Shown in pieces: positions 1 through 64,000 of a stretch of DNA of 64,000 bases (position 1 is its first letter; the number at the start of each line of letters is the position of its first letter). The position numbers were made by a program, and so were the translations under genes. Origin of the DNA: an uncultured Bdellovibrionales bacterium (GTDB lineage: Bacteria; Bdellovibrionota; Bdellovibrionia; Bdellovibrionales; UBA1609); NCBI GenBank assembly GCA_903833275.1, contig CAILEP010000016.1, positions 1 through 64,000 of the forward strand, in the 5' to 3' direction. The notes beneath the pieces are model-generated. The model saw nothing but the letters and a program-made list of their open reading frames with translations. It made no database searches and had not been told where the DNA came from.

Positions 1-71
1 TGCGCGATAAGCACATCGATCTCACGCATTTTAATCACGGCCTTTTCAGCCGTATATCTCACTCTTGCCAT
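1..71 (-). CDS. IS3-family transposase OrfA, N-terminal fragment
   Basis: Only the first 23 codons are in the window. They read MARVRYTAEKAVIKM then REIDVLIA, which matches the helix-turn-helix start of IS3-type OrfA proteins (K/R-rich, 'YTxEK..IKxREIDVL'). The ATG at 71 has a GGGAGG SD eight bases upstream, and the terminal inverted repeat lies just ahead. In this family OrfA binds the element's ends and is frameshifted into OrfB, which carries the DDE catalytic domain; OrfB would lie to the left of the window. Confidence 0.7.
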   Translation of the reverse strand, partial: MARVRYTAEKAVIKMREIDVLIA

Positions 72-139
72 CTTTAACCTCCCGGTTATTGGTTATATCA
101 GTCCGATTGGGACTGGTCCAATTTTCGGGGGGCAGGTCA
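1..139 (-). mobile_element. IS3-family insertion sequence, one end only
   Basis: The reverse strand read from position 139 begins TGACCTGCCCCCCGAAAA, then TTGGACC. This is the typical C-run/AAAATTGGACC terminal inverted repeat of one IS3 subgroup. It is followed by an SD site and the start of an OrfA-like reading frame. The rest of the element lies beyond the window, so the other end and the target duplication cannot be seen. The boundary at 139/140 is inferred from the repeat and from the neighbouring gene, whose coding sense stops there. Confidence 0.75.
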
Positions 140-767
140 GTTTAATTCGACCCATTAACTCAACAAATTCAACCGTATTAAATCGCGAAGCGGTAAATAT
201 TCTTTCACTAGCCTCGCCAGAAACAGTCGCCCGCATTTGTTCAATTTGGGACGAAAGCGCATTTACGCCTGACTGAATAACGTTGTTTAAAAAATATCCT
301 GAAATCACAATAAGAACTATAGCCAGAACAAATACAAAAAGTAATGTCACACCCTCTGAGGGCGTAATGAGTGCCACACACGCATTCAATAGAAGATTTG
401 GCCGCAAAGTCAGGGCGCGAGAACTACATATCGGAAAGAACGACATTTGATCGGAAAGAAAGGGGCCGGAGACTATCTCATTTGCCTTAATTTGACTTAG
501 GTCAACCTCCGAAAGGCCACCGGCTTTAATCGAAGTCTTCATGTGATCCAATGCCATCGCCCAGTCGCCGGCAGTGAGACCCGAATCAAGAGTGCTTACC
601 ATTACCGAAATCTTTTGCTGCAATTCCTGCTTCTTGGTGATCGTAAGAATCGCCAAGTAAGAACCACAAATGACAATCGTAAAAAGTGCGGCCAGTAATC
701 CGACTCTCTTATAGTACGTCATCTGCACCAAATCTGAAATCGTTAAAACAGGTTTACTAGCATCCAT
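93..767 (-). CDS. Membrane sensor-like protein truncated by the IS insertion
   Basis: The product has a cytoplasmic N-terminus, a first membrane segment at about residues 22-43, a periplasmic stretch of about 95 residues, and a second segment at about 141-163. A polar helical stretch follows (SSQIEQMRATVSG). This is the layout of a sensor kinase or chemoreceptor input half. Host coding sequence ends near residue 209 (position 141). The last 15 residues (LTCPPKIGPVPIGLI) are the IS terminal repeat read in frame to a chance stop, so the output domain has been lost. AGGGATTCA precedes the ATG at 767. The family is not recognised, and the protein is probably non-functional as a signal transducer. 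Confidence 0.6.
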   Translation of the reverse strand: MDASKPVLTISDLVQMTYYKRVGLLAALFTIVICGSYLAILTITKKQELQQKISVMVSTLDSGLTAGDWAMALDHMKTSIKAGGLSEVDLSQIKANEIVSGPFLSDQMSFFPICSSRALTLRPNLLLNACVALITPSEGVTLLFVFVLAIVLIVISGYFLNNVIQSGVNALSSQIEQMRATVSGEASERIFTASRFNTVEFVELMGRIKLTCPPKIGPVPIGLI

Positions 768-1091
768 TGAATCCCTAATTCATAAAAGGCCGATTGAGGC
801 TGTAAAGATATCATGCACCTGAAAAAATTGATATCCGCCGAAAGACGATCTGAATTTGTTTCTCGATTGTATACCTGGTAGACAGGTGAACTAGTCGCCT
901 ACACAAACCGTCACATTGTATAAACCTTAGACAATATTGAGTTCGCCAGAACCGCTAATTTCGAGTTCACCTGGTGATTAAATTGCATTGGTTCAATGCG
1001 GTTTATGGCTCTTAAATTTAAGGGGTTTTCAAGGCCACAGAGACCAACTAAAAGGACGTCTAATCACCCGCTTCGAGAAACTAGGGATCAA
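768..1091. other. Intergenic region with an inverted repeat
   Basis: No gene is supported here. The region is bounded by divergent starts, so it should hold two promoters, but no clear -35/-10 pair stands out. CAGGTGAACT (883-892) and AGTTCACCTG (964-973) form a perfect 10-base inverted repeat with a 71-base spacer. ACCTG (873-877) adds a third half-site, giving a local ACCTG-N5-CAGGT palindrome at 873-887. This could be a regulator binding site. Confidence 0.45.
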
Positions 1092-2258
1092 ATGGCTAAA
1101 AAATATACTGTGATAGAATACAGAGACCGAATTGATCTGCGAAAAATGCTGATCCGTTCGGCTTTGGTCTTTTCGGTATTTCTAAGTACCGCCGCCGGCG
1201 CAGTCGACGAGCCGGCCACCGCACAACATCAAGATCAACATGAGACTCAACAGGGCGCTGTCTACGGCACCGAGATCGAAGGCCAATCCGTTCGAGAGGT
1301 CGCGGCTAAAATTTGGCAGACAGACCCAAATGCCATTATCGCCGTACCAGAAACCGAGAGCCAAACCATTACGAACGAAGGTTCGCTTGTCATCGAAACC
1401 GGCCTGGCCACATTGCCGCCGACCCCCTCAATGTCGGAGCCAAACCCGCGGCCGACCTCAAACTCGATTCAAATTCAAAAACCCGATTCGCTGAATACAA
1501 TGTTAATTGCTTTTGATTATGGCTACGGCAATCTCGTCTTCTTTTTGAGCCCAAAGTACACCTTGGTGCAAGCCTTCTCATTGGTCAGCGCGAACATGGT
1601 CTATCTCAAATATATGGAACTCAAATTGGGCCGCTGGTCGTTACTTTTACAAAAGGGTGGGCGTGCCTTTGCCACAGGTCTCGAAAAAATCGGCCTTGTC
1701 TCTGAGGTTGAAAGTAAAGATCGCGCTGAACGCGTCGGAAATTTTATCACCCACGGCGTATTGGTCTACGCGTATTATAGTTTATTTCAAATGATGGCCA
1801 ATATGCCAAACCTTCACGATGGGTTTTTTAGTATCGATGCGCAACTCAACGCTCTGAAAATAACGGGCTCGGGGTTCTTAAGTGGCTTTGGCTGGGCCAT
1901 GGTTGGCCGTAAATGGGATGCCCAGCCTGACCGCGAGCGCCCCATCAGTCGCCAAGCCTTTACAACTTTCAACAATGCTCGCGGCCTTGCTTTGGGTATC
2001 TTTGTGCCTTTTCTTATCGGAACCCCGAACAATATTTCGCTCGCCGAATTTGCGGCTCGTAATTCGCCATTTTTAATTTCGGCCGCCGTCGGCACGGCCT
2101 TCTATCTTTGGGGCGACCCCATTCTCGAGCGCTACCCGCAGATTAAACAATCGCTTGATCGCTTTGAGAAACTCACGCAAAGGCTCAACGAAAAGCTCGA
2201 CTCAGCTCTTAATAGAATTCGAAATTCGTCGGCCTGTTCTTGGTTTTTGAAAAAATAG
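1092..2258 (+). CDS. Hypothetical multi-pass membrane protein
   Basis: No family is recognised. The ATG at 1092 is preferred over the upstream one at 996 because AGGGATC lies just before it. The N-terminus (MAKKYTVIEYRDRID...) is followed by a hydrophobic segment ending STAAGAV, which could be a signal peptide or a first anchor. A Pro/Thr/Glu-rich linker follows, then about five hydrophobic segments between roughly residues 135 and 345 of this product. The C-terminus is charged and helical (RFEKLTQRLNEKLDSAL). It stands alone, with no operon partner. An unknown inner-membrane protein is the best description; a role cannot be inferred. Confidence 0.6.
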   Translation: MAKKYTVIEYRDRIDLRKMLIRSALVFSVFLSTAAGAVDEPATAQHQDQHETQQGAVYGTEIEGQSVREVAAKIWQTDPNAIIAVPETESQTITNEGSLVIETGLATLPPTPSMSEPNPRPTSNSIQIQKPDSLNTMLIAFDYGYGNLVFFLSPKYTLVQAFSLVSANMVYLKYMELKLGRWSLLLQKGGRAFATGLEKIGLVSEVESKDRAERVGNFITHGVLVYAYYSLFQMMANMPNLHDGFFSIDAQLNALKITGSGFLSGFGWAMVGRKWDAQPDRERPISRQAFTTFNNARGLALGIFVPFLIGTPNNISLAEFAARNSPFLISAAVGTAFYLWGDPILERYPQIKQSLDRFEKLTQRLNEKLDSALNRIRNSSACSWFLKK

Positions 2259-2351
2259 AATTCAGCAAGATCGTTTATTTTTTTCATGGTTGTAGCAGCT
2301 GAAATTGGCGTCGCTCACATATCCAATTAATATGAGACCCCATTTCAACTA

Positions 2352-2370
2352 TCGGGACAATTCGTCCCGA
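2352..2370. promoter_or_regulatory. Inverted repeat upstream of the forward cytochrome operon
   Basis: TCGGGAC-AATTC-GTCCCGA is a perfect 7-base inverted repeat about 100 bases before the first operon start. No T-tract follows, so it is not a convincing terminator for the upstream gene. A second weaker hairpin (CACTTTTT, 2396-2403, with AAAAAGTG, 2412-2419) follows. Either could be an operator or leader structure; function is inferred from position only. Confidence 0.35.
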
Positions 2371-2471
2371 ACACTTCGAAAACATTGTGGAACTTCACTT
2401 TTTTGCCATCGAAAAAGTGCGAAAAAAATGATACATTACTGCCGAAGATCTAAACAAAAGAAGCCGACCAT

Positions 2472-2855
2472 ATGTCTACCTACTCACTGACCGATATAAC
2501 AGATTCCGTAAAAGCAAAAGGCGAAAACTCTACCTTGCTGCGGTTCTCGAGCGAAGGTATTAGCCCCGCGTACGCCTCGAAAATTCTGGTTACTTATCTG
2601 TTGGCCGAATGGCCACTTACGGGCAGCGATCGCGAAGCCCTCAGATGTTATGCGATGGTGCTACCCCACGGCAAAGTTCACGCGGTTGAAGTTTTTTTTC
2701 TGCGCCAAACAACGGCGGAGACTCTGACCGGCGATTATCTGGGCTCTTCGAAAATATTTTCCGTTAATTTTAAAGATAACCAATACGACCCAGCCGTCGA
2801 TGACTCATTGTCTGAAAATATTTGGTCGAAAGTTTGCAATTATGTGCCGAGCTAG
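2472..2855 (+). CDS. Hypothetical protein, first gene of the cytochrome operon
   Basis: This is a 127-residue soluble protein with no signal peptide, no heme motif and no recognised family. It has mixed alpha/beta character with a conserved-looking centre (SKILVTYLLAEWPLTGSDREALRCYAMVL). Only a weak SD (AAGAAG) precedes the ATG. Its end overlaps the start of the tetraheme cytochrome gene by 14 bases, which argues that it is expressed and co-translated with the operon. A cytoplasmic accessory or assembly role is conceivable, but nothing in the sequence shows it. Confidence 0.6.
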   Translation: MSTYSLTDITDSVKAKGENSTLLRFSSEGISPAYASKILVTYLLAEWPLTGSDREALRCYAMVLPHGKVHAVEVFFLRQTTAETLTGDYLGSSKIFSVNFKDNQYDPAVDDSLSENIWSKVCNYVPS

Positions 2856-3324
2856 CGCTCTGTTTGCACTTTTGTTTACGTTGACGGCGCAAGCCGCCGA
2901 TGAGGCCCTTGAGCATTGCACTCAGTGCCACAGGACATTTTCCAGAAATACCACTTCTCTCGAAACTGCAGGCTTTAAGAAAGACCACCCCGAATTTGAA
3001 ATGCAACACATGAAGAACCCGAAGGGCTGCATTCTATGCCATGCCCAGAGCAGCCCAAATCATCTCGTCGCACTCGATGGGCGATTGCTAAAAGTCGATG
3101 AGACCCCGCAGCTTTGCGGCCAATGCCATGGGCCCATCTTTTTTGACTGGCAATCTGGTCTTCACGGAAAACTTACTGGTAAGGGCACCGAGCGCGAGCA
3201 TCGATTGCTCTGCTTCGAGTGCCACAACCCGCATAAACCAAAATTTAAAATTATGAAAGCCGAGCCGCCACCCGCTCGACCGAAACTTGGCATCAACACA
3301 AGAGGACACGATGAGCACAACTGA
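2842..3324 (+). CDS. Periplasmic tetraheme cytochrome c
   Basis: The product starts with a Sec signal peptide (MCRASALFALLFTLTAQA). Four CXXCH heme sites follow: CTQCH, CILCH, CGQCH and CFECH. The start at 2842 gives a complete signal peptide; an upstream in-frame ATG at 2800 would place 14 extra residues before it. The pattern 'CHGPIFFDWQSGLHGK...CFECHNPHKPKFKIMKAEPPPARPK' reappears in the reverse-strand gene ending at 6940, so the two are paralogues. The gene overlaps both neighbours by 14 bases. As a small periplasmic electron carrier it would take electrons from the iron-sulfur/NrfD pair encoded downstream. The exact redox partner is inferred. Confidence 0.88.
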   Translation: MCRASALFALLFTLTAQAADEALEHCTQCHRTFSRNTTSLETAGFKKDHPEFEMQHMKNPKGCILCHAQSSPNHLVALDGRLLKVDETPQLCGQCHGPIFFDWQSGLHGKLTGKGTEREHRLLCFECHNPHKPKFKIMKAEPPPARPKLGINTRGHDEHN

Positions 3325-4282
3325 AAAACCAAGAGGCACGAAGATTGAGAAAATGACCGAGGCCGCACTTGCCGCCCCACTGAAGCGCCGGTCATTTCTA
3401 AAGGCACTTGGTATTACTGCCGCTGCCGTCTCAGCACCCATTGGCACCGCCACCGCCGTCACTGATAAGCTCAAAGACAGTAATTTTTGGGAAACCTACT
3501 TTCAAAAGCACTACAAAGAGATGAGCGCCGAAGACAAGGCACAGGTGTTTGCTCGTATCGAACGCGAAACAAAAACAACTTACGGCGTTGATGTTCATGT
3601 TGGCGATCAGCAACCAATACCGGGTGTGAAATTTGCCTACGCCCTCAATCTCTCTCGCTGCAATGGTTCACGTCGGTGCGTTGAAGCTTGCGTAATTGAA
3701 AACAATCAGTCGCGCCACGAACCGCAGATTCAATACATCAAGGTTCTTGAAATGCCCCGCGGCACGCTCGACCCCGAGCGCGGTGATCTCTATTACGAGG
3801 GCGAAGCTGTACCGAAAAATGACAAGTTCTACCTGCCCGTCCAATGCAATCACTGCGACAACCCGCCCTGCACCAAAGTTTGCCCTGTAGAAGCCACCTG
3901 GAAAGAAGCCGACGGAATCGTTGTCGTGGATTACGACTGGTGTATCGGCTGCCGCTATTGCCAGGCCGCTTGCCCCTATGAAGCGCGGCATTTTAATTTT
4001 GCCAAACCCAATATCCCGGCTGAAGAAATCAACCCCGTTCAAGGCTATTTGAGCAATCGCATTCGCCCGAAAGGCGTCATGGAGAAGTGCACGTTCTGCC
4101 TTCACCGTACCCGTAATGGGCAAAACCCCGCCTGTCACGATGCTTGCCCAACAGGGGCGCGAAAATTTGGCAATATTTTGGATCCAGAAAGTGAATTGTC
4201 AAAAATTTTAAAAGAAAAGCGAGTGTTTGTCTTGAAAGAAGAACTGAATACGCTGCCTCAGTTTTTCTATTATTTTGACTGA
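3311..4282 (+). CDS. Tat-exported 4Fe-4S ferredoxin-type subunit (DsrO/HmcB/NrfC-like)
   Basis: The ATG at 3311 follows AGAGGACACG and gives a 323-residue protein with a twin-arginine signal (KRRSFLKALG, about residues 25-34). Four ferredoxin-type Cys motifs follow. Three are complete: CNHCDNPPCTKVCP, CIGCRYCQAACP and a CX2CX11CX3C set starting CTFC. The first reads CNGSRRCVEAC, with Ser where the second Cys is normally found. Proteins of this class sit on the periplasmic face beside an NrfD-type membrane subunit and pass electrons between quinol and a partner. The NrfD-type gene lies two genes downstream. No molybdopterin subunit is encoded nearby, so cytochromes are the likely partners. Confidence 0.9.
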   Translation: MSTTEKPRGTKIEKMTEAALAAPLKRRSFLKALGITAAAVSAPIGTATAVTDKLKDSNFWETYFQKHYKEMSAEDKAQVFARIERETKTTYGVDVHVGDQQPIPGVKFAYALNLSRCNGSRRCVEACVIENNQSRHEPQIQYIKVLEMPRGTLDPERGDLYYEGEAVPKNDKFYLPVQCNHCDNPPCTKVCPVEATWKEADGIVVVDYDWCIGCRYCQAACPYEARHFNFAKPNIPAEEINPVQGYLSNRIRPKGVMEKCTFCLHRTRNGQNPACHDACPTGARKFGNILDPESELSKILKEKRVFVLKEELNTLPQFFYYFD

Positions 4283-4300
4283 TTAAAAAAGGTAGACTTT

Positions 4301-5707
4301 ATGCGCCACTTATTAAATTTGAAATCTCTTTTCGCCTGCGCGGCGATGATTATCGTTTTGTCGGCTTGCTCTGACAAACGCGCGGCCCCTTCAGCTGCCG
4401 ATACGACACTCAGTAGCCCTGCTGATAAATCGTCGGCCTACTTATATCCGCATAATGAAAACTGGAAGACGGACCACGTTGAATTTTACGCCAAGAATCG
4501 CAAACAAATTGAAGGCTCGACACATGATTGCGTTCTTTGCCATAGCCAGAGACAGAACGCTGGCACTCCGAAAAATTTAAGCTGTGCCGTGCAATGCCAC
4601 GCTCCGATTTCAACGCCAGATGGCAGCAAACCCATCGATTCACCCATTACGAAACCAAGCCAAGTTTGTTTCGAATGCCACAAAGCGAATTTCACTCGCC
4701 AAAAGCACCACTACCCGGCCGCGACGGGCCTTTGCACAACTTGTCACACGGTGAACCCCTCGCACTTAACCGACAAGTCAAAAGCCTCGGTTACTACTGA
4801 TAAATCAAATGAGTCCTGCCTCAAATGCCACAGCAAAATGGACACTCACTCCGAGGTTCATAAAGTTTTGATCACCAAGGCGAATGCCTGCATTTATTGT
4901 CACGACCCCCACGGCTCTACAGCAAACTATTTTACGCGCGATAAGATGCCAGAACTTTGTCTGGACTGCCATGGTGATTTGCTGCACGACAATGCGGTTT
5001 CTTTACATGGGATTATACCTGGCACCGATGACAACAAGCGAAGTTGCGCCAACTGCCACAGCCCACACTCATCCGATGTTAAGCCGTTATTGCTTAAAGA
5101 AAAGAAGAGCCTTTGCATTGATTGCCATGATCGAGAATATCAAACTAAATTTGCCGACGGATCGCCTCGTTTGATACCAAACATCAAAGGTAAAATTACT
5201 GGCCCTAACTTTCACCGACCAGCGAAAGACTCCGCCAACTGTGCGGTGCGCTGCCATACCCCCCATGACAGTCAATACGCTGCGCTTTTGAAAAAACGCT
5301 ACCCAGTAACGCCGTATGAGAAATATTCTCCGGGCAGCGAACCAGATCAAAACTCGTATGACCTCTGCATGCTTTGCCACGAAGACTCGATGCTCAGCAA
5401 AGAAGTCACCGCCGAAGGCACGGCCTTTCGCAATGACATCAAAACCGCCGACGGAAAGATTGAACGAACAAATTTACATTGGTTTCACGTCGTCAATGCG
5501 GCGGGCTCGCAGGACCCGAGCAAGGGCCGATCTTGTTTTGTTTGCCACGACCCCCATGGCAGCGAACAAGAGCACAATATTAAAACTTCATTTCGACTCA
5601 ATGGCACGACCAACGTCAATATTGTATACAAGGCCACTGCAACAGGTGGCTCTTGTGCGATGACTTGCCATAGTGACGACATAAAGAAATACAATCGAGT
5701 CGAATAG
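4301..5707 (+). CDS. Multiheme c-type cytochrome lipoprotein (up to 13 hemes)
   Basis: The 468-residue product starts with a lipoprotein signal ending LSAC (Cys near residue 23). It carries ten CXXCH sites, several in the paired form 'CHDPHGS' or 'CHSPHSS', and three CX3CH sites (CAVQCH, CAVRCH, CAMTCH). It belongs with the paired-CXXCH multiheme proteins. Its C-terminal 60 residues (CFVCHDPHGS...GGSCAMTCH) match the end of the 11-heme protein encoded at 9588-10625. It lies between the iron-sulfur and NrfD-type genes, so it is probably the electron acceptor of that membrane module. The lipid anchor could place it on either membrane. Whether the CX3CH sites bind heme is open. Confidence 0.9.
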   Translation: MRHLLNLKSLFACAAMIIVLSACSDKRAAPSAADTTLSSPADKSSAYLYPHNENWKTDHVEFYAKNRKQIEGSTHDCVLCHSQRQNAGTPKNLSCAVQCHAPISTPDGSKPIDSPITKPSQVCFECHKANFTRQKHHYPAATGLCTTCHTVNPSHLTDKSKASVTTDKSNESCLKCHSKMDTHSEVHKVLITKANACIYCHDPHGSTANYFTRDKMPELCLDCHGDLLHDNAVSLHGIIPGTDDNKRSCANCHSPHSSDVKPLLLKEKKSLCIDCHDREYQTKFADGSPRLIPNIKGKITGPNFHRPAKDSANCAVRCHTPHDSQYAALLKKRYPVTPYEKYSPGSEPDQNSYDLCMLCHEDSMLSKEVTAEGTAFRNDIKTADGKIERTNLHWFHVVNAAGSQDPSKGRSCFVCHDPHGSEQEHNIKTSFRLNGTTNVNIVYKATATGGSCAMTCHSDDIKKYNRVE

Positions 5708-5725
5708 CTTTCTGGAGTAACTGTA

Positions 5726-6943
5726 ATGGGCCTAAAATCATATGCAATTTTTTGGTTTCGGATGATCACCTATGCATTTAGCGGAGGTAGAAATTTTAAC
5801 CTTTGGGTTTGGTTTCTACTGCTGCTTATGGCGCCGGGTTTCTGGGCCTACTATCATCAATTTACAGAAGGCCTCATTGTCACTAACATGTCTGACCAAG
5901 TCAGTTGGGGCGCGTACATAGCCAATTTTACTTTTCTAGTGGGTGTGGCTGCAGCGGCCGTACTTCTCGTTGTACCGGCCTACGTCTACCATCATCAACC
6001 CACTAAAGAGATTGTGCTTCTGGGCGAGTTACTTGCTGTTTCGGCTATCTTCATGTGTCTGCTTTTTATTATGGTTGATATGGGCCGACCAGACCGATTC
6101 TTTCACGTATTGCCGATTGTGGGTCACCTTAACTTCCCCCGCTCGGTGCTCGCCTGGGACGTGATCGTGTTGAACGGCTACCTCTTTCTGAATGCGCACA
6201 TCTCAGGCTATTTGCTCTACATGAAATATTTGGGCCGCACCCCCAATAAGATGATCTATATGCCCGTCGTGTTCATTTCAATTCTTTGGGCCATTAGTAT
6301 TCACACGGTGACGGCGTTTCTCTACTCGGGCCTCGGGGGCCGACCGTTTTGGAATACGGCCATTTTGGCACCACGTTTTCTTATCAGCGCTTTTGCCGGC
6401 GGCCCCGCTATACTCACGATTGCTTTTCGTACTATTCAGAAGTTTAGCAAAATGAACGTAGATGAAAAGGTTTTCGATCTGCTTAAGCAGATCGTTGCGG
6501 TTACAATGCCGATAAATATGTTTTTACTTGGCTGCGAGCTTTTTAAAGAATTTTATACTGACAGCACTCATGTCGCGTCGGCGAAATACCTATACTTCGG
6601 GCTGCACGGCGCCCACATGTTGCAACCTTATATTTGGGGTGCCATAACCATGGACACCATTGCGCTCATCATATTTGTTACCCCGTACTTGCGGCGAAAC
6701 AATCGCGTTTTTTTAATTGGCTGCGTGCTCGCGATAGTTGGGATTTGGGTTGAAAAAGGAATGGGGCTAATAATACCAGGCTTCATACCGTCGCCCTTGG
6801 GCGATATCGTCGAGTACATTCCTTCGTTGCACGAAACGCTCATTTGTATTGGGATCTGGGCGTGGGGCGGCCTCATCTACTCTCTACTTGCCAGAGTCGC
6901 CATTGGCGTCCTAACCGGTGATCTCAAAGAGAAAACCATTTAG
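5726..6943 (+). CDS. NrfD/DsrP-family quinol-interacting membrane subunit
   Basis: The 405-residue product has about ten membrane segments. It carries family-typical stretches such as 'QVSWGAYIANFTFLVG', 'VDMGRPDRFFHVLP' and 'HETLICIGIWAWGGLIYSLL'. It resembles the DsrP/HmcC/ActC-type branch of the NrfD superfamily, whose members exchange electrons with menaquinol or ubiquinol through an attached periplasmic iron-sulfur protein. GGAG precedes the ATG. It is the last gene of the forward operon. Its 3' end overlaps the end of the converging cytochrome gene by four bases. Direction of electron flow (quinol oxidation or reduction) cannot be read from sequence. Confidence 0.88.
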   Translation: MGLKSYAIFWFRMITYAFSGGRNFNLWVWFLLLLMAPGFWAYYHQFTEGLIVTNMSDQVSWGAYIANFTFLVGVAAAAVLLVVPAYVYHHQPTKEIVLLGELLAVSAIFMCLLFIMVDMGRPDRFFHVLPIVGHLNFPRSVLAWDVIVLNGYLFLNAHISGYLLYMKYLGRTPNKMIYMPVVFISILWAISIHTVTAFLYSGLGGRPFWNTAILAPRFLISAFAGGPAILTIAFRTIQKFSKMNVDEKVFDLLKQIVAVTMPINMFLLGCELFKEFYTDSTHVASAKYLYFGLHGAHMLQPYIWGAITMDTIALIIFVTPYLRRNNRVFLIGCVLAIVGIWVEKGMGLIIPGFIPSPLGDIVEYIPSLHETLICIGIWAWGGLIYSLLARVAIGVLTGDLKEKTI

Positions 6944-7458
6944 ATTTTGTGCGCCTCTTCGCCTGATTCGAATTTTGGCCGAACGGGCGGTGGCGAAGCC
7001 TTCATTATTTTAAATCGGACTGAATGCGGCGAATGGCAATCGATACAATTCAGTTGCTCCTGATCGAGCGACCACCCACCGGTCCGCTTGCCGTGAAGGC
7101 CCTTTTGCCAATCGAGAAATCGATCTTGGTGGCATTGTTTGCAGACGGGCGATGGGTTTGTGAACGAAACCGAGGGGTCATCCGAAATTCTTAATTGATT
7201 AGAACGATTACGATCGTGGCAGCTGCCACATGACAAGACAACTCGACCGTGCTGTTCGTGAATAGTTTCATGAGAAAGTAGCGTCTTAGTCTTTGACGAA
7301 ATGTACTCATTTGCTTTCTTCGCATGGCAGTCTTGGCAATGAGCTGCTTGGGCCGGTGGAGAGTGCGGCCTCAAATGCACAGCCGAGGCCGCGGAAGGCT
7401 GGGCAACGGCGAAACCCGCAGCCACCCCTACCAACACAATTGCAATACTCTTTTTCAT
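6940..7458 (-). CDS. Periplasmic tetraheme cytochrome c (paralogue of the one at 2842)
   Basis: A signal peptide (MKKSIAIVLVGVAAGFAVA) is followed by four CXXCH sites: CQDCH, CGSCH, CKQCH and CIDCH. The second half (CKQCHQDRFLDWQKGLHGK...FKIMKASPPPVRPK) aligns closely with the forward-operon tetraheme, which shows duplication. The start at 7458 has GGGA nine bases upstream; an in-frame ATG at 7473 overlaps the preceding gene and is less likely. It is the last gene of the reverse cytochrome operon. The role is a periplasmic electron carrier, possibly the partner equivalent to its paralogue. Confidence 0.87.
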   Translation of the reverse strand: MKKSIAIVLVGVAAGFAVAQPSAASAVHLRPHSPPAQAAHCQDCHAKKANEYISSKTKTLLSHETIHEQHGRVVLSCGSCHDRNRSNQLRISDDPSVSFTNPSPVCKQCHQDRFLDWQKGLHGKRTGGWSLDQEQLNCIDCHSPHSVRFKIMKASPPPVRPKFESGEEAHKI

Positions 7459-7459
7459 T

Positions 7460-7771
7460 TTACTGAATCCCATTTGAACCGTGACAAGTTAGGCAATACC
7501 GAGACTCGCCACCGTTTTTTATCTCCCTGTTAAGTTTATCGACATCAATACTCGCGCCCGGCCGCTGATGAATATTAAGTGCGGCGTTGTGGCAAAGGAG
7601 ACAGTCCTTTCGGCCCCAACCTGCCCAGTGCTTAGCAGGGCTGTCTAAAATTATCGCCCCGGGCATAGACCCCAGGTCGCCGTAATTTTCTCGATCTCGA
7701 ACATCAGACCCACATCCTACGGTTGCCACCAAGAGCTGAGATAAAATAGCTAAATAAACAAGTCGCCTCAT
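7460..7771 (-). CDS. Diheme cytochrome c lipoprotein
   Basis: This is a 103-residue protein. Its N-terminal hydrophobic segment ends TVGCGSD, a reasonable though not perfect lipobox (Cys near residue 20). Two heme sites follow, CLLCH and CLTCH. The ATG at 7771 overlaps the stop of the upstream 7-heme gene as ATGA, which indicates translational coupling. It is small for a cytochrome and resembles the short diheme subunits found beside larger multiheme proteins. It is likely membrane-anchored and periplasmic. Its specific partner is unknown. Confidence 0.8.
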   Translation of the reverse strand: MRRLVYLAILSQLLVATVGCGSDVRDRENYGDLGSMPGAIILDSPAKHWAGWGRKDCLLCHNAALNIHQRPGASIDVDKLNREIKNGGESRYCLTCHGSNGIQ

Positions 7772-8349
7772 TTAACCCCCAAATGGCAATCGGCGCAGTA
7801 AGACTTTGTGTGACAAGCATCGCATCGCTGGGGCTGTGCACGCGCCTGCACCGAGTGATAAAAACGATAATTTTTAGGGTGATTCTGCAGGTCAATATCG
7901 TTACGCCGCAAATGGCATTTTGAGCATTGTGAAACTGCATGACAGTCATTGCAAGACTCGCCTTTTACTTTGGCCTCGAGCGAGTGACTATTTCGCCAAG
8001 AAATACTCTCGTGGTTCACCGGCTTGATTTTCTTGATGTCTTCCATCCCCTTGTGGCAGGTAAAACACGCTTTAGGCGCTTCTTTGTATTGCGAAAGATC
8101 CGAGCGATGACACTCATGACAAATTTCTTTAACGGGGCGATTTAAAATGCTTTTTGTCGCTGCCACCGAAAACGAAATTCTCTTTTCTTTTTGGTCCATA
8201 TTAAAATTATGGCAATGCATACAATCAATCTTGTTTGGCTTAAAAACTTTAGATAAATGGGCTTGGTGGTCAAACCCCGCCGTCATTTGCGAAAGAGCAA
8301 AAGTGGGCTGGGCTGTTAAAATGAACCAAATGCCTATAAATGTCTTCAT
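7768..8349 (-). CDS. Periplasmic heptaheme cytochrome c
   Basis: The product starts MKTFIGIWFILTAQPTFA, a Sec signal peptide. Seven CXXCH sites follow: CMHCH, CHECH, CFTCH, CNDCH, CSKCH, CDACH and CADCH. Scattered extra His residues (FDHQAH, VNHESISW, FYHS) could act as distal ligands, as in class III cytochromes. The ATG at 8349 overlaps the stop of the barrel gene as ATGA and has GGGGCGAGCG upstream, so this start is well supported over the ATG 12 bases earlier. Encoded directly behind an outer-membrane barrel, it is a candidate for the cytochrome that inserts into or docks on that barrel. Confidence 0.88.
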   Translation of the reverse strand: MKTFIGIWFILTAQPTFALSQMTAGFDHQAHLSKVFKPNKIDCMHCHNFNMDQKEKRISFSVAATKSILNRPVKEICHECHRSDLSQYKEAPKACFTCHKGMEDIKKIKPVNHESISWRNSHSLEAKVKGESCNDCHAVSQCSKCHLRRNDIDLQNHPKNYRFYHSVQARAQPQRCDACHTKSYCADCHLGVK

Positions 8350-9581
8350 CGCTCGCCCCAATAGAGATAGTTCAATCGCGCCAAGGTTCTAAAATCATCC
8401 TTCAAAATATTGTTTGAACTGGCCTGGCCACCGACCGTAAGTTTAAAGGCATGCCCCAAAATACGACTCCAACCGACTTCACAGGTGTAAGCTTCGCGCT
8501 TCGAAGAAGTGATTTTTTCATAATGAGTGACGTCAAGCAGCCCGTAATATTCGTTGGCTTTCGACAATGCCTTTTGCCCGCCCATGCGCACGCCGACGAC
8601 CTTGCCTCCGTAACTGTCGAAGTAATACAAAACCGTGTTGAAATTAAGCCCCGGGTCGGCCGCAAATCGCGCTTCGACCTCAGCACCAGTGCCGTGAGTA
8701 CGCTCTGTTGGTAAAAGTTGATATTCGTCATAGAAGGTCGAAACACTGGCGATCAGGCTCGAGTTTAATTTGCGTTCAAGCTGAAATCGCCCCTCATAAA
8801 GCCGACCAGTCGAGAAAATCGAAAAAATAGGTTGTTCGATACCCGATCGAGCGGGCACGTCGTAAGTCATAAACCGAAATTTAGAGAAGGTCATAATCGT
8901 CGGGTACACATCGACGCCAACTTCGAAGCGATTAAGATTCGAGGTGTTGGCATCCGAAACCGAATCAATCATGAGCTCAGGGCCCCAGGCCGAAGCAATC
9001 GGTTTGCGACCTGTGACCTCCACCAAATTCTCGGTAGAGTTGCCGTTACTGGGGTTTGTTCGATTCATGAATTTGGTGCCGACAAAGAGTGGTAGCGCCT
9101 CATCGGTGTGAAAATCGGCGCGCACTCCTGAAACGTTTGATTTCAAATCTGAGTCGAATGCTTCAAGCGCGCGCTCGACCCCGACAAAGCCACCCAATTT
9201 AAGCTGCCGGCTAAAGAGACTGAGCTCTGCCGAAACCATATCCACTGACGAAGCCCCAATCGTGTTAATCATATCAAACGAACGTCCAACACGTACGCTC
9301 AGACGATCGGGCACGGCTTCGAAACGAGCATCAAAAATATAGAGAGACGCCCTATTGTTGCTATTGCTCGTGGGGTCAGTAAACAAACTGAAATCGCAAT
9401 TGATCTCAACGTCACGTTTCTCAGTCACATAAGACGTCGAAACAAATTCATAGGTCGGCGACTCAACACGAAACTGCTCATTTCGACGAAACGAATTAAG
9501 CGTCTCTGACTGGGCTCGAAACAGACCAGCAAAAACTGGTAACGAAAAAATGAGAGAAAACGATAAATAAAGATATCTCAT
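8346..9581 (-). CDS. Outer-membrane beta-barrel protein of the cytochrome operon
   Basis: The 411-residue product has a signal peptide (MRYLYLSFSLIFSLPVFA). Alternating hydrophobic/aromatic strands run throughout (for example FNTVLYYFDSYGGKVVGVRMGG, given here as strand-turn-strand), with no Cys-heme motif. It is shorter than MtrB-type barrels. Its place between an 11-heme and a 7-heme cytochrome is that of the porin in porin-cytochrome conduits of metal-reducing bacteria. It is coupled to the 7-heme gene by ATGA and lies six bases after the 11-heme gene. Barrel identity is fairly safe; a conduit function is inferred from context and needs structural support. Confidence 0.72.
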   Translation of the reverse strand: MRYLYLSFSLIFSLPVFAGLFRAQSETLNSFRRNEQFRVESPTYEFVSTSYVTEKRDVEINCDFSLFTDPTSNSNNRASLYIFDARFEAVPDRLSVRVGRSFDMINTIGASSVDMVSAELSLFSRQLKLGGFVGVERALEAFDSDLKSNVSGVRADFHTDEALPLFVGTKFMNRTNPSNGNSTENLVEVTGRKPIASAWGPELMIDSVSDANTSNLNRFEVGVDVYPTIMTFSKFRFMTYDVPARSGIEQPIFSIFSTGRLYEGRFQLERKLNSSLIASVSTFYDEYQLLPTERTHGTGAEVEARFAADPGLNFNTVLYYFDSYGGKVVGVRMGGQKALSKANEYYGLLDVTHYEKITSSKREAYTCEVGWSRILGHAFKLTVGGQASSNNILKDDFRTLARLNYLYWGER

Positions 9582-9587
9582 CTTCGG

Positions 9588-10625
9588 TTACCGCCCCGGC
9601 TCGTTGCTAAACGGTTTTACACGGTCGTATGTTTTCTCGTTATGACAAGCCGCCATGCAAGTACCGCCCGACTTTGTCGCCTTGAATTGAATTGGCACTT
9701 GCCATTCATCAAATTTCATTTCGGTTCGAATCAGGTGGGGCTGGCCCGCGGCGTGCGCGTCGTGACAAGAAAAACACTGCGCCTTAATTCGACTTTGTAA
9801 ATGAAAGTCGTGCAAATTCTCGAGCCCATTTCGAAATTGAGTGCTCGAATCACCAACCGCGTTCTTGATAAGCAAACTTTTATGACAACTTAAACACAAA
9901 GCGAAACCCGGCGCTTGGTATGGGGTTTTCAAAAAAGCTGCAGCCGACGAGCCGTGAGGGTCATGACACAAATCGCATTGCCCCTCTGCCACTGGCTTGT
10001 GCTTAAACGGATTGTCTTTAAGCAACTGGCCGATGTTAGCGATCGACTGCCCATTGCGTTTCGTCTGAATCTTGCCATGGCAATTTAGGCAAACTCGGCC
10101 TTCAGGCGCCTTTAGCAAATGTTTTTCTTGCGAAAAATGACCCTCGTGACAGTTGAGGCAACCTCGATCTTGGCTTAGCACCGCCCCATGGGCCTCGTGA
10201 ATCTTAGTCTTGATCTCAATATGACAAGATAGACAAAGCTCACTTACAGGGTTTCTCTTCAAGAGATGGCGATTCTGCGAACCATGCGGATTGTGACACT
10301 CTACGCAGCTTTTTTCGGCAATTGCTTTGTGAACGACCTTGTGGCCCCCGCTTGATTTATCATCGTGACAGACTATACAAAGTGCATTTACGTCATCGCG
10401 CGAAATCACTTTCAATTTAGGGTGAGCCGTAGCGCTCTTAGATATGGTCTCGCCAGGTCGATGACAAACCGAACAGTCATTCGCCCTTAACGGTCGATGC
10501 AAGAAAGGGGTTTTTAGAAGCTGGTCATGGCAACCACTTGTGGAGCAAGACTGGATTTGCCCCGATGCCTGCGCAGAGTGCGCAAAAAACAGGACCAAAT
10601 AGAAAATAAAACTAACTAACCTCAT
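9588..10625 (-). CDS. Multiheme c-type cytochrome (up to 11 hemes), paired-CXXCH type
   Basis: The 345-residue product has a Sec signal peptide (MRLVSFIFYLVLFFAHSAQA) with no lipobox. It has nine CXXCH sites, several as 'CHNPHGS' or 'CHDPHGS', plus an N-terminal CX4CH (CSTSGCH, residues 27-33) and a C-terminal CX3CH (CMAACH). Its last third parallels the 13-heme lipoprotein at 4301-5707. It is the first gene of the reverse operon, with a 274-base divergent promoter region ahead. It probably forms a long periplasmic or barrel-associated heme wire. The closest functional analogue is uncertain. Confidence 0.88.
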   Translation of the reverse strand: MRLVSFIFYLVLFFAHSAQASGQIQSCSTSGCHDQLLKTPFLHRPLRANDCSVCHRPGETISKSATAHPKLKVISRDDVNALCIVCHDDKSSGGHKVVHKAIAEKSCVECHNPHGSQNRHLLKRNPVSELCLSCHIEIKTKIHEAHGAVLSQDRGCLNCHEGHFSQEKHLLKAPEGRVCLNCHGKIQTKRNGQSIANIGQLLKDNPFKHKPVAEGQCDLCHDPHGSSAAAFLKTPYQAPGFALCLSCHKSLLIKNAVGDSSTQFRNGLENLHDFHLQSRIKAQCFSCHDAHAAGQPHLIRTEMKFDEWQVPIQFKATKSGGTCMAACHNEKTYDRVKPFSNEPGR

Positions 10626-10716
10626 AGGGCCCTACAAATTCTAAGTCGACTCGATAAGTTGTGAATTTATGCCGACATTTTGAGGCGCGCACCAATTAAT
10701 TTGAGTTCTTTTTGTA

Positions 10717-10744
10717 ACCAACCATTTATACAATCCCGGTTGGT
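10717..10744. promoter_or_regulatory. Inverted repeat in the divergent cytochrome promoter region
   Basis: ACCAACC (10717-10723) and GGTTGGT (10738-10744) form a 7-base inverted repeat with a 14-base spacer. The repeat lies between the divergent starts of the 11-heme operon (10625) and the cytochrome c4-like gene (10900). The position suits a shared operator. No FNR-type TTGAT-N4-ATCAA site was seen in this region. Confidence 0.35.
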
Positions 10745-10871
10745 ACTCGTTTTAAAAGTGAGACAAAATGTCGCGGCCCAAGTGCGTAATATTAGAATAT
10801 TTTACGAAGCTAACGACTATTTCTTGAGCAACTACTGCCGTTAAAATATTGTGAGGGTAACCACGAAGCAT

Positions 10872-10889
10872 CACTTCTCAGGCGAAGTG
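10872..10889 (+). promoter_or_regulatory. 5' leader hairpin next to the cytochrome c4 SD site
   Basis: CACTTC-TCAGGC-GAAGTG is a 6-base stem with a 6-base loop. It ends two bases before the strong GGAGG SD (10891-10895) of the cytochrome gene. A hairpin so close to the SD may affect ribosome access or transcript stability. Only the complementarity is observed. Confidence 0.35.
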
Positions 10890-10899
10890 TGGAGGTCTT

Positions 10900-11499
10900 A
10901 TGAAAAAAGCATATTGTCTGATCGCACTCACTCTCTTTCTCTTCAATCACGCCTTGGCTGATGACATCGGCGAAATTGCGAAGGCGAAATGCCTTAAGTG
11001 TCATGCAAACGACCCGGCTTCTAACGACTCCCCCCGACTAGGCGCCCAAACCCCCGAGTATATATTCCAGACCCTCAAAGACTATCAAGCTGGCAATCGA
11101 CGCGGTGTGGACGCTCTCAAATTAATGACCAAGAAACTGAAAGGCATGGATGAAGCAACCCTCAAGGGTCTTGCCGAGTACTTTGCTAAGACTGAACCTC
11201 TGCCTCCGGTAGTCGGCGATGCAACACTCATGGCTCAAGGCAAAGATATTTATGAAAATGGAATCAAAGGCAAAGACGTTCGCGCCTGCGCCGATTGTCA
11301 CGGTCATGCAGGAGAAGGCGGTGGCGATAACAGTGCCCTAAACCCTCGCGTTGCCGGCCAGTGGCAGTGGTTTCTGTACAATCAACTCGCCGCCTACAAA
11401 AGCCAAGATATCGTCAATCAAAAGAAAATGACAGAAATGGCAGCCAAAATGTCGGATATTGAAGCCAAGGCGGTCACAACCTACATGCAGGCTCTCTAA
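10900..11499 (+). CDS. Diheme cytochrome c4-like protein
   Basis: The 199-residue product starts with a signal peptide (MKKAYCLIALTLFLFNHALA). It has two similar class I cytochrome c halves, with heme sites CLKCH (about residue 31) and CADCH (about residue 130). Candidate Met ligands occur in 'ALKLMTKKLKGM' and 'KKMTEMAAKM'. The length and two-domain form match cytochrome c4/c553-type soluble carriers, which shuttle electrons in the periplasm to oxidases or from quinol-oxidising complexes. It is transcribed away from the 11-heme operon and has a strong GGAGG SD. Confidence 0.88.
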   Translation: MKKAYCLIALTLFLFNHALADDIGEIAKAKCLKCHANDPASNDSPRLGAQTPEYIFQTLKDYQAGNRRGVDALKLMTKKLKGMDEATLKGLAEYFAKTEPLPPVVGDATLMAQGKDIYENGIKGKDVRACADCHGHAGEGGGDNSALNPRVAGQWQWFLYNQLAAYKSQDIVNQKKMTEMAAKMSDIEAKAVTTYMQAL

Positions 11500-11500
11500 G

Positions 11501-11525
11501 AAAAAAGGTACGCCGTAACTTTTTT
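11501..11525. terminator. Bidirectional terminator-like hairpin; 22-base repeat copy 1
   Basis: The stem AAAAAGGTAC / GTAACTTTTT has a GCC loop and one G-A mismatch, flanked by A and T tracts. It lies between the converging ends of the cytochrome c4 and methyltransferase genes and would terminate both. The same 22 bases (11502-11523) occur in inverted orientation at 57723-57744, including the mismatch. Confidence 0.65.
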
Positions 11526-11542
11526 CCTGCCCAACCGCCTAC

Positions 11543-12679
11543 CTAAACTGGCACTGCTTCGAGTACGCTCGCCATCGATACGGTCTCAACAGCGCGAACT
11601 AACTTGAACTGACATTTTGCTAGAAGCTCAGCGTATTGTGCTGCCGTTCGCTCGATACCACCGGCATTGACGAGCATCTCAAGATCTAACATTTTAGAAA
11701 AGTGCGGCACGTTGGGCGCCGCTACGACACTCTCGACTAATACCAATTTACCGTATCGCGGGATAACAGTTCGAATGTTTTCGAGAATCTGAATGCACTT
11801 ACTTTCTTCCCAATCATGAATAATATGTTTCATCACGTAAGTGTCGGCGCCTTTCGGCACACTCTCGAAGAAACTGCCGCCAATAATTTCGCAACGACTC
11901 TTAAGATGTCCACTGGCGAGTTCGCTTTCGGCCGTCGCAACGACCTGAGGCTGATCATAGAGAACGCCTTTGAACTTTACCTGACTGTCGAGAATCGCGC
12001 TTAGAAAGCTGCCGCGACCTCCGCCGATATCGGCAATAACCTTCGACCCGGCAAAATCGTAAGCCGAAAGAATCGCCGCGATCTCCATATTCGAAACCGT
12101 GGTCATAAATGCATCGAAATGGTGCTGAGCCTCTGGAGTTTTACCTAGAAAACCAAATAGGTCTTGGCCGCGAACTTTTTCAACAACAGTCTCGCCGGTT
12201 TTAACTGAATGAAGCATCTCAGCCCAGTGCGCCCACTGGTATTGGCCCTGAAAAATTGCCATTGATCGAACGCTTTCGTCCAAATCACTTCTTAAGCAGC
12301 GACCATAAGCAGTCAATTTAAATTTGCGCTCTGGTAATTCAACAAAAATATTAGCGTTTGTTAGGCCGCGCATGAGTCGATAAAGAGACTCCGGGTGCGC
12401 CCCGACTTTTTTAGCGATATCGCCAAAGTGCATTTCGCTATCTTTCATGACGTCGGCGACGCCAAGTTGGGCCGCCACGCTGAGCGCCTGAGCCGTCCAG
12501 AAACTCGAAATCATTTCAAACATTGCAATTTGCGGTGGGACCAATTTCTGATGAAACTTACCGACGCGCCCTCGAATTTTGTCAATTACGCGCACAACTT
12601 TTACTGGAGGGACTTTGCTTCTTTTCGCCAACGCTTTTTTCTTCGCAATGCCATTTGCAACCTGTGCTTCACGAGCCAT
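11543..12679 (-). CDS. SAM-dependent O-methyltransferase (Methyltransf_2 type)
   Basis: An N-terminal helical dimerisation domain (about residues 50-130, including 'AAQLGVADVM' and 'ESLYRLMRGL') precedes the SAM domain. That domain carries motif I VIADIGGGRGSFL and the 'MKHIIHDW' segment, whose His is the usual catalytic base in plant-type and hydroxyneurosporene O-methyltransferases. The product is close to the usual length for the family, with an extra basic N-terminus (KKKALAKRSK). The ATG at 12679 has GAGG eight bases upstream and is preferred to the GTG at 12685. It stands alone, so the substrate (a phenolic, carotenoid or polyketide hydroxyl) is unknown. Confidence 0.82.
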   Translation of the reverse strand: MAREAQVANGIAKKKALAKRSKVPPVKVVRVIDKIRGRVGKFHQKLVPPQIAMFEMISSFWTAQALSVAAQLGVADVMKDSEMHFGDIAKKVGAHPESLYRLMRGLTNANIFVELPERKFKLTAYGRCLRSDLDESVRSMAIFQGQYQWAHWAEMLHSVKTGETVVEKVRGQDLFGFLGKTPEAQHHFDAFMTTVSNMEIAAILSAYDFAGSKVIADIGGGRGSFLSAILDSQVKFKGVLYDQPQVVATAESELASGHLKSRCEIIGGSFFESVPKGADTYVMKHIIHDWEESKCIQILENIRTVIPRYGKLVLVESVVAAPNVPHFSKMLDLEMLVNAGGIERTAAQYAELLAKCQFKLVRAVETVSMASVLEAVPV

Positions 12680-12856
12680 AACCACCTCTTCGATATTATT
12701 TTGAACGCTTTATAGACTACGCTTTAGGGTGCAGACCCCGTCAATCTCAAACAAACCTCGACGTGCCAAACTGGGCCGATAGCTGGCCAGATTTGAAGTG
12801 ACGTCCTTTGTCGCAGCGGTGAGACCGCCAGTCGGTCGCGCAAAAAGAGGCCGCGA

Positions 12857-13633
12857 CTAATTGACATGCCAAATGAGCAGTGCCGATACGACTTCACTTT
12901 CGGCCGTCTCAGTAAAGGGCGCGCCGCCTTTGTTGTCATAGGCCGAGGCGTTGGACCAAGCCTGCCATTTGTCAGCAAAAAAACCGCCAAAATCTATGTC
13001 GCGTGCGATGCGATACAGGGCACCCAAATAAAGCCAGCGCTCGTTTACCGACCGGTGACCGTAATTAAGCGGCAAATCGAATTCGTATTGCAAAAAAACA
13101 TTCATAAACGGCAGTTCATTTTTCAGCCAAAATAAAGTAAGCCCTGGTCGAAGCATCAAGGTCTCGTCGCCGTTTAGAAAATCATGAAGCAAACGTGATT
13201 TAAGCTCTGCAGTGGCATTGCGCACGGGCAACCCCTGCACCAGAAACTTGGCCGTAGCATCTAATATTAAAAAATCTTCGCCTCTTGAATTGCTATCGGC
13301 CCAAGACCATCTGCCATTGATCGACTGCCAATCATTGTCATGGCGCAACCCGTAGGCTCGGCGATAAAATCCACCGATGGTGAAAATTGGCAGAATGTCA
13401 TGGTAGGCGCCAAGTGTAACTTCGCGATAATTGCGTCCGTCAGTTTCGTCTACACCGCCCGTCTCGGCCAGCAACGTTGCACCAGAAATATCTTTAAAGG
13501 CTCGCAAAAACAAACCTGGCTCTGTGCCTTTTGCAAGATCGGTAGGTGCCGGGGGGGCCGCTTGCGCTCCCAGAGAAAGCAAAATATTAACGACAACGAG
13601 GCCGGTGAAAAACCATTTTCTATTTTTAATCAT
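12857..13633 (-). CDS. Putative outer-membrane beta-barrel protein
   Basis: The 258-residue product starts with a signal peptide ending LGAQA. The mature part alternates short polar turns with aromatic-rich strands, such as 'YREVTLGAYHDILPIFTIGGFYRRAYGLR' and 'PFMNVFLQYEFDLPL' and a final 'VVSALLIWHVN'. This fits a small outer-membrane barrel. The family was not recognised. Its start overlaps the stop region of the upstream FecR-domain gene by eight bases, so the two are co-translated. The pair may form an envelope sensing or export unit, but that is inference. Confidence 0.6.
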   Translation of the reverse strand: MIKNRKWFFTGLVVVNILLSLGAQAAPPAPTDLAKGTEPGLFLRAFKDISGATLLAETGGVDETDGRNYREVTLGAYHDILPIFTIGGFYRRAYGLRHDNDWQSINGRWSWADSNSRGEDFLILDATAKFLVQGLPVRNATAELKSRLLHDFLNGDETLMLRPGLTLFWLKNELPFMNVFLQYEFDLPLNYGHRSVNERWLYLGALYRIARDIDFGGFFADKWQAWSNASAYDNKGGAPFTETAESEVVSALLIWHVN

Positions 13634-14306
13634 ACTTATACTTCAATAGATCTTTGTATTTTTGCGAATCAAATTGGCTGTTGTCTTCAACATCACCCGC
13701 AGCAGGGTCCATGTTCCAATTTAACTGCTTCGTCCACTCGTAGGGTTTTGGTTCGTCAATTTTTTGATCGGCACGAACGACGATCCCGAGCCCTTCTTTG
13801 ACCACAATGGCCGGCCGAGAATCTAATGGCACGACTTCGACCGAGCCCTCGTGAACACACAGCCACAAATTCGGAGTATTTTCTTTATTGTCGAATGACG
13901 TAAAGAAATCAGTGCCGCGAACCCCAGCAACAGCGGTCGGCGTTTTGACAAAAAAATGTGGCTCTTTCTTTTTTGTTACCGCAGCAAAAAGTGCACCGAT
14001 TATTAAATTAGCGCCAACCTTCTCTTGCGGAGTATCCACCAAGTGAACCACGACTTCGCTATTCTCTTTAAGTTTGATTCGCGAGCCATCTGGGTAAACC
14101 AAAACGGCCGTTGAAGCGGCGCCAGTTTGCACGGATTGGGCCTCTGCTATCTTATCGCCGATTTTTAGAGCCACAAGCTCACCGGCCTTCTTGGTTTGCA
14201 CCGACCCTTTGACCGCTGTCACCACCGCCGAATCGGCCATAGCATGAGACGACGCAAATGCGACGCCTGCAAATAGAAATAGAGTCATAAATAGTGCTTT
14301 TGGCAT
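13626..14306 (-). CDS. Secreted FecR-domain protein
   Basis: A signal peptide (ending AFASSHAMA) is followed by a FecR-type beta domain at about residues 30-160. Hallmarks include 'GDKIAEAQSVQTGAASTAVLVYPDGSRIKLKENSEV' (in two parts) and 'VKTPTAVAGVRGTDFF'. There is no transmembrane anchor and no linked sigma factor, so it is not a classical FecR anti-sigma protein. Stand-alone periplasmic FecR proteins are common in delta-proteobacteria and their role is mostly undefined. It is the first gene of a two-gene unit with the barrel protein. Confidence 0.8.
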   Translation of the reverse strand: MPKALFMTLFLFAGVAFASSHAMADSAVVTAVKGSVQTKKAGELVALKIGDKIAEAQSVQTGAASTAVLVYPDGSRIKLKENSEVVVHLVDTPQEKVGANLIIGALFAAVTKKKEPHFFVKTPTAVAGVRGTDFFTSFDNKENTPNLWLCVHEGSVEVVPLDSRPAIVVKEGLGIVVRADQKIDEPKPYEWTKQLNWNMDPAAGDVEDNSQFDSQKYKDLLKYKYD

Positions 14307-14378
14307 GCGACCAACCTCAGATTGTTTTGCGATGCCTTAACTCTGATTCGACTCTTGCCAATTTGCAAGCGCACTTTA

Positions 14379-15359
14379 CTAAAATCGGTAGCGCCTCGCC
14401 TGATGTTTGGCCAAAGAAACAAAGTGGTGACGCTCGTGCCCGCTCACACGCGATCGCGCGATTGATTTTGCTATTGGGCGGCTGTTGGCGCGAACGAGAG
14501 ACCGCGAATGCGCCGCTCTCTTATTATAGGCCAACATCCCCGGCATTCTTGGCGAAGGCCCGATCGATGCAGGCGACGGGGATTGCGCGTCGAGCTTTTT
14601 CTCGGTGCTACGAATCCACGGACGATAAGCCGGCACCTTGGTGTAAACCACCTGATGGGCACAGTCATCGGGGGCGCGATCGGGGTAACCGCGATTAGTG
14701 ACTCCGGCTAATTCAATTTTACCGCCGTGATTAACGAACGCCGGCCCACCCGAGTCACCATGACAGGCACCACGGCCGTGCGATTGATCTAAAATCATTT
14801 CGCTCTTGCCGTGGCGCCCATCCAATACATCCACCTTCGTTTTGCGCAAACGCCCGGCGCCGGTTTTGGTTTGGGCGTTCGAAATCCCGTAGCCAGCCAA
14901 GGTGACCTCTGAGCCGGCTTGAATTTCTTTGTCTGAAGTCACGGCTGCGACTTTCTTGTAACCCGCTGGTAGGCCGCCGTCGAATTTCACCAATGCAATA
15001 TCGCCTTGATCCATGCCTTTGCCCTGGTGAGTTTGCCATTTTGGGTTCACCGCCACCGCTTCAACTTGTCGATGAATCGCACCAGGCGAGTGAAGATCTT
15101 TGCCAAAAATGACCACTGGCCTGGCCGCACCTTTCGGTACGCAATGCGCCGCTGTCACCGCCATGTTATCTCGAATCAGTGTGCCGGTGCACAACGAACC
15201 CGATTGCCCATCTGGAGAAGGATCAAATATCCCGACAGTCGCCGCTCGCACCGGATCGAGGTCGCCCACGTCCTGCCCGCCCACAATGTAGTTTCGAGCC
15301 CAGGCGCTTGGGGCAAATAGACTAACGAAAAGAATTAATTTGAATATCGAAGTTCGCAA
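14379..15359 (-). CDS. Secreted trypsin-like serine protease (S1 family) with basic tail
   Basis: The catalytic triad is visible: His in VTAAHC, Asp in QGDIALVKF, and Ser in GDSGGP. The mature enzyme probably starts near 'YIVGGQD', the usual activation site. The start chosen is TTG at 15359 because GGAGGTCTC precedes it and it opens directly into a signal peptide (RTSIFKLILFVSLFAPSAWA). An upstream in-frame start at 15413 lacks such support. After the protease domain (about residue 245) comes an 80-residue Arg/Ser/His-rich tail, unlike the rest in composition. It may be a true extension or a readthrough after a frameshift. Likely periplasmic or secreted. Confidence 0.85.
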   Translation of the reverse strand: MRTSIFKLILFVSLFAPSAWARNYIVGGQDVGDLDPVRAATVGIFDPSPDGQSGSLCTGTLIRDNMAVTAAHCVPKGAARPVVIFGKDLHSPGAIHRQVEAVAVNPKWQTHQGKGMDQGDIALVKFDGGLPAGYKKVAAVTSDKEIQAGSEVTLAGYGISNAQTKTGAGRLRKTKVDVLDGRHGKSEMILDQSHGRGACHGDSGGPAFVNHGGKIELAGVTNRGYPDRAPDDCAHQVVYTKVPAYRPWIRSTEKKLDAQSPSPASIGPSPRMPGMLAYNKRAAHSRSLVRANSRPIAKSIARSRVSGHERHHFVSLAKHQARRYRF

Positions 15360-15724
15360 GAGACCTCCCTTTTTTGTATTTTGGTTCGCTACTTCAGCCC
15401 CGGGCCATTGCAAGTCGCGTACTACGCGAGAGCCTACAGAATGTATTTCGCGTTACAAAAATTTCCGAAATACGCCGAGCGGACGGATCAAATCCAAACG
15501 GCTATCAGTGGGCCCCACACGCCGGTGGCGCTGTCCCATTCAACTTCTGATGAACGCTGCGTCAGGTACAATTCGACACAAAAAGTGACATTATGGCCGA
15601 TTAGAAAATCACGCCGGCGACAATTCATGCCGTAGATCATCTAAACGCACGCTCAACTGAGCGACCAACTGGCATCTAAAATGCAATTGTTACAAATAGC
15701 TAAAATAGCAAAAAGGGGGGGACA
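15360..15724. other. Intergenic region with two palindromes
   Basis: No gene is supported. Two structures stand out. CGCGTA-C-TACGCG (15416-15428) is a compact operator-like palindrome 57 bases upstream of the protease start. GTATTTCG (15443-15450) and CGAAATAC (15466-15473) form a perfect 8-base stem with a 15-base loop. The region must hold divergent promoters for the protease and the flavodoxin gene, but no convincing -35/-10 pair is visible. Confidence 0.4.
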
Positions 15725-16237
15725 GTGAAAACTGCAGTTGTTTATTATTCGAGAACTCACACCACAGAAGACATCGCCAAAGATATCGACCTCGAACTAG
15801 ATGCTGATGTCCTGCAGGTTAAATCCAGTTTATATCCACTTGGGTTTACGGGCTATGTGCGCGCTATTTTTCACGCGCTCAATGAAAGTATGCAGCCAAT
15901 CGAAACAGACCATTGGGATTTGACTCAATATGATCTGGTGATCGTCGGCAGCCCCGTTTGGGGCGCCCATATGTCGTCCCCGATTAGAAGCTTTCTGATG
16001 CAATATGCCTCGCAAATTAAGGACGTGGCCTACTACGTTACCTGTGGGGGCTCAGGCGCCGATGCGGCGATCGCAAAAATGATCGAACTGGGCCAAAAAA
16101 GGCCGGTGGCCACAATGAAAATTACCAGCGCTGACATTACAGATGAAACCTTTGAACGAAAAATTTCGGCATTCACTGAAGAAATTCGTCGGGCGAAAAT
16201 TCACACACTAGGGCACCATACGAATTTGCCTGCGTAG
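15725..16237 (+). CDS. Flavodoxin-family protein
   Basis: The 170-residue product opens with the FMN phosphate-binding loop signature 'VVYYSRTHTTEDIA' and has the second loop 'IVGSPVWGAHMSSPIRSFL', typical of flavodoxin/FMN-dependent proteins related to HemG and MenB-type flavodoxins. The GTG start at 15725 follows AAAGGGGGGGAC, a strong SD. Only two bases separate its stop from the P-type ATPase start, so the pair is one transcription unit. It probably acts as an electron carrier or small FMN oxidoreductase; what it has to do with the ATPase is unclear. Confidence 0.8.
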   Translation: MKTAVVYYSRTHTTEDIAKDIDLELDADVLQVKSSLYPLGFTGYVRAIFHALNESMQPIETDHWDLTQYDLVIVGSPVWGAHMSSPIRSFLMQYASQIKDVAYYVTCGGSGADAAIAKMIELGQKRPVATMKITSADITDETFERKISAFTEEIRRAKIHTLGHHTNLPA

Positions 16238-16239
16238 CT

Positions 16240-18840
16240 ATGGAAATCGCAGTAGAACGAACTATGGACTCTAAAAAGAGCGACCTCGAAACGATGGCCC
16301 TACAGCCGGCACTCAACGGTGGCGCGCGACCTCCAACCGGCGGCCTTTCGCGAGCGATGGCCCTTCGGCGCCAAGACGAAGAAGGCTTCAACGAGTTGCC
16401 CACCGCCAAACCGAAAAGATTTCTATCGATCGTCTTCAATATTATTAGCGAACCGATGGTTTACCTGCTACTGGGATGCGGCTTGGTGTACCTGCTGATT
16501 GGCGACCGCAATGAAGCTTTCATGTTGATGGGTTTTCTCTTTCTCATCATCGCCATCGAAATATTTCAAGAGCACAAATCAGAAAGAGCGCTAGAGGCGC
16601 TGAAAGATCTCTCGAGCCCACGAGCCCTCGTATTGCGCGACGGGGTTAGAGAGCGAATTGCCGGCCGAGACCTCGTGCGCGAAGATTTAATCTTTCTGAG
16701 CGAGGGCGACCGCGTGCCCGCCGACGCCGTATTGATTTCGTCGAGCGGTGTTGCCACTGACGAATCGATGCTGACCGGCGAATCGGCCCCGGTCGAAAAA
16801 ATGGCCGACTCAATGATCTACGCTGCCACCACTATTGTAAGAGGCCAAGGGGTCGGCATTGTGACGGCCATTGGTTCGCAGACCGAATTCGGTAAAGTCG
16901 GAAAGCTCATCGAAGGCTCTTTGAGAGAGCCGACCAAACTCGAGGCTGAAACAAATCGCCTCGTTCGCCGCTTAGCCTGGGTGGCCGGGGGCGTCTGCGT
17001 TTTGATCGCTCTCATTTACGGCCTGACGCGAGGCCAGTGGCTCGAAGGGGCTCTTTCAGGGCTGACCCTTGCCATGGCGATTTTGCCGAATGAGCTACCG
17101 GCGGTTTTAACAATATTTCTGGCTCTCGGCGCCTGGCGAATTTCTCAGCGCCGCGTTCTCACCCGCAAACTGCCGGCCGTCGAAAATCTGGGCGCGGCCA
17201 CTGTTCTCTGTGTCGATAAAACCGGAACGCTCACTCTCAATCAAATGAAAATCGAGCGGCTCTTTGCTAACGGAAAGTCGGTTGATCTGGCCGATCAAGA
17301 CATTGAAGCACTGCCCGAAGAATTTCATGAAAATCTCGAATTCGGTATTTTAGCCAGTCGGCAAGACCCCTTCGACCCTATGGAGCTCGCCTTCGTAAGC
17401 ACCGGGGTCAAATTCTTAAAAGGCACCGAACACCTTCACAACGATTGGTCTCTCGAAAAAGAATACCCACTGAGCCCAAATCTACTCGCCATTTCTCACG
17501 CCTGGAAGCCAGGCCGCGAAGGCGGCTTCGTGATCGGCGCCAAAGGTGCGCCCGAAGCCATTATTGATCTCTGTCACCTGGGCGCGGCCGAGGCCGCTGC
17601 GACCACTCTGGCCGCTGAGCAAATGGCTCGAAGTGGCCTTCGTGTCTTGGCCGTTGCAAAGGCGCACTCTGCTGTGGCGCCACTCCCCCCTCAGCAGCAT
17701 GATTTTAATTTTGCACTTGTTGGATTGATCGGTATCGCCGACCCAATACGACCGGGCGTAGCGGCGGCCATCGCCGAATGTCACTCAGCCGGCATTCGCG
17801 TCGTCATGATCACTGGCGATCACCCGGTCACCGCCTGTAGTATCGCTCGAAAGATTGGCCTTCAAAGCCCTGATCTTGTTGTCACCGGCGATCAACTGAC
17901 GGCAATGACTACGCTTGAAGTCGCGAACGCGGTCAAAACAGTCTGTGTGTTTTCGCGCGTGCGACCTGAGCAAAAATTAAAAATTGTCGAAGCTCTGAAA
18001 GTGCAAGGCGAAACAGTCGCTATGACGGGCGATGGGGTCAATGATGCCCCCGCGCTCAAAAATGCCCATATCGGGATTGCAATGGGCGGTCGGGGCACCG
18101 ACGTCGCGCGCGAGTCAGCAGCCCTTGTTCTGATCGATGACGATTTCGGCTCTATTGTCGAAGCCGTGCGCATGGGCCGCCGAGTTTACGCCAACCTAAA
18201 GTCAGCCTTTCGGTATCTGTTTGCGATCCATATACCAATAGCCGGGATGTCAATTTTGCCGGTGGTTTTAAAAATGCCCTTAGTTCTTTTGCCAGCCCAC
18301 ATTGCGCTTTTGCACTTATTAATTGAGCCCACTTCGTCGATCGCGTTTGAAGTCGAACCCGCCGAAAAATCGATTATGACTCAGCCCCCACGCAATCGTG
18401 ACGAGCCACTTTTTGGCGCTGCCATTTGGCTACCAAGCCTTTTGCATGGCACCAGTATCTTTCTTGCACTCGCACTTATCTTCATCATCTCGCTTCGCCA
18501 GGGGTTTACAGAAGCCGAAGCGCGAACCATGGTCTTCACGACCCTCATCTTTGCAAATCTAGTTTTGATATTTGCGAGTCGCGGGGCCCACCGATCTTTT
18601 TTTAAGATTGTGAACGCCAAGCGAACAAAGAACCGCTGGCTGAATACAATAGCGCTGGCCTCAGTTGGCCTACTTGCCTGCACGGTCTACACCACGGCCT
18701 TGCGCGAAGTTTTTCGTTTTTCAATAGTTCACCTAAATTCGATTGCGATCTGTGCCGCCGTCGGCGCCGCGAGTGTCTTGTGGACGGATTTGCTGCCGCG
18801 TCAACTGTTCACCAGGCTTCTTCAGGACAGAAAGGCCTAA
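16240..18840 (+). CDS. Cation-transporting P-type ATPase (P2-like)
   Basis: The 866-residue product has the full P-type order: an N-terminal 'GLSRAMALRRQDEEGFNELP' cation-ATPase segment, actuator motif 'DESMLTGESAPVEK', phosphorylation motif DKTGTLT (Asp near 326), 'IGAKGAPEAII' in the nucleotide domain, and hinge 'TGDGVNDAPALK'. The M4 segment reads 'AILPNELPAVLTIFLALGAWRIS' in place of the PEGLP of calcium pumps, like the LPEEFP group whose ion is not established. No heavy-metal domain is present. It is an inner-membrane ion pump, probably for Ca2+ or another hard cation. It is co-transcribed with flavodoxin. Confidence 0.88.
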   Translation: MEIAVERTMDSKKSDLETMALQPALNGGARPPTGGLSRAMALRRQDEEGFNELPTAKPKRFLSIVFNIISEPMVYLLLGCGLVYLLIGDRNEAFMLMGFLFLIIAIEIFQEHKSERALEALKDLSSPRALVLRDGVRERIAGRDLVREDLIFLSEGDRVPADAVLISSSGVATDESMLTGESAPVEKMADSMIYAATTIVRGQGVGIVTAIGSQTEFGKVGKLIEGSLREPTKLEAETNRLVRRLAWVAGGVCVLIALIYGLTRGQWLEGALSGLTLAMAILPNELPAVLTIFLALGAWRISQRRVLTRKLPAVENLGAATVLCVDKTGTLTLNQMKIERLFANGKSVDLADQDIEALPEEFHENLEFGILASRQDPFDPMELAFVSTGVKFLKGTEHLHNDWSLEKEYPLSPNLLAISHAWKPGREGGFVIGAKGAPEAIIDLCHLGAAEAAATTLAAEQMARSGLRVLAVAKAHSAVAPLPPQQHDFNFALVGLIGIADPIRPGVAAAIAECHSAGIRVVMITGDHPVTACSIARKIGLQSPDLVVTGDQLTAMTTLEVANAVKTVCVFSRVRPEQKLKIVEALKVQGETVAMTGDGVNDAPALKNAHIGIAMGGRGTDVARESAALVLIDDDFGSIVEAVRMGRRVYANLKSAFRYLFAIHIPIAGMSILPVVLKMPLVLLPAHIALLHLLIEPTSSIAFEVEPAEKSIMTQPPRNRDEPLFGAAIWLPSLLHGTSIFLALALIFIISLRQGFTEAEARTMVFTTLIFANLVLIFASRGAHRSFFKIVNAKRTKNRWLNTIALASVGLLACTVYTTALREVFRFSIVHLNSIAICAAVGAASVLWTDLLPRQLFTRLLQDRKA

Positions 18841-18844
18841 TGCT

Positions 18845-20107
18845 CTACATGTTTTGGGCGGCAATCCAACCGCCAGTCCAGGCGTTTTGAAAGTTAAAGC
18901 CGCCGGTGATGCCGTCGATATCGAGAACTTCGCCCGCAAAATAAAGGCCAGGGCAGATTTTGCTTTCCATCGTTTTAAAATTAATTTCTTTTAAAGTGAC
19001 CCCACCACACTCGACGAACTCGTCTTTGTAGCGATTCTTACCGGCCACCTCGAATTCAGTTCGAAAAAGGGTATCGCTGATTTTTTGAATTTCTTTATTC
19101 GAAAGATCGGTCCACTTTTTATCAATCGAGACTTCACTTCGGCCCAAGACTTTGACCCAAAAACGCTTCGCCACTTGATCGGGGCCGACATTCATCAATT
19201 GAGCTCGCAAATTCTGCTCTTTCAGTCGCTTTATTTGGGCGATGACATCTTCAATGGTTTTTGCGCCCAACCAATTGACCAGAAGTTTTGCTTTGTAATC
19301 GGCATGCATCATATCGCGCGCCGCCCAGGCCGAAATCTTTAAGACCCCGGGGCCGCTTAAACCCCAATGGGTAATGAGAAGCGGGCCCACTTCTTCGAAT
19401 GGCTTTTTGCCATCAATGAGAAGTTTAACCTTTGCGTTCGGAAAGCTCAGGCCGGGCAGCTCAGCCAACAAAAAATCGGTGATCTTAAAACTAAACAACG
19501 AGGGCGCAAGTTCGGCAATGGTGTGACCCAAAGCACTGGCGAAGCGATAACCGTGTTGCGAACTGCCTGTGGCAATCATCACCGAATCCGCCAACATCGG
19601 CTCTTTGTCTTTAATGCTAACGACAAATCGCTCAGGCCCAGCGCCCGGCGCTACGTTTTCGGCCTGAACTCTTTCAATCGAGGCCACGCTGTGATTTAAC
19701 AAAACGTTAATGCCCAATTCGTCAGTGGCCTTAAGAAAGCATTGGATGACGGTGTTAGAGTCATTGGTATCAGGGAACATTCTGCCGTCTTCTTCCGCGA
19801 CCAAATTGACCCCACGATTGGCGAACCATTCGACGGTGTCGCGGGCCTGAAAACGCTGCATTGCCGATAGCAATTCTTTCGAACCACGGGGGTAATTTTC
19901 GCAAAATAGCCTCACATCAAACTGATGATGAGTGACATTGCAACGACCGCCGCCAGAAATTCGTACTTTTCTTAAAACGCTGTCAGAAGATTCAAGAATG
20001 CTAATGTTGACGGGTCTATTATTGGCCTTTGCAAGGTCTGCGGCATTGATGGCGGCAAAGAAACCGGCGGCCCCGCCACCAACGATAATGATTTTATGTG
20101 TTTGCAT
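18845..20107 (-). CDS. FAD-dependent oxidoreductase, HI0933/YhiN/BaiN family
   Basis: From the ATG at 20107 the product (about 420 residues) begins MQTHKIIIVGGGAAGFFAAI, the FAD-binding Rossmann motif. The family hallmark 'RISGGGRCNVTH' follows at about residue 55. The C-terminus has 'GLYFAGEVLDIDGITGGFNFQNAWTGG' spread over two motifs typical of the group. An in-frame extension back to 20395 crosses the rsmH2 promoter and start, so it is rejected. Members are flavoproteins of broad distribution; some reduce bile-acid enones, and most have unknown substrates. It is divergent from rsmH2. Confidence 0.85.
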   Translation of the reverse strand: MQTHKIIIVGGGAAGFFAAINAADLAKANNRPVNISILESSDSVLRKVRISGGGRCNVTHHQFDVRLFCENYPRGSKELLSAMQRFQARDTVEWFANRGVNLVAEEDGRMFPDTNDSNTVIQCFLKATDELGINVLLNHSVASIERVQAENVAPGAGPERFVVSIKDKEPMLADSVMIATGSSQHGYRFASALGHTIAELAPSLFSFKITDFLLAELPGLSFPNAKVKLLIDGKKPFEEVGPLLITHWGLSGPGVLKISAWAARDMMHADYKAKLLVNWLGAKTIEDVIAQIKRLKEQNLRAQLMNVGPDQVAKRFWVKVLGRSEVSIDKKWTDLSNKEIQKISDTLFRTEFEVAGKNRYKDEFVECGGVTLKEINFKTMESKICPGLYFAGEVLDIDGITGGFNFQNAWTGGWIAAQNM

Positions 20108-20135
20108 GGGCCGGCCTCGATTGAACGTTTCATCA

Positions 20136-20191
20136 TTTACTATTTTACCTTTTTTATCGGTACAAGCGAAAAGGTACAAGGGTTTAGTAAA
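20136..20191. promoter_or_regulatory. Nested inverted repeats in the divergent rsmH2/BaiN leader
   Basis: TTTACTA (20136-20142) pairs with TAGTAAA (20185-20191), and inside it TACCTTTT (20146-20153) pairs with AAAAGGTA (20169-20176). The result is a long two-part hairpin in the short region between divergent starts. It could be a shared operator or an RNA leader for rsmH2. Only the complementarity is observed. Confidence 0.4.
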
Positions 20192-20233
20192 ATACGCTTC
20201 AGTCGTAACGCTAACACTGCTAATCTGCCCGCT

Positions 20234-21280
20234 ATGAACACCCCTGACGATACGGGTAAGCCTAAACGCCGGGTTCGGTACAAAGGCACTCATCCGAAAA
20301 AATTTGCTGAGAAATACAAAGAGCTCAACCCTGATCGCTATGCCGATGACGTTGAGAAAATTAAAGGGCGTGGCGACACCCCCGTCGGCACCCACCGCCC
20401 CATTTGCGTAACCGAAATTCTTGAGATTCTAAAGCCCATGGCAGGCGAAACGGCGGTTGATGCGACAATGGGGTATGGTGGGCATGCCTCGGCCTTACTT
20501 GAAAAGTTGTTGCCCGGTGGGCGATTGATCGGCGTCGAGCAAGACCCTGTCGAGCGACCGAAGACCGAAAAAAACCTTCGAGACAAATGCCCTAGCGCGG
20601 CTTCTCTGCTGATAGCTCCGATTAATTTTAAAGACCTCCGAAATTTTTTACAAAAAAATGACATCGAAAAAGTCGACATGCTCTTGGCCGATCTCGGAGT
20701 GTCGTCAATGCAACTCGATGACCCGAGCCGCGGTTTTTCTTTTAAAATCGATGCGCCCCTCGACCTGCGCATGAACCCTGAAGTCGGTGAATCGGCCGCG
20801 GAGTTATTGAGTCGTATCACTGAACTTGAGCTCTCAAATATTCTTCGCGACAATGCCGACGAGATGCGCGCCAACGTCATCGCCAAAGCCCTGATTAAAG
20901 CCAAGCCCAAAACGACGGCGCAAATGACTACTGTGATTCGCAAAGTGGTCGCGGGGTTTTCTTCACGAGTGAGAGAGCAAGAGGGCGATACCCCGGTTCG
21001 GCGAGCTTTTCAGGCTTTGAGAATCGCGATCAATGGCGAACTGACCGCGCTCGATCAGTTGCTAAAAGATTTGCCAAGTCTATTGAAGCCCAAAGGTCGG
21101 GTTGTGATTTTGTCTTTTCATTCGGGCGAAGATCGTCGGGTGAAAAAATCATTTCAAGCACTTGAGCGCTCAGGCGAATACAGCCAGGTGGCCCCTGAAT
21201 TTATTCGACCTAGCTTTGACGAGCAACACTCAAACCCGCGATCAAAATCGGCTAAGCTCCGTTGGGCAATTAAGAGTTAA
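20234..21280 (+). CDS. rsmH: 16S rRNA (cytosine-N4) methyltransferase, RsmH2 type
   Basis: The ATG at 20234 gives a 348-residue product with a basic N-terminal extension (RYKGTHPKKFAEKYKELNP). The RsmH core follows: 'THRPICVTEIL', SAM motif 'AVDATMGYGGHASALLEKL', 'LLADLGVSSMQLDDPSRGFSF', 'DAPLDLRMNP' and 'VVILSFHSGEDRRVKKSF'. RsmH methylates C1402 of 16S rRNA at N4. The extension and the lack of a cell-division cluster mark it as the second type (often named rsmH2) that some genomes carry besides the dcw copy. Whether this genome also has the standard copy is not visible. Confidence 0.88.
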   Translation: MNTPDDTGKPKRRVRYKGTHPKKFAEKYKELNPDRYADDVEKIKGRGDTPVGTHRPICVTEILEILKPMAGETAVDATMGYGGHASALLEKLLPGGRLIGVEQDPVERPKTEKNLRDKCPSAASLLIAPINFKDLRNFLQKNDIEKVDMLLADLGVSSMQLDDPSRGFSFKIDAPLDLRMNPEVGESAAELLSRITELELSNILRDNADEMRANVIAKALIKAKPKTTAQMTTVIRKVVAGFSSRVREQEGDTPVRRAFQALRIAINGELTALDQLLKDLPSLLKPKGRVVILSFHSGEDRRVKKSFQALERSGEYSQVAPEFIRPSFDEQHSNPRSKSAKLRWAIKS

Positions 21281-21287
21281 GCCCCTC

Positions 21288-21349
21288 GCCTCGCTAAAGG
21301 TCTAGATCTCAAGCAACAAGCGAAGACCAGTTCTGCCCCATAGCGAGGC
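21288..21349. repeat. GCCTCGCTA inverted repeat before the DTW gene
   Basis: GCCTCGCTA (21288-21296) and TAGCGAGGC (21341-21349) are perfect complements with a 44-base loop, between rsmH2 and the DTW gene. The same TAGCGAG / CTCGCTA halves recur in the terminator after the DTW gene at 22066-22082. They may form the rsmH2 transcript end. Confidence 0.4.
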
Positions 21350-21387
21350 CGCGCTAAGCTTTAAGCAACCACCTATCGAAAGATGAC

Positions 21388-22068
21388 ATGGAAGCTCAGA
21401 CTTATCGCCAATTGTGCATTACGTGCCTACAGCCACAGGTGACGTGCTATTGCCCGCATATCAGACGGTTCGACCCGCTTATCAATTTTGTTATTCTTAT
21501 TCACCCTCTCGAATGCCGACGCCGTATCGCCACCGGCCGCATGTCTCATCTCTGTTTAGAAAATTCTTTCTTGATACGCGGGCACGACTATTCGAAAAAT
21601 GAAACGGTAAACGACCTTATCGCCGACCCTCGCCGACAGTGCGTCATGCTCTACCCAGGTGTTCAATCTAAGAATCTGTCTTCCCTTTCGAGCGTTGAGC
21701 GGGCGGCCATTTTTTCACCCGATAAAATTCTCACTATCTTTGTCATCGACGGAACTTGGGCCACGGCGAAAAAAATGGTCAAGCATAGTAAAAATCTGAT
21801 CGATTTACCGCGAGTTTGTTTTACCCCGCCGACCCCGTCAAATTTTCGAGTCAGAAAGCAGCCTCACCCCGGTTGCTACTCAACCATCGAAGCGATTCAT
21901 CACACCATCGAATTGGTAGGCCCGAGCCGCGGCTTTCAAACGAACTTGCGCCAACACGATCGCTTACTTCACACTTTTGAAACCATGGTCGAGCAGCAGC
22001 TTGCGTTTATAGAAAAATCAAGAGAACGCTCGGGCCCATCGAGATATCGGCAGCCTTTAGAAGTTTAG
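21388..22068 (+). CDS. DTW-domain tRNA-uridine aminocarboxypropyltransferase-like protein
   Basis: The 226-residue product has an N-terminal Cys cluster (CITCLQPQVTCYC), the family's DTW-type motif here as 'VIDGTWATAKKM', and 'RVRKQPHPGCYSTIEAI'. DTW proteins such as TapT/TuaA transfer the 3-amino-3-carboxypropyl group from SAM to uridine in tRNA (acp3U). The first DTW residue is Gly rather than Asp in this copy, though the preceding Asp is present, which is common. It stands alone between two copies of a TAGCGAG palindromic motif. The substrate position in tRNA cannot be inferred. Confidence 0.82.
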   Translation: MEAQTYRQLCITCLQPQVTCYCPHIRRFDPLINFVILIHPLECRRRIATGRMSHLCLENSFLIRGHDYSKNETVNDLIADPRRQCVMLYPGVQSKNLSSLSSVERAAIFSPDKILTIFVIDGTWATAKKMVKHSKNLIDLPRVCFTPPTPSNFRVRKQPHPGCYSTIEAIHHTIELVGPSRGFQTNLRQHDRLLHTFETMVEQQLAFIEKSRERSGPSRYRQPLEV

Positions 22069-22086
22069 CGAGAGGCTCGCTATTTT
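22066..22086 (+). terminator. Rho-independent terminator of the DTW gene
   Basis: TAGCGAG-AGG-CTCGCTA-TTTT: a perfect 7-base stem with a 3-base loop and a short T-run. The stem begins with the TAG stop codon of the gene itself. Confidence 0.65.
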
Positions 22087-22094
22087 GCGGCGAG

Positions 22095-22805
22095 CTATTT
22101 ATAGGCTTCGCTGGCTTTCTTCTTAACCCAATCGCGAAACGCCAGATTGAGATCATTTATTTCGCAATAGGTTTTAATATAGTCTTCCATCTTGCGTTCG
22201 ACGCTTATTCGAATCAGATTCTCTAAATCGCATTTCTTATCGAGCATCTCGGCGATGGCTTGCGAGGCTTTGTAACGATAATCAATTTCGATTTGCGAGC
22301 CTCGCACCGGGTGCGCCAAAAGCCGAACATCGGCCGGCAGCGGCTGACTCGAAAGCATTTTATAATTGACCTTATCTGCACTCGAATAATGATTGGCCAA
22401 GCCTTCTTCAAACCATTTCGGTATTGAGCTCTTATACTTTTGGCCGACGATAACATGCACAAGCTCATGCCCAAAGGTTTGATCAAAATTGCTCTGGTTT
22501 ACTTTAGGCCCTAAGTGCACCACAATCTCGTCGCCCTTGCTGATCGTCACGGCCATTATGTAAGGCCCCATACTGTGGGCCTGCTGAAAATCAGCGTCGG
22601 TGTAATACCAACGAACGCTAACCCGATGAATCGTCCACTCAAGTTTATTGAGGATATGATCTGTCACCTTTTCAACGCGAGTTGCCGTGAGCCAATCGGG
22701 CGCGTTGGTCATCGTCGTCGCGTTGGTCAGAATTTCTTTGGCGTGACCAGTGTTCACACACAAGCTCAAAACCAAACCCAGTGCGACGGGGCAAAATTTA
22801 GCCAC
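22095..22805 (-). CDS. Secreted gluzincin-type metallopeptidase (peptidase MA-like)
   Basis: The zinc-binding motif HELVH occurs in 'FGHELVHVIVGQ', followed about 18 residues later by 'WFEEGLANHYSS', which provides the third ligand Glu of gluzincins. From the GTG at 22805 the product begins with a signal peptide (VAKFCPVALGLVLSLCVNTGHA). The longer in-frame version starting at 22919 would run inside the aldehyde dehydrogenase gene and is rejected. The start overlaps the dehydrogenase stop by eight bases, so it may be translated from the same transcript. It is a periplasmic zinc peptidase of unknown substrate, related in layout to peptidase-MA proteins. Confidence 0.75.
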   Translation of the reverse strand: MAKFCPVALGLVLSLCVNTGHAKEILTNATTMTNAPDWLTATRVEKVTDHILNKLEWTIHRVSVRWYYTDADFQQAHSMGPYIMAVTISKGDEIVVHLGPKVNQSNFDQTFGHELVHVIVGQKYKSSIPKWFEEGLANHYSSADKVNYKMLSSQPLPADVRLLAHPVRGSQIEIDYRYKASQAIAEMLDKKCDLENLIRISVERKMEDYIKTYCEINDLNLAFRDWVKKKASEAYK

Positions 22806-24171
22806 GCAGGTGCCAAGCCTTCGGTTGCAAAAACGTCTGTATACCCAAGGTTGACAGAGTCGAGCCCATACCAGAATGGCCACGACCTGACCACGGCAAT
22901 CGAGGGCTGACGCGATCACAGCAGTTCCAATAAACAGAACCGCTATTGGCTTGCGCCAAAATCGTGTGGGCGCGCTCGCGACTTGCCGAATAAACGGCTG
23001 AGGTCAAACCGTAGGCCGTGTCGTTAATGAGCATAAGAGCCTCGTTGTCATTGGCCACTTTTTGAATGCCAATCACTGGGCCAAAAGACTCTTCACGCAT
23101 AACGTCCATCGAGTGAGTCACGTTGGTCAGAACTGTCGGTTGAAAATAGTGACCTTTGCTGTTGGCAACTTTCTGCCCGCCAACCATCAACTTTGCGCCC
23201 TTTGCCATGGCGTCGGTCACCTGATTCTTAACAACGCTGAGCTGGGCCGCGCGGGTCAATGGGCCGATATAGGTTTTCTCGTCATTGGGGTCACCGGTGA
23301 CAAAACCTTTTACTGTGTTTACAAAATGCTCGACGAACTGGTCATAGACTTTCGCATGAACATAGATTCGCTCAACCGAACAGCAGCTTTGCCCATTGTT
23401 GTAAAACGCGCCGTCAGCAAGGCCTTCAGCTGCGTTTTTCACATTGGCATCGTCGCAAACGTAAGCCGGGTCTTTGCCGCCCAGCTCGAGTTGCACTTTG
23501 ATCATCCGGCTGGCCACAGCTTCAGCGATCTTCTTGCCGGTGGCGTAAGAGCCCGTGAAAAATACTCCGTTTACTGGGTTTTTCAACAATTCGACGCCGA
23601 TCGAGCCGTCGCCGACCACCAGCGAAAATACATCGGCCGGCACGCCGCTGGCGTGTAAACGTTCGGTAATGGCAATGCCCGTAAGTGTGGCAAATTCTGA
23701 AGGCTTATAGAGAACCGCATTGCCAGTGAGAAGAGCGGGTATAAAAACGTTCGAGCCGACAAAATAGGGGTAGTTCCAGGCTGAAATGTTGGCGACAACA
23801 CCGAGCGGCTCGTGACCGATGACCTCTTCTAACGGTGCCGCACTGTCTTTAAAAACAGATTCGTCGCGAATAACGCCAGGGGTTTTCTCAAGAAAGAAAT
23901 CGATACGCCCCAACGTCCCCTTAATCTCATTTCGCGATTGAGAGATGGGCTTACCCACTTCAGAGGTGAGAGTGTGCGCGAGCTCTTCTAAATCTTTTTC
24001 TAACAGCGCCCGAAATTTACGAATCACTTCGAGGCGTGAATTCAAAGGCTGCGCCGCCCATTTTGCCTGAGCGCTTTTTGCTTTTCGAAACTTATCAGAC
24101 ACCGTTGTGGCTGTGTCAGTTTGAACTTCTTTGATGGTTTCATTGTTCGCGGGGTTTACAACTTTTAACAT
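22798..24171 (-). CDS. NAD(P)-dependent aldehyde dehydrogenase
   Basis: The 457-residue ALDH has the expected motifs: 'NISAWNYPYF' near residue 115, nucleotide-binding 'FFTGSYATGKKI', catalytic Glu in 'VQLELGGKDP', and catalytic Cys in 'NNGQSCCSVERIY'. The ATG at 24171 follows GAGG and lies two bases after the stop of the PuuD-like gene. The enzyme oxidises an aldehyde to an acid. Within this operon the likely substrate is a gamma-glutamyl aminoaldehyde, as for PuuC, though general ALDHs cannot be assigned by motifs alone. It is the last biosynthetically coherent gene of the four-gene pathway. Confidence 0.87.
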   Translation of the reverse strand: MLKVVNPANNETIKEVQTDTATTVSDKFRKAKSAQAKWAAQPLNSRLEVIRKFRALLEKDLEELAHTLTSEVGKPISQSRNEIKGTLGRIDFFLEKTPGVIRDESVFKDSAAPLEEVIGHEPLGVVANISAWNYPYFVGSNVFIPALLTGNAVLYKPSEFATLTGIAITERLHASGVPADVFSLVVGDGSIGVELLKNPVNGVFFTGSYATGKKIAEAVASRMIKVQLELGGKDPAYVCDDANVKNAAEGLADGAFYNNGQSCCSVERIYVHAKVYDQFVEHFVNTVKGFVTGDPNDEKTYIGPLTRAAQLSVVKNQVTDAMAKGAKLMVGGQKVANSKGHYFQPTVLTNVTHSMDVMREESFGPVIGIQKVANDNEALMLINDTAYGLTSAVYSASRERAHTILAQANSGSVYWNCCDRVSPRLPWSGRGHSGMGSTLSTLGIQTFLQPKAWHLRG

Positions 24172-24173
24172 GG

Positions 24174-24938
24174 TCACGACCTCTTTCTTTTTTTTGCGGC
24201 TTGAATAAATTCTTCGAGAATGGGTTCGGTACTTAATAGCGATTGATCTTTTGAGTCTTGAAATTCAGGGTGCCACTGCACGCCGACAACATAGCGATCA
24301 CCCTCAAGGCGAACGGCCTCAACGATTTTATATGGGGTCGAAAAGGCCTCGGCCTTTAGCCCCCGCCCCAGCTCTTTAATGCCCTGATGGTGCACACTGT
24401 TTATTTTGCAAACAGCCGGCGCCTTTGGGTAGAGTGACGCCAATTGCGAGCCTTGCACAAGTTCGATCATGTGAAAATTTTGATCGTAAATATCCCAATT
24501 GCGATGGGCGAGTGATTTCGGAACTTGCGTATTGATATCTTGATAGAGCGTGCCCTTAAAGGCGACATTCAAAAGTTGCATCCCCCGACAGAGACCTAAG
24601 ATGGGTTTTTTTTGCTCGAGAAACTCATTTACCAATGTAATCTCGTACTGATCGCGAACCGCATCACCGGCCCACTCTGGCTTCAACGGTTTTTCACCGT
24701 ATGATGACGGGGCGACATCAGAGCCCCCTTGAAGAACGAGACCATCGAGGTCAGCCACAAGATCGTGCAGGGTGAGAGGGCTCTCGATTGGCAATGTGGG
24801 GATCAAATAATTAATCACGCCTTTAGCCAGCAGCCAATGCCCAACATCTTGCACAAGATACAAGAGCGTCTTGCCCTTAAAGGTGGGGCGAAGGGGGTCG
24901 GCGTGAAAGAAACACGAGCTTACACCAATTCGCAACAT
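24174..24938 (-). CDS. Gamma-glutamyl amide hydrolase, class I glutamine amidotransferase-like (PuuD-like)
   Basis: This 254-residue peptidase C26 family protein has nucleophile Cys in 'ILGLCRGMQLLNVAF' and His-Glu in 'VGVQWHPEFQ'. The oxyanion segment 'VLQGGSDVAPSSY' is also typical. PuuD-type enzymes cleave gamma-glutamyl-GABA and related amides to glutamate plus the free amino acid. It lies three bases from the alcohol dehydrogenase gene and two bases from ALDH, so the three are tightly coupled. The role fits the final deprotection step of a gamma-glutamylation pathway. Confidence 0.85.
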   Translation of the reverse strand: MLRIGVSSCFFHADPLRPTFKGKTLLYLVQDVGHWLLAKGVINYLIPTLPIESPLTLHDLVADLDGLVLQGGSDVAPSSYGEKPLKPEWAGDAVRDQYEITLVNEFLEQKKPILGLCRGMQLLNVAFKGTLYQDINTQVPKSLAHRNWDIYDQNFHMIELVQGSQLASLYPKAPAVCKINSVHHQGIKELGRGLKAEAFSTPYKIVEAVRLEGDRYVVGVQWHPEFQDSKDQSLLSTEPILEEFIQAAKKRKRS

Positions 24939-24941
24939 CGT

Positions 24942-26078
24942 CTAAAAAGCCTCGTTAAAAATAGAACGAAAATCTTCTTTGGTCACAGGGCGCGGGTTGT
25001 ACTCGTGACATGAATCTTGAAATGCTAAATCAACAAGCTCATTGAGCTTGTCTCTGCCGACCTTCGCCTCGGTCAAATTTTTTGGGATGCCGAGCTCAGC
25101 CTTGAGCGAACGCAGCCATTGCAAAAAACCGTCTCCGCTCTGATCTTTAAGCCCGACCGTCATCGCTAGATTTTTAAAGCGGTCAGCGCGCACACCGAGA
25201 TTTATTTTCAGCGCGTAATCGATCATCACTCCGTTGGCTAAACCGTGATGCATGTCGACGGCTGTGCCTAGGGCGTGAGCGCACGAGTGGGTCACACCAA
25301 GATCTTTTTGAAAGGCAATACCGCCCATAATTGAAACCATCATCATGGTGCCGCGAGCTTCGACGTTTTGCGGCTCTTTAGTCGCCTTCACTAAACTTTG
25401 GCTCGCCAAACGAACGCCCTCGAGGGCGATACCGTCACAAATGGGGTGATAGTCTTTAGCCAAATACGCTTCAACACAATGAGTGAGTGCATCCATACCG
25501 GTTGCAGCCGTCATCGGCGCTGGCAGACCCAAAGTCAATTCAGGGTCGGCAAAAATTGAAGCGGCCAAAAATTTTGGCGAAAATAAAAACTTCTTAATGT
25601 GCGTTTTTTCATCAGAGATAACAGCGCTACGGCCAACTTCACTGCCCGTGCCACTTGTTGTTGGCACGGCAACCCACATCGGCACAGGGCCATCGATGGG
25701 CTTTGCTTTCGGATTGCTACCCTCGTAATCAAAGAGATCACCTTCATGGTGTGCTAGCAAAGCGATGGCTTTTGTCACATCAAGTGCGGCACCACCGCCC
25801 ATACCAATCAGCGAATCGGCGCCGTGATCGCGATAGGCTTTTGCCCCAGCTTCGACTTGCGATTTAACGGGGTTGCCCCACACCCCTGAGAAAGTCGCAA
25901 CTTCAAGCCCAGCGGCTTTTAGAGTTTTCTCAAGCTCGCGGCAAATCGGCAAGGCGCCGACGCCTTTATCAGTCACAAGCAAAGGGCGTTTTACATTTTT
26001 AGACTTCAGAAACCCTGGGATTTCTTTTCGAACGCCCGCGCCAAACTGAATAATAGTCGGAAAGCCAAAACGATACAT
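24942..26078 (-). CDS. Iron-containing (group III) alcohol dehydrogenase
   Basis: The ATG at 26078 follows AAGAGG and gives a 378-residue protein. It has the NAD-binding 'GMGGGAALDVTKAIALLA', 'VPTTSGTGSEVG', metal-site 'MDALTHCVEAYLAKDYHP' and 'VTHSCAHALGTAVDMHHGLANGVMI'. These Asp/His residues bind Fe2+ in group III dehydrogenases. It converts a primary alcohol to an aldehyde or the reverse. Placed between a gamma-glutamyl ligase and an ALDH/PuuD pair, it could oxidise a gamma-glutamyl amino alcohol. That substrate is inferred from the operon only. Confidence 0.87.
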   Translation of the reverse strand: MYRFGFPTIIQFGAGVRKEIPGFLKSKNVKRPLLVTDKGVGALPICRELEKTLKAAGLEVATFSGVWGNPVKSQVEAGAKAYRDHGADSLIGMGGGAALDVTKAIALLAHHEGDLFDYEGSNPKAKPIDGPVPMWVAVPTTSGTGSEVGRSAVISDEKTHIKKFLFSPKFLAASIFADPELTLGLPAPMTAATGMDALTHCVEAYLAKDYHPICDGIALEGVRLASQSLVKATKEPQNVEARGTMMMVSIMGGIAFQKDLGVTHSCAHALGTAVDMHHGLANGVMIDYALKINLGVRADRFKNLAMTVGLKDQSGDGFLQWLRSLKAELGIPKNLTEAKVGRDKLNELVDLAFQDSCHEYNPRPVTKEDFRSIFNEAF

Positions 26079-26105
26079 AGCTGAACCTCTTTTTTTTGTA
26101 AGCAA

Positions 26106-27497
26106 CTAAATAATTTCGAAGTACCTTTGCAGTTCCCAATTCGTGACAGAGTCTTGAAACTGGCGCCACTCCCACAGACGAGTTTTGACAAAGTGGTCTA
26201 CAAACATATCGCCAAAAAGTTCACGCGCCAATTTCGAATCTGACATCTTCATCGTCGAGTCATAAAGATTTCGCGGCAAGCGAGCGGCGTCTTTGTTGAG
26301 ATAGGCGCTGCCCGTCACTGGCTTGGTCTTTAGTTCGAGATTATTTTTCACTCCATAAAGGCCGCTGGCAACTGTTGCTGCGATCGCCAAATATGGGTTA
26401 ACGTCTGAGCCTGGCACGCGCGCTTCGACGCGGGTCGATTTGGCGCCGCCGGCGATTACGCGAAAGGCCACGGTGCGATTGTCGAGACCCCACGAGACTT
26501 TCGTCGGGGCCCAATAGCCATCTACCAGACGCTTGTAGCTATTTACGGTCGGGGCCAACATCGGCAGAATTTCAGGCAGACATTTGAGGCCACCGGCCAA
26601 AAAACTTTTAAAAAGCGGGCTCATATTGTGCGGGGCTTTCTCACTGTAAAATAGATTTTTGCTGTTGGCCGTGTTCCACAGACTTAAATGAGTATGCCCG
26701 CTACAACCCGGCAACTGAGAATTCCACTTGGCCATAAAACTAGGCATAACCCCAAAGCGATGGCCGATTTGCTTTGCCGAGGTTTTAAAAAGCACGGCGC
26801 GATCGGCCGCCGTCAATGCGTCAGAATAAAGAATCGCCGCCTCATAGACCCCAGGCCCCGTTTCGGTGTGCAAACCTTCGATAGGTATATCGAACGCCAG
26901 CATCTCATCCATAAGAGCGGTAAAAAACGGTTGAAACTGTGACGAGCGCAACAGGCTGTACCCAAACATCCCTGGAGTAATCGGCTCTGGCTTTATGTAA
27001 CCCTTCTCGGCCAATGACTGAGGGCTTTCGTTAAAGTTAAACCACTCGAACTCCATACCGCAATTGGCTTGATAGCCAGCCTTGTGAGCTTGCGCCACAA
27101 TTCGCTTCAACAAACGACGAGGGCAAATTTCAAGGTCGTCGCCCTTGTCGTTTATAAAATCGCCGAGAAAAAATGGCTGCTGATTCTCCCACGGGATTTC
27201 GCGATAGGTACTGAGATCAATGTGGGCCGTTGCATCCGGAAAGCCCGAATGCCACCCGGTATAAGTGCCGTTGTCATAGCAGACATCAGCTGAATCCCAG
27301 CCAAAAACAACATTACAGAAGCCAAAACCACTTTTCGCAGCCGAAAGAAATTTATCTTTGTGCAGATACTTGCCGCGCAAGACACCATCGATATCGGTCA
27401 CTGCGACTTTCACTTTTTGAATCGGCGAATTTTCGATTCGCTTTAATATTTTAGCTATAGAAAGTTCTTTTTGTTTCTGGCTCTTTGACTTTGGCAT
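26106..27497 (-). CDS. Glutamine-synthetase-family gamma-glutamyl-amine ligase (PuuA/GlnA4-like)
   Basis: The 463-residue protein has the GS catalytic fold: 'CGMEFEWFNF' (Glu metal ligands), 'ETGPGVYEAAI', 'CSGHTHLSLWN' (His/Ser in the ATP-glutamate site), 'VDGYWAPTKVSWGLDNRTVAFRV' and 'RVEARVPGSDVNPYLAIAA'. These variants of the GS motifs (SGxHxHxS, NRxxxxR, 'ExRxPGxDxNPYL') are typical of gamma-glutamylpolyamine or ethanolamide synthetases rather than assimilatory GlnA. It is the first gene of the four-gene pathway operon. It would activate an amine by joining it to glutamate with ATP. Confidence 0.85.
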   Translation of the reverse strand: MPKSKSQKQKELSIAKILKRIENSPIQKVKVAVTDIDGVLRGKYLHKDKFLSAAKSGFGFCNVVFGWDSADVCYDNGTYTGWHSGFPDATAHIDLSTYREIPWENQQPFFLGDFINDKGDDLEICPRRLLKRIVAQAHKAGYQANCGMEFEWFNFNESPQSLAEKGYIKPEPITPGMFGYSLLRSSQFQPFFTALMDEMLAFDIPIEGLHTETGPGVYEAAILYSDALTAADRAVLFKTSAKQIGHRFGVMPSFMAKWNSQLPGCSGHTHLSLWNTANSKNLFYSEKAPHNMSPLFKSFLAGGLKCLPEILPMLAPTVNSYKRLVDGYWAPTKVSWGLDNRTVAFRVIAGGAKSTRVEARVPGSDVNPYLAIAATVASGLYGVKNNLELKTKPVTGSAYLNKDAARLPRNLYDSTMKMSDSKLARELFGDMFVDHFVKTRLWEWRQFQDSVTNWELQRYFEII

Positions 27498-27544
27498 AAA
27501 CCACCCACGCTATTGTTGCTATATATCGCGACAGCGCTATTTGC

Positions 27545-27970
27545 CTAGGCTGTTTTCTCAGAAATGAAATCGACAATACAGTTCAAGATATCTTTCACAG
27601 ATAGCATACCGGTTAAAACACCGACGCTGTCGGTGATAACAATGTGCCGAAAGCCACCGATGCGCATCGACACGATCGCTTTCTCGATGCGATCATCACT
27701 CTTCAGGCACTTCGGCCCTTTGGTCATATGTTTTGAAATTAAATCGTCACTCGAGGCCGTGCTCTTAGCGTAAATTTTGGTAAGCAAATCGCGCTCAGTA
27801 AAAATCCCGATCGGGACTTTTTTTTCATCAACAATAACCACTGCGCCAATTTTGTAAGTTTGCAAAATGGTGACTACGTCACCGACCGTGGCCGTCGGCG
27901 AGCATGATCGAACCGATTGTAAAATAATAATATCTGAAATTGTTTTACCTTCGAAAATATCAAACGCCAT
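27545..27970 (-). CDS. CBS-domain pair protein
   Basis: The 141-residue protein consists of two CBS domains (about residues 15-68 and 80-138). They are marked by 'VVIVDEKKVPIGIFTERDLLTKI' split over strand and helix, and 'HIVITDSVGVLTGMLSVKDIL'. Such pairs usually bind adenine nucleotides such as AMP, ATP or SAM and regulate a partner. No fused catalytic domain is present. It lies 47 bases upstream of the GS-like gene on the same strand and may be co-transcribed with it. An energy-sensing role for the pathway is possible but unproven. Confidence 0.82.
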   Translation of the reverse strand: MAFDIFEGKTISDIIILQSVRSCSPTATVGDVVTILQTYKIGAVVIVDEKKVPIGIFTERDLLTKIYAKSTASSDDLISKHMTKGPKCLKSDDRIEKAIVSMRIGGFRHIVITDSVGVLTGMLSVKDILNCIVDFISEKTA

Positions 27971-28060
27971 TTTTTACCCCTGGCACACCGAATTTACTGA
28001 TTGAGATTCAATCGAAGCCCGTGTGCATAGTGATATATTTCAACACGCCCTCGATTTTCG

Positions 28061-28141
28061 AGCAATTTCAAAATGCCTTAGACCGTATTGCTCTAAGGTC
28101 CAAGAGAACAAAAGGCCCCGACCAAGGGCCTCAAAATTGCT
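28061..28141. ncRNA. Predicted three-way-junction RNA element
   Basis: AGCAATTT (28061-28068) pairs with AAATTGCT (28134-28141) and encloses two perfect hairpins: CCTTAGA-N9-TCTAAGG (28076-28098) and AGGCCC-N7-GGGCCT (28113-28131). The closed 81-base fold looks like a structured leader. It could be read on + (79 bases before the methyltransferase at 28220) or on - (90 bases before the CBS gene at 27970). It matches no class recognised here; loop sequences do not fit a purine riboswitch. Confidence 0.4.
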
Positions 28142-28219
28142 GTTTTCAATGAAGACATTTGGCTAGGTTTTAATGTAAGACTGACTCAAGCAAACCACGT
28201 ATGCAGGGGCCTCGTTTCA

Positions 28220-29347
28220 ATGAATCGCGAACTCACATGGCAACAAAACAATCAATCGGTGACCATGCGTTGGGTTTCTGAGTCGGCGCACTCAACGCCG
28301 AAAAAGATTTTACTCGGTGACGACACTCTCAAGGCCGACGAATTCTATCGTCAGGCCAGCCAAGGGGCCGCCTACGTTTATGTCGGCGATTTTCAAAACG
28401 CCAAGCAGCTCTTGCAGGCGGTCAATCGAAGAGTTGAAAAACGAAGTGGCATCAGTGCCAAAACGCAATCAACGCCAGACGTCTTTAACCGCCATCGATT
28501 GGCCCAGGCCCATCGCGCGCAAATTCTTTCGCGACTTCTAATTTGTGTTGAAAGTGATTTTACCATCAAACTGTCGCGCGCGCCCGATGTGCGCGAGGCA
28601 ATCAGTGAGGCCCACGGCCCGCCGAGCTCAGGTTTCGTGGTCAGCTTGCGAGAATTGCTAGGCTACATCGGGTCTTATGAGTGGCGAAAAAAGGGCGTCT
28701 TTATCTCGGCTCTCGACTCAACGATCCACCCCAGTTACGGTTTGTTCTCGCCACTTCGCGGAGAATATTTGGATCTCGTGGCCTCGGCCCCCTTGCCGAC
28801 CCCGCTCGAACAGGCCTTCGATATCGGTACGGGCACCGGGGTCATCGCCGCAATTCTCGCTAAACGAGGGGTGCCGTCCATTGTCGCCACCGATCTCGAC
28901 CCGAGGGCCATTGCCTGCGCGCGCGAAAATATTTTGCGGCTTGGTTTTGAAGAGCAAGTGAACGTGGTGAGCACGAATCTCTTTCCGGCCCAGATGACGG
29001 CCGACTTGATCGTTTGCAACCCCCCTTGGTTACCGGCCCGCCCGACCTCAAATATTGAACGTGCGATTTATGATGAAAACAGCCAAATGCTTAAAGGCTT
29101 CTTGGGCGGCGTTGGTGCTCACCTCACTGAGCACGGCGAAGCCTGGCTCATCCTCTCAGACCTTGCCGAACACTTGGGCCTTCGCAAGCCAGACGAATTG
29201 CAGTCGTTAATCAAAATTTCTAATCTTAAAGTCGCGGGGGCACTAGAGGCCAAACCGAAGCACTCTAAAGTGCAAGACGAGAACGACCCCCTCTATGCTG
29301 CGCGCTCAAAAGAAGTCACCAAGCTCTGGCGCCTCAAAAAAGCTTAA
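28220..29347 (+). CDS. SAM-dependent methyltransferase with NPPW motif (HemK/RlmF-like)
   Basis: The 375-residue protein has an N-terminal domain of about 165 residues with no recognised fold, then a class I methyltransferase. Motif I is 'AFDIGTGTGVIAAILAK', acidic strand 'VATDLDPRAIACA', and motif IV is 'LIVCNPPWLPARP'. The (N/D)PPW/Y motif marks enzymes that methylate amide or ring nitrogen, such as PrmC, PrmB and N6-adenine rRNA enzymes. 'SPLRGEYLDLV' just before the SAM fold also resembles that group. The target (protein Gln or rRNA base) is not clear. AGGGGCC precedes the ATG. It converges with the phosphatase gene by a four-base overlap. Confidence 0.8.
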   Translation: MNRELTWQQNNQSVTMRWVSESAHSTPKKILLGDDTLKADEFYRQASQGAAYVYVGDFQNAKQLLQAVNRRVEKRSGISAKTQSTPDVFNRHRLAQAHRAQILSRLLICVESDFTIKLSRAPDVREAISEAHGPPSSGFVVSLRELLGYIGSYEWRKKGVFISALDSTIHPSYGLFSPLRGEYLDLVASAPLPTPLEQAFDIGTGTGVIAAILAKRGVPSIVATDLDPRAIACARENILRLGFEEQVNVVSTNLFPAQMTADLIVCNPPWLPARPTSNIERAIYDENSQMLKGFLGGVGAHLTEHGEAWLILSDLAEHLGLRKPDELQSLIKISNLKVAGALEAKPKHSKVQDENDPLYAARSKEVTKLWRLKKA

Positions 29348-30060
29348 CGAAGCAGTCGCGTTTTGAGGGGTTCGCGAAACTTCTTGGCTATATCTACTAG
29401 CTCTTTGCCAATTTCGTGCTCTTCTGGGTGAGCTCGAATGTATTCAAGAAATTCGAGTATGACTTGCTCATGCGAGCGCGAATAATGTTCGAAAATTTCA
29501 GCTTTGTTCGCCCCATTATTATTCAACAGGTGCTGAAATAAATCAGACAGAGGCTGAATCTCGTGAGTTGTTTTAGCGTAGTCGGCGGCAATATGGCCGT
29601 CTTTAACTTCAAGCATATTGAGTAGCAACGAAGTGGCGATACCGGTGCGATCTTTACCAAAAAGACAACCGTATAAAATCGGCTCATTGGCGCCAGAAAC
29701 CGTTTTGGCAAATTGCGACCACGATTGAAGATTTTTTTCAAAAATTCGTTGATAAAGCGCAATCCAGTCATTGGCTTTCGGCAGTCGCAATTTTTCAAAT
29801 GTCGGGTCTGACGTATTGATCGAAAGACTCAACCATTCGACCCCCTGCCGAATTAAAGCCTCGGGTCGACCAAATTTTTTAACCTCTTCGGGTGTGCGTA
29901 AATCAATGTAAAGCTTAACGCCGTGCTCGCCAGCCACATGCTCCGCCGCTTTGTCACTCCAATGCGCGACATTGCCGGTGCGAAAAACTAGGCCTGGTTT
30001 AATCTCTTGATCGCCTTTTGTCGGCAGGCCGCCCAAGTCTCGAAAATTATAGAGCTTCAT
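29344..30060 (-). CDS. Tyrosine/dual-specificity phosphatase (IphP-like)
   Basis: The 238-residue protein starts with 'MKLYNFRDLGGLPT', the N-terminal signature of the bacterial Y_phosphatase3 family. It has 'GLVFRTGNVAHWSD' and the P-loop CX5R as GCLFGKDRTGIAT. These enzymes hydrolyse phosphotyrosine, phosphoserine or phosphoinositides; secreted relatives exist, but this one lacks a signal peptide and is cytoplasmic. It lies 60 bases from the decarboxylase gene upstream, which may share its transcript. The physiological substrate is unknown. Confidence 0.83.
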   Translation of the reverse strand: MKLYNFRDLGGLPTKGDQEIKPGLVFRTGNVAHWSDKAAEHVAGEHGVKLYIDLRTPEEVKKFGRPEALIRQGVEWLSLSINTSDPTFEKLRLPKANDWIALYQRIFEKNLQSWSQFAKTVSGANEPILYGCLFGKDRTGIATSLLLNMLEVKDGHIAADYAKTTHEIQPLSDLFQHLLNNNGANKAEIFEHYSRSHEQVILEFLEYIRAHPEEHEIGKELVDIAKKFREPLKTRLLR

Positions 30061-30120
30061 TAACGAAGTTCTAGCTCACTTGACGAGAGAGCTCAAGGGG
30101 CGACCGCCCCGTTTCGATCT

Positions 30121-31908
30121 TTAAAGGGCCGATTCGGTCACTTTGGCACCAAGAATTTTAGCAAAATCACGAGCGAAATCTGTATCCATTTCTTTTGAAC
30201 AGATAAATGGGTTCATTAGAACCAGGCGCAAAAGCAATAAATCTGAACCGTCATTTAAAATCGAATTCAGCTTGCAAAATCGCGCAATGAACAAATTATA
30301 GTCTCGCTGCCCGAGGGTCGTGCGACTAACGCTAAATTCGGGCCCCGATTCGATTCGTTCAAAAAGCTGAAGAGCTCGCTGATTGACCATAGCCAACGGC
30401 TCTTTTGGATTGGCGAGGCTAAAACACAATACATTGGTATCACTGGGTTGGGCCAAACAAACACCCTTGACGCGAGAAAGTTCGTTCGCGAAAAGCTCTC
30501 GCGCCTCGATTGTTTTATCGAGAACCCGACCGAGCCCATCGCTATCAAAACCGAGCGCTCTGGACGTCAACCATACGGCCGCCGCACCGGCCGCCGATCT
30601 CGAACCCTCAATGGTCGTCGCCCAATCGACTGCCGACACGCCACTTTTTAAATAAGGGGCCGTCACCTGGCGACACTCATAGTGCTCCTGATCTCGGGCG
30701 ATAAAAGCGCCGCAAGCGTAGGGTATATAACCCAATTTGTGGGGGTCAATTGTGATCGAAGAAACGCGCGCAAAGGCCTCGATGGCCTTCCGAATATTCG
30801 GCGCTAATTTCGTCGCCAAACCAGAAGATGGCACCTTGCCCGCTGAACGTAGGGTCGCGGCAAAAAAACCACCGTACGCCCCATCGACATGGTGCCAGAG
30901 CGAAAGATCTTTCACTTGCTCAAGCGTGTCTTGCACCCGATCGACCGGGTCGACCTCACCCATTTCAGTTGTACCCGCCACCGACACGACCATCAGAATC
31001 GGTCGGCCTTCAGCGCGGGCCTGCGCGATGCGCGCCTCAAGGCTTTCAATATCGAGGCGCCCCTCGGCATCAAGCTCTATTGACCAAAACGAGTCTAGCC
31101 CCAAACCAAACATCAAGACTGCTTTTTGCCAAGAGTAGTGCTTATTGCCAGGCACCAAAACTACTGGCGACAAATTTTTGCCGGTTAAACCGGCTGGCAC
31201 TTTGACATTGCAATGTCCGCGATTCAATACCGAGTAGGGCTCGAGGTCTTCGAAACGAAGTGTGTGCGCGAGTAACAGCTGCTCAAATTGCATTTTCGAC
31301 GAATGGGCGGTGGCGTAGTAATTCGAAATATTGAGCACTCCCCTGTCGATCAAACAAAGAGCCAATGCCAGATTCTGATCGATGCGATGCAGGGCGCGCC
31401 ACACTGCTTCGAAATTGGCAAGAGTGCCCCCTGAGGTAAAATGACCACGCGAATGGCTCGAGTCGAAACCAAGCATGCGAGCCAGATCGGCGATACTTTC
31501 GGTCTCGATACGCGCGCTGACTTTTGCAACTTCAGGGCTCGCGTTGTTTGGGTTATGCAAAAGCATAGCGAATTCGGCCAGCAGAGCCGGCAGCGAATTT
31601 TCAGAAACCATGTGGCCAATATAACGCGGAGTAAATTTGGGGGTCTCACGCTCTAGCCGCCCGAGCAATTCGTTCAGCGAAGTCTCGAGCCGCGCTCTTA
31701 GCTTTAAAAACGAATCATCATTTTGATCACCAGCTGAAATCGCGCGCCCATCTGCAGGATAGCGCGATCGTCGCCACCCGATCGTGTGCTCAACGATGCG
31801 CCTCACTTCTGCGACAAACCAATCGCCATTTTCTGATTGAGGCCCGAGAAAGAGCGATTTCAATGCAACATCTTCTGGATTACAAATGTCTTGCTTCGAC
31901 TTGGGCAC
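30121..31908 (-). CDS. Pyridoxal-phosphate-dependent decarboxylase (group II)
   Basis: The 595-residue protein has group II decarboxylase hallmarks: 'GHFTSGGTLANFEAVW', 'HVDGAYGGFFAATLRS' (Asp binding the PLP ring nitrogen) and 'TIDPHKLGYIPYACGAFI', with the Schiff-base Lys in DPHKLG. It is longer than bacterial glutamate decarboxylases (about 470 residues) and begins with a 90-residue extension. Likely reactions are decarboxylation of an aromatic amino acid, glutamate, cysteine sulfinate or diaminobutyrate. Motifs alone do not separate them. It may supply an amine for the gamma-glutamylation genes a few kilobases away, but there is no operon link. Confidence 0.85.
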   Translation of the reverse strand: MPKSKQDICNPEDVALKSLFLGPQSENGDWFVAEVRRIVEHTIGWRRSRYPADGRAISAGDQNDDSFLKLRARLETSLNELLGRLERETPKFTPRYIGHMVSENSLPALLAEFAMLLHNPNNASPEVAKVSARIETESIADLARMLGFDSSHSRGHFTSGGTLANFEAVWRALHRIDQNLALALCLIDRGVLNISNYYATAHSSKMQFEQLLLAHTLRFEDLEPYSVLNRGHCNVKVPAGLTGKNLSPVVLVPGNKHYSWQKAVLMFGLGLDSFWSIELDAEGRLDIESLEARIAQARAEGRPILMVVSVAGTTEMGEVDPVDRVQDTLEQVKDLSLWHHVDGAYGGFFAATLRSAGKVPSSGLATKLAPNIRKAIEAFARVSSITIDPHKLGYIPYACGAFIARDQEHYECRQVTAPYLKSGVSAVDWATTIEGSRSAAGAAAVWLTSRALGFDSDGLGRVLDKTIEARELFANELSRVKGVCLAQPSDTNVLCFSLANPKEPLAMVNQRALQLFERIESGPEFSVSRTTLGQRDYNLFIARFCKLNSILNDGSDLLLLRLVLMNPFICSKEMDTDFARDFAKILGAKVTESAL

Positions 31909-32072
31909 GCGCTCACCTCATGCCCCATAGTGCCCCCATTCAAAGACACCAACAAGCTTGAGCCTCAGCAATTCACTGGCCCGTCAAAATACCGCGTAGA
32001 AATTTCGAAAAATCGGCCTAGATTTATGATCTAAGTCACAAACTGAACTTTAGCCGATCATCGCCTGAATAT

Positions 32073-32732
32073 TTAAGCCTCAGGTAGCATTCGCTCGAAA
32101 CATTCAGGCAGTGGGCTCGCTAAGACCTGGCCACGAATTTCAACCCGAGAACAATGCAGAAACATTCTCGGTTCATGATAAAGTTCACTCATCCGTTGAT
32201 TGTATTTTGGATCGCCATACCTGGGGTCGCCGACGAGAGCATGTTCTGCGAGTGCGCAGTGCTTGCGAATCTGATGCTGGCGACCCGTGATTAGATTAAA
32301 TTCGCAAAGCGTAAAATATTTCGACTGCCGAATCACACGAAAACGTGTCTCGCAGGGCACACGATCTTTGGCCACCCCGGCCGGGCTACGGCGCCCCTCG
32401 CCCTTATCTGAAAGCGCCTGAGCCCAAACACCAACTTGTGTTTTTAGCGACCCTCGTAGCACTCCATAATAGATCTTTTGAACAGAATTTTTTTGTTGAA
32501 ATTCTTCAGCGAGACCACGAGCCGCGGCCTCATTGAGAGCCAAGAGCTGCACGCCGCTGGTTTCTTTATCCAGTCGGTGCACTGGGTAGACCTTCGCCAC
32601 CTTCAGCTGCGTTTGAGCCAAATCTAAGAGATTCTGCGGGTCTTCGACGTTATGAACCGAAAGGCCGGCTGGTTTATCTAGCGCGACGAAATCAGCATTT
32701 TGAAAAAGTATCTTAAGCTCCAAATTGTTCAT
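32073..32732 (-). CDS. RluA-family rRNA/tRNA pseudouridine synthase
   Basis: The 219-residue protein has the RluA catalytic motif 'YPVHRLDKETSGVQLLALN' (Asp in RLDKxTSG), 'NLITGRQHQIRKH' and 'PRMFLHCSRVEI' near the C-terminus. 'FVALDKPAGLSVH' opens the fold. There is no S4 domain, so it is a short RluA/TruC-type enzyme that isomerises uridine in rRNA or tRNA. It is divergent from the ABC-F gene with 56 bases between starts. The specific site cannot be told from sequence. Confidence 0.87.
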   Translation of the reverse strand: MNNLELKILFQNADFVALDKPAGLSVHNVEDPQNLLDLAQTQLKVAKVYPVHRLDKETSGVQLLALNEAAARGLAEEFQQKNSVQKIYYGVLRGSLKTQVGVWAQALSDKGEGRRSPAGVAKDRVPCETRFRVIRQSKYFTLCEFNLITGRQHQIRKHCALAEHALVGDPRYGDPKYNQRMSELYHEPRMFLHCSRVEIRGQVLASPLPECFERMLPEA

Positions 32733-32788
32733 TATTTGAGTTTAATACGAATGACTTCGCTATGAAATTAAATTAGTTTGGGCGCTCA

Positions 32789-34648
32789 ATGTCGAGCTCA
32801 CAAAACCTTCTACAAATCCAAAACGGCCACAAAGCCTTTGGGGCCCAAGTGCTCTTTGATGAGGCCACCTTTGCGGTCAATACCGGCGAACACGTCGGTG
32901 TCATCGGCCCCAACGGGGCCGGCAAGACAACGTTATTTAAAATCTTAATTAACGACGAACGGCTCGATGAGGGCCAAGTCATTCGCTCACAAGCGATGCG
33001 CCTCGGCTACCTTTCTCAGCACGACAACTGGACGGCTGAAGAAACCGGTGACAGCTATCTCGAACGCATTTGCCGCATTCCGGTTTGGCAGGCTAAAGCG
33101 GCCGGTCGCGAGCTGCAGGTTCGCGACGAAATTTTTGCCAAGCCCATTATGAGCCTAAGCGGTGGCTATCGCATGCGCATTAAGTTGATCGGCCTGTTGG
33201 GCATGGACCCAAATATCATGCTGCTTGATGAGCCGACAAATTATCTCGATCTCGAGACCACGCTTTTACTTGAACGTTTTCTGCAAACCTACGAAGGCGC
33301 CTTTCTTCTTATTTCGCATGATCGTGAGGTTCTAAGACGAACCACCGATCATATTTTAGAAGTCGAAGGCGGCGAAATTATCAAGTACAGCGGCAACATC
33401 GACGATTATTTCGAACAAAAAGAACTTTTGCGCACCCAACTTTCAGCCAAAGCCCAAAACCAGGCGATCAAGCGCAAAGCCATTATGGATTTCGTCAATC
33501 GCTATGGCGCCAAAGCCACTAAAGCTCGCCAAGCCCAGAGTAAACTTAAGTCGCTGCAAAAAATGGAGACCATCGAATTTAAAGCCGTGCCGATTAAAGC
33601 GGCGATCCATATCCCCGATCCGGCCCACGTTGGCAAGCAAGTGCTGAAACTAGAAGCCGCCGAGTTTGGCTATCAAGCCGATGGCGTTCTAAAAAAGGTT
33701 CTTCGCGACGTCAATGTTGAAATCAAACGCGGAGACCATGTGGCTGTCGTCGGCCTCAATGGCGCCGGTAAATCGACACTGCTCAAGGGGCTTGCTGGCA
33801 CGCTCGCCCCGCTTAAGGGCAAGCGCGAACTTGGCTATCAAGTTGAGCTCGCCATATTCAACCAACACGTCATTGAAATCTTAAACCCTAATCACACCGT
33901 TTATCAGTCGCTCGAAGAGGTGACTGAGTTCAGCACGACCCCGCAAGAAATTCGCGCTATGGCTGGGTCATTGCTTTTTTCAGCCGACCACATTGAAAAA
34001 AAGGTGAAGGTTCTTTCGGGCGGCGAGAAATCACGCGTCGCCCTTGGGCGCATTTTGCTTCAGAAGGTACCGCTCTTATTGCTCGATGAGCCGACCAATC
34101 ACCTTGATTTTGAAACCGTTGAAGCCCTCACCCAGGCCCTGACAAAATACAAGGGCACCTTGGTTGTGGTCAGCCACGATCGTAGTTTTATTCGCCGAGT
34201 GGGCACTAAAATTCTTGAGGTGTCAGACGGCCAAGTGCTCGTTTACCCCGGCACCTATGACGAATATGTCTGGAGTCTTCAACAAAAATTGGCGGCTGAA
34301 GATTCGCCAATGCCCGCCTCAAGAGAGAAATCAAAAAATATTTCGTCTTCGCCTTTGGCCAGCAGCCCTAAAGCGACCGCGACGCCCACCGCTTCTGGCG
34401 CACCCAAGATTAACCCCAAAGAGCAATCGAAGCAGCTTCGCCAATTAGAAAAACAGATGGATGTCTGCCAAAATAAGATTGATAAACTTCAGCAAGAGAG
34501 CCTCGTTCTCAACGAGAAGATCGCCGCTGGCGAGGCCAATTCGCGAGAGTTGATTCAATCGCTTTCTGACACCGCCATAAAAATTCAAGAGCTTGAAGCC
34601 GAATGGCTTAGGCTTGCGACAGAGACTGATAAAAACGCTCAACGATAG
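32789..34648 (+). CDS. ABC-F family ATPase (Uup-like)
   Basis: The 619-residue protein has two ABC cassettes: Walker A 'GPNGAGKTT' and 'GLNGAGKST', signatures 'LSGGYRMR' and 'LSGGEKSR', and 'LLDEPTNYLDLETT' and 'LLDEPTNHLDFETV'. No membrane domain is present. The inter-cassette linker holds 'NRYGAKATKARQAQSKLKSL', the ABC-F signature. A C-terminal coiled coil (about residues 550-615) matches Uup-type members. ABC-F proteins act on the ribosomal E site or relieve stalls; Uup is also tied to ribosome assembly. No clear SD precedes the ATG. The last 41 bases overlap the end of the opposing helicase gene. Confidence 0.88.
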   Translation: MSSSQNLLQIQNGHKAFGAQVLFDEATFAVNTGEHVGVIGPNGAGKTTLFKILINDERLDEGQVIRSQAMRLGYLSQHDNWTAEETGDSYLERICRIPVWQAKAAGRELQVRDEIFAKPIMSLSGGYRMRIKLIGLLGMDPNIMLLDEPTNYLDLETTLLLERFLQTYEGAFLLISHDREVLRRTTDHILEVEGGEIIKYSGNIDDYFEQKELLRTQLSAKAQNQAIKRKAIMDFVNRYGAKATKARQAQSKLKSLQKMETIEFKAVPIKAAIHIPDPAHVGKQVLKLEAAEFGYQADGVLKKVLRDVNVEIKRGDHVAVVGLNGAGKSTLLKGLAGTLAPLKGKRELGYQVELAIFNQHVIEILNPNHTVYQSLEEVTEFSTTPQEIRAMAGSLLFSADHIEKKVKVLSGGEKSRVALGRILLQKVPLLLLDEPTNHLDFETVEALTQALTKYKGTLVVVSHDRSFIRRVGTKILEVSDGQVLVYPGTYDEYVWSLQQKLAAEDSPMPASREKSKNISSSPLASSPKATATPTASGAPKINPKEQSKQLRQLEKQMDVCQNKIDKLQQESLVLNEKIAAGEANSRELIQSLSDTAIKIQELEAEWLRLATETDKNAQR

Positions 34649-35858
34649 GGTCAGCCTTAATCGACTGCGGCTGCCACGCCTCGACACGCAAATGGGTGGG
34701 GTCGACAATTCGGCTGAGAGCCACGTAGGCCTGACCGGGCTCCCACAGCGCATTGAGATTCACCATCAAGCGATCAAGAGTCATCCCCTGGGCTTTATGG
34801 ATTGTCGCTGCATACGCCAAAGTAATCGGAAAGTTCGTCACCGCCGCCATGGTTATACCCTCGGCGCTTAATAACGAAAAACTCATGGGTTCAATTGTGA
34901 TCTCGCGGCCATTGAGCAACTCGATGGTGATTTCACTTTTGGTGATTTGGCGCACGTACCCGGTGGTGCCATTTACCCAGCGCATTTTGGCATCATTTTG
35001 CCGTAACATCACAAGCGCATTCTTTTTCAAATACAATTCATCTGGCAGCGGCGAATTTTTCTTTAGCTGCTCGATTGAGCGCTCATTACCAGAGAACACG
35101 GCCGGAAAGCACGACATCTCGCCCGGCAATTTTTCTAGCTCACGAGTGTTAAAGGCATCGGTCTGATTACGTCGCGGAAAGAGCCGCGTGCCCTCGAAAA
35201 AATCGTCAGCATCGACTTTCTTACGATTTAAAAACGATTCAACGCGATCGTTGGTTTGCCCACGGCGAATGTCATTCAGAATGGATAAAAATTCGCTGTT
35301 GGCACTTCGCATATTTTGTTTGAGCAACACAGATTGAAAGCCCGTGCGCTCCCAAACGGGGTCAAGAAAAGCCCACGCTCTTTGGGCGCTGCCATTTTGT
35401 ATCGGCGGCAGTTGTGCGAAATCTCCAACCGCGATCACCCGCAAACCACCCCATGGCGCAATGTTGGCTCGGGCGATTTGGCAAATTCGCTCAGCCGCTT
35501 GCAAGGTCGGCCCTGAAATCATCGAGATCTCATCAACAATAAAACCTTCGGCATTATTTAAGCGCTTAAGCAAACGACGGTCATTGAGGGCGCGCTCAAT
35601 CGTAGCTTGCACACCGCCCTCCATAATCCCGAGGCCCATGAAGCTGTGAAACGTTCGCCCGCCGACCAGAACGGCCGCAGCCCCCGTGCTCGCGAGCACC
35701 GGAAACTTCTTGAGGTCCTTGCCCTTCATAAAATGTCGAATGATAAAACTTTTACCGCTGCCGGCTTCGCCGGTTATAAAGACATTTTCAAGGCCCTGTA
35801 AAAGGGCCCATGCGCGGTTTTGATCGTCACTAAATTCAATATGATTTGGAATGCTCAC
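34608..35858 (-). CDS. PIF1/RecD2-like superfamily 1B helicase
   Basis: From the GTG at 35858 (AAGG upstream) the product is about 416 residues. Motif I is 'VFITGEAGSGKSFIIRHF', motif II 'FIVDEISMISGPTLQAAE', 'VIAVGDFAQLPPI' is motif III, and the C-terminus carries 'ATIHKAQGMTLDRLMVNL' and 'QAYVALSRIVDPTHLRVEAW'. This is the PIF1-like branch, which unwinds DNA 5' to 3'; a short form without accessory domains is usual in bacteria. It lies just after the DEAD-box gene with a 23-base overlap, so the two are probably co-transcribed. Confidence 0.85.
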   Translation of the reverse strand: MSIPNHIEFSDDQNRAWALLQGLENVFITGEAGSGKSFIIRHFMKGKDLKKFPVLASTGAAAVLVGGRTFHSFMGLGIMEGGVQATIERALNDRRLLKRLNNAEGFIVDEISMISGPTLQAAERICQIARANIAPWGGLRVIAVGDFAQLPPIQNGSAQRAWAFLDPVWERTGFQSVLLKQNMRSANSEFLSILNDIRRGQTNDRVESFLNRKKVDADDFFEGTRLFPRRNQTDAFNTRELEKLPGEMSCFPAVFSGNERSIEQLKKNSPLPDELYLKKNALVMLRQNDAKMRWVNGTTGYVRQITKSEITIELLNGREITIEPMSFSLLSAEGITMAAVTNFPITLAYAATIHKAQGMTLDRLMVNLNALWEPGQAYVALSRIVDPTHLRVEAWQPQSIKADPIVERFYQSLSQA

Positions 35859-37566
35859 GCGCCTTATTGTGCTTTGAATCTTTGTTGTCGTCAAAGCGGC
35901 GTTTGTCTGTTTGATGTTTGCCGCGATAATTGCCGCGAATCTCATTTCGTACGGCTACTGGCTTTTCGCTACGATTTTCGACACGAGCCTCTGGGCGCTT
36001 TTCTGTACGGTGCTCTGCACGGTGTTCTGTTCGCACTTCATCGCGATTATCTGGGCGCTGAAAACCCTGACGTCGATCGTCGCTGCGACCATGATGGCTA
36101 CGGCCACCACGCTCATCGCGTCTGCCACCATCGCGACCGCCATCACGGCGACCTTCATAGTGACCCGGGCGGCCACCATCACGGCGACCTTCACGTCTAT
36201 CGTCTCGTCTATCGTCACGTCGACCCTCGCCACGTGCGGCGTAGCCCGGCAATACTTCTCTGACATCTTGATTTTCAAAAAGTTCAGGCATGAGAATGCT
36301 CAAAAATCGGCCGACGATCTCGTCCGCTTTCATATTGGCCAATGCGAGAGTCCAATTGCTATCCAAATGCTCAGCCGCCCGCCCGTAATACTTTTGCTCT
36401 TGAAATTTCGCAAACATCTTGGCGACTTTTTTAGCTCCAATATCTTTACGAGTCGGGATCTTACCCTCTTTCATGCGGCTTTTGGTCATGGCCTCAATGC
36501 GACCGATCAAGCCACGATGGCTGGGGGTCACAAGGCTCATGGCAATGCCGGCTTTACCACTTCGGGCTGTTCGACCAATTCGGTGAACATACACATCGAG
36601 CTCACGCGGGATCGAATAATTGATAACATGCGTGAGGTCTTTCACATCTAATCCACGCGCCGCCACATCAGTGCAAATTAGCATTTTCACTTTACGATCG
36701 CGAAAAGCCTGCATTGTGCGTTCGCGCTCGGCTTGCGTCTTATCGCCATGAAGGCAATCGACTTTATAGCCACGGCCCGAAAGATATTGGCTGAGATCCA
36801 TTACAAGAGCTTTAGTTTGACAAAAAATAACCCCGTAAAAATCTTCGGCCGCTTCAATAAGTTTGCAGAGAATTTCGGGTTTATCAGATTCGCGAGTGGG
36901 GTAATAGAGCTGTTCAACTGTGCTCGAAAGCATTTCGGTACGGTTGACGGCCGCTTGCTTAGGATTTCGCAAATAGGTATCAGCCACGCGCCGCACTTCT
37001 TTGCTTAATGTCGCTGAAAATAGCCAAATTTGGCTCGTCTCACGCGGAGCTGCAGACAAAATGCTCTCAAGGTCTTCTTTAAAACCCATCGAGATCATCT
37101 CATCGGCTTCATCCAGAACAAGAGTCTTAAGATTTTGTAAATCGAGAGTGCCGCGCTCTAAATGATCGATAAGTCGGCCGGGTGTACCCACGACAATTTG
37201 AGCGCCATTACGAAGGCCCCAAATCTGATCGCTGTAGTTTGCGCCGCCGTAAATCGGTAAGGCCTTAATGTTTTTAAATTTGCCAAGAAGATTAATTTGA
37301 CCACAAACTTGCAGCGCGAGCTCGCGAGTCGGGCATAAAATCAAACCTTGAACCGACTTTTTAGCGGCGTCGATTTGCTCAATTAACGGGATACCAAACG
37401 CAGCGGTTTTACCGGTACCCGTCGCGGCCTGGCCGATAAAATCGGTAGGCTCGCCCAGCAAGATCGGCAATGCCTGAGCTTGAATGGCGCTCGGCTCAGT
37501 GTAGCCAAGTTCTTTAATTGCACGCGCGACAGGGGCACTTAGTTCTAATTCTTCAAATGTTTTCAT
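35836..37566 (-). CDS. DEAD-box RNA helicase with RGG/RDD-repeat tail
   Basis: The 576-residue protein begins MKTFEELELSAPVARAI (Q motif region). It has 'AATGTGKTAAFGIPL', 'PTRELALQV', 'VLDEADEMISMGF', 'FSATLSKEV', 'ICTDVAARGLD' and 'YVHRIGRTARSGKAG', the complete DEAD-box set. Residues from about 440 form a low-complexity tail of repeated Arg/Asp/Gly units (RRDDRRDGRRDGG), followed by His/Arg/Glu units (EHRAEHRTEKRPEARVE). Such tails bind RNA and may drive condensate formation, as in CsdA/DeaD and RhlE types. It probably acts in ribosome assembly or RNA turnover. Confidence 0.9.
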   Translation of the reverse strand: MKTFEELELSAPVARAIKELGYTEPSAIQAQALPILLGEPTDFIGQAATGTGKTAAFGIPLIEQIDAAKKSVQGLILCPTRELALQVCGQINLLGKFKNIKALPIYGGANYSDQIWGLRNGAQIVVGTPGRLIDHLERGTLDLQNLKTLVLDEADEMISMGFKEDLESILSAAPRETSQIWLFSATLSKEVRRVADTYLRNPKQAAVNRTEMLSSTVEQLYYPTRESDKPEILCKLIEAAEDFYGVIFCQTKALVMDLSQYLSGRGYKVDCLHGDKTQAERERTMQAFRDRKVKMLICTDVAARGLDVKDLTHVINYSIPRELDVYVHRIGRTARSGKAGIAMSLVTPSHRGLIGRIEAMTKSRMKEGKIPTRKDIGAKKVAKMFAKFQEQKYYGRAAEHLDSNWTLALANMKADEIVGRFLSILMPELFENQDVREVLPGYAARGEGRRDDRRDDRREGRRDGGRPGHYEGRRDGGRDGGRRDERGGRSHHGRSDDRRQGFQRPDNRDEVRTEHRAEHRTEKRPEARVENRSEKPVAVRNEIRGNYRGKHQTDKRRFDDNKDSKHNKAREHSKSY

Positions 37567-37600
37567 GCGGCGGAAGATAACACGGTGCTTCAATAAATGA

Positions 37601-37606
37601 TATAAT
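37601..37606 (+). promoter_or_regulatory. Candidate -10 box for yaiI
   Basis: TATAAT at 37601-37606 lies 43 bases before the yaiI start. No good -35 hexamer is found at the right spacing, so the assignment is tentative. Confidence 0.3.
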
Positions 37607-37649
37607 TAATCACCCCTACCCTTTTGAAATTTAAGGTATTCTAAGGATC

Positions 37650-38126
37650 TTGGTAAAAAAGGGGGCCACTCAGTTGCTGAATATATACATAGATGCGGAT
37701 GGTTGCGCGGTTAAGGACGAAATTTACAAAGTGGCGGCCCGCTACTCCTTAAAGGTTCTGGTGGTGGCAAATAAGCCCCTAATCACCCCCCGAGATACCA
37801 ATGTTCAAATGCAGGTTGTCTCTGGGGGGTTCGATGCGGCTGACGACTGGATTGCTGAAAATATCACAAAAGGCGACATTTTGGTCACCTCTGACCTTCT
37901 CTTGGCCGACCGCTGTATCAAGCGCCAGGCTCGAGTGCTCGGGCCCAAGGGCAAAGAGCTCGATGAAGAGAACATAGGTGCTGCGCTGGCGGCGAGAGAA
38001 TTGGCCTCTCACCTGAGGCAATTGGGCAACACCAAAACCGGGCCGGCGCCAATGGCTAAAAATGACCGCTCGCAATTTCTATCTAAACTTGACCAGATTA
38101 TACAGTCTGTTCGCCGAGGCGCCTGA
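37650..38126 (+). CDS. YaiI/YqxD family protein (UPF0178)
   Basis: The 158-residue protein has the family core '[19 protein letters not shown]', '[18 protein letters not shown]', '[16 protein letters not shown]' and '[19 protein letters not shown]'. The family (DUF188) has a PIN-like fold with conserved Asp residues and may be a nuclease; no reaction is established. TTG at 37650 follows TAAGGATC; a second TTG at 37674 follows a GGGGG run and would start nearer the conserved core, so the start is uncertain by eight residues. TATAAT at 37601-37606 is a possible -10 box. Confidence 0.85.
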
Positions 38127-38133
38127 TTTTGCT

Positions 38134-38478
38134 TTAAGCAACGCGCGTTTTGTATTCACCTAAAACGTCGAAGATCGCTTTCTCGTTGTAGGGTTTATTG
38201 ATCACCCTGTCGAATTTGTACTTGGTCTCAATTGAAATATCACCGGTGACCAAAAACTTGGGTATCTTTGGGTCCATCAATAGCGCCACTTCGTCGCCGG
38301 TCATCGTCTTCATCCGAAAATCTAAAAAGACCAAATCGGGCCGCGATCGCTTGGCTTCTTCAATCGCTTTTTTGGGGTCGGTAAAGGTTTTAACTAAAAA
38401 ATCAGCAGATGAGAAAAGTTCTGAAAAATTGTCGCAAATATCGGGCTCGTCATCGACATACCAAACGTGAAACGCCAT
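38134..38478 (-). CDS. Single-domain response regulator
   Basis: The 114-residue receiver domain has the acidic pair in 'WYVDDEPDI', phosphoacceptor Asp in 'VFLDFRMKTM', Thr in 'LVTGDIS' and Lys in 'VINKPYNEKAI'. It has no output domain, so it works like CheY or Spo0F, through partner proteins. Its ATG directly follows the TAA of the histidine kinase gene with no gap, so the pair is co-translated and likely cognate. Confidence 0.88.
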   Translation of the reverse strand: MAFHVWYVDDEPDICDNFSELFSSADFLVKTFTDPKKAIEEAKRSRPDLVFLDFRMKTMTGDEVALLMDPKIPKFLVTGDISIETKYKFDRVINKPYNEKAIFDVLGEYKTRVA

Positions 38479-39960
38479 TTAACTCTCGCTCAGCTTTGCA
38501 AATCGAATTTCAAAGCAGGTGTTCGCGTCTTCTTGCTTTATCTCAAGGCTCGCATTGTGCTCTTCGAGTATACCCCGGCAAATAGAAAGGCCCAAGCCGG
38601 TGCCTTCGCCAACTGCTTTCGTCGTGAAAAATGGCTGAAATATTTTCTGCTGCATTGAGGGCGCAACGCCTTGGCCCGAGTCTCGCACCTGAATTACAAT
38701 TTCAGCGCCCTGCTCAAAAAGGTCGATCTTAACCCACCTGACGGCAAGGTCTTTGATCACATCAACCGCATTGTTGATTAAATTAATAAGCACCTGTTCG
38801 ATTTCAACCTGATCACATGATATTTTGCCTTCACTTCGCAAATCGACAGTAATCGGCACGCGCTGACGCTTGGCTTTGCCCTCCGTCAGTACTAATGATT
38901 CGCGAACAATGTCGGCGCACACGACAGGCTTGTAAATTGGTTGTTCGTTAACTCTCGAAAATCTTCGAAGACCATTCACAATCTTAGTGATGCGGCCGAT
39001 TGAGCGATTGATCGCCTCAATTTTAGCCGCATATTTTTCAGGGTTGTCTCTGTGTTTCTCTAAAAGCAAAACTGACCCTAAAATAATCGCAAGTGGATTG
39101 TTAATTTCGTGGGCGATGCCTGCTGACAATTCGCCAATTGAAGCCAATTTAGCGTTCTGCACACTTTTGGCACGTTCGAAATCGAGCGCGGCTTGTTGCT
39201 CTACGAGGTCAGTCACATCACGCGCGACCCCAACCACTTTGGTCACTTGGCCATCAGCGGCCTTGACAGGGTATGCGCGATCACGCACCCATCGGGTGGC
39301 CCCATCGGCTCTGATAATTCGATATGTTTCGTTGTAAGCGCCTTCGGCTTGTTTCGAAAAAGCGCTTAAAACTCGATCTCGGTCTTCAGGGTGAATCGCC
39401 TCAACAAACGACAGCGGGCTTTCGTAAAGACTTTCACAAGAGCGGCCCCAAATTTTTTCGTAGCCGGGGCTAATATAAATCATTTTGCTTTTCGCAAAAT
39501 CCGTCATCCAAAAAACTTCTTCTACTGCATTGGTCATTTGCTCGAGCCGAAAGGCCATATCTCTCTGCTCTGTGACATCCACTAGTAAAAGACAAAGCGT
39601 CATCTCGGGGCTACCCAAAGTTTGGCCGCCGGCAGTGATCTGAAATATTCTCTGTGAACCATCACCTATAGCTATCTCGGCCTCAAAAGTCTGAGTAGTG
39701 CCGGCGATCGCTCGAAGAAGATGCGATCGCGCCTTTTCGAAGGCCGCTGCGCCAATGAGCTCAGAAATATGCGTACCCAAAAGATCTTCGGGGCGTTTAC
39801 CAAAAACCGTGGTGAAAAAATTATTGGCGGCTAAATTGAAAAAATTGACATCCCACTGCGAAATCAGGGCGGGCACCACCTCAAACAAATTTCGAACGTC
39901 GCCCTTTTCGCTTAGCCGCTCATACTTCTCAAATTTCTGTAGATCTGAACGGCCTTCCAT
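38479..39960 (-). CDS. PAS-PAS sensor histidine kinase
   Basis: From the ATG at 39960 (GGGGGCTC upstream) the product has 493 residues. Two PAS domains cover about 22-135 and 145-258, the second closing with 'VVGVARDVTDLVEQ'. The phosphoacceptor box is 'ELSAGIAHEINNPLAIILG', and the ATPase N box 'LINLINNAVDVI' and G boxes 'VRDSGQGV' and 'GTGLGLSICRGIL' follow. No membrane segment is present, so it senses a cytoplasmic signal, perhaps redox or a ligand held in PAS. Its partner is probably the receiver protein encoded immediately downstream. Confidence 0.9.
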   Translation of the reverse strand: MEGRSDLQKFEKYERLSEKGDVRNLFEVVPALISQWDVNFFNLAANNFFTTVFGKRPEDLLGTHISELIGAAAFEKARSHLLRAIAGTTQTFEAEIAIGDGSQRIFQITAGGQTLGSPEMTLCLLLVDVTEQRDMAFRLEQMTNAVEEVFWMTDFAKSKMIYISPGYEKIWGRSCESLYESPLSFVEAIHPEDRDRVLSAFSKQAEGAYNETYRIIRADGATRWVRDRAYPVKAADGQVTKVVGVARDVTDLVEQQAALDFERAKSVQNAKLASIGELSAGIAHEINNPLAIILGSVLLLEKHRDNPEKYAAKIEAINRSIGRITKIVNGLRRFSRVNEQPIYKPVVCADIVRESLVLTEGKAKRQRVPITVDLRSEGKISCDQVEIEQVLINLINNAVDVIKDLAVRWVKIDLFEQGAEIVIQVRDSGQGVAPSMQQKIFQPFFTTKAVGEGTGLGLSICRGILEEHNASLEIKQEDANTCFEIRFAKLSES

Positions 39961-40089
39961 GTTGAGCCCCCAGAACATCAGATCATGATAGTTACTTTAT
40001 TGTAAATAACTTTTGGCCGCGAAAAACAAACCGCGCACCACCTTGACGCGCGACCACCGATACGAGATTTCAAAGTGAGCTACTAGACT

Positions 40090-41475
40090 TTAGGCCGCAA
40101 TACGACCGGCTGAAGCATTTTTGAATTCAACTTCAAAACAAGTGTTTGGCATGTCGACAAGTATGGCCATAGTCGCCTGATGCGCATCGAGAATACCTTT
40201 ACTAATCGACAAACCCAACCCCGTGCCTTTGCCAATCGGCTTGGTCGTGTAAAACGGGTCGAACACTTTGTTGCGAACAGCCTCCGGCAGACCCTCACCT
40301 GAATCGATGACCCGCAATACGACCGACATACCGCGCTCAAAGACCTCAATTCGAATCCATTTTTCTTCGTTGTTTGCCACGGCGTCGATACCATTGTTAA
40401 TCAAATTGATCAGCACCTGCTCGATTTCGGCAACGTCACAGAATATTGAAGCCTCGGTTTTGATATCACATTTAACCGGAGTATTGTGCCTCTGTGATTT
40501 GGCCTCGGTCGAAACCAAAGCCTCTCTCACTATATCACCAAGAATTTCGTTAGCGTAAGCGTTGCGATCTGAGCTGTGTGAAAATTTCTTTAATCCGCTT
40601 ACGATCTTGCCAATACGGCCGGCCGCTTTTCTAATGGCATTTAGTTTGGCCTCAACCTTCTCGGGGTCACCCATGACTTTTGGCATTAAATTGACAGAGG
40701 CTTCAATAATAGTTAGCGGATTATTAATTTCATGCGCTACCCCAGCTGACATCTCGCCGAGGGTCGCCAACTTCGAAGTGTGAAGCAACTTCATTTCGGC
40801 GGCAGCAATAATCTTAAAAAGATTTTGAATATTTCTAACGATAACTAGGCCCGAAAAAAGGCCAATGCAAGCACCCAAAACAAGAGTAAACAAGAGTGCC
40901 ACGCTAGCTTTTTCGGCAAAAGCGGTCGACCGAGCGAGCATTTCTTTCGAGTCAATTTGGGCATAGAGATTTATATTCTCCATCTTGTCAATAAGGAGGT
41001 TTAGCTCGTCGATGGACGCGAGAAAATGAGCTGTTTGGGGCTCCGCCGATTCGGCCCGTGGCCCAACCTTTTCTCGCCATTTCTGCCAGCCGACTGTCCA
41101 ACTTTCGAAGTAAGCTTGGTAAACAGCCCCCTCAATTGCATTATTGGTCGCAAAACTGACTCTCTTATCGATCTTGCCAATAATGACGCCGACGTTTTTA
41201 AGTGATTCGCTGCGATCGGCCTGCGAAGATGTCACGCGACCCAGGTACACGAGCTCTTGATTCAGCGAATTTAAGTTCGTTAGCAAATCGCCGAAATAAA
41301 ATGCGGCTTCAAGTGTTGATTCGCTCAATTCTTTTAGAGCTTTTGTTGAGCGATAGTTGACGTAAATTCCGATACCGCCTGTGACACCCAAAAGAAAAGT
41401 AAATAGGCTCACCATCGCGATAAATTGGCGAATCACTTTTTGATTGCTTATTTTCTTTTCACCAGGCTCTGACAT
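40090..41475 (-). CDS. Membrane sensor histidine kinase
   Basis: The ATG at 41475 has GGGGACGCG before it. The 461-residue product has membrane segments at about 18-40 and 195-217, and a helical periplasmic domain between them resembling four-helix-bundle sensors. A short linker leads to the HisKA box 'EMSAGVAHEINNPLTIIEA', 'LINLINNGIDAV', 'VIDSGEGL' and 'GTGLGLSISKGIL'. The kinase half closely resembles that of the neighbour at 38479, suggesting duplication with a swapped input domain. The likely partner is the response regulator gene 90 bases upstream on the same strand. Confidence 0.9.
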   Translation of the reverse strand: MSEPGEKKISNQKVIRQFIAMVSLFTFLLGVTGGIGIYVNYRSTKALKELSESTLEAAFYFGDLLTNLNSLNQELVYLGRVTSSQADRSESLKNVGVIIGKIDKRVSFATNNAIEGAVYQAYFESWTVGWQKWREKVGPRAESAEPQTAHFLASIDELNLLIDKMENINLYAQIDSKEMLARSTAFAEKASVALLFTLVLGACIGLFSGLVIVRNIQNLFKIIAAAEMKLLHTSKLATLGEMSAGVAHEINNPLTIIEASVNLMPKVMGDPEKVEAKLNAIRKAAGRIGKIVSGLKKFSHSSDRNAYANEILGDIVREALVSTEAKSQRHNTPVKCDIKTEASIFCDVAEIEQVLINLINNGIDAVANNEEKWIRIEVFERGMSVVLRVIDSGEGLPEAVRNKVFDPFYTTKPIGKGTGLGLSISKGILDAHQATMAILVDMPNTCFEVEFKNASAGRIAA

Positions 41476-41564
41476 CGCGTCCCCAAAAAAATTCGAATAT
41501 ACCAATAGTTAGCGCGAAAATCGGGGGTTAACTTGACGGTCTGGGCAGGTTGAGAAAGACGTCG

Positions 41565-42302
41565 TTATCGCTTAGGGATACTGGCTATCGGCGGGGTTTT
41601 CTTAACGATCTCAGAGATCTTAACAATGGCCTCTTCGTTTAGATGAAGGATTTCAATTCCGACCCCGTTAAATATATCGCCATGAGCCTTATTAGTTTCA
41701 AAAACCACGTGGCCGAAGCCGGCTAGCTTGAACTGGTCTTTTGACGTGCCGAAAATCAATTCAAACCTTACATCTTCACCGACCGGCGGCGTATTTGAAG
41801 TCATCTGCAAAAAGAACCCGTTTCGACCAAATGATATCTCGGCCCGCTCGAGAGCGTCATCTAAACTTGCATAACGTTTGGCTACTCTGTTTGGCGTTGA
41901 AATATGCGGTTCTTGACGCCAACGATCGGCCGCTGAAACCAATGATTTTCGAATGCAATTGCGAATTTGGGTTGAATCAATTGGCTTATTGAAAAAACCA
42001 TCAACCCCGGCCGCATAAAGATCTTTTATCGAATAGTCGGTGAAGCCCGAAATGGCGATAAATTTGGGCGTATTTACATTTTCTTTCTTAATTTTTGTCA
42101 GCAATTCAAAGCCAGAAACATTGGGCATACGAATGTCTGAAACAACGATGTCAAAAATCTCATTTTGAATTTGGACGAGTGCCTCTTTGCCATCAGAAAC
42201 CCCGGTAACACTAAAACCGAAAAGCGAAAATAGTTCGCAAATGGTCTTGCGCAGATCCTCGTCATCTTCTGCGACTAGTAACTTGATTTCTTTCTTCTTC
42301 AT
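41565..42302 (-). CDS. Response regulator with C-terminal PilZ-like domain
   Basis: The receiver domain (about 1-125) has 'LLVAEDDEDLR', Asp in 'IVVSDIRMPNVSG', 'AISGFTDYSIKDL' and Lys in 'FFNKPIDS'. Residues 140-235 look like a PilZ domain: 'RVAKRYASLDDALERAEISFGRNGFFLQM', split here as an arginine-rich start then an 'S..GxF' strand, and 'GVGIEILHL' at the end. PilZ domains often bind cyclic di-GMP; the key RxxxR and DxSxxG residues are only partly matched, so binding is doubtful. It probably pairs with the kinase at 40090. Confidence 0.72.
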   Translation of the reverse strand: MKKKEIKLLVAEDDEDLRKTICELFSLFGFSVTGVSDGKEALVQIQNEIFDIVVSDIRMPNVSGFELLTKIKKENVNTPKFIAISGFTDYSIKDLYAAGVDGFFNKPIDSTQIRNCIRKSLVSAADRWRQEPHISTPNRVAKRYASLDDALERAEISFGRNGFFLQMTSNTPPVGEDVRFELIFGTSKDQFKLAGFGHVVFETNKAHGDIFNGVGIEILHLNEEAIVKISEIVKKTPPIASIPKR

Positions 42303-42495
42303 TCTGTCTTACCTGATGACGCCTAGCTGCCGAAATAATTTACGAGCCCTGCCAGTAAAACATGAGGCGAGACTCTGACCGTTCTAATCAGCTCACTCTT
42401 CGCAAAAGCTAAGTGATTATAAAAGATTATAGGTCACGGCAGGCCTTTCGGCCAGAGAGTCAAATGCGAACTAGAGGCCCCAGGCAGAATATGTT
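42303..42495. other. Short intergenic stretch
   Basis: A 193-base region between the PilZ-type regulator start and the end of the small protein gene. It should contain the regulator's promoter. GGCC-TTTC-GGCC near 42445 is a small hairpin without a T-run. Nothing else stands out. Confidence 0.3.
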
Positions 42496-42681
42496 CTAGG
42501 CTGCCGTTTTTTTCAAATCGGCATCTCGACGCATAGAGTTTGTGGGTACCAAACTGGCCTTTGTGTCAGCCATAGAACTGCGAATAAGCTCAGCCTCAAC
42601 GCGACCTGATTTGGCCAACTCGATGGCGGCATTCAAAGCCACAAGTCTGGCAGCCGCTTGGCGCAACGATTTCTTTTTCAT
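42496..42681 (-). CDS. Small basic hypothetical protein
   Basis: The 61-residue protein is helical and basic (MKKKSLRQAAARLVALNAAI...). It has no recognised family. Its ATG overlaps the stop of the upstream gene (ATGA at 42678-42681), which is the main reason to regard it as real. A GAGG-type SD lies inside the upstream gene end. It is the last gene of the CheX/HD-GYP unit. No function can be assigned. Confidence 0.55.
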   Translation of the reverse strand: MKKKSLRQAAARLVALNAAIELAKSGRVEAELIRSSMADTKASLVPTNSMRRDADLKKTAA

Positions 42682-42959
42682 CCTGACTTCCTCTTTCTTT
42701 TTTGGGGCCGACCCATATCAACAGCTAAAGTGTCATCAATATGCGCTTTGAGCTTTGAAAGCTCGGGTTGCAACTCTTCTGTGAGAATTTCACTCAACAT
42801 CTCAAATGACTTAAGTAACCGAGCCATTTGCGACCCGCCGACCTTTTCAAGAGTGCGGTCGATTTCTTCTTGAAGCGGTCGTAGCATCGGAAACTGATCT
42901 AAAAGTCGATCACGTTCTTCGATCAGCTGTTGAATTAAATTTTCGTCAATCTCAGACAT
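42678..42959 (-). CDS. Small helical hypothetical protein (DUF3135-like length and style)
   Basis: The 93-residue protein is acidic and helical at the start (MSEIDENLIQQLIEERDRLL) and basic at the end (GRPQKRKRKSG). 'QFPMLRPLQEEIDRTLEKVG' resembles small coiled proteins found near chemotaxis or motility genes, but the family is not certain. GGTGAG precedes the ATG. It sits 33 bases behind the HD-GYP gene and overlaps the next small gene by ATGA, so it is in the same operon. Confidence 0.6.
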   Translation of the reverse strand: MSEIDENLIQQLIEERDRLLDQFPMLRPLQEEIDRTLEKVGGSQMARLLKSFEMLSEILTEELQPELSKLKAHIDDTLAVDMGRPQKRKRKSG

Positions 42960-42992
42960 TTCTCACCATTCGCTGTAAACGCCACTCTCGGC

Positions 42993-44339
42993 CTAAGAGG
43001 CCTTTTGAGCTTTCTGCTGAAGTGACTTTCTCAATTTTCGAGCCACTTCACCCTCGCCGGTGGTCTTCTTCTCAAGTTCGATAAGCGCTTGTTCGGCTGA
43101 CAATTTCTGGCGACCCGAAGAAATCGAAGTTAGCGCATCAAACTCGTCAGCCAGCGCCAAAAGAATCGAATCGCGACAAAGTTTGCCGCCACGCAATTGC
43201 TTTGGGTAGCCCGTGCCATCGAGCTTTTCGTGGTGATGCAAAATCGCGTTAATCGCTTCTGGCACCAATATAATCTTCTTTTCTTTAGCCATCGATACGC
43301 TGTCTTCTGGGTGCCTGTAGAAAATAGCGCGCTCTTCATTGGTCAGTTCGCTCAGTTGCTTTTTAACTATCTCTTCTGGGCATTTAGCAAGACCAACATG
43401 ATAGAAAAGCCCGGCGACGGCTAGGTCTTCTGGCATGCCCTCTTTTATAATCAATGAAAACATAGAGGCATAAGTCGAAACGCGAAGCGATTGATCGTAA
43501 AAATCTCCCAAAGCTTGACCCGTCTGCTTAAACATACTTTCGAGCACATTTGAGATCGAATCGGTTTTCACCAACTGGCTAACTATATTTTGCGCGTCAC
43601 TTAAGAGCGCCTTGCCGCCATCGAACGATCCGGCATCTGGCGCGATTAGAGAGTGAAATATACCGCGAACCTGACTGTGCATTCGTTCTTTTCGATCAAA
43701 GCAAGTCTCGCCATTTGAATTCGCGAGGCTCTTTAACTTTATATAATTTCTAAACTGTGCTTCTTCATTTACTTTGATAAAAACCACATTGTTAGATTGC
43801 GATTTCAATTTCGCAATAACCTCAGGCCGAACCACTGTACCTTTTTTAAAGATACGCACGTACTTCTTGTTAAGCGGCAGCAAGACCATTACGTCGAAGT
43901 CGATGGCAGCGCCTTCTTTGAGCTCGTCAAGAGGCACCGAAAGAAATGACGCCTGATCTTCACCGAGCAATTCGGCTTGAATCTTGATCAACGATTTATC
44001 TAAAAGCTCGCCATCTAGCGGTAAAAAAAACGACTTGTCGAAACCATTCTTAAAAAGAGTTTTATCGTCAGCTCCATATTTCTCAGAGGCAATAAACATC
44101 AAAGGGCAACCCTGCAACGAAGATTTAAGGCTCTGCGCCATTTCAATTGGTGCGAGGTCCGCAATGGCCGGCCCGCAACAGATCAAACTAATTTCTTCCG
44201 CCGACAATTTGTCTAACTCGTCAGCGAATTGATCTGACGTTTCAATAGTTTTAAACGTGACCTTATCGCAAATCGCACGAATTCGCTTATCAACAGGCTT
44301 CTCAACCCCGCACAATAGAAAGACCAGTTTCTGGCTCAT
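42993..44339 (-). CDS. Degenerate HD-GYP domain protein
   Basis: The 448-residue protein has a receiver-like N-terminal region (about 1-125) lacking a clear phosphoacceptor set, a PilZ/YcgR-N-like middle, and a C-terminal HD-GYP domain (about 280-430). In the last, 'HHHEKLDGTGYP' and 'LADEFDALTS' are conserved. The HD pair reads HV ('LFYHVGLAKCPEEI'), and the first His before it is Ser ('SLRVSTYASM'). Loss of two metal ligands suggests weak or no cyclic di-GMP hydrolysis and perhaps a binding or scaffolding role. AAGGAGCC, overlapping the CheX gene region, is its SD. Confidence 0.82.
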   Translation of the reverse strand: MSQKLVFLLCGVEKPVDKRIRAICDKVTFKTIETSDQFADELDKLSAEEISLICCGPAIADLAPIEMAQSLKSSLQGCPLMFIASEKYGADDKTLFKNGFDKSFFLPLDGELLDKSLIKIQAELLGEDQASFLSVPLDELKEGAAIDFDVMVLLPLNKKYVRIFKKGTVVRPEVIAKLKSQSNNVVFIKVNEEAQFRNYIKLKSLANSNGETCFDRKERMHSQVRGIFHSLIAPDAGSFDGGKALLSDAQNIVSQLVKTDSISNVLESMFKQTGQALGDFYDQSLRVSTYASMFSLIIKEGMPEDLAVAGLFYHVGLAKCPEEIVKKQLSELTNEERAIFYRHPEDSVSMAKEKKIILVPEAINAILHHHEKLDGTGYPKQLRGGKLCRDSILLALADEFDALTSISSGRQKLSAEQALIELEKKTTGEGEVARKLRKSLQQKAQKAS

Positions 44340-44346
44340 GGCTCCT

Positions 44347-45177
44347 TCATTTGCCTTCGAGAGCGATTTCCATTTGAAATGGGCCGACGCTCGACTCGAA
44401 CGGCAAAATAATTACTTTCTCTTTTGTCTTTTGATGCAAATTCATTTTCTCACCTGAAAGCACAGTCGGTATTGCGGGCTGAAGATCATACCCGGGCATT
44501 TCGTTTACTTTAGTTTTCGCAGTGCCATAAATAATATTAAGAAGTTCGGCGGCGCAGTCTTGAATATCGCCCGTAATTTTATCGTGCTTTTCTGCAAACA
44601 TATTTTCATAGATTTTCAGAAATACCGGCTCGCTGAAAACCAGCGAAATGGTGCCATTTAATTTTGTCGTTGCGAGCGTGATAATGCCAACGATGCCAAC
44701 ACCAGGCGCGTATTTCTTATCTTCGACTTTCAACATATGGGGCTTGCCTGGGTGACAGGGCGTCTGGGCCTGAACTTTGAGCGTGTTGGTAACTGCCTCG
44801 ATAAAAGGATTGATTATATTCACGTCGAAAGTCTCTCTTGGTTTTACGGTGGCCGCCGACTTTGCGATATCTTCAGAGGTAAACGGATTAAAGGCCTGAA
44901 TTATTCCGTCACTCTTCAGTTGCGACGCAAGCCTCGACTGCATATTGATACTGACAACTTTTTTGTCGCCCTGCTTCACTAATTTTGCAAAGACAATAAA
45001 CGCTCGATAAGCCTGCATGTTGATTTTTGAGACATTTTTAAAATCAAATACAAACGATTCGACACTCATAATGAGCCAACTCTTTGATTCGACCATCATT
45101 TCGTCCGCAAATTTAGCGTCTAGTTCGATTGGCAATTTAATTTCAAGTGCAGTTTTAATTTGTTTTACTTCAATCAT
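44347..45177 (-). CDS. STAS-CheX fusion protein
   Basis: The 276-residue protein has an N-terminal STAS domain (about 1-100; 'LIMSVESFVFDFKNVSKINMQAYRAF' split around the usual Asp/Ser region). A CheX-type domain covers about 125-272. The CheX active-site ExxN occurs as 'AAELLNIIYG', preceded by 'DIQDC'. CheX dephosphorylates CheY-P in many chemotaxis systems; related CheC/FliY proteins carry the motif twice. A STAS fusion is unusual and could couple it to another regulator. It is divergent from the globin chemoreceptor and leads a unit with the HD-GYP gene. Confidence 0.78.
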   Translation of the reverse strand: MIEVKQIKTALEIKLPIELDAKFADEMMVESKSWLIMSVESFVFDFKNVSKINMQAYRAFIVFAKLVKQGDKKVVSINMQSRLASQLKSDGIIQAFNPFTSEDIAKSAATVKPRETFDVNIINPFIEAVTNTLKVQAQTPCHPGKPHMLKVEDKKYAPGVGIVGIITLATTKLNGTISLVFSEPVFLKIYENMFAEKHDKITGDIQDCAAELLNIIYGTAKTKVNEMPGYDLQPAIPTVLSGEKMNLHQKTKEKVIILPFESSVGPFQMEIALEGK

Positions 45178-45291
45178 GCCTACATGTCGGCATCTACAAG
45201 ACTAGACTCAAACTCTTTGCGGAATCTTAATTAGTCTCACACAAAGACATTTGTTAAATTTGTGTAAACACCTTTAATCTTTCTGCAAATG

Positions 45292-45299
45292 GCCGAAAT
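45292..45299 (+). promoter_or_regulatory. Weak candidate FliA (sigma-28) -10 element
   Basis: GCCGAAAT lies 58 bases before the chemoreceptor start and differs from the GCCGATAA consensus at two positions. A TTTA at the right 15-base spacing is a poor -35. A similar GCCGATAA is at 56067-56074 before another receiver gene, also without a good -35. Position is suggestive, sequence support is weak. Confidence 0.25.
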
Positions 45300-45357
45300 A
45301 GAGGGTTGAGTTACGTGTTAGAAACTTACCATTTGCAGCACCGAAACAGGAGAATAA

Positions 45358-47376
45358 ATGAGCGACATAAAGCTTAGCGATAAGCAAAAAAAGATTGTGC
45401 AAAAAACCTTTAAGGTTGTTGCTCCAAAGGCCGCCGTTCTTGCGGCAGATTTTTACAAACGTGTTTTTGAAATAGCGCCTGAGGCTCGTGCTCTTTTCAA
45501 GGGCGACATGACCGAGCAAGGCGAAAAACTAATGGCCACACTCGCTCTCGCCGTCAACAGCCTCGACAAACTCGAGTCGTTGATGCCGGCACTCGAAGCA
45601 CTGTCTCATCGGCACGTCGAATACGGCGTTCAACCTGAACACTACGGTGTTGTGGGCCAAGCACTTTTAGAGACCCTCAAAAAACATCTCGGCGCCAAAT
45701 TTGACGCTGAGACAAAGAAAGCTTGGCTCGCAGTCTACACATTACTTTCAACTACAATGATTAATTTAACCCAAACTAAAAAAGGAACCCAAACAATGAG
45801 CGACGCAAAAATTGGCAGCACAGCAATGCTGAAAGATTCAGAAATTCTTTTCGAAACAATCAATCAAACCGGCACCAACCTTATGATTGCTGACGCCGAT
45901 TTCAACCTTATATATGTCAACAAACGCTCGGTTGAGACCTTGGGCTTGATCTCAGATGTAATTCGCCAAGAACTTAAACTCGAGGTCGACGAACTTGTCG
46001 GCGGCTCGATTGACCGCTTTCATAGAGGCCCGGCTAAAGAGCGCGTACGTCGCTTGCTTTCGGATCGCCGTAACTTTCCGTACAGAAAGACGATCAGCCT
46101 CGGCGCCCTAAGACTTGATCTTGCGGTTAACGAAATCGTAAAGGGCGGTAAAGTTCACGGTTACGTAGTGAACTGGGAAGACGTAACATCACGTGAAAAA
46201 TTCGAAGCGGATACCGCGCGCTTGCAGTCAATGATGGACAACTTGCCGGTCAATGTTCTACTTGCCGATCGCGATCTAAAAGTGACCTACATGAACCCGT
46301 CTTCTTCGAAAACTTTGAAAACGCTTCAAAGCTTGTTGCCGATGCCGGTGGATAACATCGTTGGTTCAAGTATCGATGCCTTCCACAAAAACCCGTCGCA
46401 CCAGCGCAATATGCTTGCCGATGTTAAAAATCTACCCCATCGCGCCAACATTAAGTTGGGTGAAGAGAACCTCGATCTATTGGTTAGCCCAATTATCGAC
46501 AAAAACAGAAACTACGTTGCGGCCATGGTCACCTGGTCAGTTGTGCCTGAGGCCGTTAAAGCCTTTAAGAGAACTGCTGGCGAAATCGTGCAGATCTTAG
46601 GCTCGTCATCTGTTGAGTTGACGGCCTCAAGCCAGAGCATGGCTGCGGGCGCAGAAGAAACAGCCAATCAAGCACAGACAGTGGCTGCCGCTTCTGAACA
46701 AGCGACTCGCAGCGTGCAAGCTGTGGCTGCCGCGTCAGAAGAAATGAGCAAGAGTATTAAAGAGATCTCGGGTCGCGTGCAAGAAGTTGCGAACATTTCG
46801 CAACAGGCCGCAAAAGATGCGACTACAGCAACAACAACTATGGGTTCTCTCTCGAAATCAAGCGAAGAGATCGGCCAAGTTGTAAAAGTGATCTCATCGA
46901 TTGCCCAGCAGACTAACCTGCTCGCCCTTAATGCAACGATCGAAGCGGCTCGCGCAGGCGAAGCCGGCAAAGGTTTTGCGGTTGTGGCGAATGAGGTAAA
47001 AGAACTTGCTCGTCAAACAGCTAAAGCGACCGATGATATCCATCAGAAGATCACGGGCGTTCAGAAAGACACTCATAGCGCTGTTGTTGTAATTCAAGGC
47101 ATCTCGGGCGTTATCGCGAAACTAAACGAAGTCTGCATGACAATCGCCGCCGCCGTTGAAGAGCAAAATACCGCAACTGGCGAAATTTCGCGCAGTGCGA
47201 GCGAAGCTTCAAAAGGCACGGGCAGCGTCAATCAGAACATCACTGAGGTTTCAAGAGTGGCTCAAGACTCTACTAAAGTGGCGCTCGAAGTACAGAAAGC
47301 TTCAACGCAGTTGTCAGAGATTTCTACGAAGATGGACACAACAATTCGTGATTTCTTGAAAACGATGGGCCTGTAA
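45358..47376 (+). CDS. Globin-coupled PAS chemoreceptor (soluble methyl-accepting protein)
   Basis: Residues 1-140 are a bacterial-haemoglobin-type globin. The CD1 Phe is in ALFKGD, the E7 Gln in MTEQGEKLM, and the proximal His in '[21 protein letters not shown]' (His86 by alignment with Vitreoscilla haemoglobin). Two PAS domains follow (about 157-260 and 285-395), then a chemoreceptor signalling domain with hairpin-tip motif '[20 protein letters not shown]' nearby (about 517 on). There are no membrane segments, so it is cytoplasmic. An oxygen, CO or NO signal at the heme would steer the kinase CheA. AGGAGA precedes the ATG. An internal SD-ATG lies at 45796, exactly between globin and PAS. 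Confidence 0.9.
45784..45798 (+). promoter_or_regulatory. Internal ribosome-binding site and start inside the chemoreceptor gene
   Basis: GGAA (45784-45787), eight bases before an in-frame ATG at 45796 (residue 147, MSDAKIG), lies at the end of the globin domain. It could start a globin-free receptor or be the scar of a gene fusion. Confidence 0.45.
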
Positions 47377-47378
47377 TT

Positions 47379-47942
47379 ATGCAAAGTGAAACTCAAACCT
47401 ATCGCGAGAAGATTCGCGAACGACGGATTGAGCCTCAATTGGTGAACGATATGAAGGCACAATTCGTCGAGACCCAACCAGCAAAGAAACCAGCGCAAAC
47501 CAAATGGGTTGCGCTGGCCATTTGGGCGGTTGCGGTTGCCGTTTCGGCTCGCTATGTGACCCCTTACATGGTGGCAGCGACAATTGCATATTCTGCAATG
47601 GTGGCGGGTGTTCTTAATAGAAAAAACAAATGGGCCCATTCACGTCTTATGGGCTCGGCGATGTTAATCGATTTGGCCATTGTGCTGTCACTTGAATTTC
47701 AACGAAGTGCGATAAAAACCGCTCTTGGTTTTTCTTTGTCGCCCCTTCAGCAGTTTCATATTGGCGCCTCAACCGTGGCTGTAGCTCTTTACTTTCCGAT
47801 TGCTTACTTCGGGCTAAAGAATTACCTCGGCAAGGGTGATCAACAGACCCGCACTCGACATGCACTTTTAGGCAAATGGGCTTTTGTATTCAGAACCATC
47901 GGGTTCTTGCTCATGTTCTCATTACTCTGGAAGAAATCATGA
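47379..47942 (+). CDS. DUF420-like membrane protein
   Basis: The 187-residue protein has a charged N-terminus, then about four membrane segments. Conserved-looking His positions at segment edges are 'KWAHSRLMGSAM', 'QQFHIGASTVAVAL' and 'TRHALLGKWAFVFRTIGF'. This AHR / FHI / RHxxLGK pattern is that of DUF420 (YozB/CtaM) proteins, linked to heme-copper oxidase maturation. It lies two bases after the globin receptor gene and overlaps cheB by ATGA, so it is inside the chemotaxis operon. Heme binding is plausible from the His pattern but not shown. Confidence 0.65.
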   Translation: MQSETQTYREKIRERRIEPQLVNDMKAQFVETQPAKKPAQTKWVALAIWAVAVAVSARYVTPYMVAATIAYSAMVAGVLNRKNKWAHSRLMGSAMLIDLAIVLSLEFQRSAIKTALGFSLSPLQQFHIGASTVAVALYFPIAYFGLKNYLGKGDQQTRTRHALLGKWAFVFRTIGFLLMFSLLWKKS

Positions 47943-49063
47943 CCGGCTCGTCGACGGCACCAAAAGAATTGAAAACTAGAATTCTCGTCGTCGACGACTC
48001 TCCGATATTCAGAAACTACTGGAAGAAATTGATTGCCGGCCAAGAGGATATTGAGGCGGTCGGCATTGGCGATAATGGGCAAGTCGCATTAGATAAATCT
48101 AAATTGCTACTGCCTGACATCATTATAATAGATCTTGAAATGCCAGTGATGGATGGCCTCACCGCCATCCCGCTTCTTATGAAAGAACGACCTGAACTTA
48201 AGATTATTGTGGCGAGCTCTCTTACGACGGCAGGCTCAGATCGCGCCGTTGAAGCCCTGTCGCGTGGTGCTGCCGACTATTTGGCAAAGCCACAGGCCAT
48301 GGACCCTAACGTTTCGCTTGATGCCGTGAAGGCTGAAATTTTAAGAAAAATACGCGCCTTAGCACCGAGAAGAAAAGCCCCGGTAAAGAATTCTACTCAA
48401 ACCGCTGCGCCAGCCGCCAAACCTTCACCGACGCCGATTCGAACCACTGCCAGCCATAGCGGCGGCGGTATCTCAGCCATTGCGATCGGCAGCAGCACCG
48501 GCGGCCCCAATGCTCTTGAGAAAGTATTAAACGCGATACCGGCCCATATTACTCAACCTATTTTTATCACCCAACACATGCCGAAGTTCTTTATTACGGC
48601 ATTGGCCCAACGAATGACCAAAGTGAGCGGCCGACCTTGCGTCGAGCCCGCGACTGGCGACACCATCAAAGATGGGCATATTTATATTGCTCCTGGTGAT
48701 GTTCATTTGGTTTTTAAGAAAAACGGAACGTCTATTGAGGCCGTGCTTTCAGATGCCCCCGCCGAGAATTGGTGTCGCCCCGCGGTCGACCCGATGTTTC
48801 GTTCTCTCGCTGATATTTACGGAAAAAATCTACTCGCTGTCATTCTCACTGGGATGGGCGAAGACGGTACGCTTGGCGCCAAAGACATCGCGCAAAAGGG
48901 CGGTCAGATCATTGCGCAAGACGAAGCGACAAGTGTCGTTTGGGGCATGCCCGGCGCTATCGCCAAGGCCGGCCTCGCTTCAAAAATTCTACCGATCGAC
49001 CAAATTGGCCCGTGGATTTGGGATCGCGTCGGCGTGAAAGCGGAGTTGCTACACCATGGCTGA
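47939..49063 (+). CDS. cheB: Chemotaxis protein-glutamate methylesterase CheB
   Basis: The ATG at 47939 overlaps the preceding stop as ATGA; a longer in-frame start at 47876 would lie inside that gene. The product (374 residues) has a receiver domain ('ILVVDDSPIFRNYW', Asp in 'IIIIDLEMPVMDG', Lys in 'YLAKPQ'), an Ala/Pro linker, and the esterase domain with Ser in 'AIGSSTGGPNALEKVL', His in 'FITQHMPKFF' and Asp in 'TGMGEDGTLGA'. It removes methyl groups from chemoreceptor glutamates and deamidates glutamines for adaptation. Its activity is normally raised by phosphate from CheA. Confidence 0.93.
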   Translation: MTGSSTAPKELKTRILVVDDSPIFRNYWKKLIAGQEDIEAVGIGDNGQVALDKSKLLLPDIIIIDLEMPVMDGLTAIPLLMKERPELKIIVASSLTTAGSDRAVEALSRGAADYLAKPQAMDPNVSLDAVKAEILRKIRALAPRRKAPVKNSTQTAAPAAKPSPTPIRTTASHSGGGISAIAIGSSTGGPNALEKVLNAIPAHITQPIFITQHMPKFFITALAQRMTKVSGRPCVEPATGDTIKDGHIYIAPGDVHLVFKKNGTSIEAVLSDAPAENWCRPAVDPMFRSLADIYGKNLLAVILTGMGEDGTLGAKDIAQKGGQIIAQDEATSVVWGMPGAIAKAGLASKILPIDQIGPWIWDRVGVKAELLHHG

Positions 49064-49922
49064 AATTAACCAAGAAGACTACCTGCTCACTTCTCATATC
49101 GTAAAAGGCTATAGTGGCCTCGACCTTGGCGACGATAAACACTATCTGCTGTCGAGCCGACTCACTCCCGTATTAACAAAATTCAAATTCAAAGACATGG
49201 CTGAACTTTTCGGAGCCTTGAGAAAAAGCGATCGCAATATGGCACTTGTTAAGGCCGTATCTGAATCGTTAGCAACGCATGAATCTCTCTTCTTTCGTGA
49301 TATTGTGCCTTTTCAGTACTTAACTAAAACGATGATACCGAATCTCTGCCGCGAAGGCGGGCCACAACGAAAAATTCGAATATGGTCGGCGGCGTGCTCG
49401 ATCGGCCAAGAGCCTTACTCGATTGTCTTCTCAATTGATCAGGCACGAGCCGCTCTTGGCAACCCGAGCGTTGAATTGTGTGCAACCGATTTTTCAAGCT
49501 TTGCTGTAGAACGCGCAAAAAAGGGTGTCTATTCGCAGTTTGAAGCCCAACGAGGTCTGACCCCTTCTCAAGTTGATTCTTTTTTTGAAAAGCTGCCCGC
49601 GACGAGCGAAGTGCAAGTGCGCGAGCGCTTTAGAAAACAAATTGAGTTCAAAGAACTTAACTTTTTGGATTCGTTTATTGGGCTTGGCCTTTTCGACATT
49701 ATCTTTTGCCGAAATGTTTTGATCTATTTTACCAACCCAATGAAAAAACAAATTCTAGAACGTATGGCCCAGATATTGAAGCCCGACGGCTATCTCGTTT
49801 TGGGCAACACCGAATCGATGCATGGCATAACTGAAGTTTTTGACCGAGCTGAAAATTCAAATTGTGCAGTCTATTCTAAAAAACGCGCGCCCGACCTAAC
49901 AACTCTCAGGAAGGTGGTCTAA
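49056..49922 (+). CDS. cheR: Chemoreceptor glutamate methyltransferase CheR
   Basis: The 288-residue protein has the CheR N-terminal helical domain, then the SAM domain: 'IRIWSAACSIGQEPYSIVF' (SAM motif with the usual SxGQEPYS), 'LCATDFSSFAVERAKKGVY' and 'FDIIFCRNVLIYF'. It methylates receptor glutamates in the signalling helices and opposes CheB. The start overlaps cheB by eight bases and the stop lies one base before cheA, so the four enzymes are co-translated. There is no pentapeptide tether on the nearby receptor, whose C-terminus is KTMGL. Confidence 0.93.
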   Translation: MAEINQEDYLLTSHIVKGYSGLDLGDDKHYLLSSRLTPVLTKFKFKDMAELFGALRKSDRNMALVKAVSESLATHESLFFRDIVPFQYLTKTMIPNLCREGGPQRKIRIWSAACSIGQEPYSIVFSIDQARAALGNPSVELCATDFSSFAVERAKKGVYSQFEAQRGLTPSQVDSFFEKLPATSEVQVRERFRKQIEFKELNFLDSFIGLGLFDIIFCRNVLIYFTNPMKKQILERMAQILKPDGYLVLGNTESMHGITEVFDRAENSNCAVYSKKRAPDLTTLRKVV

Positions 49923-49923
49923 A

Positions 49924-52900
49924 GTGGAATCCGGCTTTTCAGAAGAAGAACTGAATGAATTTAAAATAGAAGCCCTCGAGCTTCTCGACCTCGGCGAACA
50001 GGGGCTACTTGCTCTCGATAACCAAGGTAGCTATCGAGAAAATTTCGACGCCATCTTTCGTGCCTTTCATAGCATTAAGGGTGCCGCCGGGATGATGGAG
50101 CTTCTTGACCTACAGGCTCATATGCATCAACTCGAAAGCATTCTCATTCGAGTTAAAGACGCGCCTACCCTGCCAAGACATTTGGCCGATCTGTTCTTGC
50201 GCGGTATTGATGGCGCTCGCCTTATTCTCGAAGGTCAAAAAATTCAATTCGATTTCAACACAGACCCCGGGCACGTAGCGCCCATGCAAACCGCCCCCAT
50301 CGCCGATCAGGCGCCAGTGGCCGCGAGCCCAGTCGCGGCTATTGTGGCCGAAGTCGCTGTCGCGCCAACGCCTGAAACTGTCGCCCAAGCAAACGCCAAG
50401 AATGAAGAGACCATGCAAGATTTGCGTGAGTCATCGGCTGTTGAATTTTTCGCCGAATGCGACGAAATCAACACGCGCCTTGCCGCCGACTTCGAAATTC
50501 TAATCAAGAGCGGTTCAAGCCCTGAAATTATTGCCTCGATTTACCGCGATATCCATTCTCTAAAGGGTGGAGCGTTCTTAATGGGTTTCGGCGATATTGG
50601 CGACTTTGCGCACAATCTTGAGACTTGTCTCGATTACTTGCGCGAAACCAATGTGACCCCCAGCGGGCCCCTCATTGATGTGCTCTTTAAAAGTAATGAT
50701 TTGATCGAGCGAATGCTTAAGGCTGTGCAAAATCAAACTCATGAAGATTTCAAAAAAGAGGTGCATGCACTTGTGCCACTGCTCTCTTCGCTACTGATCG
50801 AAACCCCTATTTTATCTAAAATCACTCAAGGAGAACCAATGAGCACTTCACCCGCAGACACCGAAATTTCTGACGCCCCTCAACAACCGGTGGCGACGAA
50901 CGCTGCCCCGCCAGCCGCCCCTGCCGCTGATGTGCATTCTGATGGCGACAAAGCCGACGCCGGCAATAGCACTATTCGCGTACCCGTTGGGCTGCTTGAT
51001 AAACTTATGACCCTCGTGGGTGAAATGGTTCTCGTCCGCAACCAAGTGATTCAATATTCGAATCAAAGCGACGATCTCGACTTTCTAAATCTAAGCCAGC
51101 GATTGAACGTCGTGACCGGCGAAATTCAAGGCGAGATGATGAAAACTCGCATGCAACCCATTGGTAATATTTTGGGTAAATTTCAGAGAGTTGTTCGCGA
51201 TCTTTCTCGCGAGCTTAAGAAAAAAATCGACCTTCAAATTGAAGGTAGCGAAACTGAGTTAGATAAAACTCTTCTTGAAGCCGTAAAAGACCCGCTGACC
51301 CATATTATTCGTAATTCATGCGACCACGGAGTTGAAACCCCCGAAGTTCGACGCGCGGCGGGCAAACCCGAAGGCGGCACCATTCGCGTTCGCGCCTTTC
51401 ACGAAGGTGGCCAGGTGATCGTTGAGATCGCTGATGACGGTAAAGGTCTACACCGAGATAAATTGGTAGCAAAAGCCCTTGAACGAAATTTGATCTCGAA
51501 AGAGAAAGCCGCCTCAATGAGTGATCGCGATGCGATGAATTTAATTTTTGCCGCTGGCTTTTCGACTGCCGCACAAATTACTAACGTTTCAGGCCGCGGT
51601 GTCGGGATGGATGTTGTCAGAAGCAATATCGATCGCATCGGTGGCACCGTCGAACTCGACAGCGTGCAAGGCAAAGGGACGACGATTCGCTTAAAGATCC
51701 CACTCACATTGGCGATTGTACCTGCCATGATCATTCGCAGTGGCGAAGATCGTTACGCGATCCCGCAAATTAAACTCGCTGAACTCGTTCGCGTAGAAAA
51801 AGGCGCCACCGACGGGCAAATTGAGTATTTGCAAGGCCAGCCGGTATTTAGACTTCGAGGCAATCTGCTACCTCTTCTTGATCTAAAAAAGGTGCTTCAA
51901 TTCAAAGACCATGACACCAAGAAATTTGTTGAAAACGCCGACGCCGTCAATATCATCGTGCTTTATTCTGAACGCCAATCGTTTGGTTTGATCGTCGATG
52001 AAATTCAAGACACGGCTGACATAGTCGTCAAACCTCTCACCCGCTTTTTGAAATCACTTGCGGTGTACTCGGGCGCCACTGTTCTCGGTGATGGCTCGGT
52101 CGCACTCATTCTTGATATCGCCGGCATTGCCGCTCAAAATCTATCGACCAGCCAAAGCGAAGATGCGGCTGCCAACCACAGCGCGCGCTCAAATGACGGA
52201 GCCTCTGCAATGGAAGAATCTCAAGAGTTTTTACTTTTCAGACTCAACTCACCGACCAAGCACGCCGTTTTCTTGGGCTATGTACACCGGCTCGAAGAAT
52301 TCAAGCGCAGCGCAATTGAGGTTTCGGGGGCCCAGCGGGTTGTACGCTATCGTGATGCAATCTTGCCAATCTATTCACTCAATGATGTTCTGAAGTACGA
52401 AAGCGACTCGAAGAATCTCAACGACATCGTACCGGTTATTGTCACCCAAAAGGGCTCGCAGTATTTCGGCATCGAGGTAAATGAAATTCTTGATGTCTTC
52501 GAAACAAGCGCCGACATCGACGCCTCGATCAGCGATCGCGAAGGCCTCATCGGCAATATCGTCTCTGACAATGAAGTGGTTGTCGTCGTTGACCCACACC
52601 ACTGCGTGCCGCAAAAACGCAATGTGAGTGTCGTGCCGGCCGTAAGGCAGTTTGAAGCTTCAGCTATGGGCGCACCAGTGGCCATGCACGCTCAGGCTCA
52701 ACATCAGCAAGCCCCACAAGAAGGCTACGGCTTTTCGCACTCGAAACGCTTATTATTTGCCGAAGACACCGCGTTCTTCAGAAAGCATGTCTCAGGAGTT
52801 CTTTCTCGTTCTGGTTACGAAGTGACCTTAGCGAGAAATGGCGAAGAGGCTTTGGCGATACTAGAAAATCGCGGCGGAAATTACTTCGAAGCGGTTCTTT

Positions 52901-53151
52901 CAGATATCGAAATGCCAAAAATGAATGGTTATGAGCTTGCCGCCAGCATCCGCAAAGATGCGCGCTTTAAGCATATGAAAGTGATTGCGCTCACGACCAA
53001 GGCCTCCCCGAAAGATCGAGAGAAGGGCCTTGAATCTGGTTTCTCGGCCTATCTAGAGAAGTTAAACGCAGAAGAGCTGCTCAACACCCTTGAGGCACTA
53101 ACACCAACGTCAAATAAGTCAGCGGCAATCGCTGAAAAGGCGGCCGTATGA
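49924..53151 (+). CDS. cheA: Hybrid chemotaxis histidine kinase CheA with two HPt domains and a receiver
   Basis: The GTG at 49924 follows AGGAAGG. The 1075-residue product has HPt1 (His49 in 'AFHSIKGAAG'), HPt2 (His211 in 'DIHSLKGGAF'), the dimerisation helix pair ('LMTLVGEMVLVRNQV', about 355), the ATPase domain ('HIIRNSCDHGVE', about 455; 'SGRGVGMDVV'), and a CheW-like domain (about 595-735). A second CheW-like domain (about 765-895) and a C-terminal receiver (Asp in 'VLSDIEMPKMNG', about 995) complete it. Lys in 'YLEKLNAE' matches the receiver. The receiver may act as phosphate sink or internal regulator. An internal SD-ATG at 50839 could yield a form without either HPt. Confidence 0.93.
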   Translation: MESGFSEEELNEFKIEALELLDLGEQGLLALDNQGSYRENFDAIFRAFHSIKGAAGMMELLDLQAHMHQLESILIRVKDAPTLPRHLADLFLRGIDGARLILEGQKIQFDFNTDPGHVAPMQTAPIADQAPVAASPVAAIVAEVAVAPTPETVAQANAKNEETMQDLRESSAVEFFAECDEINTRLAADFEILIKSGSSPEIIASIYRDIHSLKGGAFLMGFGDIGDFAHNLETCLDYLRETNVTPSGPLIDVLFKSNDLIERMLKAVQNQTHEDFKKEVHALVPLLSSLLIETPILSKITQGEPMSTSPADTEISDAPQQPVATNAAPPAAPAADVHSDGDKADAGNSTIRVPVGLLDKLMTLVGEMVLVRNQVIQYSNQSDDLDFLNLSQRLNVVTGEIQGEMMKTRMQPIGNILGKFQRVVRDLSRELKKKIDLQIEGSETELDKTLLEAVKDPLTHIIRNSCDHGVETPEVRRAAGKPEGGTIRVRAFHEGGQVIVEIADDGKGLHRDKLVAKALERNLISKEKAASMSDRDAMNLIFAAGFSTAAQITNVSGRGVGMDVVRSNIDRIGGTVELDSVQGKGTTIRLKIPLTLAIVPAMIIRSGEDRYAIPQIKLAELVRVEKGATDGQIEYLQGQPVFRLRGNLLPLLDLKKVLQFKDHDTKKFVENADAVNIIVLYSERQSFGLIVDEIQDTADIVVKPLTRFLKSLAVYSGATVLGDGSVALILDIAGIAAQNLSTSQSEDAAANHSARSNDGASAMEESQEFLLFRLNSPTKHAVFLGYVHRLEEFKRSAIEVSGAQRVVRYRDAILPIYSLNDVLKYESDSKNLNDIVPVIVTQKGSQYFGIEVNEILDVFETSADIDASISDREGLIGNIVSDNEVVVVVDPHHCVPQKRNVSVVPAVRQFEASAMGAPVAMHAQAQHQQAPQEGYGFSHSKRLLFAEDTAFFRKHVSGVLSRSGYEVTLARNGEEALAILENRGGNYFEAVLSDIEMPKMNGYELAASIRKDARFKHMKVIALTTKASPKDREKGLESGFSAYLEKLNAEELLNTLEALTPTSNKSAAIAEKAAV
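50828..50841 (+). promoter_or_regulatory. Internal ribosome-binding site and start inside cheA
   Basis: AAGGAG (50828-50833) is five bases before an in-frame ATG at 50839 (residue 306, MSTSPADTE). It lies between the second HPt and the dimerisation domain. Position and quality are those of a working translation start. Confidence 0.55.
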
Positions 53152-53615
53152 GTTCAATAAATTCACCAACTGCAAAAGCAGAGTCGAGCAAACAGTACGC
53201 TACGTTCTTAATTGACGATCGACTCTACGGCATTGATGTCATGGAGGTTCAAGAGGTCACCCAGGCCCTTATGCCCACCACCATTCGCTTAGCCCCCGAT
53301 TACGTAAAGGGCCTTATCAACCTACGCGGGCAGATCGTAACAGCGGTTGGCCTTCGTGAGCTCTTCGGCTTGCCCAAGTCGGTCGATGCCCAAAGCCATG
53401 CCTCTGTGGTCTGCCGCATTGACGGCAACCTCTTTTCGCTCTTAGTTGATCGCATTGGCGATGTCGTCGAAGTGTCACCCCGAGATTTCGAAGCGACTCC
53501 GAGCACTATAGACAATGGTCTAGGTAAATTTATGTCGGGAGTTTACAAAACCGCAGGCTCGATATTAAGCGTACTTAACATTGCATCAATTTCGACAGAG
53601 TTGAACGCTAAATGA
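53148..53615 (+). CDS. cheW: Chemotaxis coupling protein CheW
   Basis: The 155-residue protein is one CheW domain: 'YATFLIDDRLYGIDVMEVQEV', 'VKGLINLRGQIVTAVGLRELFGL' and 'LVDRIGDVVEVSPRDFEATP'. It links CheA to chemoreceptors in the array. Its ATG overlaps the cheA stop as ATGA. The conserved Arg in LINLRGQIV, which contacts receptor tips and CheA, is present. It closes the operon; about 90 bases of non-coding sequence follow before the OmpR-type regulator. Confidence 0.93.
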   Translation: MSSINSPTAKAESSKQYATFLIDDRLYGIDVMEVQEVTQALMPTTIRLAPDYVKGLINLRGQIVTAVGLRELFGLPKSVDAQSHASVVCRIDGNLFSLLVDRIGDVVEVSPRDFEATPSTIDNGLGKFMSGVYKTAGSILSVLNIASISTELNAK

Positions 53616-53693
53616 CAGTGATGCCATTAACACATTCTTAATATTGGCGGCGCGCTAAAATTGCCGAAGCCATTGCACTTAAAATTCTTCATC

Positions 53694-53715
53694 GTTACCA
53701 TATCGAAATGGTAAC
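53694..53715 (+). promoter_or_regulatory. Inverted repeat overlapping the regulator start codon
   Basis: GTTACCAT (53694-53701), ATCGAA spacer, ATGGTAAC (53708-53715): a perfect 8-base inverted repeat whose right half contains the ATG of the OmpR-type gene. No SD is visible. It could be an operator for autoregulation or an mRNA hairpin that hides the start. Confidence 0.5.
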
Positions 53716-54445
53716 CGACTCAAAGATAGATCAAGCAAAGACATCGCACCTAATTGCGCCACTGCAAGAAAAAACTCGTGTTCTCGTCATCGATGACGAG
53801 CCCGATATTCTTGAGTTGATCGTCGATTGCCTGTCTGACGAAAAGTTCGAACTTTTTCCGGTCTCTTCTGGTGACAATATTATTTCTGTTATTGAACGCT
53901 TCAAACCCGACGTGATTTTAACCGACAAAGTGATGCCGACCCTTTCGGGCGATGATGTGATTAAAAAAATCAGGCAGAGCGCGCTTTATTCGATGACCCC
54001 TATTTTTGTTATAACTGGGCAAACCGGCGAGACTGAAAAAATCGGCACCTTTGAGATCGGCGCAGACGACTATTTGACCAAGCCCTTTTCGCCGGGCGAA
54101 TTGAAGGCCCGGGTTATGGCGCTAGCACGCCGAACAAAAAGAACAACTAGCCCCGTTCGGCCAATAGACAACTCGCCACTTAAAATCGATACCGCGGCCC
54201 ACAGAGTGAGCGTAAACGAAGCCGAAATCGCACTGACCCTAACTGAATTTAAAATTCTTGAAATTCTTCAGCAGAAAGTCACCCACACTGTTTCGCGTGA
54301 TGAGCTTCTAAAGCATGCACTGGGTTCGCAGTTCGTATCAGGCCGAACCATTGATGTGCACATCACGGCTCTACGCCGCAAGCTTGGCACCTACGGCAAG
54401 AATATTATTACAGTTCGCGGCGTCGGCTACCGGCTCGAGTCGTAA
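53708..54445 (+). CDS. OmpR/PhoB-family response regulator
   Basis: The receiver domain (about 23-137) has 'VLVIDDEPDILEL', Asp in 'VILTDKVMPTLSG', 'FVITGQTGETE' and Lys in 'YLTKPFSPGEL'. The winged-helix DNA-binding domain (about 150-243) has 'LTLTEFKILEIL', 'VSRDELLKHALG', 'RTIDVHITALRRKLG' and 'ITVRGVGYRL'. It is a transcription factor for a two-component pathway. No kinase gene adjoins it; a hybrid or orphan kinase may act on it. The ATG has no SD and sits inside an inverted repeat. Confidence 0.9.
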   Translation: MVTDSKIDQAKTSHLIAPLQEKTRVLVIDDEPDILELIVDCLSDEKFELFPVSSGDNIISVIERFKPDVILTDKVMPTLSGDDVIKKIRQSALYSMTPIFVITGQTGETEKIGTFEIGADDYLTKPFSPGELKARVMALARRTKRTTSPVRPIDNSPLKIDTAAHRVSVNEAEIALTLTEFKILEILQQKVTHTVSRDELLKHALGSQFVSGRTIDVHITALRRKLGTYGKNIITVRGVGYRLES

Positions 54446-54449
54446 TCGC

Positions 54450-54476
54450 CTCGAGCTTTTTTTCTCGAGCTTTTTT
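54450..54476 (+). terminator. Rho-independent terminator of the OmpR-type gene
   Basis: CTCGAG (54450-54455) pairs with CTCGAG (54464-54469) across a T-rich loop, followed by CTTTTTT. It sits between the converging ends of two response regulator genes, the stop at 54445 and the stop at 54478. Confidence 0.6.
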
Positions 54477-54477
54477 C

Positions 54478-55011
54478 TTAAGCTTTCTTTTTAAAGACTT
54501 CCATCTCGATACGCATGCGAGCCATAACTTTTTGGTATTTTTTGGCTTTAACGATTTCGTCGGCCGGCAAGCTGCTGCTGCCATAGACCCGATCAATCTG
54601 ACTTTCAGCCTTGCGCTGAAGCAAACCGAGGCTCAAAGCGCGAGTCATCACTTTAAAAACTTCATCTGTGTTAAAAGGCTTGTCTAAAAAATCAGTCGCA
54701 TCCAGCCGAATAGCTTCAATCATCGTTTGCTTATCGCCATAGCCAGTTACGATCACAAACGGAGTCAAATAGCCCATGCCACGAATTTCAGCTAAAAGTT
54801 GCAAGCCCGTCATATTTGGCATCTTGACGTCTGAAACAACCGCGTCGATCACTCCTGTTTTCACAATGGCGAGGGCCTCTACACCGTTGCTGGCAGTTTT
54901 GATTTTCGCGCCCAAAGGGGCCAGACAATCAACCATCACTTCGACAATACCCGGCTCGTCATCGACCACTAAAATTGTGCCATCTGCAAAATTTAATTCT
55001 GCTTTATCCAT
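54478..55011 (-). CDS. Response regulator with helical C-terminus
   Basis: From the ATG at 55011 (GGGG eight bases upstream) the product has 177 residues. The receiver domain has 'ILVVDDEPGIVEV', Asp in 'AVVSDVKMPNMTG', 'FVIVTGYGDKQTM' and Lys in 'FLDKPFNTDEV'. The last 55 residues are helical and basic (VKAKKYQKVMARMRIEMEVFKKKA), with no DNA-binding motif recognised. It may act by protein contact. The kinase partner is not encoded next to it. Confidence 0.85.
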   Translation of the reverse strand: MDKAELNFADGTILVVDDEPGIVEVMVDCLAPLGAKIKTASNGVEALAIVKTGVIDAVVSDVKMPNMTGLQLLAEIRGMGYLTPFVIVTGYGDKQTMIEAIRLDATDFLDKPFNTDEVFKVMTRALSLGLLQRKAESQIDRVYGSSSLPADEIVKAKKYQKVMARMRIEMEVFKKKA

Positions 55012-55187
55012 ATTGAACCCCACTACAACAATAAAATTATGACCCAAAAATCAAACAGTTCAAGCGAACTCGCTGGTCGAAATACGAACTCGACCACCCG
55101 CTGGGGGCAGAGCTATGGCGCTTGAAGCACGGGGTTAACGATTCTTAACGAAACATGACGTTCGCCATGTCACCGGTTGAGATTGGG

Positions 55188-55220
55188 CAAAAAAAATCGC
55201 GCTGTACAACAGCGCGATTT
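55188..55220 (-). terminator. Rho-independent terminator of the zinc-ribbon gene
   Basis: AAATCGCGCTGT (55194-55205), ACA loop, ACAGCGCGATTT (55209-55220): a perfect 12-base stem. On the reverse strand it ends in a run of T from 55193 down. It lies 22 bases after the stop of the zinc-ribbon gene. Confidence 0.8.
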
Positions 55221-55242
55221 AAAGAAATCAGAATATTATTTA

Positions 55243-55428
55243 TTATCTAAGTTTCTTGCCACAATCGAAGCAGAAGAGATGCCGGTCTTTTCGTCGCACC
55301 GCATGTTTGGTTTCGTCACATCGAGATGTGACAGCGCCATTCACTTTCTCTCCACATTCAGGGCAAAAACGGATCGAAACTACGGCGCGGCCATGATTAA
55401 AGTTGCCGCACCTAACTCCAGCTGACAT
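55243..55428 (-). CDS. Small zinc-ribbon protein
   Basis: From the ATG at 55428 the product has 61 residues and starts MSAGVRCGNFNHGRAVVSI. Two Cys pairs, 'RFCPECGEKV' and 'FCFDCGKKL', flank a middle with Cys and His residues (SRCDETKHAV). This is a compact zinc-ribbon or treble-clef protein. GAGG lies eight bases before this ATG; the GTG two codons earlier overlaps the SD and is less likely. Such proteins may bind nucleic acid or partner proteins; the function is unknown. It is a single-gene unit with its own terminator. Confidence 0.65.
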   Translation of the reverse strand: MSAGVRCGNFNHGRAVVSIRFCPECGEKVNGAVTSRCDETKHAVRRKDRHLFCFDCGKKLR

Positions 55429-55477
55429 AGACACCTCAATTGGAGCGTTCTGTTGAGTAGCTTCTTGAACAGTCTTC

Positions 55478-55497
55478 TTGCGAAATTAATTTCGCAA
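55478..55497. repeat. 20-base perfect palindrome after the RRM gene
   Basis: TTGCGAAATT and AATTTCGCAA form a perfect palindrome eight bases after the RRM gene stop. No T-run follows on the reverse strand, so it is not a standard terminator; a 3' hairpin stabilising the transcript is one option. Confidence 0.5.
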
Positions 55498-55504
55498 AAA
55501 GATC

Positions 55505-55813
55505 TTAGTAACGGTCTCTGCCGCCGCCGCGAGAAAAACCGCCGCCGCCGCCACCAGTGCGGGGTTCTTGGGGTTTAGCTTCAGAAACATTAACTTGGCG
55601 ACCTTCGAAATCACGTCCGCCAACTTCTTGAATGCATTTTTGTGCTTCATCGGGGCTCGCCATTTCAACAAAAGCAAAACCTTTGCTGCGGCCAGTGTCA
55701 CGATCAGTGATAACTTTAGCTGATTCAACTGTGCCGTATTGGGCAAACAGCGAGCTAAGGCTTTCTGATGTTACCGAAAATGCTAGATTACCGACATATA
55801 ACTTCTTACCCAT
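55505..55813 (-). CDS. RRM-type RNA-binding protein with Gly/Arg tail
   Basis: The 102-residue protein is one RNA recognition motif (about 3-78). RNP2 is 'KLYVGNLAF' and RNP1 is 'SKGFAFVEM', with the aromatic residues that stack on RNA bases. The Gly/Arg-rich tail (PRTGGGGGGFSRGGGRDRY) is like the cyanobacterial Rbp proteins and eukaryotic glycine-rich RNA-binding proteins. An AGGAGG SD lies directly upstream, which predicts high expression. Likely an RNA chaperone for cold or stress. A perfect 20-base palindrome follows the stop. Confidence 0.88.
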   Translation of the reverse strand: MGKKLYVGNLAFSVTSESLSSLFAQYGTVESAKVITDRDTGRSKGFAFVEMASPDEAQKCIQEVGGRDFEGRQVNVSEAKPQEPRTGGGGGGFSRGGGRDRY

Positions 55814-56107
55814 AGAACCTCCTGAGGCTGGGGCCGCAAAGGAGGATGAACGAAATGCTCAAGAGCTCGAAGTGCGACAAAACGATTGGGCATAGACTAA
55901 CACGGATCGGCGCACCGCGTACAAATATTTGCGTTTTATTTTGAGACGCGCCCAATTCGATTGTGGTGGATTTCATCTCGAAAAGCAGAGTTTCTGAGAG
56001 CGAAAGATTGCCAATATTAAGGTTGGGCCGCGCTAAGTATTTTAATTCATTCCGCAGCACAAGCGTGCCGATAAATAAGTGAGTTATCACTCGCGTAGAA
56101 AGGCCCA
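55814..56107. other. Intergenic region between the RRM gene and the receiver gene
   Basis: A 294-base divergent promoter region. GCCGATAA (56067-56074) matches the sigma-28 -10 consensus, but the required TAAA 15 bases upstream reads CATT. AGTGA-GTTA-TCACT (56078-56091) is a small hairpin in the leader of the receiver gene. No ORF is supported. Confidence 0.35.
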
Positions 56108-56485
56108 ATGCTCAAAGGTAAAGTTGTTCTTATTTTAGAAGATGACAGCGAAATGCGAAGCATTTTTAAAGAAGAGCTAACGGCTGTTGGCGCAGAAGTG
56201 CTCGAGGCTCCGAACGGAGTTGTCGGGTTTCAGATGATTAAGTCGTTTAATGTAGACATCGTCGTATCGGACCTAAATATGCCCGATGGCGACGGCCTCG
56301 AATTTTGTCGCAAAGTGAAAGCGCTACCTGGCAAGAAACCAAAAATTCTTCTATGCTCGGGGCAGGTCGGTCTCAACGCGACCATGATGCAAAAAGCAGG
56401 CGCGACCAGATTCATTTTCAAGCCGTTCGATATGCTCGTTCTTATTAAGACGATCGCGGTTGCCCTGCGAGATGAAGCCGCTTAA
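56108..56485 (+). CDS. Single-domain response regulator
   Basis: The 125-residue receiver has 'VVLILEDDSEMRSIF', Asp in 'IVVSDLNMPDGDGLEF', 'LLCSGQVGLNATMM' with Ser instead of Thr at the switch position, and Lys in 'FIFKPFDMLVL'. No output domain is present. It may serve as a CheY for the nearby chemotaxis operon, which lacks its own cheY, but it lies about 3 kb away and has its own promoter. AGAAAGG precedes the ATG. The 3' end overlaps dinB by four bases. Confidence 0.87.
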   Translation: MLKGKVVLILEDDSEMRSIFKEELTAVGAEVLEAPNGVVGFQMIKSFNVDIVVSDLNMPDGDGLEFCRKVKALPGKKPKILLCSGQVGLNATMMQKAGATRFIFKPFDMLVLIKTIAVALRDEAA

Positions 56486-57612
56486 ATATCCAGTGTCAGT
56501 TGTGCCGAAGCCGGCTCGGTTTTTTTTGTCGCCAGGCGAACGCCGATACCAATCAGTCGCACCGGTTTATTACCTCGAGCAAATGCCACCGCCAGCAGTT
56601 CTCGGAAAGCTTCAATTGACGGGGTCTTGAATTGATTTGTCTCAACTGTCGTTTGCTTGAAATCATGAAACTTTAATTTCACCACCAGCGCCTTGATAAT
56701 TTCGGGCTCCTGAATTGCCTTAGCCATTCTCCGAGTAAAGTCTTCGAAGATTTCGGGCAGCTGGGCCTGACAGGCGGCCACAGTTTCAAGATCTTTATCG
56801 AAGGTGGTTTCAACGCTCAGTGATTTACGCTCACCCTCGTCTGAGACTTCGCGAATATCAAGCCCACGGCAAAGATCGTAAAGGCGTACTCCCCACGAGC
56901 CGAATTTGTGCTGCAACTTTTCAATAGGCCAGGTTTGCAAATCGGCGCAGGTAAAAAGCCCAAGATCGTGCATTTTCGCCGCGGTCACTTTGCCGACGCC
57001 CGGAATTTTTTCGACCTTGAGTTGCCGCACGAATTTTTCAACCATTGGCGGGGCAACCGTAAACTGCCCGTTCGGCTTTCGCCAATCGCTCGCCACCTTG
57101 GCTAAAAACTTATTTGGAGCAACGCCGGCCGAAGCCGTCAATTTGGTTTCAGCGAAAATCTTTTGCCTAATGGCGCGTGCAATTTCGGTAGCGACCCCGC
57201 CAAATGCCGGGCTATCGGTAACATCTAAATAGGCTTCGTCGAGCGACAGGGGCTCGATCTGCTCCGAAAACGATCGCATTATCTCTTGCACTCGCCGACT
57301 TTCGACACGGTATTTTTCGAAATTCACCGGAAGTAAAATAAGACTCGGGCAGAGTTTAACGGCTCGCGCGCTTGGCATTGCCGAGCGCAAGCCGAATTTT
57401 CGTGCTTCGTAACTAGCGGTGGTGAGAACTCCACGCTGATCGGCTCGCCCGCCAACGGCCACAGGTTTACCGCGAAGCTCGGGGTTATCGCGAATTTCAA
57501 CTGCCGCGTAGAAACAATCCATATCAATGTGGATAATTTTGCGCCCGCGCGTTGGCGCCGCCGATGTGGCGACTTCAGTTGGTTGCTTTAGATCAATTGG
57601 GGTCGATGACAT
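56482..57612 (-). CDS. dinB: DNA polymerase IV (Y-family)
   Basis: The 376-residue protein has the Y-family catalytic motifs: 'IIHIDMDCFYAAVEIRDNPELRG' (first Asp, then the steric-gate region) and 'PLSLDEAYLDVT' (Asp-Glu pair). 'TASAGVAPNKFLAKVASDW' and the helix-hairpin-helix segment 'VEKIPGVGKVTAAKM' also match DinB. The C-terminus reads AQLTLDI, close to the QLxLF beta-clamp-binding motif. It performs translesion synthesis past damaged bases. No LexA-type operator is obvious just upstream. A short N-terminal extension (about 25 residues) precedes the usual start. Confidence 0.92.
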   Translation of the reverse strand: MSSTPIDLKQPTEVATSAAPTRGRKIIHIDMDCFYAAVEIRDNPELRGKPVAVGGRADQRGVLTTASYEARKFGLRSAMPSARAVKLCPSLILLPVNFEKYRVESRRVQEIMRSFSEQIEPLSLDEAYLDVTDSPAFGGVATEIARAIRQKIFAETKLTASAGVAPNKFLAKVASDWRKPNGQFTVAPPMVEKFVRQLKVEKIPGVGKVTAAKMHDLGLFTCADLQTWPIEKLQHKFGSWGVRLYDLCRGLDIREVSDEGERKSLSVETTFDKDLETVAACQAQLPEIFEDFTRRMAKAIQEPEIIKALVVKLKFHDFKQTTVETNQFKTPSIEAFRELLAVAFARGNKPVRLIGIGVRLATKKTEPASAQLTLDI

Positions 57613-57722
57613 CGACTGCAGCGTAACACATTAGGCGCAATCAATTACCGCTAGGCGGCTTAGCGTCAAAAAAAAATACTCCGCCGGCGTAAATTAAGCC
57701 CCGATGGGCAGACAAAAAGACC

Positions 57723-57744
57723 AAAAGTTACGGCGTACCTTTTT
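57723..57744 (-). repeat. 22-base hairpin repeat, copy 2
   Basis: Identical on the reverse strand to the hairpin at 11502-11523 (begins AAAAAGGTACGCC), including the single G-A mismatch in the stem. It lies between divergent genes, 74 bases before the start at 57818, so it is not at a gene end and cannot act as a simple terminator for a neighbouring gene. It may be one copy of a genome-wide small repeat. Confidence 0.6.
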
Positions 57745-57817
57745 GCTTGCCTTTCAAATAAGCCGTGTGCTTCGATTGTGGCTCAACGGTTACTAAACCA
57801 AATACAGGGAGGATCTC

Positions 57818-58381
57818 GTGATTAAATCTTTTATCGTTGCTGCGGCCATGATGATTGGCTTACAAGCACACGCTAATTTGACTCAGGTTGAGTCGACAGT
57901 TCTGGTTAATGTTCTTACGAAACCGGCGTTGTTTGATGATTTATTTACAGTTGGCGATTCGGCTGACTACAATCTAAGCGGCGGCATTTTGAACGGTACC
58001 GTTCATATGTTTGTTCGCGAACTTGCAGCTCAAGGCTGGTGGGTTGAACAGGACATTAAGTTAGCGATGCTTGGCGACCAAAAAGCTGAAGCGCTTTATG
58101 ACAAAGATTCAGGCAAAGTGATCAAGTTGATCGTAAATGGCAAAGAGCAAGCTCCGCCCGATCAAAGCAAAATGAAAGTAATCCAAAGCCACAAAGATAA
58201 AATCACTGTGCCCAAGGGTGAATTTGATTGCATGTATCTAAAGATCCATGACGATGCTCAAAATAACGACACTGAAGTTTGGATCAACGCCAAAATCCCA
58301 GTGGCTCGCATGCTAAAACAATTGTCACAGTCGCAAATCGGCCCCGTGACTCTTGAACTTACTGATTTCGTTAAAAAATAA
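57818..58381 (+). CDS. Secreted hypothetical protein
   Basis: The GTG at 57818 follows GGGAGGATCTC. The 187-residue product starts with a signal peptide (MIKSFIVAAAMMIGLQAHA) and has mixed strand/helix character with no Cys except one ('GEFDCMYLKIHDDA'). A stretch 'KVIKLIVNGKEQAPPDQSKMKVIQSHKDKITVPKG' (two segments) resembles lipid-carrier-like or DUF4412-like periplasmic domains, but the match is loose. A strong terminator follows, so it is a single-gene unit. Likely periplasmic; function unknown. Confidence 0.7.
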   Translation: MIKSFIVAAAMMIGLQAHANLTQVESTVLVNVLTKPALFDDLFTVGDSADYNLSGGILNGTVHMFVRELAAQGWWVEQDIKLAMLGDQKAEALYDKDSGKVIKLIVNGKEQAPPDQSKMKVIQSHKDKITVPKGEFDCMYLKIHDDAQNNDTEVWINAKIPVARMLKQLSQSQIGPVTLELTDFVKK

Positions 58382-58433
58382 GTCGGTATAAATATCACCG
58401 CGCAAGGCTTGAAATTTAATTGAGCCTAAGCTT

Positions 58434-58461
58434 GGGCCTCGTAAATCGAGGCCCTTTTTTT
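58434..58461 (+). terminator. Rho-independent terminator
   Basis: GGGCCTCG-TAAAT-CGAGGCCC followed by TTTTTTT: a perfect 8-base GC-rich stem with a 5-base loop and T7. It ends the transcript of the secreted protein gene. Confidence 0.88.
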
Positions 58462-58497
58462 ATCCAAACGACTAACCCAAAATGTTAGGCCCAAATA

Positions 58498-59049
58498 TTA
58501 GGCCAAAATCGTGTATACGCCGAAAATCACAAATAGGGCCGCTGCCACTCGATGCAAATTCTTCATCGGGATTATTTGGGTCACCTTTTGACCGAAGAAA
58601 ACGGCCAAGCCATCGGAAAACATCATGCCTAGTGTGGTGCCAAAAGTAACAAGTGCAACATTTTGATAACGCGCGGCCAAGGCCATGGTTGAAACCTGAG
58701 TCTTATCGCCCATCTCGGCGAGAAAAAAAGCAATCACCGTGGTCAAGAAGGGGCCCCAGCCCGATTGCGCCCTAAGCTCATCTTCTTTGTCGGGCTTTAA
58801 AACCCATAGCGCAAAGAGAACTGATGACAATCCAATAACCCACTTTAAAATCTGAGGGGGCACGAAACTGGCTAAACCCGACCCAATGCTTGCTGCTAAT
58901 AAATGATTGGCTATGGTGGCCACGAGTATGCCCCCCATAATAGCCCAACGGGCATTAAACCGACTGGCCAAAACCAGAGCCAAAAGCTGTGTCTTATCAC
59001 CCATCTCGGTGGCCGCGACGAGAATAAATGAGTTTAATATGGCTTCCAA
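58498..59049 (-). CDS. GDT1/TMEM165-family (UPF0016) cation transporter
   Basis: The 183-residue product carries the family motif twice: 'TEMGDKTQLLALVLASRF' near the N-terminus and 'AEMGDKTQVSTMALAARY' in the second half. Each lies in a three-helix repeat. The TTG at 59049 has AAAGGA upstream and starts at the usual place; extension to 59094 adds 15 polar residues. Family members export Mn2+ or Ca2+ across membranes (bacterial MneA/MntX types). No Mn riboswitch was recognised in the 114-base upstream region. It is a single-gene unit. Confidence 0.87.
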   Translation of the reverse strand: MEAILNSFILVAATEMGDKTQLLALVLASRFNARWAIMGGILVATIANHLLAASIGSGLASFVPPQILKWVIGLSSVLFALWVLKPDKEDELRAQSGWGPFLTTVIAFFLAEMGDKTQVSTMALAARYQNVALVTFGTTLGMMFSDGLAVFFGQKVTQIIPMKNLHRVAAALFVIFGVYTILA

Positions 59050-59163
59050 TTGTAATCCTTTATTGCCTACTGAAATTTTATTGCCACCGACCAACCGGTA
59101 ACACTACACTCGAAAACGTTTTAACACTCTGAAATTAAAAATGAAATATAAAAGGAGCCGACC

Positions 59164-59409
59164 ATGTCTGACACTGATTTGCGCGCCGAACTCGAAAGAC
59201 TTAAAGCTGAAAACGAATCTCTTAAAAAGACCAAAAAGCCCGGTGCACTTTCGATGAAAGTCAGCGAAAAAGGTGCCTTGTCGATTTATGGTATGGGCCG
59301 CTTTCCGGTCACTCTTTACAAAGAACAGTGGCTTAAGCTTTTAACCATCGCCGAAGACATCAAATCATTTATCGCCGCTAACGATCATGCCTTAAAAACA
59401 AAAGACTAG
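59164..59409 (+). CDS. Small conserved hypothetical protein
   Basis: The 81-residue protein starts with a charged helix ([18 protein letters not shown]), followed by '[28 protein letters not shown]' in two strands and a helix. This second part matches small proteins of unknown function seen in cyanobacteria and other groups, with the '[14 protein letters not shown]' core. AAAGGAG lies seven bases before the ATG. The stop is seven bases before the SDR gene, so the two are one operon. The function is unknown. Confidence 0.8.
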
Positions 59410-59416
59410 GGCGCAC

Positions 59417-61024
59417 TTGGCATCGAACGAATCATTTTCGATCGAGCAGTGCTTAGATTTTCTGCGCGATTTTCAAACCAATAGCGAAAAGTTCGCCGAG
59501 CTGAGTGAATCTCAGCGCGTCGAACTTATGCGCCTTGCAGGCCAAATTTCGCGACCCAGTAAGCTCGAGTTGCGCGAGCGCACTCGCAGCTTACACCGTG
59601 TGCTCAAGAAAAAGATCAGAACCCATGACCGGGCGGCGCGCTCGATGACCGGCATTCGCAAAGCCCGAGAGCAAGCCGTATTCACTGCACCCGAAAATGT
59701 ATTGCTGGCCGCCGGCCCCACGTCGAGTGCCGATTCTGAAAAAGAAACCAATGAACTCAAATCGCCGCGCAACTGTTATGTTTGCAAGGTTGAATTCACT
59801 CGCCTGCATTTTTTCTATGATTCAATGTGTGCAAAATGTGCTGAATTAAACTATCAAAAACGTTTTCAAACTGCCTCTTTGGCGGGTCAGGTTGCCGTTA
59901 TCACCGGCGGCCGACTCAAAATTGGTTACCACGCCACCACGATGATGTTGCGGGCTGGGGCTCGGGTCGTGATGAGCACCCGCTTTCCGATCGATGCGGC
60001 GCAAAGATTCGCGCGCGAAAAAGATTTTGCCGACTGGTCAGACCGTTTGCAAATTTACGGCCTTGATTTGCGGCATACCCCGAGCGTCGAAATTTTTTGT
60101 CGCTATTTGCAACAGAAACTCGACCGCCTCGATATTCTCATCAACAATGCCGCCCAAACGGTGCGGCGCCCACCGGGTTTTTATTCTCATATGCTCGAAG
60201 GCGAAACGCAGTCCTTTTTGAGTTTGCCTCCTGGCGTACAAAAAATTCTGCACGACTTTGAAACTTGTAAAGCCGAACTCGTTCGCCTCACCAACTTAAA
60301 ATCAGCGGGCGACATTTCAACCGCCGCCACGACGTCGGCACACGAACTTGCAACATCGAGTGCCGATGCACAGAAAGCCCTCACCGTTGGCTTTAGTGCT
60401 TCGGGCCCGGGTATCGGCCTCAGAGCTTCTGCTGAACTTTCGCAAGTGCCTTATTCTTACGACTATGACTTAGCAATTGAGCAAGTCTTCCCGAAGGGTG
60501 AACTCGATGCCGACCTTCAGCAGGTCGATAGGCGTTTAACCAACAGCTGGCGTTTAAAAATTGATGAAGTGCCGACGCCAGAAATGCTTGAAGTGCAATT
60601 GGTCAACTCGGTGGCGCCCTATGTTCTGTGCAGTCGCTTGTTGCCAATTATGAAGCGCGACTTTACGGGCCAGAAACACATCGTCAATGTGACTGCGATG
60701 GAGGGTAAGTTCTACCGCTTTACTAAAACTGACCGCCACCCGCACACCAATATGGCCAAAGCGGCGCTCAACATGTTGACCCATACTTCGGCCGGCGGCC
60801 TCGCCGAATTTGGAATTTTTATGAACGCGGTCGACACCGGTTGGGTGACAGACGAAGACCCGGCCTTACTGGCCGAACAAAAAACAATTGTGCACGACTT
60901 TCAGCCCCCCCTCGATATCGTCGATGGAGCGGCTCGTATCTGCGACCCATTTTTCGACGGCATCATCACCGGCAAGCACTGGACCGGTAAATTCTTGAAA
61001 GATTACTTCCCGACTGATTGGTAG
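59417..61024 (+). CDS. Zinc-finger-containing atypical SDR protein
   Basis: The TTG at 59417 has AGGGCG upstream. The 535-residue product has an alpha-helical N-terminus (1-115), a four-Cys finger ('[11 protein letters not shown]...CAKCAELNY', about 120-150) and a Rossmann domain from about residue 155. The domain starts '[20 protein letters not shown]' rather than TGxxxGxG. '[14 protein letters not shown]' is the SDR NNAG-type motif. Where YxxxK is expected the sequence reads '[11 protein letters not shown]', so Lys is kept but Tyr is Thr. '[14 protein letters not shown]' ends the SDR core. A substrate cannot be named; catalysis may be lost or altered. Confidence 0.7.
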
Positions 61025-61161
61025 GCCACGAGTAAAGAGCCCTCGGCGTTAGCGCTGGTCTTTTGCGCTAGTCTTTGAGCCTAACGGCCCGCTTCAATTT
61101 TTACCAAAAATTAAGATCTCTGGCGGCAAAACCGAAAAGAATATCGCGGGGGTACGCTATT

Positions 61162-62130
61162 TTGGGTGCACGAAAATTAGTAGAAAATCAAAGCCCGGCA
61201 GTTGGCCTATTGCAATCTGTCGTTAAGAATGTCGCGAGCGTTATCAAGGGCAAAGATGAAGTCATTTTAAAAACCATCGCGACCTGGGTCAGTGGTGGTC
61301 ATGTTTTGCTTGAAGACGTGCCTGGTACCGGCAAGACCATGCTCGCACGCGCCATCGCCAAATCAGTTAATGTTAGTTTTAAACGCGCGCAATTTACCCC
61401 CGACATGTTGCCGTCAGATTTACTTGGCACCAATATTTTCAATCGCAAAACCCAAGACTTCGATTTTCGCCCGGGGCCTATTTTTTCAACTCTCTTTCTG
61501 GCCGATGAAGTCAACCGCGCGACCCCGCGAACGCAATCGGCTTTGCTTGAAGCCATGAGCGAAAAACAAATTTCAATTGATGGCAAAACATATGCGCTCG
61601 ACCCTTTGTTTTTTGTGATCGCCACTGCAAACCCCGTGGAGCAAGCCGGCACCTTTCCGTTGCCCGAAGCCCAACTTGATCGCTTCGCTGTTCGAATGAC
61701 GCTCGGCTACCCCGACGATGCAAACGAACGTGAGATTGTCTTGGCCCAACAGAGCGTGCATCCAATTGAATCGGTTGCCCCAGTGATTGAGGCCGAAACA
61801 CTTTTGCAAATTCGAAGTGCCGCTGAAGCGATCGAGATACATAAGCCGGTACTCGATTACGCCATTGCAATCGTGAAAAAAACGCGGGCTCAGTCGCAAA
61901 TTGCATTGGGAGCAAGCCCTCGCGCCACAATCGCTCTGATAAAACTAGCAAAGGTTTTGGCCATGATGAAGGGGCACTCGTTTGTCAGCCCTGACCAAAT
62001 TCAAGATTTAATTAAACCCGTTCTTTGCCATCGCATTCTGCTCACCGCCGACGCTCGCTTTTCGGGCGAAACCGCGTTCAATGTTTTGGATGAAGTGATG
62101 CATTCTGTACCGGTGCCGGTCGGTTTATGA
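61162..62130 (+). CDS. MoxR-family AAA ATPase
   Basis: The protein has Walker A 'LLEDVPGTGKTMLARAIA', Walker B 'TLFLADEVNRATPRTQSALLEAM', sensor 'FVIATANPVEQAGTFPLPEAQLDRF' (in two parts) and a C-terminal lid domain. TTG at 61162 follows CGGGGG and starts about 20 residues before the family core. The longer TTG at 61075 gives 29 more basic residues without a good SD, so the start is uncertain. MoxR proteins act as chaperone-like ATPases with DUF58 and von Willebrand proteins to mature or activate partners. The DUF58 gene overlaps by ATGA. Confidence 0.85.
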   Translation: MGARKLVENQSPAVGLLQSVVKNVASVIKGKDEVILKTIATWVSGGHVLLEDVPGTGKTMLARAIAKSVNVSFKRAQFTPDMLPSDLLGTNIFNRKTQDFDFRPGPIFSTLFLADEVNRATPRTQSALLEAMSEKQISIDGKTYALDPLFFVIATANPVEQAGTFPLPEAQLDRFAVRMTLGYPDDANEREIVLAQQSVHPIESVAPVIEAETLLQIRSAAEAIEIHKPVLDYAIAIVKKTRAQSQIALGASPRATIALIKLAKVLAMMKGHSFVSPDQIQDLIKPVLCHRILLTADARFSGETAFNVLDEVMHSVPVPVGL

Positions 62131-63467
62131 AAACACCCGTCGCAGAATTTCTTGCCAACGAATATTCTGAAGAGTTTCGCTCGCACTTTCTCGAAGTGTC
62201 GCAAACACCTTTGCAATTTTACAGTCGCGGCTATTGGATTATCGGGCTCAACCTCGCACTCTTTTTCTTCGGCCTCTGGTCTCAACCAATGCTCTGGAGC
62301 GCACTCGCCCTTTCGACCGTTATCGCCTACCAATATTTTCGCTTGAAGAAAATCGCTCGGGGTTTGGTCATAAATCGCGAACTTGAGCAGTTTCGCTTTG
62401 AACAGGGCGGAGAATTTAAGATTAATTACACGATTGAAAATAACTCCACGCAGCCTTGCCCGCCATTTTTAATTTCAGATCAAACTATGTATCTCGCGAC
62501 GACACCGAACGTGCTCACCCGCACCGAAGGCCTGCCAGCGCACGAAAAAACAAAGTTGACGACCTACGCCCGAATTGAATCGCCGGCCGGCCGCACCACT
62601 ATGGGCCCTTTTTCAATACGCGTACGCGACGAGCTTGGGCTATTTGAAGTCGTCGCTTTTGGCGAAAATGAAAACCCGCTAGAGGTCTATCAAGGGCTCA
62701 AGCACCTCGGCAATCGTCATTTGATTCAACCTCTCGACAGCGCGATGCCGGGCGATTTAGAAATCGCAAAACGCGGCCAAGGCATCAACTTTCTGGGGCT
62801 TCGCGAGTACAACGAAGGCGACCCGATGAGCCGCATCTCTTGGCCAAAATCGACACTCGAAGATGTGTTAATGGTGAAAGATCTTGAGCGCGATATCACT
62901 CGCCGGGTTTCGTTGGTCATCGATATGAACCCACGGCTTCAAGTCGGCTATGGCGCCGGCAGCACGATAGAGGCGACCAAAACCATCGCCAATCAACTTG
63001 TAGACACTTATCTAAAAGCCAACTCGAGTGTTTCGCTTTTTGCGGCAAAAACCCACGTCAAAGAAATCACCGGTTCGCAAAATATTGAGTTTCTCAAGCG
63101 CACGATCTCCGAGTTGCGACCCGACACCAAGGGTGCGGCGTTTTCTCTGCAACGGGTGGCGCAACAAATGAACCCTCCGTGCCTTGTTATTCTCGTCACC
63201 ACCTATCACCCCGAAAACGAAGAGGGGCTCCTACGCGAGCTTGCGCTGCTAAAAGCAGAACAATTTGAGCCCTATGTCTATTTCGTAGACCCCGAATACT
63301 CAGCGAAACTTGTAATTAAAAAGTTCGGTTCGTTTCTTGAGTATTTTAAGCGCAGTGAAATCGCGCACCGAGCTATTGAACAAAGATTCTTGCGCGCTCA
63401 GGTCAATGTCACCTGGGTACAAGCGACCCAACTCACCGGCCAAATTGAGGTTCGACGCCATGGCTGA
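62127..63467 (+). CDS. DUF58-domain protein
   Basis: The 446-residue protein has two membrane segments at about 33-70, a beta-rich region ('FSIRVRDELGLFEVVAFGE'), and the DUF58 core: 'EGDPMSRISWPKSTLEDVLMVKDLE' (two parts; the family's D..RxIxW) at about 230. A von Willebrand-like segment 'SLVIDMNPRLQVGYGAGST' follows, with 'VSLVIDMN' as the start of its metal site. DUF58 proteins are partners of MoxR ATPases and usually precede a transglutaminase or vWA protein gene. The start overlaps the moxR stop as ATGA, and the end overlaps the next gene by eight bases. Confidence 0.87.
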   Translation: MKTPVAEFLANEYSEEFRSHFLEVSQTPLQFYSRGYWIIGLNLALFFFGLWSQPMLWSALALSTVIAYQYFRLKKIARGLVINRELEQFRFEQGGEFKINYTIENNSTQPCPPFLISDQTMYLATTPNVLTRTEGLPAHEKTKLTTYARIESPAGRTTMGPFSIRVRDELGLFEVVAFGENENPLEVYQGLKHLGNRHLIQPLDSAMPGDLEIAKRGQGINFLGLREYNEGDPMSRISWPKSTLEDVLMVKDLERDITRRVSLVIDMNPRLQVGYGAGSTIEATKTIANQLVDTYLKANSSVSLFAAKTHVKEITGSQNIEFLKRTISELRPDTKGAAFSLQRVAQQMNPPCLVILVTTYHPENEEGLLRELALLKAEQFEPYVYFVDPEYSAKLVIKKFGSFLEYFKRSEIAHRAIEQRFLRAQVNVTWVQATQLTGQIEVRRHG

Positions 63468-64000
63468 TCGGGCGCGCGACCTTCGCCCTCAGTTGCGATC
63501 GATACTCGCGACCGTGCTCGGAATTCAAATATTTTGGTTCTACCTACTCGCAAGTCTCCGTACCAGCGGTGGTGTCGACGATGTTCTTTCAGGGGCCTCA
63601 ACCGACCGATCACGTCTGATATTGGTCGGCTGTGCTCAGCTTCTTTTTCTATTGCTTCACCCACGAATTATTAATAGTTTCGGCTTTTTTACTGAACTGG
63701 CCGACTTTGCCGATCGTGGCCCTTACCAAACCGTCGTTGCTCTTGGCGATTGGCTTGAGAAAAGAGTCGATCTTAAAATATTTCGAGATCGCTCGGCGTG
63801 GTCTGAGTCGCCTTGGCTGAGTGGCCTGGCTATTTTCTATTGGTTTGTTATAAATTTTCTAGCAATGCGTTTGTCGGGGCAATTCTCGACTCCACTCTTT
63901 GCGCTTTCTGCACTTTCAGTTTGGATGTGGTCGTCACCGCGCGCGCTCATGTGGGTTCCGATTTCATGCATCACTCTTTTTTTGACCATGTGGGTGGCGA
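63460..64000 (+). CDS. Membrane protein, N-terminal part (third gene of the MoxR operon)
   Basis: An open frame from the ATG at 63460 runs to the window end with no stop (180 codons). It starts MADRARDLRPQLRSILATVL, and membrane segments follow at about residues 16-35 and 56-73, with further ones near the end of the visible part. The eight-base overlap with DUF58 shows co-translation. In other MoxR-DUF58 operons the third gene is often a transglutaminase-like membrane protein or a vWA protein. The visible part has no diagnostic motif, so this is expectation only. Confidence 0.65.
   Translation, partial: MADRARDLRPQLRSILATVLGIQIFWFYLLASLRTSGGVDDVLSGASTDRSRLILVGCAQLLFLLLHPRIINSFGFFTELADFADRGPYQTVVALGDWLEKRVDLKIFRDRSAWSESPWLSGLAIFYWFVINFLAMRLSGQFSTPLFALSALSVWMWSSPRALMWVPISCITLFLTMWVA

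Follow-up and report, generated by a model that had tools for sequence, protein, structure and literature searches.

A candidate quinone-to-surface electron route formed by a porin-cytochrome conduit and a DsrOP-like quinol module in an uncultured Bdellovibrionales bacterium

Introduction

Extracellular electron transfer has been well studied in Geobacter and Shewanella, and for Geobacter it has been hard to assign inner-membrane oxidases to their outer conduits. For Bdellovibrionota, a phylum of predatory bacteria, no description of extracellular electron transfer was found in the open PMC literature. Two kinds of system bear on the locus described here. Porin-cytochrome conduits are already known as a kind (PMC4245776, PMC6148476), and in the Pcc type barrels of 18-22 predicted strands are accompanied by periplasmic partners of 5-14 hemes and by highly variable surface cytochromes (PMC4245776). 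Quinol modules that combine an NrfD protein with multiheme cytochromes are known as well (PMC9386147), and in Shewanella the Fe-S protein SirC together with SirD (NrfD type) can substitute for CymA as quinol dehydrogenase (PMC11434368).

Results

A convergent pair of multiheme operons

The window, meaning the whole 64-kb stretch analysed here, is the first part of a 240-kb contig from a 3.08-Mb genome that is 97% complete. Close homologues of the locus genes are found in MAGs labelled Bdellovibrionales, Bdellovibrio sp. or Oligoflexia, and the host is therefore presumably a member of Bdellovibrionota. A forward and a reverse operon converge at 2842-11499 (Table 1), with the stop codons of the NrfD and CytD4 genes sharing four bases (6940-6943), and the reverse operon is tightly packed, with gene overlaps or short gaps throughout. 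An earlier note on this DNA had described such a convergent pair and had counted seven cytochromes with 38 CXXCH and five variant sites; our recount per protein gave exactly these numbers (4, 10, 4, 2, 7, 9 and 2 CXXCH, with three CX3CH in the 468-aa Cyt13, and one CX4CH and one CX3CH in the 345-aa Cyt11). Its Tat-type iron-sulfur protein, NrfD/DsrP-type subunit and outer-membrane barrel among multiheme genes were likewise recovered by the domain searches and the structural model reported below. For the diheme protein at 10900-11499 only the assignment as a cytochrome stood, but not its membership of the system: a counterpart was absent from 8/8 homologous loci checked. Because it is not conserved, a role for it was rejected, and it is probably outside the electron-conduit system.

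Table 1. Genes of the two convergent operons and the adjoining diheme gene (positions in the window)
Feature	Position	Strand	Characteristics
CytA4, secreted tetraheme cytochrome c, first gene of quinol module	2842..3324	+	4 CXXCH; Cytochrome_C7
Tat-exported 4Fe-4S protein, DsrO/QrcC/TtrB-like	3311..4282	+	Fer4_11; RRSFLK motif
Cyt13, lipoprotein-type multiheme cytochrome, candidate surface terminal cytochrome	4301..5707	+	10 CXXCH + 3 CX3CH; lipobox LSAC
NrfD/DsrP-type quinol-active membrane subunit	5726..6943	+	PF03916; DsrP NF045798
CytD4, secreted tetraheme cytochrome, last gene of reverse operon	6940..7458 (start 7458 or 7473)	-	4 CXXCH
Cyt2s, small diheme lipoprotein	7460..7771	-	2 CXXCH; lipobox TVGC
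Cyt7, heptaheme cytochrome, constant barrel partner	7768..8349	-	7 CXXCH, 28 aa per heme
Outer-membrane beta-barrel protein	8346..9581	-	22-strand AlphaFold2 model, no plug
Cyt11, MtrA/DmsE-like cytochrome	9588..10625	-	9 CXXCH + 1 CX4CH + 1 CX3CH
Diheme cytochrome c, two class-I domains, probably neighbour, not part	10900..11499	+	Cytochrome_CBB3 41.5 bits

Elsewhere in the window only one further frame of at least 100 codons carries any CXXCH, and it carries just one. All ten matches to a paired-CXXCH family in the 3.08-Mb genome sit in Cyt11 and Cyt13, and the clustering of heme sites is therefore far from chance. The Cys-Cys-His columns of the variant sites are invariant in 7/7 aligned Cyt11 homologues, and where Cyt13 has a CX3CH at residue 314, three of its homologues have a standard CX2CH, suggesting that the variant CX3-4CH sites are probably real heme sites.

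The quinol module

The NrfD protein, the sole inner-membrane protein in the cluster, matched PF03916 with 149.6 bits and passed the cut-off of the DsrP model NF045798 (404.8 bits; cut-off 350), which was also matched by 7/7 of its homologues. The Fe-S protein showed a Fer4_11 domain (81.5 bits) and the Tat motif KRRSFLK, and was closest to DsrO, falling narrowly below the cut-off of NF045797 (191.4 bits; cut-off 200). Judged from the sequence, ATG 3311 is a more probable start of its gene than TTG 3287, and the copy translated from 3317 contains 15 cysteines. CytA4 matched Cytochrome_C7 with 29.8 bits and has CytD4 as a paralogue; a syntenic homologue of CytA4 adjoins the FeS-NrfD genes in locus L013 of a same-genus relative and in loci L016, L017, L018 and L019, and behind NrfD the last two carry genes for ResB-type cytochrome c assembly. 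Family searches found no reductase of a soluble substrate and no catalytic reductase family among the genes of the two operons. Two other assignments were rejected: sulfate reduction from the absence of DsrA (no dsrA match in the genome at E<=0.001), and membership of an alternative complex III from the location of the genome's ACIII-like set, which lies elsewhere.

The barrel and its cytochromes

The AlphaFold2 model of the barrel protein (about 410 aa; pLDDT 81.6) consists of 22 strands and contains no plug. In Foldseek the highest TM-scores (0.61-0.65) were to 22-strand, plug-containing TonB-dependent receptors, the best E-values included porins and ushers, and no MtrB structure was among the top 50. 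Such receptors enclose a plug some 150 residues long, and the corresponding space in the model is free. The modelled barrel is wider than a solute porin and narrower than MtrB. Searches with the barrel alone or with its 28-member family against Pfam, NCBIfam and PDB sequences yielded nothing beyond weak, chance-level matches of single members; one distant family member matched an Opr porin model weakly. Neither the barrel nor anything else in the genome matched MtrB_PioB (PF11854), and an MtrB-type conduit was rejected on this ground. The barrel and Cyt7 families also gave no match to any NCBIfam or Pfam model of OmbB/OmaB.

Cyt7 is present in 31/31 barrel genomes of the phylum, adjoins the barrel in the loci read, and has all its heme Cys and His residues invariant across 33 homologues. 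Its AlphaFold model, made with the 33 homologues and with hemes absent from the model, reached a pLDDT of 73 and gave no PDB fold match, and the ExtKL model matched weakly (E 1.2e-4) in only one of the 33. The Cyt11 profile matched PDB 6r2q_A with an E-value of 1.8e-25, a chain that we take to be MtrA, the database label being wrong. With 102.5 bits against the DmsE/MtrA-family TIGR03508, Cyt11 stays below the cut-off of 192.2 and is clearly MtrA-related. Cyt2s is found in nearly every complete conduit locus. Comparison of distance matrices indicated that barrel, Cyt7 and Cyt11 co-diverge (r 0.87-0.88), and the barrel distances correlate equally with Cyt7 (0.875) and Cyt11 (0.877), so that either cytochrome may be the one that occupies the barrel.

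The Cyt11-Barrel-Cyt7-Cyt2s-CytD4 block is syntenic in independent MAGs of relatives, and its core of barrel, Cyt7 and Cyt2s recurs in Bdellovibrionota and in Binatia and Deltaproteobacteria MAGs. The barrel was found in 31/369 Bdellovibrionota genomes and in 21/46 genomes of a second phylum; in other phyla the gene upstream of the core mostly encodes a different multiheme protein, larger and with 10 to 28 CXXCH.

Cyt13, a paralogue of Cyt11 (33% identity), is encoded between the Fe-S and NrfD genes, and the same operon order with a 59% identical homologue is present in G029, a genome from another family. In most relatives the two modules are separated or flanked by the gene for a different lipoprotein-like multiheme protein (8 to 16 sites), which matches the expectation for a fast-changing surface cytochrome. 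Cyt13 is a candidate surface cytochrome and probably hands electrons to an extracellular acceptor.

Linkage of the two operons

Among 369 Bdellovibrionota genomes, all 17 with a close barrel homologue also have this NrfD, versus 14 of the 352 others, which have NrfD without a close barrel (p=3e-21 from raw counts, with kinship ignored). Within the order (141 genomes) the same nine genomes have both (9/9 vs 0/132, kinship again ignored). In L013 all genes of the two sets lie in a single series on the same strand, and the sets stand side by side in L014 and L016-L019. Genes are also exchanged between the sets: in six loci a CytD4 homologue is the immediate neighbour of NrfD, and in one genome the Cyt11 homologue is in the NrfD locus and not beside the barrel. 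For both modules G029 is closest of all to the window (Barrel 59%, Cyt7 62%, Cyt13 59%, FeS 82%, NrfD 80% identity), with the two modules on separate contigs, and a same-genus genome reaches only 33% for Barrel, 44% for Cyt7, 65% for FeS and 64% for NrfD.

Distances between barrels show almost no correlation with those between NrfD proteins (r 0.09, p 0.23), and the two modules therefore re-pair over time; a mirror-tree correlation of 0.27 was not used, as it hung on a barrel fragment in one genome and vanished without the fragment. Distant barrel homologues in the phylum occur without this NrfD in 10/14 cases, and in outlying barrel/Cyt7 clades a strong NrfD was found in only 2 of 12 genomes tested; the conduit is therefore a module able to take other inner-membrane partners. 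From the co-occurrence, the single gene run in L013, the genes exchanged between the sets and the closeness of G029 in both modules, we regard the pairing of the barrel and NrfD operons as functional but modular.

Discussion

Comparison with described systems

The locus resembles the Pcc systems of Geobacter (OmbB-OmaB-OmcB, ExtABCD, ExtEFG; PMC4245776, PMC6148476) in its small barrel (~400 aa), which is accompanied by a multiheme protein (5-14 hemes) and by a lipoprotein cytochrome whose heme number varies, in its strand number (18-22 predicted there, 22 modelled here), and in the co-divergence of partner and barrel but not of the surface cytochrome. It differs in the presence of a heptaheme, a diheme lipoprotein and an MtrA-like protein with 11 hemes, and no NrfD/Fe-S unit adjoins the conduit genes in the Pcc descriptions consulted; these comparisons are by description. 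With MtrCAB, MtoAB and PioAB it shares a barrel accompanied by an MtrA/DmsE-like periplasmic multiheme protein, whereas the barrel here is a protein of ~410 aa without MtrB_PioB match and with 22 strands instead of their 26-28, Cyt11 lies below the DmsE cut-off, and a heptaheme is additional.

Among porin sets supplied with an inner partner, PCC4 (PMC5566968) comes closest in concept. As here, it joins a porin to several multihemes (those of PCC4 with 4, 5 and 10 hemes), and its subgroup II adds a pfam13247 Fe-S protein next to a protein of the inner membrane. That inner-membrane protein is cytochrome-b-like (5 TM helices, paired HX13H motifs) whereas here it is NrfD; the heme counts differ, and PCC4 has no lipoprotein 13-heme protein. 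DsrMKJOP and the CISM-type quinol modules (Cbc4, SirCD, MBNT15 clusters) likewise combine a DsrO-like Fe-S protein and a DsrP-type NrfD with a multiheme partner. In contrast to DsrMKJOP, DsrA is absent from the genome and DsrMK from the cluster, the cytochrome is a tetraheme and not the triheme DsrJ, and the module is joined to a barrel operon. The ExtHIJKLMNOPQS cluster of Geobacter (PMC5877670) also encodes a quinol-type unit of the inner membrane together with several multihemes and a porin-like protein, but this unit is a Rieske/cytochrome b set and not NrfD, and ExtKL is a selenoprotein. Novelty appears to lie in the barrel family and the heptaheme that accompanies it, in the genetic linkage between quinol unit and conduit, and in the group to which the host belongs, the distinction from OmbB/OmaB/Ext being drawn from descriptions.

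Proposed electron route

From the domain content, the barrel model, and the linkage of the two operons, we consider it likely that they encode a single path for electrons linking the quinone pool to the cell surface, in which a porin-cytochrome conduit of an apparently undescribed family is coupled to a DsrOP-like quinol module and serves extracellular respiration. The earlier note had proposed such a quinol-to-outer-membrane route, and this gained support from the co-occurrence (17/17 vs 14/352), the single run in L013 and the gene exchange. The DsrP-type NrfD and its Tat-exported 4Fe-4S partner would oxidise menaquinol (or ubiquinol) and pass electrons to the periplasmic tetrahemes CytA4 and CytD4; the 22-strand barrel with Cyt7, the MtrA-like Cyt11 and Cyt2s would form an insulated conduit across the outer membrane; and Cyt13, which in relatives has counterparts of very different heme number, would deliver the electrons to an extracellular acceptor. 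The substrate may, for example, be a metal oxide of Fe(III) or Mn(IV), humics or a second cell.

As NrfD complexes are able to run in either direction, the direction of flow has to be weighed separately. Two COX1 genes and the lack of a RuBisCO match in the genome are consistent with a respiring heterotroph; for these reasons, and from the SirCD precedent, outward flow is the favoured direction within the quinol-to-surface reading, with good though not full confidence. Run inward, the same conduit would draw on an extracellular donor, for instance Fe(II) or a partner cell, whose electrons would pass Cyt13, the barrel and Cyt11, reach CytA4/CytD4 and end on quinone via NrfD or on a cytochrome oxidase. 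MtoAB/PioAB and the proposed PCC3/PCC4 conduits run that way (PMC5566968), the two COX1 genes would serve it, and the diheme cytochrome adjoins Cyt11; the missing RuBisCO match and the lack of conservation of the diheme speak against it, neither being a strong point, and we rate inward flow as unlikely.

Alternatively, the operons could be independent neighbours, the DsrOP-like module serving a periplasmic reductase and the conduit being fed otherwise. The poor agreement of the barrel and NrfD trees and the finding of each module without the other in distant genomes would fit, but the 17/17 co-occurrence with 9/9 in the order, the gene exchange, the joint inheritance in G029 and the lack of a terminal reductase of a soluble substrate in the two operons make this quite improbable. 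The earlier note had named homologues of the reverse operon that always occur without the forward one and are tied to a soluble substrate as a finding against a joint route; close homologues were never found without NrfD, and distant ones often were. An ordinary solute porin, with a periplasmic cytochrome reductase acting on a soluble substrate that enters through the barrel, is suggested by the porins and ushers among the best Foldseek E-values and the one weak Opr match, but is very hard to reconcile with a plug-free 22-strand model (solute porins have 16-18 strands) whose best TM-scores are to 22-strand receptors, with the strict heptaheme pairing in 31/31 genomes, with the adjoining lipoprotein-like multihemes of 8 to 16 sites and with the absence of a catalytic reductase family, so that this second counter-case of the earlier note did not appear either.

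Therefore, on the preferred reading of a joint quinone-to-surface route, the host cell is probably able to exchange electrons with something outside. More tentatively, the 22-strand barrel and constant heptaheme could represent a family unrelated to Mtr and Pcc, a common outer-membrane socket into which lineages plug different quinol units and surface cytochromes; in some Bdellovibrionota it might be hard-wired to a DsrOP-type quinol oxidase, making relatives of predators electroactive. If the joint route is true, a whole quinone-to-surface chain would be present at one locus, its inner part tied to its outer part by genetic linkage, and the barrel/heptaheme/diheme core would provide a new marker for genome surveys.

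The second NrfD of the window's genome belongs to an alternative-complex-III-like set, together with a pentaheme protein and a molybdopterin/Fe-S fusion (1054 aa), and a ResB gene lies near this set. ResB-like genes, called by Pfam match in the loci L018 and L019 and by eye in L081, adjoin conduit or quinol genes.

The diheme cytochrome gene of the window is divergent from Cyt11, its similarity to PdsA is weak (62.9 bits against a cut-off of 330), and it lacks a conserved counterpart near homologous conduits. At locus L043, a large multiheme gene is located immediately upstream of the barrel, the position of the 11-heme protein in the window. The genes neighbouring the split barrel gene of L085 are all intact. 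The Cyt7 homologues of L047 and L048 look as if a seven-heme protein had been doubled.

Coordinates of additional features
Feature	Position	Strand	Remark
Second NrfD, with its set	L020:7367-14182 (G000:C8:37366-44181)		
ResB-like cytochrome c assembly genes	L081:2969-6288; L018:517-2169; L019:5648-7130		
c-type diheme cytochrome	window 10900-11499	+	
Multiheme protein	L043:5653-8667		1004 aa; 28 CXXCH, 5 variant sites
Barrel gene in two reading frames	L085:1493-2773		TAA within match, in L085 MAG
Cyt7 (heptaheme) homologues	L047:9674-10936; L048:3174-4349		14 CXXCH in ~400 aa
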